Shown piece by piece: positions 1-64,000 of a DNA stretch of 64,000 nt (positions are counted from its first letter, which is position 1; each line of letters begins with the position of its first letter). The notes under the pieces were generated by a model. It did not search any database and had not been told where the DNA came from. It was given only the letters and a program-made list of their open reading frames with translations. Made by a program: the position numbers and the translations under genes. Origin of the DNA: an uncultured Raoultella sp. Its GTDB lineage: Bacteria; Pseudomonadota; Gammaproteobacteria; Enterobacterales; Enterobacteriaceae. The stretch spans positions 124,001-188,000 of the forward strand of contig CAAEVH010000048.1 in assembly GCA_900759445.1 (NCBI GenBank), in the 5' to 3' direction.

Positions 1-582
1 GAAGGCGGTGACATTCTACGCCAGGAGCGCGGGTGTCTGGTGGTGGCCAACCATCCCAGCCTGATCGACTACGTGATGCTGGCGTCGATCATGCCGGAGA
101 CCGACTGCATGGTAAAAAGCAGCTTGCTGAAGAACCCGTTCGTCAGCGGCGTGATTCGCGCGGCGGATTATCTGCTTAATGACCAGGCGGATTCGCTGCT
201 GCCCGCCAGCCTGAACCGCCTTCAGCAGGGTGATACCATTTTAATTTTCCCCGAAGGCACGCGGACGCGCCCCGGTGAGCAGATGACGTTGCAGCGCGGT
301 GCGGCCAATATTGCCGTGCGCTGCGCCAGCGATTTACGGGTCGTGACAATCCGCTGCAGCGAACACATGCTTGGCAAGCAGTGCAAATGGTACGATGCGC
401 CGCCCAGCAAACCTCTGTTTACGATTGAGGTGCGGGATCGGATACGTATCAACCAGTTTTTCGATGCCAGCTCACAGACGCCATCGCTGGCGGCACGGCA
501 GCTAAACCGGCATCTTTTGCTTCAATTACAATCAGGTACTACGCCTACTTCAGGAATTAATGATGCAAGCGCTCTATCTTGA
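1..582 (+). CDS. apeD: Lysophospholipid-type acyltransferase, 5' truncated (APE cluster)
   Basis: The reading frame is open from base 1, so the start lies outside the window and at least 194 codons are visible. The protein is a PlsC-like 1-acylglycerol-phosphate acyltransferase. Motif I (NHPSLID, giving the catalytic H-x4-D) lies in the first 22 visible codons and motif III (FPEGTRT) about 60 residues later. It should transfer an acyl chain from an ACP or CoA at the inner membrane. In aryl polyene clusters this enzyme probably helps attach the polyene to its membrane anchor; that role is inference. Its end overlaps the next gene by 23 bases. The letter D follows from matching gene order to the described ape cluster, so the symbol is less certain than the family. 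Confidence 0.8.
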   Translation, partial: EGGDILRQERGCLVVANHPSLIDYVMLASIMPETDCMVKSSLLKNPFVSGVIRAADYLLNDQADSLLPASLNRLQQGDTILIFPEGTRTRPGEQMTLQRGAANIAVRCASDLRVVTIRCSEHMLGKQCKWYDAPPSKPLFTIEVRDRIRINQFFDASSQTPSLAARQLNRHLLLQLQSGTTPTSGINDASALS

Positions 583-820
583 AATTAAAAATCTCATAAT
601 TACTACGTTGAATCTGGAAGAACTGTCGGCTGACGACATTGACACCGATGCGGCACTCTTTGGCGATGGCCTGGGTCTGGACTCCATCGACGCCCTGGAG
701 CTAGGGCTGGCGGTAAAAAACCGCTATGGCGTGGTGCTCTCCGCCGAAAGCGACGAGATGCGCCAGCATTTCTTCTCCGTTGCCACCCTGGCCGCGTTTA
801 TCGACGCTCAACGTACCTGA
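560..820 (+). CDS. apeE: Acyl carrier protein of aryl polyene synthase
   Basis: An 86-residue acidic acyl carrier protein. The phosphopantetheine attachment serine lies in GLDSIDALEL near residue 41. ApeE and ApeF are the two ACPs of the aryl polyene type II PKS and are reported to form a complex with the thioesterase ApeK. The start is ATG at 560, with an in-frame ATG directly after at 563; a short GGAA Shine-Dalgarno precedes them. The gene overlaps the acyltransferase end, which suggests translational coupling. Confidence 0.85.
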   Translation: MMQALYLEIKNLIITTLNLEELSADDIDTDAALFGDGLGLDSIDALELGLAVKNRYGVVLSAESDEMRQHFFSVATLAAFIDAQRT

Positions 821-830
821 GGCTCGCCCC

Positions 831-1082
831 ATGACTGAATCACATGATATTTATGCCGACGTCTCGGCACTGCTGGTTAAGCTGTTTGAAATCGATCCTG
901 AGGATATCAAACCGGAAGCGCGGCTGTACGAAGACCTGGAGCTGGATAGTATCGACGCGGTCGATATGATCGTCCACCTGCAGAAGAAAACCAGCAAGAA
1001 AATCAAAGCAGAAGAATTTAAAGCCGTGCGCACCGTGCAGGATGTGGTTGATGCCCTCGAACGCCTGTCCCGGGAAGCCTGA
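831..1082 (+). CDS. apeF: Second acyl carrier protein of aryl polyene synthase
   Basis: An 83-residue acyl carrier protein with the modification motif ELDSIDAVDM, the serine lying about 41 residues in. It differs clearly from the neighbouring ACP, so the pair is not a recent duplication. ATG at 831 is chosen because the ACP fold begins right after it; the upstream extension is a shadow of the preceding gene in another frame. In the studied APE systems the two ACPs carry the starter and the growing polyene. Confidence 0.85.
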   Translation: MTESHDIYADVSALLVKLFEIDPEDIKPEARLYEDLELDSIDAVDMIVHLQKKTSKKIKAEEFKAVRTVQDVVDALERLSREA

Positions 1083-1087
1083 TCCGC

Positions 1088-1669
1088 ATGTCGGGGGCAC
1101 TTTCACGCAAGGGTATCCTGCTGCTGACAAGCCTGCTCCTGCTGGCCTGGCCTTGTGTTATCTGGCTGGGCCTCGCGCATAACAGCCTGCGCTGGCTGCT
1201 CCCTTTAATGGCGCTGCTGCTGTATTTACGCCTGCGCCAGACCCGGCGTCAGGCGGGTCCGCTGCGTATCGTCACCCAGGTGGTTGCGCTGGCGGGGATC
1301 GTCCTGTGCGTGGCCAGCACGCTGTTGAAAACGCACCAGCTGCTGCTGTTTTACCCGGTGGTGGTCAACGCCGTGATGCTGGCTGCGTTCGGCGGTTCGC
1401 TGTGGACAACCATGCCGCTGGTGGAACGCCTGGCCCGCATACAAGAGCCTCACCTCCCCGCCGCCGCCGTGCGCTATACCCGTCGGGTCACGCAGATCTG
1501 GTGCCTGTTTTTTATCGTCAATGGCAGTATCGCCCTCTTTACGGCGCTGTACGGTGATATGGCGCTCTGGACCGCATGGAACGGCATGATCGCCTATCTG
1601 CTGATTGGCGCGCTGATGGCCGGAGAGTGGCTGGTACGCCGTCGGGTGATTAAGCGAGAATCCTCATGA
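1088..1669 (+). CDS. apeG: COG4648-type inner membrane protein of APE cluster
   Basis: A 193-residue hydrophobic protein with about five predicted membrane segments: near residues 8-30, 33-48, 60-80, 88-108 and 135-180. It has no catalytic motif I can recognise. Proteins of this kind are a constant member of aryl polyene clusters, directly upstream of the AMP ligase. The end overlaps the next gene by 4 bases. Its role is unknown; help with transport or membrane assembly of the pigment is only a guess from context. Confidence 0.75.
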   Translation: MSGALSRKGILLLTSLLLLAWPCVIWLGLAHNSLRWLLPLMALLLYLRLRQTRRQAGPLRIVTQVVALAGIVLCVASTLLKTHQLLLFYPVVVNAVMLAAFGGSLWTTMPLVERLARIQEPHLPAAAVRYTRRVTQIWCLFFIVNGSIALFTALYGDMALWTAWNGMIAYLLIGALMAGEWLVRRRVIKRESS

Positions 1670-3024
1670 TGCCGCCTCTTTCTGTGGTCCGCTGGCTGAG
1701 TACCCCGCGTTCGGCCGACACCCTCGTGGCCTGGCGAGGCGACCAGGTCTGGACTCTGGGCCATCTGCGCGATGACGTTGCGCACTGCGTGGAGCGACTG
1801 CAGCAGCACCAGGGTCAACGCTGGGCGCTCTGTTTTGACGACAGCTATCTGTTTCTGGTCGCGCTGCTGGCCACGCTGCATGCCCATAAAACGCCGGTGA
1901 TCCCGGGGCATAGCCGCCTCTCTCAACTGGAAGAGCAACGCGCGCTGTTCGATGGCGTGCTCAGTGAAAAGCCTCTTGGCTGGAGCGGCCCGACATGGGT
2001 CATCAGCCGTTCCCGACGCCCTCCCGCGCAGACGGTCACCTTCCACCAGTTGGCTGATGACGCCACCATTGAGCTGTTCACTTCGGGTTCGACAGGGCAG
2101 CCGAAGCGAGTTATCAAATCGCTGGCCGTTCTCGACCGCGAGGCTGAACTGCTGGCCACGCACTTTGCCGACCGGCTGGCCGGCTGTCGTATTGTCGCTT
2201 CGGTGGCGCCCCAGCATCTTTACGGCCTGACCTTTCGCATTTTCCTGCCCATGGCGCTCGGCCTGCCGCTAGATGCGGCCATGCTGAATTATGCCGAACA
2301 GCTCAGCGCGCTGGATCCCCGGCATCGCTATGCGTTTATCAGCAGCCCGGCCTTTTTGAAGCGCCTTGACCCCCGGCTGACCCCGCCGCCGGTGGCAATC
2401 CTGTTCTCTGCCGGCGGAGTACTGCCCTGGGAACAGGTGACCGGAGCGGCCGACTGGCTTAAATGCTGGCCGGATGAGATTTACGGCAGTACCGAAACCG
2501 GCATCCTTGCCTGGCGTTGCCGTGAGCAGGAATATGGCAACTGGCGGCCTTTCCCCGGGGTCAAACTTCTCCCCGAGGGCGAAGCGTTTCGCGTATTTTC
2601 GCCGCTGATTGCCGAGCGAGATGGTCTGTTACTCGACGATACCCTGCAACTCACCGCCGACGGACACTTTCGTCTGACCGGGCGCCGGGGACGGGTGGTT
2701 AAAATTGAAGAAAAGCGGATTTCGCTCAGCGAAATTGAACAGCGCCTGATGGAACTGGAGGGGATTCGCGACGCGGTGGCTTTACCCGTCAGCCGCGGTG
2801 GCCGACAGGCCATCGGTGTCCTGCTGGTGCTCAATGACCATACCCGTCAGCAGTGGCTGTCTGCCAGCAAACCTCTTGAGCAGGCGTGGCGGCGAGCGCT
2901 TCGGCCAACGCTTGAGCCGGTCGCCATTCCCCGCTACTGGCGCAGTATCGACGAGATCCCGGTGAACAGCATGAATAAGCGCGTGTATGCGCAATTACAG
3001 GAGTTATTTCATGAAACCCCATGA
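1666..3024 (+). CDS. apeH: AMP-dependent ligase loading the aryl starter
   Basis: A 452-residue member of the ANL adenylating superfamily. The phosphate-binding motif TSGSTGQPKR lies near residue 141, followed by a YGSTETG motif (A5) near residue 272 and the hinge and C-terminal lysine region GRRGRVVKIEEKRIS. In APE biosynthesis ApeH activates 4-hydroxybenzoate and loads it on an ACP. The gene overlaps the previous one by 4 bases and the dehydratase start by 14 bases. Confidence 0.85.
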   Translation: MMPPLSVVRWLSTPRSADTLVAWRGDQVWTLGHLRDDVAHCVERLQQHQGQRWALCFDDSYLFLVALLATLHAHKTPVIPGHSRLSQLEEQRALFDGVLSEKPLGWSGPTWVISRSRRPPAQTVTFHQLADDATIELFTSGSTGQPKRVIKSLAVLDREAELLATHFADRLAGCRIVASVAPQHLYGLTFRIFLPMALGLPLDAAMLNYAEQLSALDPRHRYAFISSPAFLKRLDPRLTPPPVAILFSAGGVLPWEQVTGAADWLKCWPDEIYGSTETGILAWRCREQEYGNWRPFPGVKLLPEGEAFRVFSPLIAERDGLLLDDTLQLTADGHFRLTGRRGRVVKIEEKRISLSEIEQRLMELEGIRDAVALPVSRGGRQAIGVLLVLNDHTRQQWLSASKPLEQAWRRALRPTLEPVAIPRYWRSIDEIPVNSMNKRVYAQLQELFHETP

Positions 3025-3364
3025 AATTAAAGGGAATCAGGCGCATCAGCAACAGGTTGAGATTGTCTTGTACCTCGATCCTGGCCTTTTCTGGTTTAGC
3101 GGCCATTTTGCCATACAACCGCTGCTGCCCGGCGTTGCCCAGCTGGACTGGGTAATGCATTACGCCACCACGCTGCTGGCGCCAGGCTGGCGGTTCCACA
3201 GCATTCAGAACGTCAAATTCCAGGCACCGCTGCTGCCGGATGCGACCGTCACGCTCACCCTGCACTGGCAGGAAGCGCGCCAGATACTCACTTTTAACTA
3301 TCAGCGCCACGATGGCGAAGCGCGGCATACCGCCAGCAGCGGGAAAATCCGTCTATGCCAGTAA
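3011..3364 (+). CDS. apeI: Hot-dog fold dehydratase subunit
   Basis: A 117-residue FabA/FabZ-like protein. It carries GHFAIQPLLPGVAQLD, the usual GHF-x-P-x-x-PG active-site stretch with the catalytic histidine near residue 32. ApeI pairs with ApeP as a heterodimeric 3-hydroxyacyl-ACP dehydratase in the characterised system. ATG at 3011 sits inside the end of apeH. The end overlaps the next gene by 10 bases. Confidence 0.85.
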   Translation: MKPHEIKGNQAHQQQVEIVLYLDPGLFWFSGHFAIQPLLPGVAQLDWVMHYATTLLAPGWRFHSIQNVKFQAPLLPDATVTLTLHWQEARQILTFNYQRHDGEARHTASSGKIRLCQ

Positions 3365-5046
3365 CCTTCGCGCCCTGTGTGGTGATCCCTTGCTACAACC
3401 ACGGCGCGATGATGCCCCAGGTGCTGGCCCGTTTACGGTCCTGCAATCTGCCGTGCATCGTGGTCGACGATGGCAGCGACGCGCCGACGCGCCGGGTGCT
3501 GGAACAACTGGCGGCGCAGGAGCCCGGGTTGACGCTGATTCGCCTGACGGAAAATGCCGGCAAAGGCGTGGCGGTGATCCGCGGCCTACAGGCCGCAGCC
3601 GCGGCGGGTTTCAGCCACGCCGTGCAGGTGGATGCCGACGGGCAGCACGCCATTGAGGATATTCCGCAGCTGCTGGCTCTCGCGCAAGCGCACCCGGCCG
3701 CGCTAATCTCCGGGCGGCCCGTTTACGATGACACCATTCCCCGATCGCGCCTCTATGGCCGCTGGATTACCCACATCTGGGTGTGGATAGAAACGCTCTC
3801 GTTCCAGCTGAAAGACAGCATGTGCGGCTTTCGCGTCTACCCGATTGCGCCGACACTACAGCTGGCGCAGCGCGTGGCGCTGGGTAAACGAATGGATTTC
3901 GATACCGAGGTCATGGTGCGTCTCTACTGGCAGGGCAATGACAGCCATTTTGTGGCGACCCGCGTGACCTACCCCGTGGACGGGCTGTCTCATTTTGATG
4001 CGCTAAAGGACAACTGTCGCATCTCCTGGATGCACACTCGCCTGTTCCTCGGCATGCTGCCGCGTATCCCTTCCCTGCTGTTTCGCCGTCGGGCAAGCCA
4101 CTGGGCGCAGCAGCAGGAGCTCAAAGGGCTGTGGGGAATGCGTCTGATGCTGCTGGTCTGGCGGCTGCTGGGGCGTAGGGCGTTTTCGTGGCTGCTCTAC
4201 CCGGTGGTGGCCGTCTACTGGCTGACCGCGCACCGCCCCCGTCAGGCCTCGCAAAACTGGCTCTCCCGCGTGCGTGCGCAGCTTAGCGCCCGTCAGCAAC
4301 CGCTGCCCGCGCACCTCAACAGCTATTGCCATTTTCTGCGCTTTGGCGAGGCGATGCTCGACAAAATCGCCGGCTGGCGCGGCGAATTACGCTTCGGACG
4401 CGATGTGGTTTTCGCCCCCGGAGCGGAAGACGCGCTCAGCAACACCACGCCAGGCGGCAAGCTCTTACTGGCCTCCCATCTCGGCGATGTCGAGGCCTGC
4501 CGGGCGCTGGCGCAATTGCAGGGCGGTCAGGTCATTAACGCGCTGGTGTTTAGCGATAACGCCCGCCGCTTTAAACAGATCATGGAGGAGATGGCGCCGC
4601 AGGCCGGGATCAACCTGATGCCGGTGACCGATATCGGCCCGGAGACCGCGATGCTGCTCAAAGAGAAGCTGGAGCGTAACGAATGGGTGGCTATCGTCGG
4701 CGACCGCATCGCCGTGACGCCCCAGCGCGGCGGCGAATGGCGCGTCTGCTGGAGCAAATTCATGGGGCAGCCCGCGCCTTTCCCGCAGGGGCCGTTCATT
4801 CTGGCGTCGATCCTGCGCTGTCCGGTGCAGCTGATTTTCGCGCTGCGCCAGCAGGGCAAACTGCATATCCATTGCGAACCCTTCGCCGACCCGCTGACGC
4901 TGCCTCGCGCAGAACGCCAGGCGGCGTTACAGCATGCCATTGACCGCTATGCAAAGCGCCTTGAGCACTACGCGCTGCAGTCGCCGCTGGACTGGTTCAA
5001 TTTTTTCGATTTCTGGCAGCTGCCGGATGCCAAAGAGAAGGAGTAA
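3355..5046 (+). CDS. apeJ: Glycosyltransferase family 2 / LPLAT acyltransferase fusion
   Basis: A 563-residue two-domain protein. Residues about 5-235 are a GT-A family 2 glycosyltransferase: VIPCYNHG at the start, VVDDGSD for nucleotide binding, DADGQH as the DxD metal motif, and FDTEV later. A hydrophobic segment near residues 262-290 links it to an acyltransferase region (about 310-555). That region resembles lipid A late acyltransferases (LpxL/HtrB type), with HLGDVEACR and GDRIAV motifs. The fusion could glycosylate and acylate the polyene head group, which is inference. It starts inside apeI and is followed after 3 bases by the thioesterase gene. Confidence 0.8.
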   Translation: MPVTFAPCVVIPCYNHGAMMPQVLARLRSCNLPCIVVDDGSDAPTRRVLEQLAAQEPGLTLIRLTENAGKGVAVIRGLQAAAAAGFSHAVQVDADGQHAIEDIPQLLALAQAHPAALISGRPVYDDTIPRSRLYGRWITHIWVWIETLSFQLKDSMCGFRVYPIAPTLQLAQRVALGKRMDFDTEVMVRLYWQGNDSHFVATRVTYPVDGLSHFDALKDNCRISWMHTRLFLGMLPRIPSLLFRRRASHWAQQQELKGLWGMRLMLLVWRLLGRRAFSWLLYPVVAVYWLTAHRPRQASQNWLSRVRAQLSARQQPLPAHLNSYCHFLRFGEAMLDKIAGWRGELRFGRDVVFAPGAEDALSNTTPGGKLLLASHLGDVEACRALAQLQGGQVINALVFSDNARRFKQIMEEMAPQAGINLMPVTDIGPETAMLLKEKLERNEWVAIVGDRIAVTPQRGGEWRVCWSKFMGQPAPFPQGPFILASILRCPVQLIFALRQQGKLHIHCEPFADPLTLPRAERQAALQHAIDRYAKRLEHYALQSPLDWFNFFDFWQLPDAKEKE

Positions 5047-5049
5047 AGG

Positions 5050-5472
5050 GTGCTGAACGATCCCCGTTTTACTGCCGAGGTAGAGCTGACCGTACCGTTT
5101 CACGACGTCGATATGATGGGCGTGGTGTGGCATGGCAACTACTTTCGCTACTTTGAGATTGCCCGCGAGGCGCTGCTTAATCAGTTCAACTATGGCTACC
5201 GCCAGATGAAAGAATCCGGCTATCTCTGGCCGGTGGTGGATACCCGGGTGAAATACCGCGACGTGCTGACCTTTGAACAACGTTTTCGCGTGCGTGCCCG
5301 GATAGAAGAGTACGAAAACCGGCTGCGCATCGGCTATGAGATTTTTGCCGCCGACAGCGGAAAACGCACCACCACCGGCTATACCATCCAGGTCGCCGTG
5401 GAGGAGAAGAGCCGTGAGATGAGCTTCGTCAGCCCGGATATTCTGTTTGAGCGCATGGGGGTGAAGCCATGA
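5050..5472 (+). CDS. apeK: 4HBT-family acyl thioesterase
   Basis: A 140-residue hot-dog thioesterase of the 4-hydroxybenzoyl-CoA thioesterase type. The conserved DMMGVVWHGNYFRYFEIARE stretch holds the catalytic aspartate near residue 17. ApeK is described as binding the two ACPs and releasing intermediates. The start codon is GTG at 5050, preceded by GAGTAAAGG, which serves both as the previous stop and as a ribosome binding site. The end overlaps apeL by 4 bases. Confidence 0.85.
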   Translation: MLNDPRFTAEVELTVPFHDVDMMGVVWHGNYFRYFEIAREALLNQFNYGYRQMKESGYLWPVVDTRVKYRDVLTFEQRFRVRARIEEYENRLRIGYEIFAADSGKRTTTGYTIQVAVEEKSREMSFVSPDILFERMGVKP

Positions 5473-6074
5473 GATGGTGGCCCCTGCTGGCGCTGCTGAT
5501 TAGCCCGTTGGTCAGCGCCCTGACGCTTGACGATCTGCAGCAGCGCTTTACCGAACAACCGGTGATCCGCGTCCACTTCGATCAAACCCGTACCATTAAG
5601 GATCTGCCGCAGCCGCTGCGATCCCAGGGCCAGATGCTGATCGCCCGCGACCAGGGACTGCTGTGGGATCAGACCGCACCGTTCCCGATGCAGCTCCTGC
5701 TGGATGATAAACGGATGGTACAGGCGATCGGCGGCCAGCCGCCGCAGACGATCACCGCCGAGAACAACCCGCAGATGTTCCAGTTCAACCATCTGCTGCG
5801 CGCGCTGTTTCAGGCCGACCGTCAGGTGCTGGAGCAGAACTTCCGCGTTGAGTTTGCCGATACCGGCGAAGGGCGATGGACCCTGCGCCTGACGCCGAAA
5901 ACCACACCGCTGGATAAAATCTTCGCCACCATCGACCTGGCTGGCCAGCGCTACCTGGAAAATATTCAACTCAATGATAAACAAGGCGATCGTACCGATA
6001 TCGTCCTCTCTCAACATCAACTGACGCCCGCGCAACTGACCGATGACGAACGACAACGATTTGCTGCACCGTAA
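5469..6074 (+). CDS. apeL: LolA-like outer membrane lipoprotein carrier
   Basis: A 201-residue protein with a Sec signal peptide (hydrophobic residues 4-17, cleavage after LVSA) and a LolA/LolB-like half-barrel pattern starting LTLDDLQQRF. It probably shuttles the hydrophobic polyene conjugate through the periplasm, by analogy with LolA. Its last 32 bases overlap the start of the exporter gene, which is unusually long for this cluster. Confidence 0.75.
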   Translation: MRWWPLLALLISPLVSALTLDDLQQRFTEQPVIRVHFDQTRTIKDLPQPLRSQGQMLIARDQGLLWDQTAPFPMQLLLDDKRMVQAIGGQPPQTITAENNPQMFQFNHLLRALFQADRQVLEQNFRVEFADTGEGRWTLRLTPKTTPLDKIFATIDLAGQRYLENIQLNDKQGDRTDIVLSQHQLTPAQLTDDERQRFAAP

Positions 6075-8367
6075 CCGCCGGAGCATCGCGCTGCTGTGGG
6101 GCTGCGCCTGCCTGCTGATGCTGGGCGTTCTGCTGACGCTGCTGCCGCAATCGCGGGTCAACAGCAGCGTGCTGGCGATGTTGCCGAAGCAGACCCTTGG
6201 CGCGATTCCCCCGGCCCTGAACGATGGCTTTATGCAGCGGCTGGACCGGCAGATAGTCTGGCTGGTGAGCCCCGGCAAGCAGGCCGGTCCTCAGGCGGCA
6301 GGCGAATGGCTCGCTCTCCTTCAGCAATCGCACGCTCTCGCAGAGGTGAAAGGCCCTATGGATGCCGCCAGCCAGCAGGCCTGGGGAACATTTTTCTGGC
6401 AGCACCGCAACGGGCTTATCGATGATGCTACCCGCGCCCGCCTGCAAAACGGCGGCGCGGCGCAGGCGCAGTGGGTCCTCTCCCAGCTCTACTCCGCCTT
6501 CTCCGGCGTCAGCGGCAAAGAGCTGCAAAACGATCCGCTGATGCTGATGCGCGGCGCGCAGCTGGCGATGGCGCAAAACGGCCAGCGTTTGCAGCTCAAA
6601 GATGGCTGGCTGGTAACCCAGGATAAGCAGGGAAACGACTGGTATCTGATCCACGGCGAGCTGGCCGGATCCTCATTCGATATGCAGCAGACGCACCGCG
6701 TCGTGACGACCCTCGCGGAGCTGGAAGAGCAATTAAAAGCGCGCTACCCGCAGGCACAGGTGCTCGCCCGCGGGACGGTGTTTTACAGCGACTACGCCAG
6801 CCAGCAGGCGAAGCAGGATATCTCCACCCTCGGCATCGCCACGCTGCTTGGCGTGATCCTGCTTATCGTTGCGACTTTCCGTTCGCTTCGTCCGCTGCTG
6901 CTGTGCGTGATTTCCGTTGGCATTGGCGGGCTGGCGGGCACCGTCGTCACGCTGCTGCTGTTTGGCGAACTGCATCTGATGACGCTGGTGATGAGCATGA
7001 GCATTATCGGTATCTCCGCCGACTATACGCTGTACTATCTCACGGAACGTATGGTCCACGGGCATGATGCCACGCCGTGGCAAAGCCTTGCCAAAGTCCG
7101 CCGCACGTTGCTGCTGGCGCTGCTGACGGCCGTGGTGGCCTATCTCATCATGATGCTCGCCCCCTTCCCCGGTATTCGTCAGATGTCGGTGTTCGCCGCC
7201 GTCGGACTGAGCGCCTCCTGCCTGACGGTGATTTTCTGGCATCCGCTGCTGTCCCGCGGTCTGCCGGTTCGCCCGGTGCCGGCAATGGGGCTTATGCTTC
7301 GCTGGCTGGCGGCATGGCGACGCAACAAAAAACTGTATATTGGCCTGCCGCTGACGCTGGCGCTCTTATCGCTGGCCGGTATCGCCACCCTGCGGGTCGA
7401 TGACGATATTTCACAGCTCCAGGCGCTGCCGCAGCATCTTCTGGCCGAAGAAAAAACGATCGTCGCCCTGACCGGCCAGAGCGTGGATCAGAAATGGTTC
7501 GTGGTCTACGGTGCGACGCCGCAGCAGACGCTGGAGCGGCTGGAGGCCTTTACTCCTGCCCTTGCCCAGGCGCAACGTCAGGGGATGCTCAGCGGTTATC
7601 GCACGCTTCCGCTCAATTCGCTGGCCCGTCAACGCCAGGATCTGGCCCTGCTCAACGCGGCAGCCCCGGCGGTCACCGCCGCGCTGCAAAACGCCGGGCT
7701 CAAAACGGTCGATGCCGATCTTTCCGCCATGCCGGTCACGGTCGATGACTGGCTTGCCAGCCCGGCCAGCGAAGGCTGGCGCCTGCTGTGGCTGACGCTG
7801 CCAGGGGGCGAAAGCGGGGTGCTGGTTCCGGTTGACGGCGTGAAAACAAGTGCGGCGCTACGGGCCCTGAGTGAAAAACAGCCCGGCGTCGCGTGGGTAG
7901 ACAGAAAAAGTGCCTTTGACGAACTGTTTACTCTCTATCGCCATATTTTGACGGGGCTGCTGGTGGTTGCGCTGGCGGTCATCGCCTGTGGCGCCATATT
8001 GCGTCTCGGCTGGCGCAAAGGGTCGATCGGCCTGCTGCCCTCCGTGCTGTCATTAGGCTGCGGGCTGGCGGCCCTCGCCTTCAGCGGCCACCCGGTGAAT
8101 CTGTTTTCACTGCTGGCGCTGGTGCTGGTGCTGGGGATTGGTATCAACTACACCCTGTTTTTCAGCAACCCGCGCGGAACGCCGCTGACGTCACTGCTGG
8201 CGATCATCCTCGCCATGATGACCACCCTGTTGACCCTCGGCATGCTGGTCTTCAGCGCCACCCAGGCCATCAGCAGTTTTGGCATTGTGCTGGTCAGCGG
8301 TATTTTCACCGCTTTCCTGCTCTCCCCGCTGGCGATGCCCGGTAAAAAAGAGAAAAAAAGACGATGA
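6043..8367 (+). CDS. apeM: MMPL/RND-family exporter
   Basis: A 774-residue membrane protein of the MMPL (RND-like) family. It has one N-terminal membrane helix (residues about 13-32), a large periplasmic domain, a bundle of about five helices near residues 260-390, one helix near 432, a second periplasmic loop and a final bundle of five to six helices near 630-765. The duplicated layout is that of lipid exporters. It is expected to move the aryl polyene lipid out of the inner membrane. ATG at 6043 is the only credible start although it overlaps apeL by 32 bases. Confidence 0.82.
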   Translation: MTNDNDLLHRNRRSIALLWGCACLLMLGVLLTLLPQSRVNSSVLAMLPKQTLGAIPPALNDGFMQRLDRQIVWLVSPGKQAGPQAAGEWLALLQQSHALAEVKGPMDAASQQAWGTFFWQHRNGLIDDATRARLQNGGAAQAQWVLSQLYSAFSGVSGKELQNDPLMLMRGAQLAMAQNGQRLQLKDGWLVTQDKQGNDWYLIHGELAGSSFDMQQTHRVVTTLAELEEQLKARYPQAQVLARGTVFYSDYASQQAKQDISTLGIATLLGVILLIVATFRSLRPLLLCVISVGIGGLAGTVVTLLLFGELHLMTLVMSMSIIGISADYTLYYLTERMVHGHDATPWQSLAKVRRTLLLALLTAVVAYLIMMLAPFPGIRQMSVFAAVGLSASCLTVIFWHPLLSRGLPVRPVPAMGLMLRWLAAWRRNKKLYIGLPLTLALLSLAGIATLRVDDDISQLQALPQHLLAEEKTIVALTGQSVDQKWFVVYGATPQQTLERLEAFTPALAQAQRQGMLSGYRTLPLNSLARQRQDLALLNAAAPAVTAALQNAGLKTVDADLSAMPVTVDDWLASPASEGWRLLWLTLPGGESGVLVPVDGVKTSAALRALSEKQPGVAWVDRKSAFDELFTLYRHILTGLLVVALAVIACGAILRLGWRKGSIGLLPSVLSLGCGLAALAFSGHPVNLFSLLALVLVLGIGINYTLFFSNPRGTPLTSLLAIILAMMTTLLTLGMLVFSATQAISSFGIVLVSGIFTAFLLSPLAMPGKKEKKRR

Positions 8368-8948
8368 TTAAACACAGACTCCGGTGCGCCGCGGCGCTGG
8401 CCGCCACCTTCATCCTCGCCGGGTGCAGCCACTCGTCGAGCCCCATGCAAGGGCGACCGCAGGCATGGCTGGAGCCGGGAACCCGCGTGACGTTACCGGC
8501 GCCGGGCATCACCCCGCCGCTGAATGCCCAGCAGCTGCTTACCGGGCGTTTTCACGGCCAGACTCAGTCGCTGCTGGTGATGCTCAACGCGGATGAGCAA
8601 AAAGTCACGCTCGCCGGTCTCTCATCGATGGGGATCCGCCTGTTTCTTGTGACCTATGATGAAAAGGGGCTGCACACCGAGCAGTCTATCGTGGCCCCGC
8701 AGCTGCCGCCGGCAAGTCAGGTGCTGGCCGATGTGATGCTCAGCCACTGGCCTGTCGCCGCCTGGCAACCGCAGCTGCCGGGCGGCTGGACCCTGACCGA
8801 CACCGGCGACCGCCGCGAGCTACGCAACGCCAGCGGCCAGCTGGTGACGGCGATCGTCTACCTGAACCGGCATGGTAAGCGCGAGCCGATCAGCATTGAG
8901 CAGCGGGCCTTTAAATACCACATCACCATTCAATATCTGGGTGACTGA
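8364..8948 (+). CDS. apeN: DUF3261 lipoprotein
   Basis: A 194-residue lipoprotein with signal peptide and lipobox LAGC (cysteine near residue 21). The mature part matches the DUF3261 proteins found in aryl polyene clusters. It overlaps apeM by 4 bases and ends one base before the ketosynthase gene. It may receive the polyene at the outer membrane together with the LolA-like protein; this is inferred from context only. Confidence 0.75.
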   Translation: MIKHRLRCAAALAATFILAGCSHSSSPMQGRPQAWLEPGTRVTLPAPGITPPLNAQQLLTGRFHGQTQSLLVMLNADEQKVTLAGLSSMGIRLFLVTYDEKGLHTEQSIVAPQLPPASQVLADVMLSHWPVAAWQPQLPGGWTLTDTGDRRELRNASGQLVTAIVYLNRHGKREPISIEQRAFKYHITIQYLGD

Positions 8949-8949
8949 G

Positions 8950-10119
8950 ATGATCTACATTTCTGCTGTCGGCATGATCAATGCGCTGGGCGACAACTGC
9001 GATGAAATCGCCGCGAATCTGACGCGCGGTGTTGCCCCCGGCATGCGCCCGCGTGCGGGCTGGCTAGAGGGGCAGCCCTCAGCGGTACTCGGCGGCGTGG
9101 ATGCCGTCCTGCCTGCCATTGCCGATGATTTTGCGGCCCACCGATCGCGCAATAACCAGCTGCTGCTGGCGGCGCTGACCCAGATTCGTCCCCAGGTCGA
9201 CGAAGCCATTGCGCGCTTCGGCAGCGACAGAGTCGCGGTGGTGCTTGGCACCAGCACCTCCGGCCTCGACGAAGGTGATATTCACGTGGCGGCCACGCTT
9301 AACGGCGGGGCCAGCGCTGGCTGGCAATATCCGCAGCAGGAGCTGGGCGATCCTTCGCGTTTTCTGAGCCACTGGCTGGCGCTGGACGGCCCGGCGTTCA
9401 CCCTCTCCACCGCCTGCTCCTCCAGCGCCAGGGCCATGATCAGCGGGCGACGGCTGATTGAAGCCGACCTCGCCGACGTCGCGATTGTCGGCGGCGCCGA
9501 TACGCTGAGCCGGATGCCGGTGAACGGTTTTCATAGCCTGGAGTCCCTCTCGGTGACGCGATGCCAGCCTTTTGCCCGCGACCGCTGCGGGATTACGATC
9601 GGTGAAGGGGCGGCGCTGATGCTGTTGACGCGCGAGCCGCAGCCTATCGCACTGCTGGGCGTCGGCGAATCAAGCGATGCGCACCATATTTCGGCCCCGC
9701 ATCCACAGGGCGAAGGCGCCATCCGCGCCATTACCCAGGCGCTTGACGATGCCGGCATCACCGCCGGAGCGGTGGGCTACATCAACCTGCACGGCACCGC
9801 CACGCCGCTTAACGATCGGGTGGAGTCGCAGGTCGTGCAGCAGTTGTTCGGCGACACCGTGCCGTGCAGCTCAACCAAACACCTCACCGGACATACTCTC
9901 GGCGCCGCCGGGATCACCGAAGCGGCAATCGGGATGCTGATTTTGCAGCGTCATTTGCCACTGCCGGCCCAGGATTTCAGCCTCTCGCCGCGCGACCCGG
10001 CGCTGGCGGAGTGCGGTATTATCGCCACGGCGCAGCCTCTTGAACGCCCGGTGATTTTGTCCAACTCATTTGCCTTTGGCGGCAACAACGCCAGCATTTT
10101 GCTCGGGAGAGTTTCATGA
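8950..10119 (+). CDS. apeO: Beta-ketoacyl-ACP synthase (elongating KS)
   Basis: A 389-residue FabF/FabB-type ketosynthase. The catalytic triad is visible: cysteine in STACSSSA, histidine in NLHGTATP and histidine in KHLTGHTLGAAG. In the studied system ApeO is the active ketosynthase and pairs with the chain-length factor ApeC, which should lie outside the left edge. ATG at 8950 is chosen because the thiolase fold begins there; an upstream in-frame extension is lipoprotein sequence in another frame. It overlaps apeP by 4 bases. Confidence 0.83.
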   Translation: MIYISAVGMINALGDNCDEIAANLTRGVAPGMRPRAGWLEGQPSAVLGGVDAVLPAIADDFAAHRSRNNQLLLAALTQIRPQVDEAIARFGSDRVAVVLGTSTSGLDEGDIHVAATLNGGASAGWQYPQQELGDPSRFLSHWLALDGPAFTLSTACSSSARAMISGRRLIEADLADVAIVGGADTLSRMPVNGFHSLESLSVTRCQPFARDRCGITIGEGAALMLLTREPQPIALLGVGESSDAHHISAPHPQGEGAIRAITQALDDAGITAGAVGYINLHGTATPLNDRVESQVVQQLFGDTVPCSSTKHLTGHTLGAAGITEAAIGMLILQRHLPLPAQDFSLSPRDPALAECGIIATAQPLERPVILSNSFAFGGNNASILLGRVS

Positions 10120-10592
10120 GCCATTACCTGGCGCCCGGCGCCTATCTGCCGCACGATGCCCCGATGCTGCTGCTCGAAGAGGTGCTGGAGGTGACCGAGG
10201 AAACGGCCGCCTGCCGCGTGACCGTCGCCTCCGGGGGCGTACTGACGCCGTTTCTTGATGCCAACGGCGATCTGCCGGGCTGGTTTGCGCTGGAGCTGAT
10301 GGCGCAGACCATTGGCGTCTGGTCCGGCTGGCATCGTCAGCAGAAAAACCTGGACAACATCGCCCTCGGTATGGTGCTGGGAGCCAGAGAACTGGTATGC
10401 GCCGCCGGGGTTCTGCCTGCCGGGCATACGTTGACCATCGCAGTCAGCTTATTAATGCAGGATGAACGTTTCGGTAGCTTCGAATGCACCATCTGCTGCG
10501 GGAATGACACGCTGGCAACGGGCCGCATCAACACCTTCCAGCCCACCCAGGAAGAGTTAACGACGCTTTTTAATCAGGGAGAGAAACCATGA
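10116..10592 (+). CDS. apeP: FabA-like 3-hydroxyacyl-ACP dehydratase
   Basis: A 158-residue hot-dog protein beginning SHYLAPGAYLPHDAPMLLLEEV, with the second conserved stretch LPGWFALELMAQTIGVWSG (ALELMAQ helix). It is the partner of ApeI in the heterodimeric dehydratase. It overlaps both neighbours by 4 bases and sits between the ketosynthase and ketoreductase genes, so KS, DH and KR are translationally coupled. Confidence 0.85.
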   Translation: MSHYLAPGAYLPHDAPMLLLEEVLEVTEETAACRVTVASGGVLTPFLDANGDLPGWFALELMAQTIGVWSGWHRQQKNLDNIALGMVLGARELVCAAGVLPAGHTLTIAVSLLMQDERFGSFECTICCGNDTLATGRINTFQPTQEELTTLFNQGEKP

Positions 10593-11320
10593 GTCGTTCC
10601 GTATTAGTGACCGGTGCCAGCAAGGGTATCGGGCGTGCCATCGCCTGCCAGCTGGCGGCCGATGGCTTTATTGTCGGCGTCCATTACCATCGTGACGCAG
10701 AGGGCGCGCAGGAGACGCTGAAGAGCCTCCGCGCCGCCGGGGGAGCAGGCCGGACATTGAGTTTTGATGTCGCCAACCGTGAACAGTGCCGCGAGGTGCT
10801 GGAGCAGGAGATCGCGACTCATGGGCCGTGGTACGGCGTGGTGAGCAATGCCGGCATTACCCGGGATGGCGCCTTCCCGGCGCTCAGCGACAACGACTGG
10901 GATGCGGTGATCCACACCAATCTCGACAGTTTTTATAACGTCATTCAGCCGTGCATCATGCCGATGATCGGCGCCCGTCAGGGCGGACGGATTATCACGC
11001 TCTCTTCGGTGTCAGGAGTCATGGGCAATCGCGGGCAGGTTAACTACAGTGCCGCCAAAGCGGGCATTATCGGCGCGACCAAAGCGCTGGCCATTGAGCT
11101 GGCAAAACGCAAGATCACCGTCAACTGCATTGCCCCTGGGCTGATTGATACCGGGATGATCGCCATGGAAGAGACCGCCCTCAAAGAGGCGATGTCGATC
11201 GTTCCGATGAAACGCATGGGTCAGGCCGAAGAAGTCGCCGGACTCGCCAGCTATTTGATGTCGGATATTGCGGGCTATGTGACGCGTCAGGTGATTTCCA
11301 TCAATGGAGGTATGCTATGA
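10589..11320 (+). CDS. apeQ: 3-ketoacyl-ACP reductase (FabG type)
   Basis: A 243-residue short-chain dehydrogenase. It has the cofactor motif TGASKGIG at residues 8-15, NAG in the middle, a catalytic serine in SSVSG and YSAAKAG for Tyr and Lys. The C-terminal ISINGGML is typical of FabG. It reduces the beta-keto group during polyene elongation using NADPH. Overlaps of 4 bases on both sides fit an operon. Confidence 0.87.
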   Translation: MSRSVLVTGASKGIGRAIACQLAADGFIVGVHYHRDAEGAQETLKSLRAAGGAGRTLSFDVANREQCREVLEQEIATHGPWYGVVSNAGITRDGAFPALSDNDWDAVIHTNLDSFYNVIQPCIMPMIGARQGGRIITLSSVSGVMGNRGQVNYSAAKAGIIGATKALAIELAKRKITVNCIAPGLIDTGMIAMEETALKEAMSIVPMKRMGQAEEVAGLASYLMSDIAGYVTRQVISINGGML

Positions 11321-12546
11321 CTCGTCGCGTCGTCATTACCGGCATGGGCGGCGTCACCGCCTTCGGTGAAAGCTGGCAGGCGGTATCCGCCAGACTACAG
11401 GCCTACGAGAACGCCGTGCGCACAATGCCGGAGTGGCAAATCTATGATGGTCTGCATACGCTACTCGGCGCGCCTGTCGACGATTTCACCCTGCCAGAGC
11501 ACTATACGCGCAAGCGTATTCGCGCCATGGGCCGCGTCTCGCTGATGTCCACCCGCGCCAGCGAACTGGCGCTGGAACAGGCCGGACTGATTGGCGAGGC
11601 GGTTCTCACCAATGGCGAAACCGGTATTGCCTACGGTTCCTCTACCGGCAGCACCGGTCCGGTCAGCGAATTCGCCACCATGCTGACGGAAAAGCATACC
11701 AATAACATCACCGGCACTACCTACGTCCAGATGATGCCGCACACAACCGCAGTGAACACCGGCCTGTTCTTCGGCCTGCGCGGGCGGGTCATTCCCACCT
11801 CCAGCGCCTGCACCTCCGGCAGCCAGGCGATTGGCTATGCCTGGGAGGCGATTCGTCACGGCTATCAGACCATCATGGTGGCCGGCGGCGCTGAAGAGTT
11901 GTGTCCGTCGGAAGCCGCTATTTTCGATACGCTGTTCGCGACCAGCCAGCGTAACGATGAGCCGAAAACCACACCGTCGCCGTTCGATGAAGCCCGTGAC
12001 GGACTGGTGATTGGCGAAGGCGCCGGCACCTTTGTACTGGAAGAGCTGGAGCATGCCAAAGCCCGAGGGGCGACGATTTACGGTGAAATCATCGGCTTCG
12101 CCACCAACTGCGACGCGGCGCATATTACCCAGCCGCAGCGGGAAACCATGCAAATCTGCATGGAGCAATCGCTCAGAATGGCCGGTTTAAGCGCCGAGGA
12201 TATTGGCTATATTTCGGCGCACGGCACGGCGACCGATCGCGGTGATATTGCCGAGAGCCAGGCCAGCGCGGCCGTGTTTGGCGACCGCGTTCCGATCTCT
12301 TCGCTAAAAAGCTATTTTGGCCATACCCTGGGCGCCTGCGGGGCGCTGGAAGCCTGGATGAGCCTGCACATGATGCGGGAGGGTTGGTTTGCCCCTACGC
12401 TCAACCTGCGCCGTCCGGACCCACAGTGCGGCGAGCTGGATTACATTATGGGCGAGAGCCGGCGGATCGACTGCGAATTTATTCAGAGTAATAACTTCGC
12501 CTTCGGTGGGATCAATACGTCAATCATTATTCAGCGCTGGCCCTGA
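11317..12546 (+). CDS. apeR: Second beta-ketoacyl-ACP synthase
   Basis: A 409-residue FabF-like ketosynthase with all three catalytic residues: Cys in SSACTSGSQA, His in SAHGTATD and His in KSYFGHTLGACG. It is therefore an active condensing enzyme and not a chain-length factor. A role in the first condensation on the aryl starter has been proposed for this member. It is the last biosynthetic gene of the cluster; the phosphopantetheinyl transferase gene follows after one base. Confidence 0.83.
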   Translation: MTRRVVITGMGGVTAFGESWQAVSARLQAYENAVRTMPEWQIYDGLHTLLGAPVDDFTLPEHYTRKRIRAMGRVSLMSTRASELALEQAGLIGEAVLTNGETGIAYGSSTGSTGPVSEFATMLTEKHTNNITGTTYVQMMPHTTAVNTGLFFGLRGRVIPTSSACTSGSQAIGYAWEAIRHGYQTIMVAGGAEELCPSEAAIFDTLFATSQRNDEPKTTPSPFDEARDGLVIGEGAGTFVLEELEHAKARGATIYGEIIGFATNCDAAHITQPQRETMQICMEQSLRMAGLSAEDIGYISAHGTATDRGDIAESQASAAVFGDRVPISSLKSYFGHTLGACGALEAWMSLHMMREGWFAPTLNLRRPDPQCGELDYIMGESRRIDCEFIQSNNFAFGGINTSIIIQRWP

Positions 12547-12547
12547 T

Positions 12548-13117
12548 ATGTATCGACTTTTTCTGGGAAAAATCTCGACGTTAAGCACCCGGCCTCTGCC
12601 GCAGAACCTCGCGGCTCAGGCGCCGCAGGGTAGTCGGCGCGCAAGCTGGCTGGCGGGTCGGGTCCTGTTGGCGCAGGCGGTGTCGCCGCTGCCTGAGATT
12701 ATTTACGCTGAACACGGTAAACCGGGGTTCTCCGGCGAGGCGGGGCTGTGGTTTAACCTCAGCCACAGCGGCGATGATATCGCCCTGCTGCTCAGCGATG
12801 AAGGCGAGGTCGGCTGCGATATCGAAGTGATTCGCCCTCGACCGAACTGGCGCAGGCTGGCTAACGCCGTATTCAGTCTCGGGGAGCATGCGGAGGTCGA
12901 AGCGGAGCATCCGGAACGGCAGCTCGACGCCTTCTGGCGTATCTGGACGCGCAAAGAAGCGATGGTTAAGCAGCGCGGAGGCAGCGCCTGGCAGATTGCC
13001 AGCGTCGACAGCACGCGCGGCGCGGCGCTCCCGGTCAGTCAGATTCAGCTTGCCGATCTGAGTCTGGCGGTCTGCACGCCAACGCCGTTTGCGTTGAGGG
13101 CCGACAGGATTCGCTGA
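12548..13117 (+). CDS. 4'-phosphopantetheinyl transferase (Sfp type)
   Basis: A 189-residue PPTase with the metal-binding motif VGCDIE near residue 92 and the WTRKEAMVK motif near residue 135, both typical of the Sfp/AcpT group. It would convert the two cluster ACPs to the holo form. ATG at 12548 starts one base after the apeR stop, so it is probably co-transcribed. Its stop codon is one base from the stop of arnF on the other strand, and no terminator hairpin is visible between them. Confidence 0.8.
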   Translation: MYRLFLGKISTLSTRPLPQNLAAQAPQGSRRASWLAGRVLLAQAVSPLPEIIYAEHGKPGFSGEAGLWFNLSHSGDDIALLLSDEGEVGCDIEVIRPRPNWRRLANAVFSLGEHAEVEAEHPERQLDAFWRIWTRKEAMVKQRGGSAWQIASVDSTRGAALPVSQIQLADLSLAVCTPTPFALRADRIR

Positions 13118-13118
13118 C

Positions 13119-13502
13119 TCAGGCTTTACGCTTCGCCGGCCAGAAGATTGTCAGCACGCCGGCGATGATAATCAGCACCCCCAGCAGGGAACGCCAGTGG
13201 AAAGGCTCATGCCAGCCGGGCAACCAGATGGCGGCGGCCCAGACCAGAATGTAGCTAAGGCTGAGCAGCGCGTAGGCTTTAGCCAGCGGCAGCTGGTGCA
13301 GCGCAAAGTACCAGCAGACCATCGACAGCAGGTAGCCGCTCAGCCCCAGACCCAGGCCGATAGTTCCGGCACGCAGGTGTAGAAGATGATTGAGAAACGC
13401 GAACAGGTCACTCAGCGGCGGCAGCTCAACCATCGCCCCGCGCAGCAGAAGCTGTGCGGCGCTGACCAGCCCGACGCTGAATAACGCCCAGATTAACCCC
13501 AT
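13119..13502 (-). CDS. arnF: 4-amino-4-deoxy-L-arabinose-P-undecaprenol flippase subunit ArnF
   Basis: A 127-residue EamA/SMR-like protein with four membrane helices, ending in a short lysine/arginine tail (WPAKRKA). With ArnE it flips undecaprenyl-phosphate-L-Ara4N to the periplasmic face. It is the last gene of arnBCADTEF. Its ATG shares one base with the arnE stop (TGATG), so the two are translated in a coupled way. Confidence 0.92.
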   Translation of the reverse strand: MGLIWALFSVGLVSAAQLLLRGAMVELPPLSDLFAFLNHLLHLRAGTIGLGLGLSGYLLSMVCWYFALHQLPLAKAYALLSLSYILVWAAAIWLPGWHEPFHWRSLLGVLIIIAGVLTIFWPAKRKA

Positions 13503-13840
13503 CAGACGCTACTCCCGAGCACCACGATGCCAACCACAATCAGCCCTACGCCGACCCAGTGCCGCCGGGCTACCGGCTCGCGCCAGATCCCCCAGGCCGC
13601 TAACGTCACCCAGACAAAATTGAGGCTCAGCATGGGATAGGCCACACTCACCGGAATGGATTGCAGCACGCTCAGCCACAGCAGCATACCGCCGCCGAGC
13701 GCCAGGAGCGCAAGGCCCAGCCAGCCGAGAATATGGCGACCGCGCCGCCGTGATTTAGACGGGCGCGTCGCCTGTTTCTGGCACAGCTGCCCGGCGCAGC
13801 TTAACAGGCTCGCCAGCGCCAGGCAGATCCAGGTACTCAT
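13502..13840 (-). CDS. arnE: 4-amino-4-deoxy-L-arabinose-P-undecaprenol flippase subunit ArnE
   Basis: A 112-residue small multidrug-resistance-like membrane protein with four predicted helices and a basic linker (SKSRRRGR) after the first. It is the partner of ArnF in the flippase. The size and the order arnT-arnE-arnF match other enterobacteria. The start overlaps the end of arnT by 4 bases. Confidence 0.92.
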
Positions 13841-15492
13841 TGCGGCAGATACTGGAGAAACACAACCCGCTCTAACACATAGCTGCTGTCAGGTTTCGGT
13901 AGCGGTAAATCGGCCATGTTTTCTCCTTTATCCATCAACAGCACCAGCGATACCGGTCCTTCCTGGCGATGCGCTGCCAGCCAGCTGGCAAACTCACTCT
14001 GGCTCACAAAGCCATTCTTCGCATCCGGCCAGTCTAAACCGTACTTCAGTTCGCCCTGCTTGTCATACATGATGATATCGTTGCGCTTGAGTTCCCACGC
14101 CAGACCCGCGGCAATGCCAACGTTGTTGCTCAGCACATAGCGGCTTGGCGCCAGCGATTCACCAATAATATCGACCATGAACTGCGGCTGCTTACTATCA
14201 ATCACCCGGTCAGGAATAGCAAAGCCAATCAGCAGCGCCAGCCCCAGGGGACAGCAGGCGGCTAATGTCCAGCGACGACCGTTATCTTTCATCGCCAGCC
14301 AGCCCATCAGCGCCCAGATGGCAAACGCAATCGCCGCCAGCAGACATTTATACAGCTCGATCTGCGTCCAGACCGGTTTATGCATCACGCCCCACGGCGA
14401 CACCACCAGCACGGCAACCAGGCCAACCAGACCAAAGACAAGGTTGATGAGGCCGTTAATGCGCAGCGCTTTCGCTCCCGCCTTCGCCGCATCCAGCGCA
14501 TAGCGTGCCATCAGAATCGATAGCGGCCCGAAGCACGGCAGAATGTAGGTCGGTAGTTTCCCTTTGGCGATGCTGAAAAACAGGAACGGCATCGCCACCC
14601 AGCCAAGCAGATACAGCGCGCCGCGCACGTCATCGCGCTCGCTCCAGCCGCGCTTCAGCGCCCCGGGCAGCAGCGCCAGCCACGGCAGGCTTCCGGCGAG
14701 CAGGAACGGGATGTAATACCAGAACGGCGCCTTGTGCTGGGCATCTTTTTCAGCAAAGCGTTGAATATGCTCCACCCAGAAGAAATAGCGCCAGAAGTCC
14801 GGTTCGCGTTTAGCGATGGCCAGGCCCCAGGGCAGCACCGTCAGGATACAGACGCCCACCGCCAGCCAGCCGTAGGTCAGCACTTCACGCCAGCGTTTCT
14901 GGGCGATCACCCACGGCAGGACCCCGACAACCGGCACCGCCAGCGCCAGGAAGCCTTTGGTCATCACCCCCATTCCACAGGCCACCCCCAGCAGCGCGTA
15001 GCCGATGAGTTTACCGTTTCGGGTCTGCGCCTGAGCGGCGCCCCAGAAACTGCACATCGCCAGCGCCATCCACAGGGTGATCATCGGGTCCAGCACCGCA
15101 TAGGTGCCAATAGCGTAAACCAGCAGAGCGGTCAGGAAGATCACGGCGGACAGAATCGCCACCCGTTTGTCCTGCCAGATTCGCCATGCCAGCCACGCAA
15201 TCAGCAGCGCGGTGACGCTAATGGAGAATACCGAGCCAAAGCGTACGGCAAAGTTATTGTGACCAAACAACCACTGCCCGATGCTGTTAATCCAGTATCC
15301 GGCAATCGGTTTTTCAAAATAGCGCAGCCCGAGAAAATGCGGCACCACCCAGTCACCGGACGCCAGCATCTCGCGGCTGATCTCCGCATAGCGCGTTTCA
15401 TCAGGCTGCCAGAGCAGGCGGAAATTCAACGGAAGTAGATAATACAGCGCAAATAACACCACTAAAGAGACGCTATAACGAATGCTTTTCAT
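13837..15492 (-). CDS. arnT: Lipid A 4-amino-4-deoxy-L-arabinose transferase
   Basis: A 551-residue GT-C glycosyltransferase (family GT83) with about a dozen membrane helices. The first periplasmic loop holds the conserved acidic region [12 protein letters not shown] near residue 32. It moves L-Ara4N from the undecaprenyl carrier to lipid A phosphates in the periplasm and so lowers binding of polymyxin and cationic peptides. The length is normal. It overlaps arnD and arnE by 4 bases each. Confidence 0.95.
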
Positions 15493-16391
15493 ACGTCCTG
15501 ACTCAATAATTGTTCACGCCCAAGCCAGCCTTCCCGGCCAGCCAATTCACCGCGAACCACTTTACCCAGCGGCAGCTCGCTAAAATCTGCGGGCAGCAGT
15601 TGGCTCAGCGGGCAAAACTGGATTTCTTCCTGTGCGGCCATCGTCAGCAGTTCATCAAACTGCCGGGCAAAGGCAATACCTTCTACTTCAGCATGAATGG
15701 TGTAGACCGGCGTACCGCTATCCTGATGAATACAATCCAGAAGATAGCGATTGAAGCCCCCGGCATCGACGCTACTGCCGACCACTTCATCCCAGGTAGG
15801 CAGAGTAACGGGGATCTGCACCGTACCTGTCACCTTATCGCCCAGCAACGGCAGGAAGGGACGCGAGCCCCGGCAGTCGCTGTTGTAGAGGAAATTGAAG
15901 GACTCTTTGGCTTTAATCACCCGCTGATCCGCGCGCCAGCCCGCCACGGCGGAACAGGTGACCGAACGGCCGATGATCCGCTCCAGCTCGAGCAGGCCAC
16001 GTTCGACCTCCAGCGCCAGCCGCTCCTGTGGCCAGACGCCGCTCCATGCCTGCCAGCTGTAATGATCCCAGGCATGCAGACCCACTTCATGCGTCTGCGC
16101 CGTCGCACGGATAACCTCTTCATTACCCGCGCCAATCCGTCGCCCAGGCCAGGCGGTGCCGGCCAGCAAAATATCCCAGCCGTACAGCGAAGCGGCGTTT
16201 GAACGCAGCATCTTCCACAGAAACTTCGGTTTTATCAGGCGCCATAAATGGCGCCCCATATTGTCCGGCCCAACGCTGAAGAAGAAGCTTGCCTGAACCC
16301 CGTGCTGGCCCAGCAGGCTCAACAGGCGCGGTACCCCGTCCCGGGTACCGCGAAAGGTATCGACATCTATGCGTAAGCCGACCTGTTTCAT
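15489..16391 (-). CDS. arnD: 4-deoxy-4-formamido-L-arabinose-phosphoundecaprenol deformylase
   Basis: A 300-residue NodB-type polysaccharide deacetylase homologue starting with [12 protein letters not shown]. The first aspartates and a later H-x3-DHYSW motif (LHAWDHYSW) form the metal and catalytic site. It removes the formyl group from undecaprenyl-P-L-Ara4FN so that the carrier-linked sugar can be flipped. It lies between arnA and arnT with 4-base overlaps. Confidence 0.94.
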
Positions 16392-18373
16392 GATGTCTTA
16401 TCGTCCACCAGCTCAACCGTGCGCAGGAAGAAGTCGAGCGTATGCTCCACGGTTTCTTCCATCGGAACCATCGGCGTCCAGTTCAGGCAGCGCTTCGCGT
16501 TACGAATGCTCGGCTTACGATGCTCCACATCCTGATAGCCCTTACCGTAGTAATCGCTGCTCTCGACGTCGCGGAAACCGGCGAACGGCGGGAAGTTATT
16601 GCGCAGCGGATGACGCTCGAAGCACGCCAGCAGCATCTCCGCCAGCTCTTTGATGCTGGCTTCGTTTTCCGGGTTACCGATGTTGATAATCTGCCCGTCG
16701 CAGCGGCCGTCTTTGTTCTCAATAATGCGGAACAGCGCTTCGATACCGTCGCTAATATCGGTGAAGCAGCGTTTTTGTTTACCGCCTTCGATCAGCTTGA
16801 TCGGCGAACCTTCAACCAGGTTCAGGATCAGCTGAGTAATGGCACGAGAGCTGCCGATACGCGCGGCGTTCAGGTTATCCAGACGCGGTCCCATCCAGTT
16901 AAACGGGCGGAACAGGGTGAAGCGCAGACCGGACTTGTCGCCATAGGCCCAGATAACGCGGTCGAGCAGTTGCTTCGATACCGAGTAAATCCAGCGCTGT
17001 TTGTTGATCGGGCCGACCACCAGGTTTGAGGTGTCTTCATCGAAGTTTTTGTCGGTGCACATGCCGTACACTTCGGAGGTCGACGGGAAGATAATGCGCT
17101 TATCGTATTTCACGCAGTCGCGGATAATCTTCAGGTTCTCTTCGAAGTCCAGCTCGAACACGCGCAGCGGGTTGCGGGTATATTCGATTGGCGTCGCGAT
17201 GGCCACCAGCGGCAGTACCACGTCGCATTTCTTAATGTGGTATTCGATCCACTCGGAGTGAATGCTGATATCGCCTTCAACGAAGTGGAAGCGCGGGTTG
17301 CCGAGGAAACGACTGATCGCGTCCGACCCGATATCCAGGCCATAGATTTCATAGTTGTCGTCGGCGAGCAGGCGCTCGGTCAGGTGGTTGCCGATAAAAC
17401 CGTTCACGCCAAGGATCAGCACGCGGGTACGACGTTTCATCGCCACAACCGGTTTGCTGCTCAGTACCGCACCGGATACCAGCCCCAGCGCCTGCGCCAG
17501 CTGCGTACCCTGCATGTAAACGCCGCGCTCGGTTTGACCGGTTACGATCTCCAGCGCGCCATCCTGACAAGCGACCACCAGCGGAGAGGTCGACATCACC
17601 GTTCCAGGCTTCGCCGCTGCCAGGTCCTGACGCACGCGGGATTTCCAGACGATAAATTTATTCGCACCCACATAGCCAAACGCCCCCGGCCACGGATCGG
17701 AAACCGCGCGGACCAGGTTATGCAGCGTCAGCGCAGGTTTGTCCCAATCGAGACGGCCATCTTCCGGCGTGCGGCGCCCAACGTAGGTGGCCTGGCTTTC
17801 ATCCTGGGCACGAGCCTGGATTTTATCTTCACGAATCGCCGGCAGAGCCTGGTTTAGCAGCTCTGACGCCGCGGCGCACAGCTTGCGATGCAGGCTCAGC
17901 GCGACATCATCAGCGCCGATAGCCACCGTCTGCTGCGCCACGATATCGCCGGCATCCGCACGGCTGACCATGCGATGCAGGGTCACGCCGGTTTCCGTTT
18001 CACCGTTAACCAGCACCCAGTTCAACGGCGCGCGGCCGCGATATTGCGGCAGCAGAGAACCGTGCAGGTTGAAGCCGCCTTTTGGCGCAAGGCTGAGGAT
18101 ATCGTCGCCCAGCATGTTGCGATAGTAGAAAGAGAACAGTACGTCCGGCTTCATGTCGCGGATGCGTTCAATCCACAGCGGGTGGTTAACATCTTCTGGT
18201 GCCCACACCGGGATACCTTGTTCAGCAGCAATACGCGCAACCGAGCCAAAGAAATGGTTTTCGCCAGGGTTATCCGGATGGGTGAAAATAGCGGCGATTT
18301 CATACCCGGAATCCAGCAGAGACTGAATGCCAGCACAACCCATATCGTGATAAGCGAAGACTACAGCTTTCAT
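16388..18373 (-). CDS. arnA: Bifunctional UDP-L-Ara4N formyltransferase / UDP-glucuronate decarboxylase
   Basis: A 661-residue two-domain enzyme. Residues 1 to about 305 are the N-10-formyl-THF-dependent transferase, with [12 protein letters not shown] and the DAGDIV motif. Residues about 316-661 are the NAD-dependent decarboxylase, with the Rossmann motif GVNGFIGNH and the catalytic YSVSKQ segment. It supplies UDP-Ara4O to ArnB and formylates the product. Length and domain order are normal. Confidence 0.96.
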
Positions 18374-19353
18374 GAACGATCTTCCTCTTGAGACGCCGTT
18401 TCCGGCTGACGAACAACACGTTGAATAAAGTAGCGGGGACGGGCGCGGACATCGTTATAGATGCGTCCGATATACTCCCCGAGCAGCCCCATGCCGACAA
18501 ACTGCGCTCCGATGAACATGAACAGTACGGCAAACAGCATGAACACCCCTTCCGCCGCCCACTGCGGGCCAAATACCAGTCGCAGGAACACCAGCAGGAA
18601 GGCGAAAGCGAAGCCCAGCAGGGCAATCACGCTGCCAAAGACGCTAAGCAGACGCAGCGGCGTGGTGGTCAAACAGGTCACCAGGTCGTACATCAGATTA
18701 ATCAGGCGCATAAAGCTGTATTTGGAATCGCCAAATTCACGTTCCGCGTGCATCACCGGGATTTCGACCGCCCGGCGGGCAAAGGTATTTGCCAGAATCG
18801 GGATAAACGTACTGCGCTCATGGCAATTGAGCATCGCGTCAATAATGTGGCGACGATAGGCGCGCAGCATGCAACCGTAGTCCCCCATCGCTTTACCGGT
18901 GGTACGTTGAATCAGGCGGTTGATCATCTTCGACGCGCTTTTGCGGAAGAAGGTATCCTGGCGGTTCTGCCGAACGGTACCGACCACGTCGTAACCTTCG
19001 TCCGCCTTCGCCACCAGGCGCGGGATCTCTTCCGGCGGGTTTTGCAGGTCGGCATCAAGGGTAATAATCAGATCGCCGGTGACATGGCTGAAGCCCGCCA
19101 TAATGGCCGAGTGCTGGCCATAGTTGCGGTTAAGCAACACCGCGACCACATGGCTGCCCTCGGCTTCTGCCGCCTCGGTCAACATACGGGCAGACTCATC
19201 GCTGCTGCCATCGTCGACCAGCAGAATCTCATACTGGCGATCCAGCGTCGCGCAGGCGGCATCCGTACGGCGAATCAGCTCGGGCAGGCTCTCCTGTTCG
19301 TTATAAACCGGAATAACGACCGAGACTTTTTTCACGGGTGGGTAAGTAAACAT
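18370..19353 (-). CDS. arnC: Undecaprenyl-phosphate 4-deoxy-4-formamido-L-arabinose transferase
   Basis: A 327-residue family 2 glycosyltransferase beginning [20 protein letters not shown]. It has VDDGSSD and DADLQNPP for nucleotide and metal binding and two C-terminal membrane helices near residues 235-300. It attaches formylated L-Ara4N to undecaprenyl phosphate on the cytoplasmic face. The internal ATG at 19353 is chosen over a start 17 codons upstream because it matches the E. coli N terminus and leaves one base after the arnB stop. Confidence 0.94.
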
Positions 19354-19354
19354 A

Positions 19355-20494
19355 TCAACATCCTGACAGCTGGTGCAGCGCGGAAATGACCCGAGTGACG
19401 TCATCGTCGGTCATATCCGGGAACAAAGGGAGTGAACAGATACGCGCGCTGTTCCATTCCGTATTCGGTAAGGAAAGCGTCGGGAAACGCTCGCGGTAGT
19501 ATTTTTGCGTGTGGGCCGCGCGGAAGTGCAGGCCGGTGCCGATGCCCATGGCTTTCAGTTTTTCCATCAACGCATCGCGGCTAATCCCGCAGGTGGCTTC
19601 ATCCACGCGAATAATAAACAGGTGCCAGGCGTGCTGGTGTTCCCATTCCGGTATCGCCAGCGGCTTAAACGGCGTATCCGCCAGCTCGCGCAGATAGCGT
19701 TGGGCAATCTCGCTACGCCGCTGGTTGGCATGGGCCAGTTTATCCAGCTGTACCAGCGCCAGCGCGGCGTTGATATCGGCCAGATTGTATTTAAAGCCCG
19801 GCGAAATCACCTCCGCCTGCGGCGCCCGGCCATGCGTCTGACGGTCATAGGCATCGACGCCAAGTCCGTGAAATTTCAGGCTACGAATGCGCGATGCCAG
19901 CGCATCGTCATCGGTCACGATCAGACCACCTTCGGCGCAGGTCATATTTTTGATGGCGTGGAAAGAGAAGATCGCGCAGCCGCGTCCACCCACGTGTTTG
20001 CCCTTGTAATACGTCCCCGCCGCGTGCGCGGCATCTTCAATCACCGGAATGCCGTGACGTTCTGCCACGGCGCGAATCGCGTCGATATCCGCAGGCGCGC
20101 CCGCATAGTGCACGGGAATAATCGCCTTGGTGTTGGGGGTAATCGCCGCTGCCACCGCTTCGGCGGTAATCATCAGATTGTCGCGATCGACATCGATCAT
20201 CACCGGTGTCGCACCCAGCAGACAAATCATGTTCAGCGTGGAAACCCAGGTCTGGGATGGGGTGATGACTTCATCGCCCGGGCCAATGCCCAACGCCATC
20301 AGCGTGACGTGCATGCCGCCAGTCGCCGAACTCACCGCCACGGCGTGACGGTTGCCGGTCAGCGTACAGAATGCCTCTTCCAACGCCTGGTTTTTCGGTC
20401 CGGTAGTGATCCAGCCCGATTGCAAAACTTCACGCAGCGCAGCCAGCTCTGCGTCGCCCATCGACGGGCGCGAAAACGGCAAAAATTCGCTCAT
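19355..20494 (-). CDS. arnB: UDP-4-amino-4-deoxy-L-arabinose aminotransferase
   Basis: A 379-residue DegT/DnrJ-type PLP aminotransferase. The PLP lysine is K182 in SFHAIKNMT, and EDAAHAAG carries the cofactor-stacking region. It transfers an amino group from glutamate to UDP-Ara4O. This is the first gene of the arn operon. ATG at 20494 is preferred to the adjacent ATG at 20497 because the family begins [10 protein letters not shown]. The control region upstream contains a PmrA box. Confidence 0.95.
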
Positions 20495-20862
20495 CATGTT
20501 CCTGTTCTGTATATGACCCTTTCAGGGTTACGGGGTCGATAGAAAAAATATCCTGCGCCAGCGGACTTAAACAAAATGAAAATGGAATCTCTTCAGCACC
20601 ACTTTTCATTCCAGGGTATTTGACGTTATTAAATTTAGACGGGGTTGCTTAGGATAATATTAAGAAATTAATATAATTTGCCGGACAGACAATAATCAAT
20701 TGTTTTTAAATGGAATTTACAAATGACGAGGCGGGAGAAGAGAGGGAAACCGGCTCCCGTTCATGGGCAAAACAGGAGCACGATGTAGTAAAGTAAACAG
20801 ACATTAAACGGTTAAACAATAAATAGAATTTTATTCTGCAATCTGAATTTCAAAAACAGATC
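20495..20862 (-). other. Upstream regulatory region of arnB and 3' flank of padC
   Basis: A non-coding stretch of 368 bases, clearly AT-richer than its surroundings. It holds the PmrA box (20648-20664) and, on the padC side, a small A/T-rich hairpin near 20829-20841 that could end padC transcription. No open frame with coding character was seen. Confidence 0.6.
20648..20664 (-). promoter_or_regulatory. PmrA (BasR) box upstream of arnB
   Basis: Read on the minus strand, the site is CTTAAT, five bases, CCTAAG. This matches the tandem PmrA consensus YTTAAK-N5-YTTAAK with one mismatch. It lies about 155 bases before the arnB start, in the correct orientation. It predicts activation by PmrAB under Fe3+, low pH or, through PmrD, low Mg2+. 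Recognised by eye. Confidence 0.7.
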
Positions 20863-21393
20863 TTAGCTCACAAAATCATTTCCGGTAGATGACAAATTTG
20901 CAGGAAAGTCAGCCGGTAATTGATTAGCCGGGCAATTAATGACGCTGTTATTATCCGCGCCGCAATCACGTATAAAGGTAATGGTGGCGAACTCGTCAAT
21001 CACTTCCGTCGGGTAAGCCGGTCCGGCTTCACGGTAAGAAACCATCAGCGGGATATGATCGTTCTGGAAGCAGACGGTTTTTTCCGGATTATTCATCACC
21101 CAGCGCGGGAAGAAGATGGTGCCGTGAAACAGTTTGTCGCCGAGATTGACGATCAGGCTCACATCAGTGCCGGTCGGTTCGGTCCAGGAAATTTTGTAGA
21201 TGCTTTCACCAACGCGAACGATGTAAGCCTGCTGATCTTTCACCCAACGATTCGCGACGATACCGCTGTGAATTCGGTAATCCAGGGTGTTGGCGTTTTT
21301 CACGTAAATTTCGTAATTCCAGCCGTTATCGTAGGTATAAACCAGATGTTTGCCGATAAAACCGCTCAGGTCATGTTTGTCGAATGTGCTCAT
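20863..21393 (-). CDS. padC: Phenolic acid decarboxylase
   Basis: A 176-residue cytoplasmic beta-barrel enzyme of the PAD family. It decarboxylates ferulic, p-coumaric and caffeic acid to vinyl phenols without a cofactor. Family hallmarks are FIGKHLVYTYDNGWNYEIYV at the N terminus and KISWTEPTGTDVSL in the middle. ATG at 21393 is chosen over one ten codons upstream because the family starts just before the DLSGFIGKH segment. It is divergent from a LysR regulator with about 100 bases between starts, which suggests induction by phenolic acids. Confidence 0.88.
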   Translation of the reverse strand: MSTFDKHDLSGFIGKHLVYTYDNGWNYEIYVKNANTLDYRIHSGIVANRWVKDQQAYIVRVGESIYKISWTEPTGTDVSLIVNLGDKLFHGTIFFPRWVMNNPEKTVCFQNDHIPLMVSYREAGPAYPTEVIDEFATITFIRDCGADNNSVINCPANQLPADFPANLSSTGNDFVS

Positions 21394-21493
21394 AATCTGT
21401 TCTCCTCTATTTGTTGAGAACAAGCATACTGCTTTAAAAAATGGATGAATAACGCTATGTTTTGATGAAACTCATTCACTTTTTCGATAAATC

Positions 21494-22354
21494 ATGCACA
21501 AAACGACGCTGGAACAATGGGCCTTGCTGGAAAAAGTCATCGCGCTCGGAAGTTTCGCAAAAGCAGCAGAAGAGACTCACCGCAGCCAGTCTTCGGTGAG
21601 CTATAACCTCGCCCTGTTGCAGGAAAGGCTGGGCGTCGCGCTGCTGCACCCCTCAGGCCGCCGCGCGGTCCTCACTCCGGCCGGAGAGCTGCTGCTAAGC
21701 CAGGTAAAACCGCTCCTGCAGGCATTTTCATACGTTGAAACCCGCGCGGCGACCCTGCACAACGGCGCACGAACCCGTCTGGACCTGGTTGTGGACAGTA
21801 TTTTCCCTCGCGAACGGCTGTTTGCCATTCTGCGCCAGTTTCAGCAGCGCCATCCGCAGACTCAGGTGAGGCTGACCGAAGTCCTCGAAAACATGAAAGA
21901 TGAGCAGGAGGCCCGCAGCGAAGCCGACGTGATGGTACTCACCCGCCGCCAGGATATTACCGGGCGCGGCGAATGGTTGATGAACATTGATTTTGTTGCC
22001 GTTGCCCACCGGGACCATCCGCTTGCCAGACTGAGCGGCCCCCTCGACGACAGTGCGCTGGCCTCCTGGCCGCTGGTACGTATCGCCGATCGCAGCGATG
22101 ACCCGCAGACGGGGCGCGAGGCGTGGACGTTTTCCACCATTGATGCCGCTATCGATGCCGTGCTCTATCAGGTCGGCTTCGGCTGGCTCCCGGAAGAGCG
22201 CATCCGCTCCCGGTTGGATCAGGGTCTGTTGAAAATATTGCCGCTCAGCCACGGCGCCCGACGCGCCACCCCGCTGCACCTGATCGTCAAACGCGATCTG
22301 GCGCCCATTGATGAGCAGCTCGCCACGCTGCTGGCGCTGTTCAGAGCGCCCTGA
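21494..22354 (+). CDS. LysR-family regulator, probably of padC
   Basis: A 286-residue LysR-type regulator. The winged helix-turn-helix occupies residues about 6-65 (SFAKAAEETHRSQSSVSYNLALLQ) and the effector domain about 90-280. Because it is divergent from padC, it is the natural candidate to sense phenolic acids and control the decarboxylase. It is not a PadR-family protein, which is the usual controller of padC in Gram-positives. Confidence 0.8.
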   Translation: MHKTTLEQWALLEKVIALGSFAKAAEETHRSQSSVSYNLALLQERLGVALLHPSGRRAVLTPAGELLLSQVKPLLQAFSYVETRAATLHNGARTRLDLVVDSIFPRERLFAILRQFQQRHPQTQVRLTEVLENMKDEQEARSEADVMVLTRRQDITGRGEWLMNIDFVAVAHRDHPLARLSGPLDDSALASWPLVRIADRSDDPQTGREAWTFSTIDAAIDAVLYQVGFGWLPEERIRSRLDQGLLKILPLSHGARRATPLHLIVKRDLAPIDEQLATLLALFRAP

Positions 22355-22357
22355 ATC

Positions 22358-22373
22358 GCCCGCTTGCGCGGGC
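22358..22373 (+). terminator. Hairpin after LysR gene
   Basis: GCCCGC-TTGC-GCGGGC begins three bases after the LysR stop codon. It is a stable 6-bp GC stem, but no T-run follows, so it is a weak terminator or an mRNA end stabiliser. Confidence 0.4.
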
Positions 22374-22496
22374 CTACGGGCCACTCATCCTTCACGTTGT
22401 CTCGACCTGGCTAACCTGCAGACAATCTGAATGATGAAGTGTGTATATGAAATTCTTATACTTTCTGTCCTGACATTGATCCAGGTTAGGCCTGAA

Positions 22497-22524
22497 GTAT
22501 GATGAATTATTAAAATCATCATAC
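22497..22524 (+). promoter_or_regulatory. NikR operator of nikABCDE
   Basis: GTATGA, 16 bases, TCATAC: an exact match to the known NikR operator pattern of E. coli, including the perfectly inverted half-sites. It ends 25 bases before the nikA start. With nickel bound, the NikR encoded at the end of the operon should repress transcription here. Confidence 0.93.
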
Positions 22525-22549
22525 TTTCCTTCCTGTTGAGATAAAGACC

Positions 22550-24118
22550 TTGTCTATTTTCCGCACCACGCTGCTGGCGCTCCTCGCCTGCGCACCTCTG
22601 TTGACCGCCGCCGCTTCCTACGACATCACCACCGCCTGGCCGGTGAACGTGGGTCCGCTGAATCCGCATCTGTATACCCCCAACCAAATGTTTGCCCAAA
22701 GCATGGTGTATGAGCCGCTGGTCAAGTACCAGGCGGATGGTGCGGTAAAGCCGTGGCTGGCCACCCGCTGGAGCCACTCTGCGGACGGGAAAGTGTGGCT
22801 CTTTACCCTGCGTAACGACGTGCAGTTTTCTAACGGCGAGCCGTTCAATGCGCAGGCTGCGGTCGCCAACTTCCAGGCGGTGCTGGCTAACCGGCAGCGC
22901 CATGCCTGGCTGGAGCTCACCAATCAGATTGCCGACGTGCGGGCGCTCGGCGATACGCAGCTGCAGATTACGCTCAAAAGCGCCTACTACCCTTTCTTGC
23001 AGGAGCTGGCTCTGCCGCGCCCGTTCCGTTTTATCGCCCCTTCGCAGTTTGTGGAAGGGGGAACGCAACACGGTATCAAAGCGCCCATCGGTACCGGCCC
23101 CTGGGTACTGAAAACTTCGAAACTCAACCAGTATGATGTGCTGGTACGTAACGACCGCTACTGGGGTGACAAACCGGCGATCTGCCAGGTGACCGTGAAA
23201 GTGATTCCGGATCCGATGACCCGCGCCGTGGCCTTTGAAACCGGCGATATCGATCTGCTTTACGGTAACGAGGGCCTGCTGCCGCTGGATACCTTCGCCC
23301 GTTTCAGCCATAACCCGGCCTGGCGTACCCAGCTCTCTCAACCTGTGGAAACGGTGATGCTGGCGCTTAACTCCGCCAGAGCCCCCACCAATGAACTGGC
23401 GGTGCGTGAAGCGCTGAATTATGCGGTGAACAAAAAATCGCTGATCGACAATGCGCTGTACGGTACGCAGCAGGTGGCCGACACGCTTTTCGCCCCTTCC
23501 GTGCCATACGCCAACATTGGTCTGAAACCGCGCCACTACGACCCGCAGCAGGCCAACGCCCTGCTGGAGAACGCCGGTTGGAACCGGCCCGCGGGCAAAG
23601 CGATTCGCGAGAAGAACGGCCAGCCGCTGCACATAGAACTGTCGTTTATCGGTACCGATGCCCTGAGTAAGTCGATGGCGGAGATAATCCAGGCGGATAT
23701 GCGCCAGGTCGGGGTGGATGTGGCGCTGGTCGGTGAAGAGGAGAGCAGCATTTACGCCCGCCAGCGCGACGGCCGCTTTGGCATGATCTTTAACCGTACC
23801 TGGGGCGCGCCGTATGACCCGCATGCTTTTATGAGCTCAATGCGCGTCCCCTCGCACGCTGATTACCAGGCGCAGCAAGGGCTAGCGGACAAATCACTGA
23901 TTGATAAAGAGATTGGTCAGGTTCTGACCACCAGCAACGATGCGCAACGTCAGGCGCTGTATCGCGATATTCTGACTCGTCTGCACAACGACGCGGTCTA
24001 TCTGCCCGTCAGCTATATCTCAATGATGGTGGTGGCGAAACCCGAGCTGGGAGCGATTCCTTACGCACCGGTTACCGCTGAAATTCCGTTCGAACAGATC
24101 CAGCCGGTGAATCCCTGA
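22550..24118 (+). CDS. nikA: Periplasmic nickel-binding protein
   Basis: A 522-residue SBP family 5 protein with a signal peptide (hydrophobic residues 7-20). The mature sequence starts at [18 protein letters not shown] and is nearly identical in many stretches to E. coli NikA, including [12 protein letters not shown] with the histidine of the metal site. It delivers chelated nickel to NikBC. The start is TTG at 22550, preceded by a GAGATAAAG ribosome site; no better ATG exists. The stop overlaps the nikB start. Confidence 0.95.
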
Positions 24119-25062
24119 TGCAACGTTATCTGCTGCGCCGCATTCTGCTGCTGATTCCGATGATTTTTGCCGCCTCGGTGATTATCTTCCTGATGCTGCG
24201 CCTCGGCACCGGTGACCCGGCGCTCGACTATCTGCGGCTTTCAAACCTGCCGCCCACGCCGGATATGGTGGCCTCTACGCGGGCGATGCTCGGGTTGGAT
24301 CAACCGCTCGTCGTCCAGTACGGCCGCTGGCTGTGGCGGGCGCTGCATCTCGATTTTGGCGTATCATTTGCCACCCAGCGCCCGGTGCTTGACGATGTGC
24401 TGCGCTTCCTGCCCGCCACGCTGCAGCTGGCGGGCGCGGCGCTGGTGCTGATCCTGCTGACCTCGGTACCGCTGGGCATCTGGGCCGCGCGTCACCGCGA
24501 GAATTTGCCGGATTTCATCGTGCGGATCATCGCCTTTCTCGGCGTGTCGATGCCAAACTTCTGGCTCGCCTTTTTACTGGTGCTCTTCTTCTCGGTCTAT
24601 TTACAGTGGCTGCCGGCTCTGGGCTACGGCGGCTGGCAGCATATCATCCTGCCGGCCGTGTCGATTGCGTTTATGTCGCTGGCGATTAACGCCCGCCTCC
24701 TGCGCGCCAGCATGCTGGAAGTCGCCGGACAGCGCCATGTCACCTGGGCTCGCCTGCGCGGCCTGAATGCCAGGCAAATCGAACGTCGCCACATTCTGCG
24801 CAACGCCTCGCTACCGATGATTACCGCCGTGGGAATGCACATTGGCGAACTGATCGGCGGGACGATGATCATCGAAAATATCTTTGCCTGGCCGGGCATC
24901 GGACGCTATGCCGTTTCGGCCATTTTTAACCGTGATTATCCGGTTATTCAATGTTTTACACTTATCATGGTGGTGGTATTCGCCCTGTGTAATCTGGCGG
25001 TCGACCTGGTAAATGCCGCGCTGGACCCGCGCATTCGTCGTCATGAAGGAGCGCGCTCATGA
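24118..25062 (+). CDS. nikB: Nickel ABC transporter permease NikB
   Basis: A 314-residue permease of the oligopeptide/nickel (DppB) type with six membrane helices. The EAA loop lies near residue 210 ([19 protein letters not shown]). It pairs with NikC to form the channel. It starts inside the nikA stop and overlaps nikC by 4 bases. Confidence 0.94.
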
Positions 25063-25892
25063 GCTTTTTCTTCTCAGCGCGCGGTTCGGTGCGCGCGGCG
25101 CTGGTCATCATCGTCCTGCTGACGCTGGTGGCGCTCACCAGCCAGTGGTGGCTACCGTATGATCCGCAGGCCATTGATTTACCTTCCCGTCTGCTGTCGC
25201 CAGACGGCCAGCACTGGCTGGGAACCGACCATCTTGGCCGCGATATTTTCTCCCGTCTGCTGGCGGCGACCCGGGTGTCGCTGGGGGCGGTGATGGCCTG
25301 TTTACTGCTGGTTCTGGCGCTGGGGCTCCTCATTGGCGGCTGTGCCGGCCTGATGGGCGGGCGCGTCGATCAGCTCACCATGCGGGTGGCCGATATGTTT
25401 ATGACCTTTCCTACCTCCATTCTGTCGTTCTTTATGGTCGGCGCGCTGGGGACCGGGTTGAGCAACGTGATTATCGCCATCGCCCTGTCGCACTGGGCGT
25501 GGTACGCGCGCATGGTTCGTAGCCTGGTGGTGTCCCTGCGCCAGCGCGAGTTTATTCTCGCCGCGCGGCTGAGCGGCGCAAATCGCTGGCGGCTTTTCCT
25601 CGATCACCTGGCCGGCGCGGTGGTGCCGTCGCTGCTGGTCCTCGCTACCCTCGATATCGGTCATATGATGCTGCACGTCGCCGGGATGTCGTTCCTCGGC
25701 CTTGGCGTCAGCGCACCCACGGCGGAATGGGGGGTAATGATTAACGATGCGCGGCAGTTTATCTGGACCCAGCCGCTACAGATGCTGTGGCCCGGCCTGG
25801 CGCTGTTTATCAGCGTGATGGCCTTTAACCTGGTGGGCGACGCGCTGCGCGATCGTCTCGATCCTCACCTGATCGCGGAGCACAGCCACTGA
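25059..25892 (+). CDS. nikC: Nickel ABC transporter permease NikC
   Basis: A 277-residue DppC-type permease. It has an N-terminal helix (residues 9-28), the [14 protein letters not shown] segment after it and an EAA loop near residue 165 ([16 protein letters not shown]). It overlaps nikB by 4 bases and nikD by one base. Confidence 0.94.
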
Positions 25893-26656
25893 TGCCGCAA
25901 AAGATCCAGTTAGAACACTTTACCCTGCGCGCCGGCCGCCCGCTGGTGACGGAGCTGTCGCTGACCCTGCGTCGCGGGCAGGTGCTGGCCCTGCTGGGCA
26001 GCAGCGGTTGCGGAAAATCGCTGACCTGTGCCGCCGCGCTTGGCGTTCTGCCCCCCGGCGTCCGGCAAACCGCCGGGCGTCTGCTGCTGGACGGCATTCC
26101 GGTGCACGGCGAACAGCTACGGGGCGGTACCATTGCCACCATTATGCAGAATCCGCGCAGCGCCTTTAATCCGCTGTATACGATGGCGACTCACGCGCGG
26201 GAAACCTGCCGCGCCACCGGCCAGCCTGCGGATGATGCGGCGCTTATTGCCGCCATGACCGCCGTCGGTCTGGAAAACCCGTCTCAGCTGCTGAAACGCT
26301 ATCCCTTCGAGATGAGCGGCGGGATGTTGCAGCGAATGATGATCGCCCTCGCCCTGCTGAGTAAAGCCCCCTTTATCTTCGCCGATGAACCCACCACCGA
26401 CCTCGATGCCGTGGCGCAGGGGCGCATTCTGGATCTACTGGAAGAGATTGTCACCAGCCGCGGCCAGGGCCTGCTGCTGGTGACTCACGACATGGGCGTG
26501 GTGGCGCGGCTGGCGCACGAGGTCGCGGTGATGGACCGCGGGCGCATCGTCGAGCATTGCGACGTCAACACCCTGTTCAGCGCTCCCCGGCATCCGGTGA
26601 GTCAACGGCTGCTGGCGGCGCACCTGGCGCTGTACGGAATGGAGTTTGCAGGATGA
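25892..26656 (+). CDS. nikD: Nickel ABC transporter ATPase NikD
   Basis: A 254-residue ABC ATPase: Walker A GSSGCGKS near residue 36, signature [10 protein letters not shown] near 145 and Walker [13 protein letters not shown] near 165. It powers nickel uptake together with NikE. It overlaps the nikE start by 4 bases. Confidence 0.94.
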
Positions 26657-27444
26657 ACCTACTGAATGTTACCGACGTCAGCCACGATTACCCGCACCAT
26701 CCGGGCGTGCTGCGCGACGTCAGCCTGAACGTCCAGGCGGGTGAAACGGTGGCGCTGCTTGGACGCAGCGGCTGCGGTAAAAGCACCCTGGCGCGGATGC
26801 TGGTCGGCCTTGAGACACCGGATCACGGCGAGATAACCTGGCGCGGGACGCCGATTCATACGCTAAAAGGCGACGCGCAACGGGCGTTTCGTCGTGATAT
26901 CCAGCTGGTTTTCCAGGATGCTCAAAGCGCGGTGAACCCGCGAAAAACGGTGAATGAGATCATCAGCGAGCCGCTGCGCCATCTGTTTCGCTTCGCGCGC
27001 GATGAGCGCCAGGCGCGGGTCGACGCGATGATGCAGGCGGTGGACCTTTCTCCACACCTGCTCGACAAACGCCCGCACCAGCTCAGCGGCGGGCAGCTGC
27101 AGCGGGTCTGCCTGGCGCGGGCGCTGGTTGTGCGTCCCCCCTTACTGATCCTCGATGAGGCCGTCTCGAATCTTGACCTCGTTTTGCAGGCAGAGATCGT
27201 TGCGCTGCTGAAGCGTCTGCAGGTACAGTTTTCTACCGCCTGCCTGTTTATCACCCACGATCTGCGGCTGGTAGAGCGCTTTTGCCAGCGGGTGATGGTG
27301 ATGGAAAGCGGGCAGATTCTTGAGACCACGGCGGTCAACACGCCGCTGCGCCTTCAGTCAATGGCAGGACGGACACTTCAACGGGCGGTCCTCCCTGCTT
27401 TTCCACCTTCCCTTGCCATAGAGAAACGACCATGCAGCGCGTAA
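26653..27444 (+). CDS. nikE: Nickel ABC transporter ATPase NikE
   Basis: A 263-residue ABC ATPase: Walker [10 protein letters not shown] near residue 37, Q-loop [10 protein letters not shown], signature LSGGQLQRV and Walker [16 protein letters not shown] at 26653 is chosen because it overlaps the nikD stop and matches the E. coli N terminus; an earlier in-frame ATG lies deep inside nikD. The last 13 bases overlap nikR. Confidence 0.94.
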
Positions 27445-27848
27445 CCCTGACTCTTGATGACGATCTTCTGGCGACCCTGGACGCGCTGAGCGCCCAGCGC
27501 GGCTATCACAACCGTTCGGAGGCGGTGCGCGATATCTTGCGCAATTCGTTGATGCATGAGCATGCGCAGCGGCCCGAACAGCGCGGTTACGCGGTGCTTT
27601 CCTATGTCTATGAACATGAAAAGCGCGAGCTGGCAAGCCGACTGATCGCCACGCAGCATCACCATCATGACCTGTCCGTTGCGACGCTGCATGTACATAT
27701 CAGCCATGACGACTGTCTGGAGATTGCCGTCCTTAAAGGTGAAATGGGCGAGGTGCGGCATTTTGCCGATGAGGTGATTGCTCAGCGCGGCGTACGTCAC
27801 GGGCATCTGCACTGCTTAACCGCGCAAGACGAGGGTCCGCACGACTGA
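27432..27848 (+). CDS. nikR: Nickel-responsive repressor NikR
   Basis: A 138-residue ribbon-helix-helix repressor. Residues 1-45 form the DNA-binding domain. The C-terminal ACT-like domain has the full square-planar nickel site at the canonical positions: His76, His87, His89 and Cys95. It starts within nikE and should be expressed from the nik promoter and possibly its own. The target is the exact operator in front of nikA. The C terminus is a few residues longer than the E. coli protein. Confidence 0.96.
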
Positions 27849-27906
27849 CCCGCCGATGATGGCGGAAACGCAATTCGACGTATCGCCCTGAAAACCGACC
27901 AATTTA

Positions 27907-27937
27907 ACGTGGTTTATCAACAGTTGATAAACCACGT
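27907..27937. repeat. 31-bp near-perfect palindrome between nikR and the mgtE promoter
   Basis: The 15-base arms ACGTGGTTTATCAAC and its exact reverse complement flank a single A. The palindrome ends about 11 bases before the putative -35 of the mgtE leader promoter. No T-run follows on the plus strand, so it is not a standard terminator. It could be a high-affinity operator or a cruciform-forming end signal for nikR. Confidence 0.75.
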
Positions 27938-27948
27938 AAATTATATGC

Positions 27949-27976
27949 TTTCACCACTTTTCTACCTGCCTATAAT
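27949..27976 (+). promoter_or_regulatory. Candidate promoter of the M-box/mgtE transcript
   Basis: A perfect TATAAT -10 lies at 27971-27976, with a weak -35 (TTTCAC, 27949-27954) 16 bases upstream. Transcription would start near 27983, a few bases before the riboswitch. The -10 match is strong, the -35 poor. Confidence 0.55.
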
Positions 27977-27991
27977 GGCCGCTCATTTAAC

Positions 27992-28218
27992 GATCTCGTT
28001 ATGGCGAGGCTCCTGCACAAATACAAGTTACCGCCCTGCTGGTATCGAGAGAGACCACTCAGGGAAATACAGGCATCCATCGAATCAAGGTGTTGCCAAG
28101 GTAACTTCTGACGGCATTCATGCCGGACAGATACGTTGTGCAGTGCTAAAACCAGGACGTAGGGATCTGCCTGTGCTCATCCTGTCTTGTTCGCCCCTAT
28201 GAGTGATTTTTTATAGGG
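27992..28218 (+). promoter_or_regulatory. M-box (ykoK) magnesium riboswitch in the mgtE leader
   Basis: Two hallmark blocks of the M-box aptamer are present in order: GTTATGGCGAGGCTCCTG at 27999-28016 and CAGTGCTAAA at 28141-28150. They are closed by an exact 8-bp pairing of CTGCACAA (28013-28020) with TTGTGCAG (28135-28142). A basal helix can form between GATCTC (27992-27997) and GGGATC (28162-28167). Downstream, CCCTAT (28195-28200) can pair with ATAGGG (28213-28218), which covers the mgtE ribosome site. Binding of Mg2+ would be expected to lower mgtE expression. Confidence 0.8.
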
Positions 28219-28227
28219 AATTACACC

Positions 28228-29241
28228 ATGTCTTCAATGCAACACTGCGCCGCGCATCTGGCCACTTCCGCCTTCGACGGCGATGCGATCGCCCAGTACA
28301 TGCGTACCGATTTTATCACTCTGCCCGAGCACCTCAGCGTCTATGAAGCGCGGGAGCTCTTTGTCTCGCAGCTCACCAGCGATGATATTCCAGGCCAGGT
28401 CTTTGTGGTGGCCGGAAAGAAGCTGCGCGGCAGTTTATCGATTAAAAAGCTGCTTCAGGAGAGCGATACGGCGCAATCCATTCGCTATCTGATGGACAGC
28501 TGCCTGTTTCGCGTGAAGCCCGATGATGAGCGTCAGGAGGTGGTCGCCGAACTGAGCGAACGCGGACTCGACCTGGTGCCGGTGGTTGAAAAAGGCGAAC
28601 TGGTCGGCTGCCTGATGGAGAAAGAGATTGCCCATCTGCTGGAAGACGACGTCACCGAAGATGTGCATCGCCAGGGCGCAACGCTCCCGCTGGATAAGCC
28701 CTATCTGGAGATCAGCCCGTGGACGCTGTGGAAAAAACGTTCGGTGTGGTTATTGCTGCTGTTCGTCGCGGAAGCCTACACCAGCAGCGTCATTCAACAT
28801 TTTGAAGAGGCGCTGGAATCGGCCATTGCGCTGGCCTTCTTTATTCCGCTGCTGATCGGTACCGGCGGTAACAGCGGTACGCAGATCACCTCCACGCTGG
28901 TCCGTTCCATGGCGCTCGGGGAAGTCCGCCTGCGCGATATGGGCCGGGTGATTCGTAAAGAGATGACGACGTCGCTGCTGATTGCCATCACTCTCGGTCT
29001 GGCGGGCTGCCTGCGCGCCTGGATGATGGGCATTGGCATGGAGATCACCCTGATTGTCAGCCTGACGCTGGTATGTATTACGCTGTGGAGCGCGGTGGTA
29101 TCGTCAGTGATCCCTCTGACGCTTAAGCGCGTGGGCATCGACCCGGCGGTCGTCTCCGCGCCGTTTATCGCCACGCTGATTGATGGCACCGGGCTGATTA
29201 TCTACTTCAAAATCGCCCAGCACTTTCTTGGTCTGAGCTGA
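28228..29241 (+). CDS. mgtE: MgtE-family magnesium transporter, short form
   Basis: A 337-residue protein with a CBS-domain pair at about residues 20-150 and five membrane helices from about 172 to 335. The pore region GTGGNSGTQITSTL and the final AVVSAPFIATLIDGTGLIIYF are the family hallmarks. It lacks the roughly 130-residue N domain found in the 450-residue Thermus-type MgtE. It should import Mg2+ (or Co2+) down the electrochemical gradient, gated by Mg2+ bound to the CBS domains. It is controlled by the M-box leader directly upstream. Confidence 0.85.
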   Translation: MSSMQHCAAHLATSAFDGDAIAQYMRTDFITLPEHLSVYEARELFVSQLTSDDIPGQVFVVAGKKLRGSLSIKKLLQESDTAQSIRYLMDSCLFRVKPDDERQEVVAELSERGLDLVPVVEKGELVGCLMEKEIAHLLEDDVTEDVHRQGATLPLDKPYLEISPWTLWKKRSVWLLLLFVAEAYTSSVIQHFEEALESAIALAFFIPLLIGTGGNSGTQITSTLVRSMALGEVRLRDMGRVIRKEMTTSLLIAITLGLAGCLRAWMMGIGMEITLIVSLTLVCITLWSAVVSSVIPLTLKRVGIDPAVVSAPFIATLIDGTGLIIYFKIAQHFLGLS

Positions 29242-29248
29242 TAAATCG

Positions 29249-29279
29249 GGGGCAGCTTCCCGTAACAGGAGGCTGCCCC
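29249..29279. terminator. Hairpin between convergent mgtE and yhiN
   Basis: GGGGCAGCTTCC pairs with GGAGGCTGCCCC around a 7-base loop, a 12-bp stem with one G-T pair. It fills the 42 bases between the two stop codons and can serve both directions, although neither side has a long T-run. Confidence 0.7.
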
Positions 29280-29283
29280 TGTC

Positions 29284-30477
29284 TTACGCTTCGACCAGCG
29301 CCTGGGCGCAGGCCCAGGCGGAAGACCATGCCCACTGGAAGTTGTACCCCCCCAGCCAGCCGGTCACATCCATCACTTCACCGATAAAATAGAGCCCCGG
29401 CACCTTGCGAGCTTCCATGGTCCGCGACGACAGTTCGTGCGTATCGACGCCGCCGAGGGTCACTTCCGCCGTACGGTAGCCTTCGGTGCCGTTGGGCTGC
29501 ACGCGCCAGGCGGTCAGCGTCTCCACCAGCATTTCCTGCTCGCGCACGTTGAGCTGTTTTAGCGTGACGTCCGGAATTTGCCCCAGCTGCTGCAGGCACT
29601 CCACCAGCCGCTTCGGCAGCTGCATGGCGAGGGTGTTTTTCAGGCTTTGATTCGGATGTTCGCTACGCTGCTCGTTAAGGAACTCATCAAGATGGCAATC
29701 AGGCAGCAGGTTGATGGTGACAAACTCGCCCGGCTGCCAGTAGCTGGAAATCTGCAGCACCGCCGGCCCGGAGAGCCCGCGGTGGGTAAACAGCAGATTC
29801 TCGCGGAACAGCGTGCCGTCCTGTGCGGTAATGGTTGATGGCACCGAAACGCCCGAGAGCACCTGCAACTGCTCAAGCAGCGGTTTATGCAGCGTAAAGG
29901 GCACCAGGCCCGCACGGGTCGGCAGCACCTTGAGACCAAACTGCTCGGCAAGTTTATAGCCAAACGGCGACGCCCCCAGCCCGGGCATCGACAGGCCGCC
30001 GGAGGCGACCACCAGTTTTTTCGCCGCCACCTCGTCGCCATTAAGTTGCAGTCTGTAGCCTTCATCATCGCGTTCGACGCTGATAATTTCGCTACGCAGG
30101 CGAATTTGCACGCCGCCCTTTTCACATTCCGCCAGCAGCAGGTTGACGATTTGCTCAGCGGAATCATCACAAAACAGCTGGCCGAGGGTCTTCTCATGCC
30201 AGGCAATGCCGTGTTTGCCCACCAGTTCGATAAAATCCCATTGGCTATAACGCGCCAGCGCAGATTTGCAAAAATGCGGGTTCAGGCTGAGATACGCTGC
30301 CGGCTCAATATACATATTGGTAAAGTTGCAGCGGCCGCCGCCGGACATCAGGATTTTACGGCCTGGCTTTTTGCCATTATCCAGCAACAGCACGCGCAGC
30401 CCCGCCTGGCCCGCCTGCGCTGCACAAAACATTCCCGCCGCTCCGGCGCCAATTACAATGGCATCAAACCTTTCCAC
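29284..30477 (-). CDS. yhiN: HI0933-family flavoprotein YhiN
   Basis: A 397-residue FAD-dependent protein. The N-terminal dinucleotide-binding motif is VIGAGAAGMFCAAQAG, followed by LMSGGGRCNFTN. The C terminus has YFIGEVMDVTGWLGGYNFQWAWSSA, which identifies the HI0933/YhiN family. The substrate is not known. It is divergent from pitA, as in E. coli. Confidence 0.9.
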   Translation of the reverse strand: MERFDAIVIGAGAAGMFCAAQAGQAGLRVLLLDNGKKPGRKILMSGGGRCNFTNMYIEPAAYLSLNPHFCKSALARYSQWDFIELVGKHGIAWHEKTLGQLFCDDSAEQIVNLLLAECEKGGVQIRLRSEIISVERDDEGYRLQLNGDEVAAKKLVVASGGLSMPGLGASPFGYKLAEQFGLKVLPTRAGLVPFTLHKPLLEQLQVLSGVSVPSTITAQDGTLFRENLLFTHRGLSGPAVLQISSYWQPGEFVTINLLPDCHLDEFLNEQRSEHPNQSLKNTLAMQLPKRLVECLQQLGQIPDVTLKQLNVREQEMLVETLTAWRVQPNGTEGYRTAEVTLGGVDTHELSSRTMEARKVPGLYFIGEVMDVTGWLGGYNFQWAWSSAWACAQALVEA

Positions 30478-30707
30478 GCAACTTTCCTCATATCCCGATT
30501 GTCGGGAATTGTAAATTTTTCACGCTGGTCGCACCAGCACGAAAATCGATGTATTCATGTACATCATTGAAAGATATAGGATTACTCTCAAGCAGGTAAA
30601 ATCCAGACAGGAAGAAAATCAAAAAAAGTCTATATTTCACTTTGCCCGCGCCGCTAAAGTCACTGATAATGCGCCGCGTTCATGTCCTCAAAATGGCGTA
30701 ACGTCCT

Positions 30708-32207
30708 ATGCTACATTTATTTGCCGGTCTGGATTTACATACCGGGCTATTACTATTGCTTGCTTTAGCTTTCGTGCTGTTTTACGAAGCGATTAACGGT
30801 TTTCATGATACCGCAAACGCTGTTGCTACTGTGATTTACACACGCGCAATGCGGTCACAACTTGCTGTTGCGATGGCGGCCCTCTTCAACTTCTTCGGCG
30901 TTCTGTTGGGTGGTCTCAGCGTCGCTTATGCCATCGTGCATATGCTGCCGACCGACCTGCTGCTTAACATGGGTTCCGCACATGGCCTCGCCATGGTGTT
31001 TTCTATGCTGCTGGCAGCGATTATCTGGAACCTCGGTACCTGGTATTTTGGCCTCCCGGCCTCCAGTTCGCACACGTTGATCGGCGCTATCATCGGTATT
31101 GGTTTAACCAATGCGCTGATGACCGGCACGTCCGTGGTCGATGCGTTGAATATCCCGAAAGTCATCGGTATTTTTGGCTCACTTATCATCTCACCGATTG
31201 TCGGTCTGGTGGTTGCTGGCGGCCTGATTTTCATTTTGCGTCGTTACTGGAGCGGTACCAAAAAACGTGCCCGTATTCACCTGACGCCTGCAGAACGTGA
31301 AAAGAAAGACGGTAAGAAAAAGCCGCCATTCTGGACCCGTATTGCTCTGATTCTGTCCGCCATTGGCGTATCGTTCTCACACGGTGCGAACGACGGCCAG
31401 AAAGGCATTGGTCTGGTCATGCTGGTGCTGATCGGCGTGGCGCCGGCAGGTTTCGTGGTTAACATGAATGCCTCCGGCTATGAGATAACCCGGACCCGCG
31501 ATGCGGTGAACAACGTGGAAACCTTCTTCGAACAGCGCCCTGAGCTGTTGAAAAAGGCCACCGGCGTTGATCAGCTGATTCCGTCTCCGGAGGCCGGGAC
31601 GGCCGCCAGCGGCGGCGAGTTCCATTGCCATCCGGCGAATACCATCAACGCACTGAATCGCGTGAAGACGGCGCTGACCGGTATTGAAAGCTATGACTCG
31701 CTCTCCATTGATCAGCGTAGTCAGCTGCGTCGCATCATGCTGTGCATTTCCGACACGACCGATAAAGTCGCGAAGTTGCCGGAAGTGAATGCTGACGATC
31801 AGCGCCTGCTGAAGAAACTGAAAACCGATATGCTGAGCACCATCGAGTACGCGCCAATCTGGATCATTATGGCCGTGGCGCTGGCGCTGGGTATCGGCAC
31901 CATGATCGGCTGGCGTCGCGTGGCGACCACTATCGGCGAGAAGATCGGTAAGAAAGGTATGACCTACGCGCAAGGTATGTCAGCCCAGATGACCGCTGCG
32001 GTTTCGATTGGTCTGGCGAGTTACACCGGTATGCCGGTTTCCACCACCCACGTGCTCTCCTCCTCCGTAGCGGGGACGATGCTCGTCGATGGCGGCGGCC
32101 TGCAGAGAAAGACCGTCACCAGTATTCTGATGGCGTGGGTGCTGACCTTGCCGGCAGCGATTCTGTTGTCAGGCGGACTGTACTGGATAGCCCTCAAGCT
32201 TATCTAA
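30708..32207 (+). CDS. pitA: Low-affinity inorganic phosphate transporter
   Basis: A 499-residue PiT-family metal-phosphate/H+ symporter, near identical to E. coli PitA. The duplicated signature is present as [11 protein letters not shown] (residues about 30-40) and [11 protein letters not shown] (about 222-232), with about ten membrane helices. It imports phosphate as neutral complexes with Mg2+, Ca2+ or Zn2+. It is transcribed alone, with a strong terminator after it. Confidence 0.96.
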
Positions 32208-32240
32208 GTCCGGTTATTAGCGCTGAGCGAGCAAACATAA

Positions 32241-32269
32241 ACGGGTCAGGAAACTGGCCCGTTTTTTTT
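32241..32269 (+). terminator. Rho-independent terminator of pitA
   Basis: ACGGGTCAG-GAAA-CTGGCCCGT is followed by eight T residues. It has a 9-bp stem with a GNRA-like loop and lies 33 bases after the pitA stop. Confidence 0.9.
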
Positions 32270-32282
32270 ACCTGACATCCGG

Positions 32283-32618
32283 CTAGTGCCAGATCAGTAA
32301 CGCGATCAGACTCACCACCACCAGACCGCACAGGGCGCTGGTCAGAATAAACTGCCGCCGTACCCGCTCGCAGCGACGAATAAACTCCTCATCGTGATGA
32401 TCGCGATAACGTTGGGCATAGATATACCACACCAGGCGCACCTGTTTGCCCGGCTGCCCATGCGAAGTAAAAAAGCCTCCGCCATCAACATATTGATAAA
32501 GCAAGGGATCGCAACCACGTAGCACAACCAATAATGCACGCAATGATGAGAAGTAGCGTGCCATATTCACCACACAAACGATACACAGGGCCCAAAACAG
32601 CGCAATAGTGCTGATCAT
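32283..32618 (-). CDS. uspB: Universal stress protein B
   Basis: A 111-residue inner membrane protein with a helix at each end (residues about 3-21 and 90-108), almost identical to E. coli UspB. ATG at 32618 matches the E. coli start; an in-frame ATG 11 codons upstream gives an arginine-rich tail unlike the family. In E. coli it is sigma-S dependent and affects stationary-phase ethanol resistance. It is divergent from uspA. Confidence 0.93.
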
Positions 32619-32997
32619 ACGTCCTCCCCGGCGACCCGCCCTCGGAGACATCTCCGGAGCTAGCGCTTCCCAATACCCAACCCAACATACAATACGAGAG
32701 TGCGATTCCGATCACGTTTATTTATCCGATCGGCTCATTAAATAGTGTAGGAGATCAGTCAATTTTTTTACCACAAGGTTAATCGTTATCAATACGTAAG
32801 ATGAATATATTTGTTTAACTTTTGGTGAACCAGGTGCATTGACGGAGCGCGAGGGGCGCTATAAGGTAGAAATATCTTCTACAATTAAGTCCTTAAAGGG
32901 CTGAACCCCCGCGGATTAGCACGCAGGACGCGGGCGAAGCGGCAGCACCAGCTGTCTGGTCCAATGGTCATCGACAACTTATGGAAGGAGTAACACT
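32619..32997. other. Divergent uspB-uspA control region
   Basis: A non-coding stretch of 379 bases. It holds the candidate uspA promoter (32839-32865) and a 5' leader of about 125 bases before uspA. The uspB side is A/T-rich and should contain its promoter, but I could not place a convincing sigma-S -10. Small open frames here look non-coding. Confidence 0.6.
32839..32865 (+). promoter_or_regulatory. Candidate uspA promoter
   Basis: TTGACG (32839-32844) and TATAAG (32860-32865) are separated by 15 bases. Both hexamers are good sigma-70 matches, but the spacer is shorter than the usual 17. The resulting leader would be about 125 nucleotides. Confidence 0.5.
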
Positions 32998-33435
32998 ATG
33001 GCTTACAAACATATTCTTATTGCAGTAGACCTCTCCCCGGAAAGCAAAGTTCTGGTAGAGAAAGCCGTTTCTATGGCGCGTCCTTATAATGCCAAAGTCT
33101 CTCTGATTCACGTGGATGTTAATTACTCCGACCTGTACACCGGTCTGATCGATGTCAATCTGGGCGATATGCAGAAACGTATTTCCGAAGAGACGCACCA
33201 CGCGCTGAGCGAGCTGTCCACCAATGCGGGCTACCCCATTACCGAAACCCTGAGCGGCAGCGGCGATCTCGGCCAGGTGCTGGTTGATGCGATTAAAAAA
33301 TACGATATGGACCTGGTGGTCTGCGGTCACCATCAGGATTTCTGGAGCAAGCTGATGTCTTCCGCACGTCAGCTCATCAACACCGTTCACGTCGATATGC
33401 TGATTGTGCCGCTGCGCGATGAAGAAGACGAATAA
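32998..33435 (+). CDS. uspA: Universal stress protein A
   Basis: A 145-residue cytoplasmic stress protein, nearly identical to E. coli UspA. It starts [16 protein letters not shown] and ends VPLRDEEDE. It forms dimers and accumulates on growth arrest of many kinds. A clear GGAG ribosome site precedes ATG at 32998. Confidence 0.97.
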
Positions 33436-33467
33436 CCGTTCGCGCGGTTAACTATCAGAATGCCAGC

Positions 33468-33496
33468 GCCCGCCTTTGCGGGCGTTGTTGTTTTTC
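33468..33496 (+). terminator. Rho-independent terminator of uspA
   Basis: CGCCCGC-CTTT-GCGGGCG followed by TTGTTGTTTTT, 32 bases after the uspA stop. Confidence 0.9.
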
Positions 33497-33755
33497 ACGA
33501 AGGGCATATTTGCCCGCGCCCCTTGCCTGCCTCCATTGGCCGATTCAAATATTACTTACCCACCTTTACTACCAGGATATCAAACCTAATATTTATTATT
33601 GATTAGTGTGATCAACCAGTTATTAGAAAAATAATCTATATAATAATCTACCGTCAAAGCCAATAGCCGCATCATTGCGCTTCACCATACTTTTTCAGCG
33701 CGTTCTGGCATACGCGTTCATACTTTTTTGGGATTGCACTACAAGGCGAAGGAAT
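33497..33755 (+). promoter_or_regulatory. dtpB upstream region
   Basis: An A/T-rich stretch with a TATAAT-like -10 at 33639-33644; a -35 is not clear. A TGTGATCA motif near 33608 resembles half of a CRP site only. No coding sequence is seen. Confidence 0.4.
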
Positions 33756-35228
33756 ATGAAAACTACTGCACCTACGGGGCTGTTGCAGCAACCTCGTCCG
33801 TTCTTCATGATTTTTTTTGTGGAATTATGGGAGCGATTTGGTTATTACGGCGTTCAGGGGATCCTGGCGGTCTTTTTTGTTAAACAACTTGGATTTTCTC
33901 AGGAACAAGCGTTTATTACCTTTGGCGCCTTTGCCGCGCTGGTTTACGGGCTGATCTCCATCGGCGGCTATGTTGGCGACCACCTGCTCGGCACCAAACG
34001 CACGCTGGTTCTTGGAGCCGTGGTGCTGGCGCTGGGCTACTTCATGACCGGGCTGTCGCTGCTTAAACCGGACCTGATTTTTATCGCCCTCGGGACGATT
34101 GCCGTCGGGAACGGGCTATTTAAAGCCAATCCCGCCAGCCTGCTGTCAAAGTGCTATCCCCCCAAAGATGCTCGTCTCGATGGCGCATTCACCCTGTTTT
34201 ATATGTCGATTAATATCGGCTCGCTGCTGTCGCTCTCTCTGGCGCCGGTGATCGCGGAAAAATTTGGCTATGCCGTGACCTATAACCTGTGCGGCGCGGG
34301 GCTGATTATCGCCCTGCTGGTCTATTTCGCCTGCCGCGGGATGGTGAAAGATATCGGGTCGGAGCCGGACCATCGGCCGCTTATTGTGCGCAACCTGCTG
34401 TACGTGCTGGTCGGTACGGTGGCGATGGTGTTCCTTTGCGCCTGGCTGATGCATAACGTCAAAATCGCTAACCTGGTGCTGATTGTCCTCTCTATCATCG
34501 TCATTATTTTCTTCTTTCGCGAGGCCTTCAGGCTGGATAAAACCGGGCGCAACAAAATGTTTGTCGCCTTTATCCTGATGCTGGAAGCGGTGCTGTTCTA
34601 CATTCTGTACGCGCAGATGCCGACCTCGCTGAACTTCTTCGCCATCAATAACGTTCACCACGATATCCTCGGCATGACCATTAACCCGGTCAGCTTCCAG
34701 GCACTGAACCCGTTCTGGGTGGTGGTGGCCAGTCCGGTGCTGGCGGCGATTTATACCCGCCTTGGCAACAAAGGCAAAGATCTCACCATGCCGATGAAAT
34801 TTACCCTCGGCATGTTTTTATGTTCGCTGGGCTTCCTGACCGCCGCCGCCGCGGGAATCTGGTTTGCCGATGCACAGGGGCTGACGTCGCCGTGGTTTAT
34901 CGTGCTGGTTTATCTGTTCCAGAGTCTGGGGGAGCTGCTGATCAGCGCATTGGGGCTGGCGATGGTCGCCGCGCTGGTGCCACAGCATCTGATGGGCTTT
35001 ATTCTGGGAATGTGGTTTCTGACTCAGGCGGCGGCCTTCCTGATGGGCGGATACGTCGCCACTTTCACCGCCGTGCCGGAAAATATCACCGACCCGCTGC
35101 AAACTCTGCCGGTTTATACCAGCGTGTTTAGCAAAATTGGCCTGGTGACGCTGGGTGTAACCATGGTGATGGCGCTGCTGGTACCGTGGCTCAACAGGAT
35201 GATTAACACGCCGTCGAGCGACAAATAA
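33756..35228 (+). CDS. dtpB: Dipeptide/tripeptide permease B
   Basis: A 490-residue proton-coupled peptide transporter (POT/PTR family) with about 14 membrane helices. The family signature [19 protein letters not shown] lies at residues about 22-40, and [13 protein letters not shown] is the second. It takes up di- and tripeptides. ATG at 33756 is preceded by GAAGGA and matches the E. coli N terminus; an upstream in-frame ATG would add 27 untypical residues. Confidence 0.94.
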
Positions 35229-35238
35229 CAACCTGTTT

Positions 35239-35275
35239 CACCTCAGCGGCTGGCGCCGCTGGGGTGTTCCTTTCC
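35239..35275 (+). terminator. Probable terminator of dtpB
   Basis: A 12-bp stem, CACCTCAGCGGC with GCCGCTGGGGTG, with a TGGC loop, followed by TTCCTTTCC. It starts 11 bases after the dtpB stop. The T-tract is interrupted, so termination may be partial. Confidence 0.6.
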
Positions 35276-35340
35276 GCGCGGCAATCCAGTCTCGCACTTC
35301 AATGACAAACTCGTCCGGCGCTTCAGGTCGTTGGACATAC

Positions 35341-35374
35341 ATCCCGGATAAGGCTTGCGGCTGCGATCCGGGAT
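35341..35374. repeat. REP-like inverted repeat
   Basis: ATCCCGGAT at 35341-35349 and ATCCGGGAT at 35366-35374 form a perfect 9-bp stem around a 16-base loop. It lies between convergent dtpB and rsmJ, the usual place for repetitive extragenic palindromes, which contain similar TTATCCGG cores. Confidence 0.55.
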
Positions 35375-35393
35375 AGTCCGCAGCAGTGAAACG

Positions 35394-36146
35394 CTACTCG
35401 GGCGTCCCGGCGTAAATATCGAAGCGGTGTCCTTTGGTGACCACAGCGTTCGGCGTGGTGACATCCGCCAGCGGCGGGGCGTAATCCGGACGTTTCACCA
35501 CCACCCGTTTGGTCGCCAGATGACGCGCGGGTTCCAGCAGGCCGTCGGCATCCAGATCCGGCCCCACCAGCGACTGAAACACGCGCATCTCTTTCTTTAC
35601 CAGCGCACTTTTCTGCTTATGCGGGAACATCGGGTCAAGATAGACCACCTGCGGACGCGGCGTAATGTCCGTCAGCGCCGTCAGGCTGGAGGCGTGAATC
35701 AGCTGCAAACGCTGCCGAAGCCACGGGCCGATTTCCGGGTCGGCGTAGCCGCGAGCCAGCCCATCATCAAGCAGGGCCGCCACTACCGGGTTACGTTCCA
35801 GCATGCGCACACGGCAACCCACCGAGGCCAGCACGAAGGCATCGCGCCCCAGCCCTGCCGTCGCATCCACCACATCCGGCACGTAGTCGCCTTTGACGCC
35901 AACCGCTTTCGCCACCGCCTCGCCGCGACCGCCGCCAAATTTACGTCGGTGGGCCATCGCCCCGCCGACGAAATCAACGAAGATCCCGCCGAGCTTCGGC
36001 TCGTCGCGCTTACGCAGCTCCAGATGTTCGCGGGTCATCACCAGCGCCATCGGATTGTCATCGTCCTGCGTCAGGCCCCAGCGAGCGGCAAGAACAGATA
36101 AGGCGCCGTCTCCGGCGCCCGTTTCATCAATTAAGCAGATTTTCAC
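35394..36146 (-). CDS. rsmJ: 16S rRNA (guanine-1516-N2)-methyltransferase
   Basis: A 250-residue SAM-dependent methyltransferase. It has the cofactor motif [15 protein letters not shown] near residue 105 and the catalytic [11 protein letters not shown] near 175. It modifies G1516 of 16S rRNA. The GTG at 36146 (giving MKICLIDET) fits the E. coli start; another GTG two codons upstream at 36152 is possible. It lies downstream of prlC on the same strand with a 130-base gap. Confidence 0.92.
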
Positions 36147-36279
36147 GTCCACTTTACCCTAAAGAATTCGCGTTGCCTCAAGACAACAAAAGAACCAATC
36201 CCTGGCCACGTACAGAGAGTATGCGGCCAGGGTGAGTGAGTGCAGTTGCCAAAGAGGCAGCCTGAAGAATGACGGGAAA

Positions 36280-38322
36280 TTAGCCCTTAATCCCGTAATG
36301 CTCCAGCATCGCGTCGAGCTGCGGTTCGCGCCCGCGGAAGCGTTTGAACAGCACCATCGGCTCTTCAGAACCACCGCGGCTCAGAATGTTATCGAGGAAC
36401 GACTGGCCGGTTTCACGATTGAAAATCCCCTCTTCTTCAAAGCGCGAGAAGGCATCCGCCGCCAGGACATCGGCCCACAGATAGCTGTAGTAGCCTGCCG
36501 CATAGCCCCCGGCAAAAATATGGCTGAAGGCATGTGGGAAGCGCCCCCAGGACGGCCCAGGCACCACGGCGACCTGCTTTTTGATTTCCGCCAGCGTTTC
36601 GAGGATTTTCGCCCCTTGCTCCGGTTTGTACTCCGCATGCAGACGGAAGTCGAACAGGCCGAACTCCAGCTGACGCAGAATGAATAACGCGGCCTGATAG
36701 TTTTTCGCCGCCAGCATTTTTTCCAGCAGCTCCTGCGGCAGCGGTTCACCGGTTTCATAGTGGCCGGAGATAAACGCCAGCGCTTCCGGCTCCCAGCACC
36801 AGTTTTCCATAAACTGGCTCGGCAGCTCGACCGCATCCCACGGCACCCCGCTGATGCCGGAGACGCCGGCGGTATCGATACGGGTCAACATATGGTGCAG
36901 ACCGTGACCAAATTCGTGGAACAGCGTGATCACTTCATCATGGGTAAACAGCGCCGGTTTGCCGTTCACCGGGCGGTTAAAGTTGCAGGTCAGGTAGGCA
37001 ACCGGCTTTTGCAGCGAACCGTCAAGCTTGCGCATCTGCCCGACGCAGTCGTCCATCCACGCTCCGCCGCGTTTATGCTCGCGAGCATACAGATCGAGAT
37101 AGAAGCTGCCGCGCAGTTCGTGGTTCTCATCATACAGTTCAAAGAAACGCACTTCCGGGTGCCAGACGTCCACATCGGTGCGCTCTTTGGCGGTAATCCC
37201 GTAAATGCGGTTCACCACTTCAAACAGGCCGTTAACGGCTTTGTTTTCCGGGAAGTAAGGGCGCAGCTGCTCATCGCTGATGCTGTAGAGATGCTGCTTC
37301 TGTTTTTCACTGTAGTAAGCGATATCCCACGGCTGCAGCTCGTCGACGCCGAACGCCGCTTTTGCGAAGGCGCGCAGCTGAGCCAGCTCTTTCTCACCCT
37401 GCGGACGAGCGCGTTTCGCCAGGTCGGTCAGGAAGTCGAGCACCTGCTGCGGGTTCTCCGCCATTTTGGTCGACAGCGATTTGGCGGCATAGCTGTCAAA
37501 GCCCAGCAGCTGGGCCAGCTCGTGGCGCAGCGCGAGAATTTCCGCCATCACCGGGCTGTTGTCCCATTTGCCGGCATTCGGCCCCTGGTCTGACGCGCGG
37601 GTGGAGTAGGCGCGATACAGCTCTTCACGCAGCGCCTGGTTGTCGCAGTAGGTCATCACCGGCAGATAGCTCGGAATGTCCAACGTCAGCAGATAACCTT
37701 CCTGCTCTTTCGCCTGAGCCTGAGCCTGGGCTGCCGCCAGCGCGCTTTCTGGCATCCCGGACAGCTCAGCGACGTCGGTCACCAGCTTGCTCCAGCCCAT
37801 GGTGGCGTCGAGCACGTTGTTGCTGTACTGGTTGCCGAGCTCAGACAGGCGTGCGGCAATTTCGCCGTAGCGTTTCTGCTGCTCTTTCGCCAGGCCGATC
37901 CCCGACAGTTCAAAATCGCGCAGCGCGTTATCCACCGCTTTTTTCTGCGCGGTATTCAGCGTGGCGTAATGGTCGCCGTCACGCAGATCGCGATACGCTT
38001 GATACAACCCTTCATGTTGACCTACCCAGGTGCTGTATTCCGACAACAGCGGCAGCGTTTGTTCATAGGCTTCACGCAGCTCAGGGCTGTTCTTGACCGA
38101 GTTCAGATGGCTGACCGGCGAGAAGATGCGTCCCAGCACATCATCCACTTCAGCCAGCGGCTGGCAGAGCGTTTCCCAGCTGTATGGCGCGCCTTGTGCG
38201 ACCACGCTTTCTACCGCGGCCCGACAGTCGGCCAGCGCTTTGGTCACCGCAGGGACGACGTGTTCCGGCTTGATCGCAGAAAAAGGCGGCAATGAAAAAG
38301 GCGTCAATAATGGATTGGTCAT
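36280..38322 (-). CDS. prlC: Oligopeptidase A
   Basis: A 680-residue cytoplasmic zinc metallopeptidase of family M3. The active site HEFGH lies in TLFHEFGHGLHHM near residue 470, with a third ligand glutamate further on. It degrades signal peptides and short oligopeptides. The upstream region contains a strong sigma-32 promoter, in line with heat-shock control in E. coli. rsmJ follows on the same strand. Confidence 0.95.
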   Translation of the reverse strand: MTNPLLTPFSLPPFSAIKPEHVVPAVTKALADCRAAVESVVAQGAPYSWETLCQPLAEVDDVLGRIFSPVSHLNSVKNSPELREAYEQTLPLLSEYSTWVGQHEGLYQAYRDLRDGDHYATLNTAQKKAVDNALRDFELSGIGLAKEQQKRYGEIAARLSELGNQYSNNVLDATMGWSKLVTDVAELSGMPESALAAAQAQAQAKEQEGYLLTLDIPSYLPVMTYCDNQALREELYRAYSTRASDQGPNAGKWDNSPVMAEILALRHELAQLLGFDSYAAKSLSTKMAENPQQVLDFLTDLAKRARPQGEKELAQLRAFAKAAFGVDELQPWDIAYYSEKQKQHLYSISDEQLRPYFPENKAVNGLFEVVNRIYGITAKERTDVDVWHPEVRFFELYDENHELRGSFYLDLYAREHKRGGAWMDDCVGQMRKLDGSLQKPVAYLTCNFNRPVNGKPALFTHDEVITLFHEFGHGLHHMLTRIDTAGVSGISGVPWDAVELPSQFMENWCWEPEALAFISGHYETGEPLPQELLEKMLAAKNYQAALFILRQLEFGLFDFRLHAEYKPEQGAKILETLAEIKKQVAVVPGPSWGRFPHAFSHIFAGGYAAGYYSYLWADVLAADAFSRFEEEGIFNRETGQSFLDNILSRGGSEEPMVLFKRFRGREPQLDAMLEHYGIKG

Positions 38323-38715
38323 ATGCGCAGTCCTGTTGAAAAGGGTGAATGAAGCGCGCGTTCCGGCGCTTTAGCATGAGATCTAGAATGGGGGATCGTG
38401 ACGGGAATTTCAATGTCACACCGTGCCAGGCGCCGGGTATTGCTGCAATAAGTCGGCATTATTGGCGCAGGCAGTTTGCACCCGGCCAGCGCGGAGCAAC
38501 CGGAGCGGACACGTAGCAGGTGAAGAGTTGATTTGCTTCGCTTCGCCCCCTCTTCGGGCCGCCAGGGGGCATTCAAACATAAATCGTTGTGGGCGTCGCC
38601 CCGCTTCAAAATGACAAGCAAAACAGCGCTGCGCTCAGTGCTGGTCTGACTCGCGCCGGTTTTCCCCGGCTATGTGGGCCGGGGACATTGTCATCCTGCA
38701 AACCGGGGAGCTGGA
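38323..38715. other. Intergenic region prlC / PAP2 phosphatase
   Basis: A non-coding stretch of 393 bases. Apart from the sigma-32 promoter it holds several GC-rich inverted repeats: CCCCCT...AGGGGG near 38537-38566 and CCCCGGC...GCCGGGG near 38664-38686. These may end phosphatase transcription, but neither has a T-run. No convincing coding frame was seen. Confidence 0.5.
38388..38413 (-). promoter_or_regulatory. Sigma-32 heat-shock promoter of prlC
   Basis: Read on the minus strand, TTGAAA (38408-38413) is followed after 14 bases by CCCCAT (38388-38393). Both blocks match the sigma-32 consensus and the spacing is in the 11-15 range. It lies 66 bases upstream of the prlC start. Confidence 0.8.
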
Positions 38716-39987
38716 TTAATGTGCTTTCTGCGCCATCTGATATGCCGCCGGCAGATTCACCCGCTGCCAGAACTGCTGGTCGGCGGTCTCGCCCGACAGC
38801 GGATAACCTGCCGGAAGCGCGGTTTTCACCATCAGCGCCCGGCGCTGGGCGGCGGACAGATGCGGCAGAGCGGTCTCCAGCAGAACCTCTGCGCCTTCCG
38901 GCACCGTCAGAGCTGATTTCTCCCCCTTCTGCTGGGGCAGGTTGTAGGTCATGGTGAACGCGTAAAATGCGTTCATCGCCGGGTCGCGGTACGGGTCATC
39001 TTTTCCGGCCGGCTTCGCGCACTCGGCCAGTGAGGTCGCGCACTCTTTTTCCAGCGCCGTCCGCAGCTGATCGCGCGCTTCATTGAACAGCGCACGATAC
39101 TTCGCGTCGTTGAGGTAATGCGCGACATTACGCTGCGCCACCATCCGCGAACCCATCACATCCAGCGGGTAATGTACGCCAAGCACGATGCGGGAATAGC
39201 CGTAGCGCGCGCCGCGGGTCACCAGCGCATCAAAGCGCTCCGGGATCATTTCCGCCATCAGCAGCGCATCGGTGTAGCCGGTGTTGGTGTGTCCGCTGGG
39301 GAAGGAACCTCCGTCGGCGGTGTAAGGCTGGTTGTCCTTTATCACCACATCGTCCGGCACCAGATGAATGGTATTGCCCTGGATCAGGAACGGGCGCGGA
39401 TTGTTATAATGCTTTTTCGCCGCCCCCGTACTGACTTCACTGGCCTTAATCAGCGCCGCCGCTTTACCCAGCTCACCTTTGTCGTAGGCCGTGAGGAAGG
39501 CTTTGCCGAGCCGTGGACCCAGCGCATCGCTGAGGAAATAGAGATAGCTAATCCCTTCCGCATCCGCCAGCGCCTGATGGCGGGTCGCCTGCGTCGCATC
39601 GCGATTAATTGCGGTCACCGTAGCCAGGTTATCCTTCACCACCGAATCCGGGAGCGTGCTGAAGGCGGCAAGCAGCGCGATACCCGCCTGCTGATTCGCT
39701 TTCTCCTGGAAATCGTAGCCGCTGGCCTTCAGCCAGGCCTTATCCGCCTGGGTTTTATTCTGTTTTGCGTGCGCGAGCTGACCGCGGGTGAGCGTGGCGG
39801 CATCGCCCTTCAGCGCAGCGCGCAGCTGCGCCAGCGCCTGACCTTCAAGATCGTCAAACGCCGGGCTGGCCGCCGCTGGCGTCACGCTACCGGCGATCGC
39901 TGCCGCTTGGTTCAGCGGAACCTCTTTCGCCAGAGCCGGCAGCGCCAGGATCAACGCTGAGGTCAGGAGTGTGATTTGCAATTTCAT
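38716..39987 (-). CDS. Secreted PAP2-family acid phosphatase
   Basis: A 423-residue exported protein with a signal peptide (MKLQITLLTSALILALPALA). The full phosphatase signature is present: KKHYNNPRP (K-x6-RP) near residue 197, PSGHTN near 230 and SR-x5-H-x3-D (SRIVLGVHYPLD) near 267. It should hydrolyse phosphomonoesters in the periplasm. At 423 residues it is much longer than the roughly 250-residue class A enzymes PhoN/PhoC, with extra helical sequence before and after the core. It sits between prlC and rlmJ, where E. coli has no gene. Confidence 0.82.
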   Translation of the reverse strand: MKLQITLLTSALILALPALAKEVPLNQAAAIAGSVTPAAASPAFDDLEGQALAQLRAALKGDAATLTRGQLAHAKQNKTQADKAWLKASGYDFQEKANQQAGIALLAAFSTLPDSVVKDNLATVTAINRDATQATRHQALADAEGISYLYFLSDALGPRLGKAFLTAYDKGELGKAAALIKASEVSTGAAKKHYNNPRPFLIQGNTIHLVPDDVVIKDNQPYTADGGSFPSGHTNTGYTDALLMAEMIPERFDALVTRGARYGYSRIVLGVHYPLDVMGSRMVAQRNVAHYLNDAKYRALFNEARDQLRTALEKECATSLAECAKPAGKDDPYRDPAMNAFYAFTMTYNLPQQKGEKSALTVPEGAEVLLETALPHLSAAQRRALMVKTALPAGYPLSGETADQQFWQRVNLPAAYQMAQKAH

Positions 39988-40180
39988 TATTTTTCCTTTT
40001 ATTCAAACAATTACCTTGCCTTCACGCGACGCTAGCGCTGATATTTGACATTTTTATGACGCAGTCATGTTTTGCAACGCTTTTGACCCCATTGAAACAG
40101 CGCGGCGCTACAGCGGTAATCTGTACGGATCTGCGGTAAACTATCGGTCATCTTGTTTAATTCCCGGAATCTCTGCATCC

Positions 40181-41023
40181 ATGCTCAGTTATCGCCACAG
40201 CTTTCACGCAGGCAACCACGCCGACGTCCTTAAACACACCGTTCAGAGTCTGATCATTGAATCGCTGAAAGAGAAAGAAAAACCGTTTCTCTATCTGGAC
40301 ACTCACGCCGGCGCGGGCCGCTATCAGCTGAGCGGCGAGCACGCCGAACGTACGGGTGAATACCTGGAAGGCATTTCCCGTATCTGGCAGCAGGACGACC
40401 TGCCGGCCGAGATGGAAGCCTACATATCCGTCATCCAGCATTTCAACCGTAGCGGCCAGCTGCGCTACTACCCGGGTTCTCCGCTGATCGCCCGCCAGCT
40501 GCTGCGCGAGCAGGACAGCCTGCAAATGACCGAACTGCACCCGAGCGATTTTCCGCTGCTGCGTTCGGAATTTCAAAAAGATGCCCGTGCCCGCGTGGAA
40601 AAAGCCGATGGCTACCTGCAGCTGAAAGCGAAGCTGCCGCCGGTGTCCCGTCGCGGCCTGATTCTTATCGATCCGCCGTACGAGATTAAAAGCGACTACC
40701 AGGCGGTCGTGGCCGGCATCCACGAAGGCTACAAACGCTTTGCCACCGGCACCTATGCGCTGTGGTATCCGGTGGTGCTGCGCGCGCAGATTAAGCGCAT
40801 GATCAAAGATCTGGAAGCGACCGGCATTCGTAAAATCATGCAGATTGAACTTGCCGTGCGTCCTGACAGCGACCAGCGCGGCATGACCGCTTCCGGGATG
40901 ATCGTCATTAACCCACCGTGGAAGCTGGAACAGCAGATGAACAACGTCCTGCCGTGGTTGCATAAGAAACTCTCGCCGACCGGCATCGGACATGCCACCG
41001 TTGGCTGGATCGTACCGGAGTAA
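40181..41023 (+). CDS. rlmJ: 23S rRNA (adenine-2030-N6)-methyltransferase
   Basis: A 280-residue SAM-dependent methyltransferase beginning MLSYRHSFHAGNHADVLKH, with LDTHAGAGRY for cofactor binding and the catalytic DPPYE motif near residue 164. It methylates A2030 of 23S rRNA. ATG at 40181 matches E. coli; an in-frame ATG 38 codons upstream yields unrelated sequence. Confidence 0.95.
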   Translation: MLSYRHSFHAGNHADVLKHTVQSLIIESLKEKEKPFLYLDTHAGAGRYQLSGEHAERTGEYLEGISRIWQQDDLPAEMEAYISVIQHFNRSGQLRYYPGSPLIARQLLREQDSLQMTELHPSDFPLLRSEFQKDARARVEKADGYLQLKAKLPPVSRRGLILIDPPYEIKSDYQAVVAGIHEGYKRFATGTYALWYPVVLRAQIKRMIKDLEATGIRKIMQIELAVRPDSDQRGMTASGMIVINPPWKLEQQMNNVLPWLHKKLSPTGIGHATVGWIVPE

Positions 41024-41120
41024 TCACAGCCATCGGTGGAACCTTTTACGCCTCGCGCTACAATCGCGGTCATTCAACGATTAAGGGCCTACCAGGATAG
41101 GTCTTCTAAGGATACAGGCT

Positions 41121-42473
41121 ATGAGCAAACATTATGATTACATCGCTATCGGCGGCGGCAGTGGCGGCATCGCCTCCATCAACCGTGCGGCAATGTATGG
41201 CCAGAAGTGCGCGCTGATTGAAGCTAAAGATCTGGGCGGCACCTGCGTCAACGTCGGCTGCGTACCGAAGAAAATCATGTGGCATGCGGCGCAGATTCGC
41301 GAAGCGATTCATCTGTATGGCCCGGACTACGGTTTCGATACCACGATTAACCACTTCGACTGGGACAAACTGGTGGCCAGCCGCAGCGCGTATATCGACC
41401 GTATCCACACCTCCTACGACAACGTGTTAGGCAAAAACAAGGTTGATGTCATCAAAGGCTTCGCCCGTTTTGTGGATGCTAAAACCGTGGAAGTGAATGG
41501 CGAAACGATCACCGCCGATCATATCCTGATCGCCACCGGCGGCCGTCCGAGCCATCCGTCTATTCCGGGCGTTGAGTACGGCATCGACTCTAACGGCTTC
41601 TTCGAGCTGCCGGCCCTGCCGAAGCGCGTCGCCGTGGTGGGCGCAGGCTATATTGCCGTTGAGCTGGCTGGCGTCATTAACGGCCTCGGCGCCGAAACGC
41701 ACCTGTTCGTGCGTAAACATGCGCCGCTGCGCAGCTTCGATCCGCTGATCGTCGATACCCTGGTCGAAGTGATGAACAGCGAAGGGCCGCAGCTGCACAC
41801 TCACGCCATTCCGCAAGCGGTAGTGAAAAACGCAGACGGCAGCCTGACGCTTCAGCTGGAAGATGGCCGGAGTCAGACCGTGGATTGCCTGATCTGGGCC
41901 ATTGGGCGTGAGCCGGAGACCGATAATTTCAACCTCGCAGCCGCTGGCGTAAAAACCAACGACAAAGGCTATATCGTGGTGGATAAATTCCAGAACACCA
42001 ACGTGCCGGGGATCTATGCCGTGGGCGATAACACCGGGGCGGTGGAGCTGACGCCGGTGGCGGTAGCGGCGGGTCGTCGTCTGTCTGAACGCCTGTTCAA
42101 CAACAAGCCGGAAGAGCATCTGGATTACAGCAATATCCCGACTGTGGTCTTCAGCCATCCGCCGATCGGCACCGTCGGTTTAACCGAGCCGCAGGCGCGC
42201 GAGCAGTATGGCGATGACGCCGTGAAAGTCTATAAATCCGCTTTCACCGCCATGTATACCGCCGTGACCTCGCACCGCCAGCCGTGCCGCATGAAGCTGG
42301 TATGCGTCGGCCCGGAAGAGAAGATTGTCGGCATTCACGGTATCGGCTTCGGCATGGATGAAATGCTGCAGGGCTTTGCGGTGGCGCTGAAAATGGGCGC
42401 CACCAAGCAGGACTTCGACAATACCGTGGCGATTCACCCGACGGCCGCGGAAGAGTTCGTAACCATGCGTTAA
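41121..42473 (+). CDS. gor: Glutathione reductase
   Basis: A 450-residue FAD-dependent NADPH:glutathione disulfide reductase. The redox disulfide is in [13 protein letters not shown] (about residues 40-50), the FAD motif GGGSGG near residue 10, the NADPH motif [11 protein letters not shown] near 175 and the catalytic C-terminal HPTAAEE. It keeps glutathione reduced. A TACAAT -10 lies near 41061. The terminator after it closes the transcript. Confidence 0.97.
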
Positions 42474-42480
42474 TCCTCTC

Positions 42481-42505
42481 AGCCCCGTGTTCTCACGGGG
42501 CTTTT
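42481..42505 (+). terminator. Rho-independent terminator of gor
   Basis: AGCCCCGTG-TTCT-CACGGGGCT followed by TTT, seven bases after the gor stop. Confidence 0.85.
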
Positions 42506-42526
42506 AAACCTCATTGCGTGATACCT

Positions 42527-43582
42527 TCAGGCGCTATCGCCTATCTCAATCAGGACTTTTACAAAAAACGTTTCCCGCTGATATAACCCGGGAAAAATAG
42601 CCGGAACATCTTTAAGCGCGACGCGTTTAGTGATTAAAGGCTGAACATCAATGACGCCGGAACTGAGGTACTTAATCGATGTATCCCACTCCGGGCCTGG
42701 GAAAGGCGCTGAAATAGAATTCCACGAACCCAGCACTTTAATTTCATTGCGGATAATTTTCTCAAAGTTAAGCCGGGGGAAAGCGACGTCGCCATAAGGA
42801 ATACCCAAGAGGACCACGGCCCCACCTTTCGCCGCCAGAAGCATTGCGCTGGCAATCCCCGCGGGATGCCCTGAAGACTCAATAACGATATCTACGCCGG
42901 AGCTTTCTGTGAGCTCATGAAAACGGGACAGATAGCCTTCATCCTCGACCGAGAAAACATCTCTGGCCCCGGTCTCTTTGGCGATATCGAGCTTCTTTCG
43001 ATCGGTATCAAAAGCAAACACTTCCCCGGCACCACAGACCTGGGCCCACTGTACTGCCAGCAGCCCGATGGTACCGCAGCCAACCACCGCCACCCGGCAG
43101 CCAACTTTAATATCGACCTGGCGTAGAGCGTGTACCACTACGCTGGAAGGTTCAATAAAGCTTGCCGTCGCAAAATCCATGGTCGCAGGCAGAAGTAAAA
43201 CATTACGCGACGGCACCACAATATATTCCGCAAAAGCGCCGTTTTTATGTCCCCCGAGAACGTTGAGATCGATGCACTGCGAATAGCGCCCTTGTTGGCA
43301 ATATTTGCATTGAAAACAGGGGAAGCAATTACAGGCCGTCACGCGATCGCCATTTTTCACTTCCTTCACAGCAGGACCGGTTTTCACCACTTCACCAGAA
43401 AATTCGTGCCCCCAGGTCAGCCCAGGGTTATAAGATCCCAGTTTGCCAAAACGAGAAATATCGGAGCCACAGATGCCCGCAACCTGGACCTTAATTAAAA
43501 CATCGTCATCATTTTCAATGTCGGGTTGGATCGTCTCTTCATATCTCACATCCTGTCGCGAATAAAGATTTAATGCTTTCAT
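42527..43582 (-). CDS. Zinc-dependent polyol(-phosphate) dehydrogenase
   Basis: A 351-residue medium-chain dehydrogenase. Catalytic zinc ligands lie in GICGSD and GHE (TWGHEFSGEV); the structural zinc is held by four cysteines in CFPCFQCKYCQQGRYSQC. The NAD motif is GCGTIGLLAVQ. It is closest in look to galactitol-1-phosphate 5-dehydrogenase GatD, so a polyol phosphate from the PTS is a likely substrate; that is inference. ATG at 43582 is chosen because the family starts at MKAL; the upstream extension is non-coding. It is the last gene of the locus, separated from the HPr gene by a structured 155-base gap. Confidence 0.8.
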   Translation of the reverse strand: MKALNLYSRQDVRYEETIQPDIENDDDVLIKVQVAGICGSDISRFGKLGSYNPGLTWGHEFSGEVVKTGPAVKEVKNGDRVTACNCFPCFQCKYCQQGRYSQCIDLNVLGGHKNGAFAEYIVVPSRNVLLLPATMDFATASFIEPSSVVVHALRQVDIKVGCRVAVVGCGTIGLLAVQWAQVCGAGEVFAFDTDRKKLDIAKETGARDVFSVEDEGYLSRFHELTESSGVDIVIESSGHPAGIASAMLLAAKGGAVVLLGIPYGDVAFPRLNFEKIIRNEIKVLGSWNSISAPFPGPEWDTSIKYLSSGVIDVQPLITKRVALKDVPAIFPGLYQRETFFVKVLIEIGDSA

Positions 43583-43633
43583 ATCATCACTCCCGGATAA
43601 AAAGTGAATGAGAGTCATAAAGCGAGTGAGCCA

Positions 43634-43709
43634 TTGGGTGAGAAACGACAACAGAAAGCCGTTGAGGCTGCATAAGCGAGCCTCTGTTGCTGATGTGAAT
43701 CTCACCCAA
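43634..43709 (-). repeat. Nested inverted-repeat element between HPr and dehydrogenase genes
   Basis: Outer arms TTGGGTGAGA (43634-43643) and TCTCACCCAA (43700-43709) are perfectly complementary. Inside, CAACAGA (43649-43655) pairs with TCTGTTG (43683-43689), and GAGGCT (43664-43669) with AGCCTC (43679-43684). The transcript can fold into one long branched hairpin of about 76 nucleotides. No T-run follows. It may be a processing or stabilising element separating the two genes, or a small mobile palindrome. Confidence 0.65.
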
Positions 43710-43737
43710 AATACAGGGGCATAATTTATTTCGTGAA

Positions 43738-44007
43738 TTACTCTTTTTCGCCAAAGCCCGCAGCGAAAGCAGTTTTTAATTCACTCATTAATTCATGTTC
43801 ATCCTCGCCATTGCAGATAATATCAATCATGGTATTACCCTTTACGCCAGCACCAAGAATACTCATCATGCCTTTTATCTGAATCTCTCGTCCTTCATTG
43901 ACCAGCGTTAATGATGAGGTATATTTCTTCACGATCCGGGCAAGAGTGGCCGCTGGCCTGGCGTGAAGTCCGGTACTGTTGACGACTCTGACGCTTTGTC
44001 TAATCAT
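43738..44007 (-). CDS. HPr-family phosphocarrier, locus-specific
   Basis: An 89-residue HPr homologue. The phosphorylated histidine is His15 in STGLHARPAA. The residue equivalent to regulatory Ser46 is glycine (IKGMMS), so it cannot be a target of HPr kinase. It follows the aldolase gene by 23 bases. It is probably the phosphoryl donor for the IIA encoded at the top of the locus, taking phosphate from general enzyme I. Confidence 0.87.
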   Translation of the reverse strand: MIRQSVRVVNSTGLHARPAATLARIVKKYTSSLTLVNEGREIQIKGMMSILGAGVKGNTMIDIICNGEDEHELMSELKTAFAAGFGEKE

Positions 44008-44030
44008 AATTCACTTAGCTCTAATAATTT

Positions 44031-44891
44031 TCAGGATGCCTGGCGTAGAAACTGATGCCCTTTATTCATCATAAGAATCTTAGAGTAGACATCATCTTCA
44101 ACGGCTTGTTTTGCCGATGCCATAACTCGTGCCAGATTGGCTTCGTTATTGTTCTGTTGATAAGCTTTGCCAACGGAGGTAATAAAGGCTTTACGTAAAT
44201 CGCTGGCAATATTCACCTTGACCACGTTATAGTTCACAAAACTACGCAGGATATCTTCGTCAATTCCTGAACCGCCGTGAATGACCAGAGGGACCGGCGA
44301 GACTTCAGCAATTCTCTGCAGCAGCGGAATATCAATACGCGGGACATCATCAAGACCGTGGACGTTACCAATGGAGATAGCCAGCATATCGCAGCCGGTC
44401 TGTTCAACAAATGTCCGTACCTTTTCTGGTTCCGTTTTGCAGTCGGCTTCGCTGACATGATCGTCTTCTTTACCTAAAATCGCCCCCAGCTCAGCCTCAA
44501 CCGGAACGCCATATGATTTACAGAAATCAACGGCAGCGGCGGTGAACGCAATGTTTTCTTCGAAGGAAAATGCTGCGCCATCAATCATAACGGAGGTAAA
44601 ACCCGCCCGTACGGCCTGTTTGACATCATCAAAAGTTTTACCATGATCGAGGTGCAGGCTAACCGGCACATCCATTTTATCAGCATGACGTTTAACGATT
44701 TCATAAATATAGTCATAGCCTGATAATTGCGCATTGGTCGGTGCAATCTGGATGAAGTTTGGTAACCCTGAGCGCTCAATAGCATTGAGAATCGAGATGG
44801 TGGTTTCCAGATTCGTGGTATTGAATGCACCGGCAAGTACACGTTTCTCGCGGATACGATCCAGCAAGATTTTACCGTTAACTAATGGCAT
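44031..44891 (-). CDS. Class II ketose-phosphate aldolase (GatY/KbaY type)
   Basis: A 286-residue zinc-dependent aldolase. Catalytic Asp82 and zinc ligand His83 lie in LHLDHG; the other zinc histidines are in GNVHGLDD and IHGGSG. Length and layout match tagatose-1,6-bisphosphate aldolase GatY/KbaY and the E. coli YdjI group, so the substrate could be a ketose bisphosphate or a ketose 1-phosphate, giving DHAP and an aldehyde. It lies between the regulator and the HPr gene, with 11 and 23 bases to each. Confidence 0.83.
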   Translation of the reverse strand: MPLVNGKILLDRIREKRVLAGAFNTTNLETTISILNAIERSGLPNFIQIAPTNAQLSGYDYIYEIVKRHADKMDVPVSLHLDHGKTFDDVKQAVRAGFTSVMIDGAAFSFEENIAFTAAAVDFCKSYGVPVEAELGAILGKEDDHVSEADCKTEPEKVRTFVEQTGCDMLAISIGNVHGLDDVPRIDIPLLQRIAEVSPVPLVIHGGSGIDEDILRSFVNYNVVKVNIASDLRKAFITSVGKAYQQNNNEANLARVMASAKQAVEDDVYSKILMMNKGHQFLRQAS

Positions 44892-44902
44892 AGCATTATC
44901 CT

Positions 44903-45640
44903 CTATCTTCGTTGAAGAATAGTACCTAAATAATATTTATCTGATTTTAACCAGACGTTTCCTAAATCAAATGGCATTTTGTTTTCAAGGAAAACAAGTT
45001 GTTCGAGGTGCAAAACGGGGGCATCTTCATTGACTTCTAAATAATGACCACGTTCGCTACCAACAATTTTTGCTGCATAACGGCTTTCCGAATAGACAAT
45101 TTTTTGACCAGATAACTCTTCAACCGTTGGAAACAAATTTTGTTTATTAAAGTCAACATCAGTAATTCCAGGGCAGAGTGCAATGTTGATTCTGTTTTCA
45201 ATCAGCATCACTCTCTCGCCTTCCACGCTACGTACACGTTTAAGGTAAAGAATAGGCGCGCCAGGCTCAATTCTTAATTTCTCGGCAACACTTTTCGACG
45301 CTTTCTCAATATATGAAGTAATAACTTCAGTAGTAAATGACAAATGCTGACTTTCAAGTGATTCAGCAAAAGACAATAAACCTTCGCCAAGGGCATAAGA
45401 AATATTTTCTTTTTTTACAAATGTCCCCTTCCCCTGAACCTGGACCAGCAAACCTTCATTGACCAGCATGGTGACCGCTTTCTTTACGGTGCCCCGGCTG
45501 ACCTGCAGTATTTCCATAATCTGGTTCTCAGAAGGAATACGATCGCCTTTGCCCAGCTCCCCTTTATAGATGTTTTCGCGGATCCATTCAGAAACCTGCA
45601 TATACAACGGAATTTCTGAATCTTTCAGTATGGTGCTCAT
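44903..45640 (-). CDS. GntR/HutC-family regulator with UTRA domain
   Basis: A 245-residue regulator. Residues about 8-75 are the GntR winged helix (SENQIMEILQVSRGTVKKAVTML) and about 95-240 a UTRA effector domain, which usually binds a sugar or sugar phosphate. It sits inside the catabolic locus, starting its own second transcription unit together with aldolase and HPr. Similar sequence elements precede this gene and the PTS IIA gene, so it probably controls both. Confidence 0.83.
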   Translation of the reverse strand: MSTILKDSEIPLYMQVSEWIRENIYKGELGKGDRIPSENQIMEILQVSRGTVKKAVTMLVNEGLLVQVQGKGTFVKKENISYALGEGLLSFAESLESQHLSFTTEVITSYIEKASKSVAEKLRIEPGAPILYLKRVRSVEGERVMLIENRINIALCPGITDVDFNKQNLFPTVEELSGQKIVYSESRYAAKIVGSERGHYLEVNEDAPVLHLEQLVFLENKMPFDLGNVWLKSDKYYLGTILQRR

Positions 45641-45664
45641 GTTGTGCTTCTCCTGTGTAGATCA

Positions 45665-45686
45665 TCTGTATACAAGTATGAACAAG
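45665..45686 (-). promoter_or_regulatory. Candidate operator upstream of the GntR gene
   Basis: A 22-base element, on the minus strand CTTGTTCATA followed directly by CTTGTATACA and GA. It agrees at 16 of 22 positions with an element before the PTS IIA gene, including the tandem TTG-N2-CA pattern at a 10-base period. It is 25 bases upstream of the gene start. Confidence 0.5.
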
Positions 45687-45790
45687 TTACGATAATACAG
45701 AGTTTTTTAAAAATCTAACTATATGATCAACTTCACAGTTTCAGCCCAACCCCCTGTTCCCCCTGTAACAAAGCGTTACGTGGCATATCG

Positions 45791-45821
45791 GCCCCCTCCC
45801 GACCGTTGAGCGGGAAGGGGC
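45791..45821 (-). terminator. Hairpin downstream of the first dehydrogenase gene
   Basis: GCCCCTTCCCG and CGGGAGGGGGC (minus strand) pair over 11 bp, one of them G-T, with a 9-base loop. It lies 8 bases after the stop of the dehydrogenase gene ending at 45829. It lacks a T-run, so it may only partly stop transcription before the GntR gene. Confidence 0.5.
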
Positions 45822-45828
45822 TCCCCGC

Positions 45829-46863
45829 TTAACCCTCAGATTTAATAATTATTTTCAGTACGTCGTTTTCAGGATTTGCCGCAAACTCAATTGCTTCTTC
45901 AAGACGAGAAAGAGGCCAGGTATGCGTGATCATCTCTCTGGTATTGATTTTGTCTTTTTCAACGATCTCAATCGCTTCTTTCATGTCGTAAGGGGTGAGA
46001 GAGTATGTACCAACGATGGATATTTCATCCCGGAACAGGCGTCCGGCATCAATTTCCACCACCGGGTTTTTATCAAATGGCGAGAATACAACGACCCGAC
46101 CTCCCCGCCGCACCACGTTCACCGCCTGAGAAACTAATGACGACACGCCGGCCGCAATAATCACCACGTCGGGCCCTTTCCCATCGGTTATTTCAGCTAC
46201 CCGCGTTTCAAGATCTTCATTCGCCGGGTCAATCGCATGGGTTACGCCGATTTTCAACGCCAGTTCACGTTTAAAGCGCGAAAGGTCGGAAACGATGACG
46301 GTTGATGCCCCCTTCAGCGCGGCAAGCTGTGCGCTGACCAGGCCAATGGTGCCGGAACCCAATACCAGCACCGTATCTTTTGCATGGATATTTGCTGATT
46401 TCAGACCATGTAAACAACAGGCCACCGGTTCGATCATCGCCGCACGATCCCAGTCGAGTTGCTCCACAATTCGATGCGTCAGATGCTCAACGTGTAGCTG
46501 AGGGATACGAATGAACTCACTGAAACCACCGGGCTCAAGATTGGTTTTTTTAAATTGATCGCAGAGGGTAAAATATCCTCTGTCGCAGTAGTGGCAGTTA
46601 AAACAAGGAACGTGAATAGCGGTTATCACGCGTTCGCCCACGCGGTAGCGGGTCACGTTTTTCCCGACCTTCACAACTTCGCCAGAGACTTCATGGCCGA
46701 GAATAACAGGCCCCGTTACGGTCTGGTGCTGCGCCTTATGAATATCAGTGCCGCACAGACCGCAGGAGTGCATTTTAATGAGCATATCGCCATCGCCTAT
46801 TTCAGGCACCGCGATATCTTCATAACGAATATCATTTTTGCTGTAGTAGACGCTGGCTTTCAT
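45829..46863 (-). CDS. Zinc-dependent polyol dehydrogenase
   Basis: A 344-residue medium-chain dehydrogenase. The catalytic zinc site is in GLCGTDIH and GHEVSGEV, structural cysteines in CFNCHYCDRGYFTLC and the NAD motif in GSGTIGLVSAQ. It resembles sorbitol/threonine dehydrogenases. It is clearly different from the second dehydrogenase of the locus, so two oxidation steps or two substrates are likely. Its start overlaps the kinase stop by 4 bases. Confidence 0.8.
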   Translation of the reverse strand: MKASVYYSKNDIRYEDIAVPEIGDGDMLIKMHSCGLCGTDIHKAQHQTVTGPVILGHEVSGEVVKVGKNVTRYRVGERVITAIHVPCFNCHYCDRGYFTLCDQFKKTNLEPGGFSEFIRIPQLHVEHLTHRIVEQLDWDRAAMIEPVACCLHGLKSANIHAKDTVLVLGSGTIGLVSAQLAALKGASTVIVSDLSRFKRELALKIGVTHAIDPANEDLETRVAEITDGKGPDVVIIAAGVSSLVSQAVNVVRRGGRVVVFSPFDKNPVVEIDAGRLFRDEISIVGTYSLTPYDMKEAIEIVEKDKINTREMITHTWPLSRLEEAIEFAANPENDVLKIIIKSEG

Positions 46864-48374
46864 TGGCTAACTCCATAACAAAGATGCTCAGCACGCATCT
46901 TGGATTCATAAAGCGGTTTATACACCTGGCTAAAAATTTGCTGATAATGTGCAACAACCTCAGGCTCTGGCCGATAATTTTTCAGCTCTGCCGGCGCGGT
47001 AAGGGCACAGTTATCCATATCCACTCCGACGGCTTTTGCCGCCAGCATTGCCGCCCCTTTGCTCACGGCCTCATCGACATTACAGGCGACAATTTCCCTG
47101 TTCAGAATGTTTGCTTTCAGCTGTAGCCAGTAGGGGTTTTTACACGCCGCACCAATGACGTTGACGACCGGGTAGTGGCGCCCTGTCAGGGTTTCATACA
47201 AATCGAGAAGATTTTTCAGTTCAAAACACAAGCCCTGGAAAACGAAGCGCAGAACATCTTCAGGCCGGGATTTATCATCAAGTCCATAAATCAACGCCCT
47301 GGACCAGGTATTCCTGTCCGGCGGCCCGCTACCCCGCAAATGAGGAATAAAAATGCCGTCCAGTGAGCCTGCAACAACCCGATCTTTTTCATTTCTCAGC
47401 GTATCCACCATGCGCAGAAAAGCAGGCATATCGAGTTCAAACAGGTTTCTGAACCATTCAATGGCGTAGCCAGCCGAAGGCAGCGAGGCATACAGAGAAT
47501 GAAGCCCCGGCAAAACATGGACCCCGTTAGAGACCCTGGCACGGAAAAAGCTTCTGCTGTTGTTGACGGCCTCGGTCACCACCAACAATCCTTCCGTGGT
47601 GCCGGTAGAATTCAATATTTGGTTTTCGTTATTCAAGCCGACGGCGACAGAACCACACATATGATCATGCCCGGCAATGGCAACCTGCACATCGTCCGCC
47701 AGCCCGGTGAGGCCGGCAACCTCTGGGGTGATATGGCCTATCGACGTTCCGGCATGAACCAGCGGGCTAAACAGGGATGGGGAAAGTTTGGCCGCGGCCA
47801 GCATCGTTTCGTCCCAACCTCTCTCCGTGATATTCAATGCCATGGTCCGCGAGGCCAGGGAGTACTCCGAGCGTTTTATGCCTGACAATTTAAAGGCAAT
47901 ATATTCGGCAAGACACAACCACTTTGTTCCATCTGCGGCATTTTTAATATTGTCATGCAACCATCTAATTTTATTAATACTGTAATTTGAATGCGCCGGG
48001 ATACCGGTTATTTCATATATACTTTCAACATCCACAGCCGAAATAATACTCTCCAGCTGCCGTTTTGGCCGGGTATCATACCAGGTTAAAGATGGCCCAA
48101 TAATATTATCATACTCATCGAGCAACACGCCGGCTTCCCCAACGCTGGCAACAGCAACGGCGCGGATATCTGTCACATCGGGTCGATTACCAGTTATCGT
48201 TTTCAGGCCATGGACAATACCCTCCCATATCAGGCGGACGTCAAAATCGGTATTATCGCCATCAATAAGTTTGGCGGTCCTGAAACTATACTGTTCAATT
48301 AAATCAAGCGAAGGAACCTGAAACAAACACACCTTACAATTTGTCGTACCAACATCGATTCCGATCGTATACAT
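46860..48374 (-). CDS. FGGY-family carbohydrate kinase
   Basis: A 504-residue sugar kinase of the FGGY (xylulokinase/gluconokinase) family. The N-terminal phosphate loop is GIDVGTTNCKVCLF, and AGHDHMCGS and LNSTGTTEG are the second nucleotide-binding signatures. It should phosphorylate a free ketose or sugar acid, so its presence beside a PTS is unexpected. ATG at 48374 starts at the family N terminus MYTIGID; an upstream ATG adds a basic tail. Overlap with the next gene suggests coupling. Confidence 0.82.
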   Translation of the reverse strand: MYTIGIDVGTTNCKVCLFQVPSLDLIEQYSFRTAKLIDGDNTDFDVRLIWEGIVHGLKTITGNRPDVTDIRAVAVASVGEAGVLLDEYDNIIGPSLTWYDTRPKRQLESIISAVDVESIYEITGIPAHSNYSINKIRWLHDNIKNAADGTKWLCLAEYIAFKLSGIKRSEYSLASRTMALNITERGWDETMLAAAKLSPSLFSPLVHAGTSIGHITPEVAGLTGLADDVQVAIAGHDHMCGSVAVGLNNENQILNSTGTTEGLLVVTEAVNNSRSFFRARVSNGVHVLPGLHSLYASLPSAGYAIEWFRNLFELDMPAFLRMVDTLRNEKDRVVAGSLDGIFIPHLRGSGPPDRNTWSRALIYGLDDKSRPEDVLRFVFQGLCFELKNLLDLYETLTGRHYPVVNVIGAACKNPYWLQLKANILNREIVACNVDEAVSKGAAMLAAKAVGVDMDNCALTAPAELKNYRPEPEVVAHYQQIFSQVYKPLYESKMRAEHLCYGVSQ

Positions 48375-48453
48375 TACTCTCCCCTTCTTTTTGCAAGGGA
48401 CATAGTTTGTTTTTATTCTGAGGCAGAACATCTCTGCCTCAGAATCAGCAGGA

Positions 48454-49857
48454 TTATTTCGCTAGCGGAATATCACTCGTCGAGACTTCTGTATTTTCAG
48501 CCGCCTCTTCTGCCTGAAGCTGTTTTTTCGTTACACGATAGAGCCACAGACATAACAGGAATATGACCGGGATAAGAGCCAAAGCAATTCCATTACCTTC
48601 AAAGACTTTCACCGCCCAGAACCGATAAGGGTTACCGCCATCAAGCAGACTTGATATTTCACCATCGGTTTTGATGGGGAAATTCATATCTCGGGCAATT
48701 TTAGTCAGAATCGGCGCCGCCGCTGATGCCACATACAGGTTCACAGCAAGACAAGGAATACCGATAATAAATGCTCTGACAATATTCCCACGACAGGCCA
48801 GTACAACCATCGATATTGGTACCCAAATATTAGCCAGATCGCCCAACGGTAACAGTCTGTTGCCAGGCAGAATAACGGCAAGGAGCACCCCAACCGGAAT
48901 CAGTAACAGAGCGGTCGACAGTACGGATGGGTGACCCACGGCGACCGCAATGTCGAGACCAATATAAAGATCGTGACGGTCTGGATAACGCTTACGCAGG
49001 AAACTTCTGACGGCATCTGATAATGGCAACAGCCCTTCCATCAACAGTTTTACCATCCGCGGCATAATCAGCATGACTGCCCCAAGGCTCATAGCCAGGT
49101 TCAACACACCTTTCAGGTCGTATTCTGCCAGCAGACCAATACCTGCCCCCAGAATCACCCCTAACATCATCGGCTCGCCGAAAACACCAAATCGTTTCTG
49201 GATCTGTTCCGGATCAGCATTCAGCTTGTTAATACCAGGGATTTTATCAAGCACCATATTTCCCAGCACGCCGATCGGGAAGAAGATGACGGACGACAAT
49301 GTGGGCAGTGAAATCCCAGGTAGATTGAAGTATTTCTGGATCATCGGCGCACACCAGTCCGCCATCACAAAGGTGATAGCCGCCGTCACGCCGGCAATCA
49401 GTAACCCGAAGAAGAAGCTGCCGGTAACTCCATATACCATGGCGCCGACCATAGAGAAGTGCCAGAAATTCCAGACATCAATATCGACCGTTTTAGTCCA
49501 GTTCAGGGTTAACATAAGTACGTTGATACCGATGGTCATCGGCACGACAAACGGCGCGACCTGTGAAGCCCAGGCAATAGCCGCAAGCGGTGTCCAGCCC
49601 AGATCGACGACCGGTAAATCAATGCCGGTGTGGCTAACCATCTCTTTCGCCGCCGGGCCAAGGCTATCGACCAGTAAACCAAAGACCAGGAAGATGCCGA
49701 TGAAGCCCATACCGATTGTCAGGGCCGAGCGTAATGCCCGGCTAAAACCGGTCTGCAGGCACATTGCCATAATAAAAATAATTATCGGCAACATGATCGT
49801 CGGACCGAGCCCCAGAATAAACTGGACTGCGGAAAATACTTTATCCATCATGCTCAC
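48454..49857 (-). CDS. PTS EIIC, galactitol type
   Basis: A 467-residue integral membrane protein with about ten helices, of the GatC (SgcC/galactitol) family of PTS permeases. Typical stretches are GMGFIGIFLVFGLL near residue 50 and WNFWHFSMVGAMVYG near 128. It transports the polyol or sugar for phosphorylation by the IIB encoded just upstream. An alternative ATG lies two codons in (49851). Confidence 0.85.
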   Translation of the reverse strand: MSMMDKVFSAVQFILGLGPTIMLPIIIFIMAMCLQTGFSRALRSALTIGMGFIGIFLVFGLLVDSLGPAAKEMVSHTGIDLPVVDLGWTPLAAIAWASQVAPFVVPMTIGINVLMLTLNWTKTVDIDVWNFWHFSMVGAMVYGVTGSFFFGLLIAGVTAAITFVMADWCAPMIQKYFNLPGISLPTLSSVIFFPIGVLGNMVLDKIPGINKLNADPEQIQKRFGVFGEPMMLGVILGAGIGLLAEYDLKGVLNLAMSLGAVMLIMPRMVKLLMEGLLPLSDAVRSFLRKRYPDRHDLYIGLDIAVAVGHPSVLSTALLLIPVGVLLAVILPGNRLLPLGDLANIWVPISMVVLACRGNIVRAFIIGIPCLAVNLYVASAAAPILTKIARDMNFPIKTDGEISSLLDGGNPYRFWAVKVFEGNGIALALIPVIFLLCLWLYRVTKKQLQAEEAAENTEVSTSDIPLAK

Positions 49858-49859
49858 CT

Positions 49860-50141
49860 TTATTTTTTAAGGATGGCTACGATTTTTTCCAGTAACTCTT
49901 CTTCACCAAAACCGGTCAGAAGTGGAAGGCCATTCAAAACCGGGGTGGTCAGTTCGGTTTTTACCGCTGAAGTAACAATAATTAAATCAGCCATACCGTC
50001 CTGTTTACCAATAGTTCCGATATTTGACTGAATGGGGTCAACATTAATACCTTGGCTTTTACAATACTGAACAACTTTCTCTGTTGCTACGGCGGAAGTA
50101 GCGATACCACTGGTACATGCAAAAATAATTTTCTTGTTCAT
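49860..50141 (-). CDS. PTS EIIB, galactitol type
   Basis: A 93-residue IIB protein starting MNKKIIFACTSGIATS; Cys9 is the phosphorylated residue. It takes phosphate from the IIA protein and passes it to the sugar at IIC. ATG at 50141 is chosen over one six codons upstream because the fold starts at MNKKI. It ends two bases before the IIC gene. Confidence 0.87.
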   Translation of the reverse strand: MNKKIIFACTSGIATSAVATEKVVQYCKSQGINVDPIQSNIGTIGKQDGMADLIIVTSAVKTELTTPVLNGLPLLTGFGEEELLEKIVAILKK

Positions 50142-50180
50142 CGTAATCTCCGGGTACATTTATCAGGTGTAGTTGCTATT

Positions 50181-50645
50181 TTAATTAATGACTTCTTCGA
50201 GGAGTGTCTTCACCACTGAAGGTGAACTGGCTTTTAAAATCGCATCCATCTTGTCAGTTTGTCTGAACAAGCCGATCATTTTCATGAGAAAATCAATATG
50301 CGCATCTTTTTCTTTTAACAGCAGGAAAAATATAACCTGTACCGACATAACTTCATCGGGATCTTCTGCCTGCTTAAATTCAATCCCTTCCGGGCAGGTC
50401 ACTACAACCAGTTTTTCCTCTTTAATATGCTCAACATCCACATGAGGAATCGCGACACCAATTCTCTCCAGTTGCATCGCCGTCGGATTATTTTCTTCCC
50501 TGCTGATCAAGGCAGAAAGATAAGTACTTTCGACAAAGCCATGCCTATAGAGCAGGTTGCCTACCTCGCCAAACAACGTTTCACGCTCACCCCCAGGGTG
50601 GTTTAGCAATATAAAATCGTTATCAAGACTGGTTGCAATGGACAT
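50181..50645 (-). CDS. PTS EIIA, fructose/galactitol type
   Basis: A 154-residue IIA protein of the fructose/mannitol superfamily. The phosphorylated histidine is His68 in IGVAIPHVDVEH. It is the first gene of the operon IIA-IIB-IIC-kinase-dehydrogenase. ATG at 50645 fits the family start (MSIATSLDNDFILLN); a longer form from 50702 is unlikely because it would run over the candidate operator region. Confidence 0.87.
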   Translation of the reverse strand: MSIATSLDNDFILLNHPGGERETLFGEVGNLLYRHGFVESTYLSALISREENNPTAMQLERIGVAIPHVDVEHIKEEKLVVVTCPEGIEFKQAEDPDEVMSVQVIFFLLLKEKDAHIDFLMKMIGLFRQTDKMDAILKASSPSVVKTLLEEVIN

Positions 50646-50707
50646 AAAAACACCTCGGGTCCCGGTGAGAGATTTGCGTGTAACATATCTACTGTCAGTC
50701 ATGGTTG

Positions 50708-50729
50708 TCTATGTACAACCATGTTCAAG
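50708..50729 (-). promoter_or_regulatory. Candidate GntR operator upstream of the PTS operon
   Basis: On the minus strand CTTGAACATG then GTTGTACATA and GA: two tandem 10-base copies of a (C/G)TTG-N2-CAT-like unit. It shares 16 of 22 positions with the element before the GntR gene. It overlaps an inverted repeat GGTTGT-N6-ACAACC at 50703-50720. It lies 63 bases before the IIA start. Confidence 0.5.
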
Positions 50730-50782
50730 TGATTTAAAGCTATACCTGGTACGAACTTGCTTCAATAGCGCTGGCTTTTTTT

Positions 50783-50798
50783 TGTGCTATGCATCACA
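50783..50798. promoter_or_regulatory. CRP-cAMP site upstream of the PTS operon
   Basis: TGTGC-TATGCA-TCACA matches the CRP consensus TGTGA-N6-TCACA with one difference. It is about 140 bases before the IIA start and suggests catabolite control of the locus. Confidence 0.65.
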
Positions 50799-50896
50799 CA
50801 AAAGATATTCAAGAAGACAGAGTAAAAATAAAAACATTATTTATCATGTAGATAGAAATCCATTTACTCAGTCTTCAGGAGAGTGACGGGACGCGC

Positions 50897-52162
50897 CTAC
50901 AGGTGTGAGGACCGCTCAGACAACGGGGGACGTTGGTATACGCTGTCATATCCGCTACAGGGGTTGACCTGTTCGCCAGACAGAGGGTGACTTACCGACG
51001 GTGCTGATAGCCGATTTTGCAAAATAGCGTGGCCGATGTAGTTACTCCAGTTAAAGCTGTTTTGCAGCACCACCACCGCATTCTGATTAGCCTTATCAAA
51101 ACCGATATAGCTGGAATAGCCACCGATATAACCCACCTGATAGGTGATTCTTTGCCCTGCGAGGGTATCGGTCACCCAGGCGATATTGGCCGCCTCTTTT
51201 TCCCGCGGATAGTAATCAACGCTGACGTCGGCAAAAGCCTTATCCAGCGCGGCATGTTGGGTCGGAGAAAAATGGGCGCGGGCGTATTCGATCAGATCGC
51301 GAGCATCGCTGTACAGGTTCGCCGCTCCGACCATATTGTTGCTGAACTGCCAGTCCGGCGTGAGCGCGCCGCGAGGTTTAAACTTCGGCTGGTCGCCGGC
51401 ATGGCCGAGGGCCCGTCGGGGATATTCGCGCAGGGTCTGCGGAAGATAGCTGCTATTTCTCATCGCCAGCGGCTGGAAAATCATCCTTGAGGCCAGCGCC
51501 GCAACGGATTCGCCGGTCTGATAGGTAAGGATATAACCCAGAATTGCGTAGCCCAGATTGGAGTATTCCGGTTCATGGCTCAGCGGCGCGTTAAAGGTGC
51601 TCAGGTAACTCAGTACCCGCTCATTATCCAGTTCGTGATAGAAATTTTCGCCATCACTCAGATAAACCAGCAAATGCTCAAGCGACAGCAGGTTCATCGG
51701 CTGGCGCGGCAGGCCTGAAGTGTGCGTCACCAGCTGCAACAAGGTGATTTTTTTCGCGTCATCACTCAGCGGCGTACCCGGCGGTAACAACGTCAGTAGC
51801 GTATCGTCCCAGTGCAATCGCCCCTCGTTGACCAGCAGGGTTATCACCTCGGCGGTGGTGCCTTTACTCAGCGAACCCAGCGCAAAGAGCGTATCCGGGG
51901 TAATGGGATAACGGTTTTTGGCATCGGTCACACCATAGCAGTGGAACTCCGCCGGACCGTTGTGATGAATGATCGCCACCACCACGCCGCTGACCTGCTT
52001 GCGTTGCATATAGCGGCTGACGAACGCATCGATGGGCAGAACATGGCTATTTTGCCCGACCAGGCTGGTTTCATCTGAGGGGACGCTCATTTGTGAAAGC
52101 GTTCCGGAGCATCCTACAAGCAGCAGCGACGCCAATAGCACAGGGCTCAACTGCCTGTTCAA
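50897..52162 (-). CDS. Lipoprotein serine hydrolase of the class C beta-lactamase fold
   Basis: A 421-residue exported lipoprotein: signal peptide with lipobox LVGC, modified Cys18. It has the active-site motifs of the family, Ser97-x-x-Lys100 (SLSK) and Tyr200-Ser-Asn202. In place of the third K/H-T-G motif there is GYIGGYSS near residue 340, so it is probably a D-alanyl peptidase or esterase and not a resistance beta-lactamase. No linked function is visible; the neighbours are catabolic operons on the same strand. Confidence 0.78.
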   Translation of the reverse strand: MNRQLSPVLLASLLLVGCSGTLSQMSVPSDETSLVGQNSHVLPIDAFVSRYMQRKQVSGVVVAIIHHNGPAEFHCYGVTDAKNRYPITPDTLFALGSLSKGTTAEVITLLVNEGRLHWDDTLLTLLPPGTPLSDDAKKITLLQLVTHTSGLPRQPMNLLSLEHLLVYLSDGENFYHELDNERVLSYLSTFNAPLSHEPEYSNLGYAILGYILTYQTGESVAALASRMIFQPLAMRNSSYLPQTLREYPRRALGHAGDQPKFKPRGALTPDWQFSNNMVGAANLYSDARDLIEYARAHFSPTQHAALDKAFADVSVDYYPREKEAANIAWVTDTLAGQRITYQVGYIGGYSSYIGFDKANQNAVVVLQNSFNWSNYIGHAILQNRLSAPSVSHPLSGEQVNPCSGYDSVYQRPPLSERSSHL

Positions 52163-52253
52163 ACCACACCTTCCTGCCGTACTGAAATCAAGGGGAGAAT
52201 AAAGAGTCAGGGATCGTAACGACAGTCAACGGTCATTGCAAAGCGAACAGGCT

Positions 52254-52295
52254 GAAAAACGTCTGAACGACCGTCTGACACGCTGCCAGACGGTC
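52254..52295 (-). terminator. Rho-independent terminator of the GntP operon
   Basis: On the minus strand GACCGTCTG-N9-CAGACGGTC is a perfect 9-bp stem; TTTTT follows 9 bases after the stem. It is 18 bases downstream of the permease stop. Confidence 0.7.
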
Positions 52296-52312
52296 TGCTC
52301 TGATTGGTCTCG

Positions 52313-53731
52313 TTACACCAGTCCCGTCGCGTAATAAACGCCAATAATGAAAAACGCCCCGAGAATCTTAAACAGCGTAATCCCGAGTATCGGTTTATAG
52401 GCCTGACGATGAGTTAACCCCGTCACCGCCAGCAGCGTGATGATCGCCCCGTTGTGCGGCAGCGTATCCATTCCCCCCGCCGCCATCGACGCGACGCGGT
52501 GCATCACCTCCAGCGGGATCCCCGCCGCATGGGCCGCCTCAATAAAGCGATCGGCCATCGCCGCCAGCGCAATACTCATGCCGCCCGAGGACGAGCCGGT
52601 GATCCCGGAGAGAATATTGATGGTGATCGCCTGATTAATGAGCGGGTTAGGGATAGCTTTCAGCGCATCGGCCACCTGGACAAACCCCGGCAGCGCAGCG
52701 ATGACGCCGCCAAAACCGTACTCCGATGCGGTATTCAACGAAGCGAGCATCGCGCCGCCGACCGCCACCTTACTGCCATCCGCCAGCTTGCCTTTCAGGC
52801 TGCGCCAGGCAAACAAAAAGATGGTGACAATACCGCACAACAGCGCCGCCATGACCGCCCAGATGGCGACCATCTTTTTGACATCGCTTTCCAGCGGCGC
52901 TTTCAGCCCCGGCAGGTCAATCAGGAAATGGCCGCCGTAGGTCAGAGGAATAAGCCAGGTAAAAATCAGGTTGGCGATACCGACCACCATCAGCGGCAAC
53001 AGCGCGATAAACGGATGCGGCAAATTGAGGTCCGCCGGGGTTTCCGGCTCATTCACTAAATTTGTGCCGTAGCCTTCCCCGTTACGCTGCGCTTTACGCC
53101 GCATCGCTTCAAGATAGAGCCAGCCGCCGATCGCCACGAAGGCCGATCCGAGAATCCCCAGCCACGGCGCGGCCCAGGAGGTGGTGCCATAAAAGGTGGT
53201 CGGGATGATGTTCTGGATCTGCGGCGAACCCGGCAGGGCATCCATGGTGAAGGTAAAGGCCCCCAGCGCAATGGTGGCCGGCATCAGGCGTTTAGGGATC
53301 TGGCTCTGACGGAACATTTCAGCGGCAAACGGATAGACCGCGAAGACCACCACAAACAGCGAAACGCCGCCGTAGGTCAGCAGAGCGCACACCAGGATAA
53401 TCACCGGCATCGCCTTGTTCTGGCCCATTAAGCGGGTCACGGCGCTGACAATCGAGCGGGAAAAGCCGGAAAACTCAATCAGCTTGCCGAAAACCGCCCC
53501 GAGCAAAAACACCGGGAAATAGAGCTTCACAAACCCAACCAGCTTATCCATGAAGATATCGCTGAAAACAGGTGCAACCGCCGCCGGTTGAGTTAACAAA
53601 ACGGCGCCAAGTGCGGCCAGGGGGGCAAAGAGGATCACGCTGTAGCCACGATAGGCGGCTAACATCAATACTCCTAACGCCAGTAAGGCAATCAATACGT
53701 CCATAGGGCTATCCATCAGCGTGGCCGCCAC
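52313..53731 (-). CDS. GntP-family organic acid permease
   Basis: A 472-residue membrane protein with about twelve helices, of the GntP/citrate-H+ symporter family. It has PVFLLGAVFGKLIEFSG near residue 75, LVCALLTYGGVSLFVVVFAVYPFA near 113 and GSSSGGMSIALAA near 390. It should import a carboxylate or sulfonate acid. The start is uncertain: GTG at 53731 has the best ribosome site (GGAG four bases before), while ATG at 53716 or 53704 is closer to the usual family start. It follows the HisD-like gene by 73 bases. Confidence 0.8.
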   Translation of the reverse strand: MAATLMDSPMDVLIALLALGVLMLAAYRGYSVILFAPLAALGAVLLTQPAAVAPVFSDIFMDKLVGFVKLYFPVFLLGAVFGKLIEFSGFSRSIVSAVTRLMGQNKAMPVIILVCALLTYGGVSLFVVVFAVYPFAAEMFRQSQIPKRLMPATIALGAFTFTMDALPGSPQIQNIIPTTFYGTTSWAAPWLGILGSAFVAIGGWLYLEAMRRKAQRNGEGYGTNLVNEPETPADLNLPHPFIALLPLMVVGIANLIFTWLIPLTYGGHFLIDLPGLKAPLESDVKKMVAIWAVMAALLCGIVTIFLFAWRSLKGKLADGSKVAVGGAMLASLNTASEYGFGGVIAALPGFVQVADALKAIPNPLINQAITINILSGITGSSSGGMSIALAAMADRFIEAAHAAGIPLEVMHRVASMAAGGMDTLPHNGAIITLLAVTGLTHRQAYKPILGITLFKILGAFFIIGVYYATGLV

Positions 53732-53804
53732 TTTTCTCCGAGTTATATGGCGGCCGATGTTATCCAGAGGGGCTTATCCTGCCCTCCGCTTCAGTGCTGA
53801 ATGC

Positions 53805-55112
53805 TCACTCGGGGATACCGGCGTAAGGCACATCTTTATGGCCATAGCGACGCACGCGAACGTTGGCCTGCTCGCCGTGTCCGGAGAACCCTTCCAGCGC
53901 GCACAGGCGCGAGCAGTACTCGCCAATCTGCGCGGAAGCGCTATCGGTCAGTACCTTTTGATAAGTGCAGGTTTTGATGAATTTGCCGACCCACAGCCCC
54001 CCGGTATAGCGCGCCGCTTTGCGCGTAGGCAGCGTATGGTTAGTCCCGATAACCTTATCGCCATAGGCCACGTTGGTACGCGGACCAAGGAACAGCGCGC
54101 CGAAGTTCTGCATATTGGCGAGGAACCAGTCAGGATCTTCCGTCATGACCTGCACATGTTCGAAGGCCAGCTCATTGGCAATCTTCAACATCTCTTCCTT
54201 GTCCTGGGCGACGATAACCTCGCCAAATTTATCCCACGATTGACGAGCGATTTCCGCCGTCGGCAGCACCGCCAGCAAACGCTCAATCTCCGCCAGGGTT
54301 TCGCGCGCCAGCTTCCCGGAAGTGGTCAGCAGAATAGCCGGTGAATCCAGGCCATGCTCGGCCTGGCCCAGCAGGTCGGTGGCGCAGATTTCGCCATCCA
54401 CGCTCTCATCGGCAATCACCAGGGTTTCGGTTGGCCCGGCAAACAGGTCGATACCGACGCGGCCGAACAGCTGTCGCTTGGCTTCGGCAACAAACGCATT
54501 TCCCGGCCCCACCAGCATATCGACCGGAGCAATGCTCTCAGTGCCGACCGCCATCGCCGCCACCGCCTGAATACCGCCCAGACAGTAAATTTCATCCGCA
54601 CCCGCCATATGCTGCGCCACCACAATGGCCGGAGCCGGTTTACCGTTAAACGGCGGCGCGCAGGTGACGATGCGCGGCACGCCGGCCACTTTAGCCGTAA
54701 TGATCGACATATGCGCCGAGGCCAGCAGCGGGTACTTGCCGCCCGGGACGTAGCAGCCCGCCGCGCTGACCGGAATATTTTTATGGCCCAGAATGACTCC
54801 CGGTAAGGTCTCCACCTCAATATCTTTCATGCTGTCACGCTGATGCTGAGCAAAGTTGCGCACCTGCTCCTGGGCAAAACGGATGTCCGCAATATCGCGT
54901 GCGGAGAGCTGGGCATAACAGTCGTCAATCTCCTGCTGGCTGAGACGGAAGTCCTCTCTGTCGAGCTTGTCGAACTTAATCGACAGCTCGCGTACCGCGG
55001 CGTCTCCGCGCGCTTCAATGTCCGCCAGAATTTTTTCCACCGCTTCACGAACGGAACGATCGTGCGTTTTTACCGCTTCAGATTCAGCCCCGCGTTTGAT
55101 CCAGGTCGCCAT
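53805..55112 (-). CDS. HisD-family NAD-dependent dehydrogenase (catabolic paralogue)
   Basis: A 435-residue member of the histidinol dehydrogenase family. The zinc ligands Gln250, His253, Asp352 and His412 and the catalytic pair Glu318-His319 are all in place. It is isolated from any his gene and linked to a GntP permease and a LacI regulator, so it is not the biosynthetic HisD. Relatives such as HpsN oxidise sulfopropanediol (DHPS) in two steps to sulfolactate; a similar alcohol-to-acid oxidation is the best guess here. ATG at 55112 is used; another ATG four codons upstream at 55124 is possible. Confidence 0.8.
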
Positions 55113-55146
55113 AATTTGCCTCACTATGATGTTAATAAAATGCTAA

Positions 55147-55160
55147 TGCATTCGAATTCA
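55147..55160. promoter_or_regulatory. LacI-type operator O1 before the HisD-like gene
   Basis: TGCATTCGAATTCA, one base different from the perfect palindrome found 55 bases away, with the central CG typical of LacI/GalR operators. It is centred about 41 bases upstream of the HisD-like gene start. Confidence 0.75.
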
Positions 55161-55201
55161 TTTGTATCCTGGCGTGAATAAGATGTGATGAAAAGGATCA
55201 A

Positions 55202-55215
55202 TGCATTCGAATGCA
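55202..55215. promoter_or_regulatory. LacI-type operator O2 (perfect palindrome)
   Basis: TGCATTCGAATGCA is a perfect 14-base palindrome with central CG. Its centre is 55 bases from that of O1, about five helical turns. Both lie in the divergent region between the HisD-like gene and the LacI gene. Confidence 0.8.
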
Positions 55216-55292
55216 ACGCAGATCGCAAAATGAGTGACAGCGGGGCAGATTCACGCATAATGACGAGGCATTCGTTAGCGGGAGACAAAGGA

Positions 55293-56309
55293 ATGGCAGG
55301 TTCAATCAAACGAGCGGTGACAAGTTATGACGTTGCGAAAGCGGCGGGTGTCTCGCAATCTGCAGTTTCCAGAGCCTTTACCGACGGGGCGAAAATATCG
55401 CCCGCCACCCGGGAGAAAGTGCGCAAAGTCGCCGCAGAGCTCGGCTATCGGCCGAGCTTTATCGCGCAATCGCTGATCACCCGCCGCTCCAATCTGATAG
55501 GCATTGTGGTACCTGGACTGGTCAATCCGTTCTACTCGGCCGTCCTCGATGAGCTTTCGCATAAGCTTAATCTGATGGGATATCGGGTACTGCTGTTTTC
55601 CATGTATCGCGATGACGATACCACGCCGATCATGGAGGAGATCCTGCGCCATCGCGTCGAAGCGCTGGTGCTGGTTTCCAGCAGCCTCTCTTCCCACTTC
55701 GCCCAGGAGTGCCAGCACCTCGGGCTCCCGGTTTTGCTGCTCAATCGTAAAAATGACAGCCAGTCCGTCTCCAGCGTCACCAGCGACAACCTCGCCGGCG
55801 GCGCGGCGATTGCCGATTTTCTGCTGGATGCCGGCCACCGGCAGCTGGCGTTTATTGCCGGGAGAGATACCTCATCCACCAGCCGCGACCGGGAAACCGG
55901 CTTTCGCCACCGGCTGGATACGCGCGGGGCCAGGCCCCCGTTGCGCGATAGCGGGATGTGGTCGATTGAAGAAGCGATGAACGCCACCCGCAGGCTGATG
56001 GCCCTGCCAGACCCGCCGGATGCGCTGTTTTGCGCCAATGACATGATGGCGATCGCGGCATTAAACGTCGTGGTGGGCGAAATGGGTATGCGGGCCGGCC
56101 ACGATATTTCGGTCGTCGGCTTTGACGATATCGCGATGGCCAGCTGGCCGCTGATCGATCTCACCACCTGGGTGCAGCCGCTCTCGGAGATGGTGGAAGC
56201 GGCGATCGCGGTATTAAAGACGCAGTTGGATAGTGCGGAGGCGGCCCCCGTGCAGCACGTGTTGAAAGGCAAGCTCATTATCAGGGGCAGTACCCGGCCG
56301 CGGCGTTAA
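55293..56309 (+). CDS. LacI-family regulator of the HisD-like/GntP operon
   Basis: A 338-residue LacI/GalR regulator. The helix-turn-helix TSYDVAKAAGVSQSAVSRAF lies at residues about 9-28, followed by a hinge region and a periplasmic-binding-like effector domain. ATG at 55293 is preceded by GGAGACAAAGGA; upstream in-frame ATGs would cover the operator region. It is divergent from the operon it likely controls. Confidence 0.88.
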   Translation: MAGSIKRAVTSYDVAKAAGVSQSAVSRAFTDGAKISPATREKVRKVAAELGYRPSFIAQSLITRRSNLIGIVVPGLVNPFYSAVLDELSHKLNLMGYRVLLFSMYRDDDTTPIMEEILRHRVEALVLVSSSLSSHFAQECQHLGLPVLLLNRKNDSQSVSSVTSDNLAGGAAIADFLLDAGHRQLAFIAGRDTSSTSRDRETGFRHRLDTRGARPPLRDSGMWSIEEAMNATRRLMALPDPPDALFCANDMMAIAALNVVVGEMGMRAGHDISVVGFDDIAMASWPLIDLTTWVQPLSEMVEAAIAVLKTQLDSAEAAPVQHVLKGKLIIRGSTRPRR

Positions 56310-56325
56310 CGCCGGGAGTCGACCG

Positions 56326-56949
56326 TCACGCCGTACCGTTATTGCCGTGGCGCATAAACGCCGGCCGCTGATTGAGCATCATATACCAGCGCTCAACCGC
56401 CGGCAGCTCCGGATGGGCAAAAGGGGTCATTTTCCAGCGATGTACCGACAGACCCAGTACGATGTCCGCCAGCGTAAACTGCGGGCCGGCGATCCATGCG
56501 CCGGTGCGCTGCAGCTGTGATTCAACGATGTGAACACAGCGGGTCCACGTAGCGATGCTATCCTTAATCGCCGCCGGATCCTGAAAACGCGGGTCTTTGC
56601 GCACCAGACCCATAAATGCATAGCGCCAGGCATTGTTAAACTCCGTGGCCTGCCAGTCCATCCAGCGCTCAACATCCGCTGCGCCCTGAGGGGTCACCGG
56701 TAGCAGATCCTCACGTCCGGCTTTACGCGTCAAATAGCGGCAGATGCTGTTTGACTCCCATAGCACGAAATCATCGTCGAGCAGCACCGGCACCAGGCCG
56801 TTTGGGTTCAGGGCGCGAAACTCGGCGCTATCGACCGGCTGGAAACCGCTGCCGTAATCCTCCTGCTGATAGGTCAGACCGACTTCATCGCAGGTCCATA
56901 ACACTTTACGAACGTTAATTGATGAGCGTTTGCCCAGTATTTTTAGCAT
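56326..56949 (-). CDS. Glutathione S-transferase family protein
   Basis: A 207-residue cytosolic GST: thioredoxin-like N domain (residues about 1-80, with GRRSS-type start LGKRSSINVRKVLW and the cis-proline region NGLVPVL, then ESNSICRYL) and an all-helical C domain. It conjugates or reduces electrophiles with glutathione; the substrate is unknown. It converges on the LacI gene with a 16-base gap and is divergent from the iron-type dehydrogenase. Confidence 0.85.
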   Translation of the reverse strand: MLKILGKRSSINVRKVLWTCDEVGLTYQQEDYGSGFQPVDSAEFRALNPNGLVPVLLDDDFVLWESNSICRYLTRKAGREDLLPVTPQGAADVERWMDWQATEFNNAWRYAFMGLVRKDPRFQDPAAIKDSIATWTRCVHIVESQLQRTGAWIAGPQFTLADIVLGLSVHRWKMTPFAHPELPAVERWYMMLNQRPAFMRHGNNGTA

Positions 56950-57071
56950 CGTGACATCCTTAAGCGAAGGAACGTGACTTCCACCCTACTCTATCCGGCG
57001 ACAAAGAGGCAGCCTGCCGGATAATGTGTATAGTTGATTTCAGTCTTTTTTGCTGACACAGGGAACCCGCC

Positions 57072-58220
57072 ATGCTGACTCCGTTTACTGTTTTCACGCC
57101 CGGCAATATCCGTTTTGGCCGCGGCCTTGCCCGTAGCGCTGCCCCCTGGCTGGCCCAGCGTACCGCGAAGGTACTGCTGGTCCACGGCGCCAGCGCGCAG
57201 CGGGCCGGTTTTTTACTCACCGAGCTGCGCGCCCATCATCTTGAAGCGATGACGCTATCCGTAGCCCATGAGCCGACGCTGGAAGATATTGAGCAGGGGG
57301 TGCGTCTGGCGCGGGAAAATGGCATCGGGGCGGTGGTCAGCCTCGGCGGCGGCGCGGTTATCGACGCAGGAAAAGCGATTGCTGCGCTGGTGCCGGCCTC
57401 GGGCCCGGTGATGGAGTATCTGGAAGTGGTGGGCAACGGCCGGGTATTAGAAGGGCATCCGCTGCCGTTTGTCGCTATCCCGACTACCGCCGGTACCGGG
57501 GCAGAAGTGACGAAAAATGCGGTGATTAACGTCCCTCAGCAGCGGCGAAAAGTCAGCCTGCGCGACGATCGGATGCTGCCGGACCTGGCCATCGTCGACC
57601 CGGCGCTGACCGATAACGCCCCGCGCGCGGTGACGCTCGGCTCCGGCCTTGACGCGATTACCCAGCTCATTGAGCCCTGGCTCTGTACCCGCGCCAATCC
57701 TTTTACCGATGCGCTGTGCCGGGCCGCTATTCCGCGCGGAATCAAAGCGCTCCGCACGCTGATGGAAAAAGAGTGCCCGGACAGCCGCGATGAGATGGCC
57801 TGGGTCAGCCTGTGCGGCGGCCTGGCGCTGGCGAATGCTGGTCTTGGCGTCATTCATGGGCTGGCCGGCCCGCTGGGGGGACTGAGCCATGCTTCCCACG
57901 GCGCACTCTGCGGCAGCCTGCTGCCTTACGGCCTGGCGCTCAATGAGTCGCAGGTCAGCAACAGGGCTATCCGCGAACGCTTTGACGAAGTCCGCCAGTG
58001 GCTGGCCGACGGGCTGGACGTCGAGCCGGAGACGGCCTGGGATAGCCTGCGCGAATGGAGCCGCGGCGCCGGGCTGGGGAATCTGCGCGAACTGGGCGTA
58101 CCGCACGAGGCCCTGGAGCCTGCGGCGCTGGCAGCCAGCAGCTCCTCATCCATGAAAGCGAATCCGGTGCAGCTGGATAGCGAGCAGCTGCTGGAGATGC
58201 TGGAAGCGGCGTGGGAGTGA
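57072..58220 (+). CDS. Iron-type (group III) alcohol dehydrogenase
   Basis: A 382-residue dehydrogenase of the Fe-ADH superfamily. It has the NAD-binding GGGAVIDAGKAIA near residue 95, TTAGTGAEVT near 140, and metal-site segments SGLDAITQLIEPW, GVIHGLAGPLGG and HASHGA. The first metal histidine of classic members (D-A-x-x-H) is glutamine here, as in a known subgroup. The substrate is unknown. The start ATG at 57072 has a GGGAA ribosome site. Confidence 0.82.
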   Translation: MLTPFTVFTPGNIRFGRGLARSAAPWLAQRTAKVLLVHGASAQRAGFLLTELRAHHLEAMTLSVAHEPTLEDIEQGVRLARENGIGAVVSLGGGAVIDAGKAIAALVPASGPVMEYLEVVGNGRVLEGHPLPFVAIPTTAGTGAEVTKNAVINVPQQRRKVSLRDDRMLPDLAIVDPALTDNAPRAVTLGSGLDAITQLIEPWLCTRANPFTDALCRAAIPRGIKALRTLMEKECPDSRDEMAWVSLCGGLALANAGLGVIHGLAGPLGGLSHASHGALCGSLLPYGLALNESQVSNRAIRERFDEVRQWLADGLDVEPETAWDSLREWSRGAGLGNLRELGVPHEALEPAALAASSSSSMKANPVQLDSEQLLEMLEAAWE

Positions 58221-58416
58221 CGCCCCGTTTTATCCGGCATAATTAGATTTTGTTGCAAAACGATTGCTCCGAATTCCCCCCTTCGACCCGGAGCAATTTG
58301 ATATAAAAAATCAATAAATTAGCCACATCTCTACCTAAACTTATCGCTAAAAAACGTGACCTGACGCACACTTTTATTTCCAGACACCGAAGCGAATGAC
58401 TAAGCTTAATAGTCAG

Positions 58417-58433
58417 GCCGGGAGAGGCCCGGC
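58417..58433 (+). other. Hairpin in the treF leader
   Basis: GCCGGG-AGAGG-CCCGGC forms a 6-bp stem 37 bases before the treF start. A CTAAGCTTAA stretch about 20 bases upstream loosely resembles a sigma-S -10. Confidence 0.35.
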
Positions 58434-58469
58434 GCCCTGAACTGACGCGATCCGGAGGTCCGTATCACT

Positions 58470-60122
58470 ATGTCCAGCCAGACATTACGCAACGAGAATG
58501 GCGATAAACCGAAGATCGAGCGCGATCTGTGCTACGAAGCCGATCCGTATGAGTTAAAACTGGATGAAATGTTCGATGCCGAACCGGAGCCGGAGATCAT
58601 CGAAGGCCTGCCGGCCTCTGATGCCCTGACGCCTGCCGACCGCTATCTGGAACTCTTTACGCATGTGCAGAAATCACGCATCTTTGCCGACAGCAAAACC
58701 TTCCCCGACTGCGCGCCAAAGCAAGACCCACTGGATATCTTGATCCACTACCGGCGGGTGAAGCACCAGCCTGGATTCGACCTGCGCCAGTTTGTTGAAG
58801 AGCACTTCTGGATGCCGGACAACCGCACTGACGACTACGTGTCCGATCCCCGGCGATCGCTGAAAGAGCATATCGATAACCTCTGGCCCGTTCTCACCCG
58901 CGAGCCGCAGGATCATATTCCCTGGTCATCGCTGCTGGCGCTACCACAGTCTTATATCGTGCCCGGCGGACGCTTTAGCGAAACCTACTACTGGGACTCC
59001 TACTTTACTATGCTGGGGCTGGCGGAAAGCGGCCGCGAAGACCTGCTGAAATGTATGGCGGACAACTTCGCGTGGATGATTGAAACCTACGGTCATATCC
59101 CCAACGGCAACCGTACCTACTACCTCAGCCGCTCGCAGCCGCCGGTGTTTGCCCTGATGGTTGAGCTGTTTGAGGAGGATGGCGTGCGCGGCGCGCGGCG
59201 CTATCTCGACCACCTGAAACTGGAGTATCAGTTCTGGATGGATGGCGCCGAATCGCTGATCCCAAACCAGGCCTATCGCCACACGGTGCGCATGCCGGAC
59301 GGATCGTTACTCAATCGCTACTGGGACGACCGCGATACGCCGCGGGATGAATCGTGGCGGGAAGATGTGGAAACGGCGCGCCACTCCGGCCGCCCGGCCA
59401 ACGAAGTCTACCGGGACCTGCGCGCCGGGGCGGCCTCCGGCTGGGACTATTCCAGCCGCTGGCTACGCGATATCACCCGGCTGGCAAGCATCCGTACGAC
59501 CCAGTTTATTCCGATCGATTTAAACGCCTTTTTATTCAAACTGGAAAACACCATTGCCAATCTATCCGGCCTGAAAGGCGACCGGGAAACGGAAACGGCT
59601 TTTCGCCAGAAAGCCAGCGATCGCCGGTCCGCGGTAAACCGCTATTTATGGGATGAAGAGGGCGGCTGTTTTCGGGATTACGACTGGCGACGCGAACAGC
59701 AGGCGCTCTTCTCCGCCGCCAGCATCGTAGCGCTGTATGTCGGCATGGCTACGCACCAACAGGCCGAGCGGCTCGCCGATGCGGTCCGCGCCCGCCTGCT
59801 GACTCCCGGCGGCATCATGGCCACCGAATATGACAGCGGCGAACAGTGGGATAAGCCCAACGGCTGGGCGCCGCTACAGTGGATGGCGATACAGGGATTT
59901 AAACTGTACGGCCAGGACCCGCTCGGCGACGAAATTGCCCACAGCTGGCTGCAAACGGTGAACCATTTCTATAAGCAGCACCATAAGCTGATTGAGAAGT
60001 ACCACATCGCCGGCGGTGTTGCCCACGAAGGCGGCGGCGGCGAATATCCGTTACAGGATGGCTTCGGCTGGACGAACGGCGTGGCGCGTCGGCTGATAGG
60101 GCTGTACGGAGAACCCTTATAA
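58470..60122 (+). CDS. treF: Cytoplasmic trehalase
   Basis: A 550-residue glycosyl hydrolase of family 37. Both trehalase signatures are present: [15 protein letters not shown] near residue 170 and [12 protein letters not shown] near 450, with the glycine-rich EGGGGEY near the end. It splits trehalose into two glucose molecules in the cytoplasm. There is no signal peptide, which separates it from periplasmic TreA; the acidic N-terminal stretch is typical of TreF. Confidence 0.95.
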
Positions 60123-60190
60123 CCAGGTGCTGTTCCGACAATTCATGTCCTGCTATGGTCATAGCATCGCACTTTGCAGGAATTGTTTTC

Positions 60191-60730
60191 ATGACCGAAT
60201 TGCTTACGCCACGGCTGCACTGTTCACAGCTGAAGCAGGAGGACTGGTCTTTTTTTCTCGCTCTGCAGAGAGATCCGCAGGCGATGCTGTATATAGCCGA
60301 TTCACGCCCGCTGTCTGAAATACGCGAGGCCTTCGATTCGCGTATTTCACCGTGGTCGCCAGGGGCAAAACAGTGGCTGTGCCTGGTGGTGCGCGACAGG
60401 GAGACCCGTATACCGCTGGGTCTGACCGGCTACCGGCATCATGAAGGCGGTTGCGCTGAAGTGGGCTTTTTATTTACCCCGGCCGCGCAGGGGCGCGGCT
60501 ATGGCTATGAATCCCTGCGTGCGCTCTGTGATTTTGCCTTCAGCGCCGGAGGCGTACGTCGTCTGACCGCCACGGTTACCGCCGGCAACATAGCCTCGCG
60601 AAATCTGCTGCAGAAAACCGGCTTTCTGCAGGAGGGTGAGCTGCGCGAATGCTACTGGCTGAACGGACGCTGGCATAATGACTGGCTGTTTGGCCTGCTG
60701 CGTCGCGATTATCACACGCTGAAAATATAA
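60191..60730 (+). CDS. GNAT-family N-acetyltransferase (RimJ/RimL type)
   Basis: A 179-residue acetyltransferase. The acetyl-CoA motif lies in FLFTPAAQGRGYGYESLRAL near residue 100, and the ASRNLLQKTGFLQEGELRE block marks the RimJ/RimL group. The acceptor is not known. ATG at 60191 has AGGAATT as ribosome site; an ATG 12 codons earlier is less likely. Confidence 0.85.
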   Translation: MTELLTPRLHCSQLKQEDWSFFLALQRDPQAMLYIADSRPLSEIREAFDSRISPWSPGAKQWLCLVVRDRETRIPLGLTGYRHHEGGCAEVGFLFTPAAQGRGYGYESLRALCDFAFSAGGVRRLTATVTAGNIASRNLLQKTGFLQEGELRECYWLNGRWHNDWLFGLLRRDYHTLKI

Positions 60731-60743
60731 GCTGAACGCTGCG

Positions 60744-60765
60744 GCCTCTCCGCAGACGGAGAGGC
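60744..60765. terminator. Hairpin between convergent acetyltransferase and SDR genes
   Basis: GCCTCTCCG-CAGA-CGGAGAGGC, a perfect 9-bp stem in the 43-base gap. No T-run on either side. Confidence 0.6.
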
Positions 60766-60773
60766 GGTTACGA

Positions 60774-61532
60774 TTACAGGAACATGCCGCCGGAAACTTC
60801 CACGCGCTGTGCGTTCATCCATCTCAGGTCATCGCTCAACAATGCCGCGATTGCATCGCCGATGTCATCTGGCAGCCCTACCCGACCCAGCGCCGTTTGC
60901 GCCGCAATATGCTGATTAACCTGAGCATTATCCCGCACTATTCCACCGCCAAAATCGGTTTCTATCGCGCCTGGCGCGATAATGTTGACCGAAATCCCGC
61001 GCCCTCCCAGCTCCTTCGCCTGGTAGCGGGTCAGCACTTCCATCGCCCCTTTCATCGCCGCATAGGCGGCATAGCCCGGCAGCGCGAAGCGGGCCAGCCC
61101 GCTCGACACATTGAGGATACGTCCCTTATCCGCCAGAAGTGGCAGCAGGCGCTGGGTCAGGAAGAACGGCCCCTTAAACTGGATATTCATCAGCTCATCA
61201 AATTGTGCTTCGCTGGTCTCAGCAAAGGGGACGTTTAAACCGATCCCGGCATTGTTTAATAAATAATCAAAGGTATCGCGCTGCCAGCGCTGTTGCAGCA
61301 GTTGAGCCACATTCTGAGCGAAAGTGTCAAAGCTCGCCGTATCACCGACGTTCAACGCCAATGCCGCAGCTTTCACCCCTTTTTGCTCAATTTCATCCAC
61401 GACTTCCTGGGCAGCCTGCGGGTTGCTATGCCAGGTGAGAATAATATCGGTTCCCTTCTCTGCCAGCTTCAGCGCGGCATTTTTTCCCAGTCCACGGCTG
61501 CCGCCGGTCACTAAAGCGATACGTTGTGCCAT
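60774..61532 (-). CDS. Short-chain dehydrogenase/reductase
   Basis: A 252-residue classical SDR: cofactor motif TGGSRGLG at residues 9-16, NNAG, catalytic serine in NVSSG and YAAYAAMKGA with Tyr and Lys. The substrate is unknown. ATG at 61532 is the family start; a long in-frame extension would cover the promoter region. It is divergent from a LysR gene, which may control it. Confidence 0.85.
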   Translation of the reverse strand: MAQRIALVTGGSRGLGKNAALKLAEKGTDIILTWHSNPQAAQEVVDEIEQKGVKAAALALNVGDTASFDTFAQNVAQLLQQRWQRDTFDYLLNNAGIGLNVPFAETSEAQFDELMNIQFKGPFFLTQRLLPLLADKGRILNVSSGLARFALPGYAAYAAMKGAMEVLTRYQAKELGGRGISVNIIAPGAIETDFGGGIVRDNAQVNQHIAAQTALGRVGLPDDIGDAIAALLSDDLRWMNAQRVEVSGGMFL

Positions 61533-61651
61533 CAGAAAACCCCTTCTCAGTTGCGTTTGTCTGGTTAAAGAGCTTATTAGCTGCAAGTAAAACAATAAAT
61601 GCGTTAAATTACGTTTTACTGTTCCAGTATTAACAACAATAGAGTTTCGGT

Positions 61652-62551
61652 ATGGATAAAATTCACGCAATGCAGCTGTTCATCCGCGTCGCGGAGCTGG
61701 AGAGTTTTTCCCGCGCCGCCGAAACCTTAAACCTGCCTAAAGGGAGTGTCTCGCGCCAGATTCAGGCGCTGGAAAACCATCTGGGGGTGCGCCTGCTGCA
61801 CCGCACCACGCGTCGGGTTCAGCTCACCCAGGACGGGATGGTCTATTACGAACGCGCCAGGGACCTGCTCAGCAATCTCGATGAGCTGGACGGCATGTTT
61901 CAGCACGATCCGGCCACCATCAGCGGCCGCCTGCGGGTGGATATGCCGGTTGGACTGGCCAGGAAACTGATCATTCCACGCCTGCCGGCTTTTTTGCAGC
62001 AGTACCCGGGCGTTGAACTGGAGCTGAGCAGTAGCGACCGGCTGGTGGATGTGATTCGCGAGGGGTTTGACTGCGTGGTGCGCGTCGGCACGCTGAAAGA
62101 CTCCGGCCTGATCGCCCGTCCGCTGGGTAAGCTGACGCAAATTAACTGCGCCAGCCCGCAGTATTTATCACGCTTCGGCTACCCGACCACGCTCGACGAT
62201 CTGGCCGGTCACGCTCTTATTCACTATGCCAGCACCCCCGGCGCCCGCCCGCTGGGGTTTGAGGTGATGAGCGATGGCGTTGTCCAGTGGGTGAAGACCG
62301 GCGGCACGCTCACCGTTAACAGCACGGAAACCTATCAGGCCGCCTGCCTGGCCGGGCTGGGGATTATCCAGGTTCCGCGTACCGGCGTCCGCGAAGCGCT
62401 GCGCACCGGCAAGCTGATTGACATCCTGCCGCAGTACCGCGCGGCACCGCTGCCGGTATCGTTAATCTATCCGCACCGACGCAACCTTTCCCGTCGGGTA
62501 CATCTGTTTATGGAGTGGCTGGGGAGCGTGATGAAAGAGTACGTCGATTAG
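61652..62551 (+). CDS. yhjC: LysR-family regulator YhjC
   Basis: A 299-residue LysR-type regulator that begins MDKIHAMQLFIRVAELESFSRAA and ends with LFMEWLGSVMKEYVD, both matching E. coli YhjC closely. The DNA-binding helix is at residues about 18-40. Its place before yhjD is the same as in E. coli. Being divergent from the SDR gene, it is likely to act on the 120-base gap between them. Confidence 0.85.
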   Translation: MDKIHAMQLFIRVAELESFSRAAETLNLPKGSVSRQIQALENHLGVRLLHRTTRRVQLTQDGMVYYERARDLLSNLDELDGMFQHDPATISGRLRVDMPVGLARKLIIPRLPAFLQQYPGVELELSSSDRLVDVIREGFDCVVRVGTLKDSGLIARPLGKLTQINCASPQYLSRFGYPTTLDDLAGHALIHYASTPGARPLGFEVMSDGVVQWVKTGGTLTVNSTETYQAACLAGLGIIQVPRTGVREALRTGKLIDILPQYRAAPLPVSLIYPHRRNLSRRVHLFMEWLGSVMKEYVD

Positions 62552-62660
62552 GCGACGCCGCCCTTTATCCGGCGGTCGTTCGGACGCTTCGCAGGTCTAT
62601 GAAGGATTTTACGTATATAATTTTGAAGAATCTCGCTGTAAAGAAAGGAAGAAATCACTC

Positions 62661-63692
62661 ATGACATCGGAAAACGACGCGAAACGCCCGACCCAGGATC
62701 CGGGCCAGCCGCCGGAAAAAAGTAAAAGCCCGCTGGCCGCCATCAACGACTCTGCCGTGGCGCAGAAGGCGAATCAGGCGTTAAAAAGCGTCACCGGAAC
62801 AGCAGAAAAAGTTCAGAGGAACCCGATTATTGCGCACCTGCTGCGCGCAACCGAACGGTTTAACGACAGGATGGGAAACCAGTTCGGTGCGGCCATCACC
62901 TACTTTTCGTTTCTGTCGATGATCCCGATTCTGATGGTCTCCTTCGCTGCCGCCGGTTTTGTGCTGGCCTGGCACCCGACGCTGCTGCAGGACATTTTTG
63001 ATAAAATCCTGCTTAATGTCAGCGACCCCACGCTGGCCGCCACGCTGAAAAACACCATTAATACCGCCATCCAGCAACGCACCGCCGTTGGCCTGGTCGG
63101 TCTGCTGGTTGCGCTCTATTCCGGTATTAACTGGATGGGCAACCTGCGGGAGGCGATTCGCGCCCAGTCGCGCGACGTCTGGGAGCGAGCGCCGCAGGAC
63201 CAGGAAAAGATCTGGATGAAATACTTCCGTGATTTTATCTCGCTGATCGGCCTGCTGGTGGCGCTGGTGGTGACGTTATCGATAACCTCGGTCGCCGGTT
63301 CCGCGCAGCAGATGATCATCTCCGCGCTCTATCTTGATAATATTGAGTGGTTGAAACCGGCCTGGCGGCTGATCGGCCTTGCTATCTCCATCTTCGCCAA
63401 CTATTTGCTGTTTTTCTGGATCTTCTGGCGCCTGCCGCGCCACCGTCCGCGGCGTAAGGCGCTGATTCGCGGTACCCTGATTGCAGCTATCGGTTTTGAA
63501 ATCATAAAAATGATCATGACCTGGACCCTGCCCGCGCTGGTGAAATCGCCTTCCGGCGCCGCCTTTGGTTCCGTATTAGGCCTGATGGCCTTCTTCTATT
63601 TCTTCGCCCGCCTGACGCTGTTCTGCGCGGCGTGGATCGCCACGGCCGACTACAAGGATGACCGTCGTATGCCGGGCAAAGCCCACGATTGA
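62661..63692 (+). CDS. yhjD: Inner membrane protein YhjD (YihY/BrkB family)
   Basis: A 343-residue membrane protein with a basic cytoplasmic N terminus of about 70 residues and six predicted helices. The family stretch GAAITYFSFLSMIPILM is near residue 75. In E. coli, YhjD has been linked to lipid IVA/lipid A export suppressors. Position between yhjC and yhjE supports the assignment. Confidence 0.9.
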   Translation: MTSENDAKRPTQDPGQPPEKSKSPLAAINDSAVAQKANQALKSVTGTAEKVQRNPIIAHLLRATERFNDRMGNQFGAAITYFSFLSMIPILMVSFAAAGFVLAWHPTLLQDIFDKILLNVSDPTLAATLKNTINTAIQQRTAVGLVGLLVALYSGINWMGNLREAIRAQSRDVWERAPQDQEKIWMKYFRDFISLIGLLVALVVTLSITSVAGSAQQMIISALYLDNIEWLKPAWRLIGLAISIFANYLLFFWIFWRLPRHRPRRKALIRGTLIAAIGFEIIKMIMTWTLPALVKSPSGAAFGSVLGLMAFFYFFARLTLFCAAWIATADYKDDRRMPGKAHD

Positions 63693-63699
63693 TGCCGTA

Positions 63700-63732
63700 T
63701 CGGGCTGAAGAAAGGTACAAAATTCAGCCCGA
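63700..63732 (+). terminator. Hairpin after yhjD
   Basis: TCGGGCTGAA and TTCAGCCCGA pair over 10 bp around a 13-base loop, starting 8 bases after the yhjD stop. The following bases (ATCATCATTTC) are only weakly T-rich. Confidence 0.55.
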
Positions 63733-63961
63733 ATCATCATTTCAGCAGATAAATCCAACATGTAACTTTTATTTAACGCAGAACTGGTTTTATCTACTAT
63801 TATTTTATTTGTGTGAAGCATTTCATAGAAGTTATTTTTCCGGCACGCAAATTATCCGCTTTTTGACCATTTTTTCACCACCCACGCCCCCTGTTACAGA
63901 TTGAAATGTCCCTTTTGCTGTGGCTATATGACCTTTCGTTCGCTAAAAATAAGAAAGATCT

Positions 63962-64000
63962 ATGCAAGCCACAGCCACCACTCTCGACAAGCAGCAGGAA
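63962..64000 (+). CDS. yhjE: MFS transporter YhjE, 3' truncated by window end
   Basis: Only the first 13 codons are inside the window (MQATATTLDKQQE). They match the start of E. coli YhjE, a metabolite:H+ symporter of the major facilitator superfamily, and the order yhjD-yhjE is the same. An A/T-rich region of about 230 bases upstream should hold its promoter. Confidence 0.75.
   Translation, partial: MQATATTLDKQQE

Follow-up and report, generated by a model that had tools for sequence, protein, structure and literature searches.

A galactitol-type PTS, an FGGY kinase and a shared class II aldolase form the core of a family of loci with at least three designs

Several described systems resemble the locus analysed here in part. 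The galactitol (gat) region of Escherichia coli K-12 shares with it a GAT-type PTS, a class II aldolase and a GatD-like dehydrogenase, but includes GatZ and, as an earlier note on this DNA correctly held, lacks an FGGY kinase and an HPr; moreover, the proteins of our locus fall below the gat profile cut-offs. Two zinc dehydrogenases also occur together with a kinase and a class II aldolase in the E. coli K-12 ydj cluster, but this has the putative transporters YdjE and YdjK and no PTS, and its aldolase YdjI carries Cys rather than Arg at position 233. The D-tagatose pathways, namely those encoded by the tag genes of Klebsiella and Salmonella and the Gram-positive tagatose 6-phosphate pathway, also comprise a PTS, a kinase and a bisphosphate aldolase; their second kinase, however, is of the PfkB type, whereas an FGGY kinase would take this place on the route proposed below. 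Profile cut-offs and gene content rule out plain gat or ydj membership, and, in agreement with the earlier note, we found no gene-for-gene match to a characterised pathway.

The locus lies on an island of low GC content, in a genome resembling that of Klebsiella, and within the window, that is, the whole 64,000-nucleotide stretch of DNA that was analysed (Table 1). Its nine genes, previously noticed to lie on one strand, occupy 42527 to 50645 of the minus strand, each as an open frame without interruption, and the ends of the DH2 and kinase genes overlap. For DH1, the most likely start is the ATG at 43582, the GTG at 43705 being disfavoured; IIA most likely starts at 50645, because the longer alternative, at 50702, directly abuts the operator-like repeat. 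The letters that we take to represent the active sites are present in HPr (GLHARPA), IIA (AIPH), IIB (FACTSG) and the aldolase (HLDH, VHG and HGGSG), as are the presumed zinc ligands and four-Cys site of the dehydrogenases.

Table 1. Coordinates of the genes and candidate regulatory elements of the locus within the window
Feature	Position	Strand	Basis
IIA, galactitol-type PTS	50181..50645	-	PF00359 93 bits; His in AIPH
IIB, galactitol-type PTS	49860..50159	-	PF02302 42 bits; Cys in FACTSG
IIC, EIIC-GAT family	48454..49857	-	PF03611 298 bits
FGGY sugar kinase, type A	46860..48374	-	PF00370 146.8 bits and PF02782 71.6 bits
DH2, zinc dehydrogenase	45829..46863	-	PF08240 and PF00107
Operator-like repeat upstream of gntR, tandem TTGTTCATAC TTGTATACAG	45666..45685	-	
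GntR/UTRA regulator	44903..45640	-	PF00392 and PF07702
Class II ketose-bisphosphate-type aldolase	44031..44891	-	PF01116; NF005943; Arg233, Ala229
HPr paralogue with phosphorylatable His	43738..44007	-	TIGR01003
DH1, GatD-like zinc dehydrogenase, accessory	42527..43582	-	PF08240 and PF00107; nearest structure GatD 4a2c
Operator-like repeat TTGAACATGG TTGTACATAG ACAAC, upstream of IIA	50704..50728	-	Exact TTGTNCATAGACAA match at 50705-50718
Possible CRP-like site (weak evidence)	50783..50798	-	One mismatch to TGTGA-N6-TCACA

Classification of 32 loci, including that of the window, revealed a PTS, an FGGY kinase, an aldolase and a GntR regulator in every one of them. Type A, the window design, comprises 12 loci, with all nine genes in 10; type B, found in E. 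coli, Salmonella-like genomes and other enterics, comprises 18, and no dehydrogenase gene occurs in any of these clusters; type C comprises two. Given their presence in all 32 loci, the shared aldolase and the shared repeat, the PTS, kinase and aldolase constitute the core, and the window locus is one among at least three designs built upon it. Other genera carry this gene set with its order unchanged, which argues that the association is more than chance. The type B operon resembles the window locus in encoding GntR, IIA, IIB, IIC, an FGGY kinase, HPr and an aldolase that is 90% identical, and in carrying the same operator-like repeat, but lacks a dehydrogenase and diverges in the kinase (35% identity), IIC (55%), IIA (28%) and HPr (48%); Z numbers were matched to this operon by product and order only. 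Two loci were left unclassed, a decayed copy in E. coli DEF2 (L035) and a copy in E. coli 702/18 that is intact by annotation (L037). L022 and L044 were dropped as duplicates of L016 and L010, respectively, and L001-L009 as fragments of fully read loci, whereas L018, nearly identical to the window locus, was kept out of the trees and retained in the identity table.

Co-conservation of the kinase and the PTS in related genomes, which the earlier note had put forward as a check of its reading, was borne out: among 20 genomes of the genus, the identical seven carry kinase and aldolase, and the kinase gene follows that for IIC in every locus read with its surroundings, bar the decayed DEF2 copy. 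The aldolase lies in the cluster of every kinase-positive genome, be it 9/9 in one search or 19/19 in the other. Of 5426 complete E. coli genomes, 1615, or about three in ten, contain at least 80% of the type B operon, and the aldolase was found by a distant search in 1617; DNA of the window locus gave no megablast match to E. coli genomes. No copy of the operon was found on plasmids, the two matching records being chromosome-sized E. coli sequences of ~4.9 Mb. The core is probably also present in Firmicutes, where linkage is suggested by 30 of 120 aldolase values that share their source-contig size across protein lists, compared to 0.45 expected from a jitter control.

The window kinase possesses both domains of the FGGY family, PF00370 and PF02782, and is 23-27% identical to seven E. 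coli FGGY kinases and 35-37% identical to the type B kinase. Its nearest solved structure is XylB (2itm, 128 bits); when compared with equivalogs of known specificity, it scored best with TIGR01312, at 232 bits against a cut-off of 380.25. In the kinase tree, a branch separates the window, type A, B and C kinases and 36 homologues from XylB, FucK, RhaB, GlpK, LyxK, LsrK and AraB (SH-aLRT 98, across long branches). Residue comparison, from which kinases shorter than 470 aa (6/218) were excluded, aligned Glu80 and Arg176 of the family with the same residues in glycerol kinase.

It is the PTS, rather than a dehydrogenase, that the kinase accompanies. DH2 occurs only alongside the A and C kinases (14/14 A and C loci, 0/18 B loci), and DH1 is optional, being present in 10 of the 12 type A loci. 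DH1 is GatD-like and DH2 is not: the nearest solved structure of the former is GatD (4a2c, 220 bits), to which it is 35% identical and with which it shares the stretch SW....PxPGxEW, absent in DH2, YdjJ and YdjL. Neither reaches the cut-off of 550 for the GatD equivalog NF007642 (DH1, 258 bits; DH2, 145 bits), and IIA and IIB of the window similarly stay below the GatA (66.6 versus 139) and GatB (60.6 versus 95) cut-offs. IIC matches the EIIC-GAT family (PF03611) well above its cut-off (298 bits versus 24.2) and scores 454 bits with TIGR00827, under the cut-off of 542. The HPr is a family member by TIGR01003 (77.3 bits versus 47.9), with the phosphorylatable His in GLHARPA and a Gly at the position that presumably equals Ser46 of classical HPr.

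The aldolase belongs to NF005943 (PRK07998, ‘class II aldolase’; 544.6 bits versus a cut-off of 364) and scores 214 bits with TIGR01858, whose cut-off is 443.55; there is no GatZ among the nine genes. With 31% identity to YdjI, 35% to GatY and 34% to KbaY, it is no closer to the ydj enzyme than to those of the gat kind, at variance with the view of the earlier note that the locus merges gat and ydj designs. Residue 233 is basic in 117/117 members of the family, Lys in GatY and KbaY, and Cys in YdjI, the acceptor aldehyde of which, going by its product name, carries no phosphate; aldolases shorter than 270 aa (6/120) were excluded from this comparison. Arg233 is compatible with a phosphorylated tail but is not diagnostic, Gln being found at this position in two fructose-bisphosphate aldolases, 4to8 and 7nc7. 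Residue 229 is Ala, as in GatY and KbaY, and is used here only as a hint, because the papers found did not confirm residue 255 of the Giardia aldolase as support for tagatose stereochemistry. An Enterococcus gilvus aldolase encoded beside a fructose PTS was set aside as a member of another family (38% identical).

Mean identity between types A and B, over 198 pairs for each protein, is 85% for the aldolase, 55% for IIC, 34% for the kinase and 23% for IIA. Since the mean within type A is 87%, the types cannot be told apart by their aldolases. The aldolase tree mixes them, a branch setting type A apart in 0/200 bootstrap trees, although the rejection of a single type A clade narrowly reaches significance (p-AU 0.046), and for HPr such a clade is not rejected (p-AU 0.387). 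In the IIC and kinase trees, by contrast, types A and B split at 100/100, suggesting that different front ends feed one aldolase. The tandem TTGTNCATAG, an operator-like repeat, is the same in types A, B and C, and upstream of IIA it is conserved in 12/12 type A loci. It was not found in the upstream region of L046, the gene start of which is perhaps misplaced. The CRP-like pattern has 3 matches in the window versus 1.2 expected, and promoter and terminator scans gave matches no more frequently than in shuffles.

From the observed gene content, order and conservation, the shared motif and the shared aldolase, we infer a set of reactions, their order and a mode of repression. We favour, with confidence that is evenly balanced, a catabolic operon for a sugar or polyol, in which the PTS would provide a first phosphate, the FGGY kinase a second one, and the aldolase would split the product. 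IIABC, fed partly through the HPr that the operon itself encodes, would import and phosphorylate the substrate. In type A, a polyol phosphate would arise in this way and be converted by DH2, through oxidation, to a ketose phosphate; the GatD-like DH1 would do the same to a second polyol phosphate. The kinase would then add a phosphate at the opposite end of the PTS product, yielding a ketose bisphosphate that the aldolase would cleave into an aldehyde phosphate and dihydroxyacetone phosphate. A type B operon would need no dehydrogenase because its substrate, we propose, is already at the ketose level; the sole role of the dehydrogenases would be to adapt type A to polyols. GntR would repress both transcription units through the TTGTNCATAG repeats. 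Against this linear route, we know of no FGGY kinase acting on a sugar phosphate; besides, Arg233 admits other readings, the mixing of the aldolases is of borderline significance, HPr leaves room for a type A clade, and type B genomes could encode the missing enzymes elsewhere. With somewhat less than even confidence, we further suggest that the FGGY enzymes of this family once used free sugars and have come to act on sugar phosphates, and that recombination across enterobacteria and Firmicutes has joined a single exchangeable aldolase and regulator system to two divergent front ends of PTS and kinase, of which one, accompanied by DH2, would serve polyols and the other a ketose.

The kinase could instead act on a free sugar, as known FGGY kinases do, if the PTS product were dephosphorylated and the free polyol oxidised; the resulting ketose 1-phosphate would be split into dihydroxyacetone phosphate and an unphosphorylated aldehyde. 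A SurE-type phosphatase gene in 5 of the 12 type A clusters (L011-L014 and L079) is what such a pathway would predict and counts against the linear route. However, SurE genes are absent from the window and its flanks and from 7/12 type A, 18/18 type B and 2/2 type C clusters, Arg233 is kept, unlike in YdjI, and one PEP would be wasted per sugar, so we regard this reading as unlikely. The scheme of the earlier note, in which one dehydrogenase acts on the PTS product, the other supplies the kinase with a free ketose, and both branches reach the aldolase, agrees with the two dehydrogenases and kinase adjoining the PTS in the window and in 10/12 type A loci, and with DH1 but not DH2 being GatD-like. 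The linear route makes it unnecessary, and type B, which lacks dehydrogenases, speaks against it as the main explanation: its 18 dehydrogenase-free clusters all keep the kinase, and the PTS is never absent beside it. The cluster also lacks a second transporter for a free polyol, and we consider this scheme very improbable.

Just as improbable, in our judgement, is direct cleavage of a ketose 1-phosphate made by the PTS, with the FGGY kinase then phosphorylating the aldehyde, for example, glyceraldehyde. Glycerol kinases can use three-carbon substrates, and Glu80 and Arg176 are common to them and the kinase family; yet, by profile as well as by structure, the kinase matches xylulokinase best and not glycerol kinase, and Arg233 argues for an acceptor that is already phosphorylated. 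A galactitol (dulcitol) or D-tagatose operon of the ordinary kind, in which enzymes have been substituted, would account for the galactitol-type PTS, the GatD-like DH1 and the Ala229 shared with GatY and KbaY, and the nearest genome covered (G001) has no gene above the GatD cut-off. Such a gene is nevertheless present in four of seven genomes, and, as canonical GatD is encoded elsewhere in G007 and G303 (type A) and in G301 and G104 (type B), the locus is no mere gat replacement there; together with the failure of every locus protein to reach a gat equivalog cut-off, this renders the substituted operon quite unlikely.

Together, the regulator, PTS, kinase and aldolase are kept in E. coli, in Salmonella-like genomes, in relatives of Klebsiella and, probably, in Firmicutes, and comparing types A and B, with their two front ends and one aldolase, makes the search for the substrate concrete. 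If the FGGY kinase indeed takes a sugar phosphate, this would be an unrecognised activity in a large kinase family. In one published study, expression of the E. coli genes of the core rises in bovine gut contents (PMC6199705), and, in another, Salmonella STM3780-85, listed under ‘unknown sugars’, are upregulated when a permissive gut community of chickens is present (PMC11000858); the substrate may thus be a gut nutrient contested by enterics. Within Firmicutes, the aldolase values with a shared source-contig size come, for example, from Listeria immobilis, Clostridium sp. D2Q-14 and Enterococcus sp. BWM-S5.

The nine genes that the earlier note had placed on one strand are all present and open, each matching its expected family, in the order IIA, IIB, IIC, FGGY kinase, DH2, GntR, class II aldolase, HPr and DH1, where DH1 and DH2 are the two zinc dehydrogenases. 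In profile searches, the window aldolase is a clear member of the class II family NF005943 (544.6 bits, cut-off 364), and the kinase, both dehydrogenases and the PTS proteins fall below every equivalog cut-off shown. The block looks acquired, because GC content in 2-kb steps is 43–51% inside the locus versus 56–61% on either side.

When 84,980 species genomes were scanned by exact pattern, eight close relatives of the kinase emerged, in Superficieibacter, Raoultella (two), Enterobacter (two), Buttiauxella, Serratia and one Enterobacterales MAG, the last without DH1. The neighbourhood search for the same nine genes, proposed earlier, found the set complete and in the same order in seven of these eight genomes. 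The distribution of the locus is patchy, as the genome counts show. Around G001, the genome nearest to the window (90% of words in common), which carries the same locus, the kinase is present in 9 of 60 relatives; kinase and aldolase occur in the same 7 of 20 genomes of the genus. At the family level, the aldolase was found in 11 of 295 genomes and the kinase in 19 of 392, with all 11 aldolase-positive genomes falling within the 19 and the two genes clustered together in 19/19; wider samples yielded the aldolase in 4 of 394 genomes from the order and 1 of 274 from the class.

We classed 32 loci, the window included, into three designs (see table). DH2 accompanies the type A and C kinases in 14/14 loci and the type B kinase in 0/18, and gor neighbours only 5 of the 12 type A loci, among them the window. 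The E. coli O157:H7 locus, of type B, lies between nikR and yhhJ, as does a decayed copy in E. coli DEF2, in which, by annotation, IIC is frameshifted, kinase and aldolase are truncated and HPr is not annotated; some strains are thus losing the operon. Of the 5426 complete E. coli genomes, 1615 carry 80% or more of the type B operon. The HPr of E. coli and close kin (L034, L036, L042, L084, L085) is ~48% identical to that of the window, and the HPr of other type B loci is 70–80% like it.

Features and locus types (L numbers are loci read; other positions refer to the window)
Feature	Position	Remarks
Type A (n=12)		IIA-IIB-IIC-kinase-DH2-GntR-aldolase-HPr, then DH1 in 10
Type B (n=18)		GntR-IIA-IIB-IIC-kinase-aldolase-HPr; in E. 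coli and its close kin, HPr precedes the aldolase
Type C (n=2)		GntR-aldolase-IIA-IIB-IIC-kinase-DH2; no HPr, no DH1
Nine-gene operon	50645 to 42527 (-)	
Operator-like repeat sites	50704-50728; 45666-45685	
CRP-like site	50783-50798	weak
Serine-hydrolase/beta-lactamase-like ORF	50897-52162 (-)	adjoins operon
M-box magnesium riboswitch	27988-28171 (+)	RF00380, 110 bits vs 44
337-aa ORF	28228-29241	directly downstream of M-box
Match to plasmid piece	42459-42812	L107:5001-5354, NZ_CP092401
SurE-type phosphatase gene	L011:14701-15483; L079:13679-14458	
Decayed type B copy, DEF2	L035:6890-9294	

Averaged over 198 A–B pairs per protein, identity rises from IIA (23%), kinase (34%), IIB (46%) and IIC (55%) to HPr (62%), GntR (67%) and aldolase (85%), the aldolase diverging equally within type A (87%) and between A and B. 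The IIC and kinase trees split A from B at 100/100 support, whereas type A forms one side of a branch in 0/200 bootstrap trees of the aldolase, for which a single type A group is narrowly rejected (AU test, p 0.046); for HPr such a group is not rejected (p 0.387). In IIC (74%) and kinase (44%), type C is closer to A, and its aldolase is distant from both A and B (59% and 57%). The simplest reading is that the transporter–kinase(–DH2) part and the aldolase have had partly separate histories, with A and B sharing the final reaction.

Side-by-side reading of upstream regions revealed a tandem 10-bp repeat, TTGTNCATAG, which we scored as a pair over 18 fixed positions, taking the best pair per region. 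In type A this pair has at most three mismatches upstream of IIA (12/12) and gntR (12/12). The same limit holds upstream of gntR in all type B loci but one (17/18; L046 has eight), and both type C loci show no mismatch. Shuffled sequences gave a mean of ~7 mismatches and never fewer than 4 in these sets, a comparison that overstates the case, since the consensus was chosen by eye from the scored regions and the loci are akin. The stronger argument is the presence of the repeat in three types together with its silence in 49 operon-internal control regions (5–9 mismatches), located upstream of IIA (B, C) and of the aldolase (A, B).

Since type B manages with only a PTS, a kinase and an aldolase, the PTS product is most likely what the kinase acts on. 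The PTS would deliver a sugar phosphate, which the FGGY kinase would turn into a bisphosphate and the aldolase, given a six-carbon substrate, would split into two triose phosphates; in type A, DH2, and often DH1, would be added for entry from a polyol. Foremost among the rivals, a phosphatase may strip the PTS phosphate before the kinase acts. A SurE-type phosphatase gene follows HPr inside the cluster in L011–L014 and L079, five of the 12 type A loci, and the window lacks it; such a position of surE is unusual. Across 216 family kinases, His236, Asp237, His238 and Arg176 are invariant, and residue 354 is basic throughout (Arg or Lys). None of the seven E. coli FGGY kinases compared has His238 or the basic residue at 354, while GlpK shares Arg176, and FucK and RhaB share His236. 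All 117 family aldolases have Arg at 233, and 115 of them have Ala at 229. This Arg/Ala pair differs from Lys/Ala in GatY and KbaY, Cys/His in YdjI, and Arg/Asp (2fjk, 8q58) or Gln/Asn (4to8, 7nc7) in other bisphosphate aldolases. Judged from these residues, the family aldolase is compatible with a phosphorylated acceptor, although neither position proves it, and at 229 it resembles tagatose-bisphosphate aldolases.

DH1 is likely a polyol-phosphate dehydrogenase, since GatD is its closest solved structure (220 bits) and shares with it an SW....PxPGxEW stretch missing in DH2, YdjJ and YdjL. The nearest solved structures to DH2 are 4ej6, a dehydrogenase without assigned function (182 bits), and a ketose reductase. 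In genomes G007, G303, G301 and G104, which carry a gene above the GatD cut-off, the locus is no plain replacement of gat, the galactitol pathway; G001 has no such gene. The G301 kinase neighbours a Salmonella enterica protein in the kinase tree, and this genome is taken as Salmonella.

The ORF adjoining the operon, serine-hydrolase/beta-lactamase-like by appearance and with a lipoprotein-like start, also lies beside the G001 locus and is absent beside the other type A loci read. A 354-bp piece of the conjugative K. pneumoniae plasmid, with an IS21 element nearby, is 98.9% identical to the matching stretch at 42459-42812 and holds the last 94 residues of DH1. Elsewhere in the window, the ORF downstream of the M-box riboswitch looks like an MgtE-type transporter.
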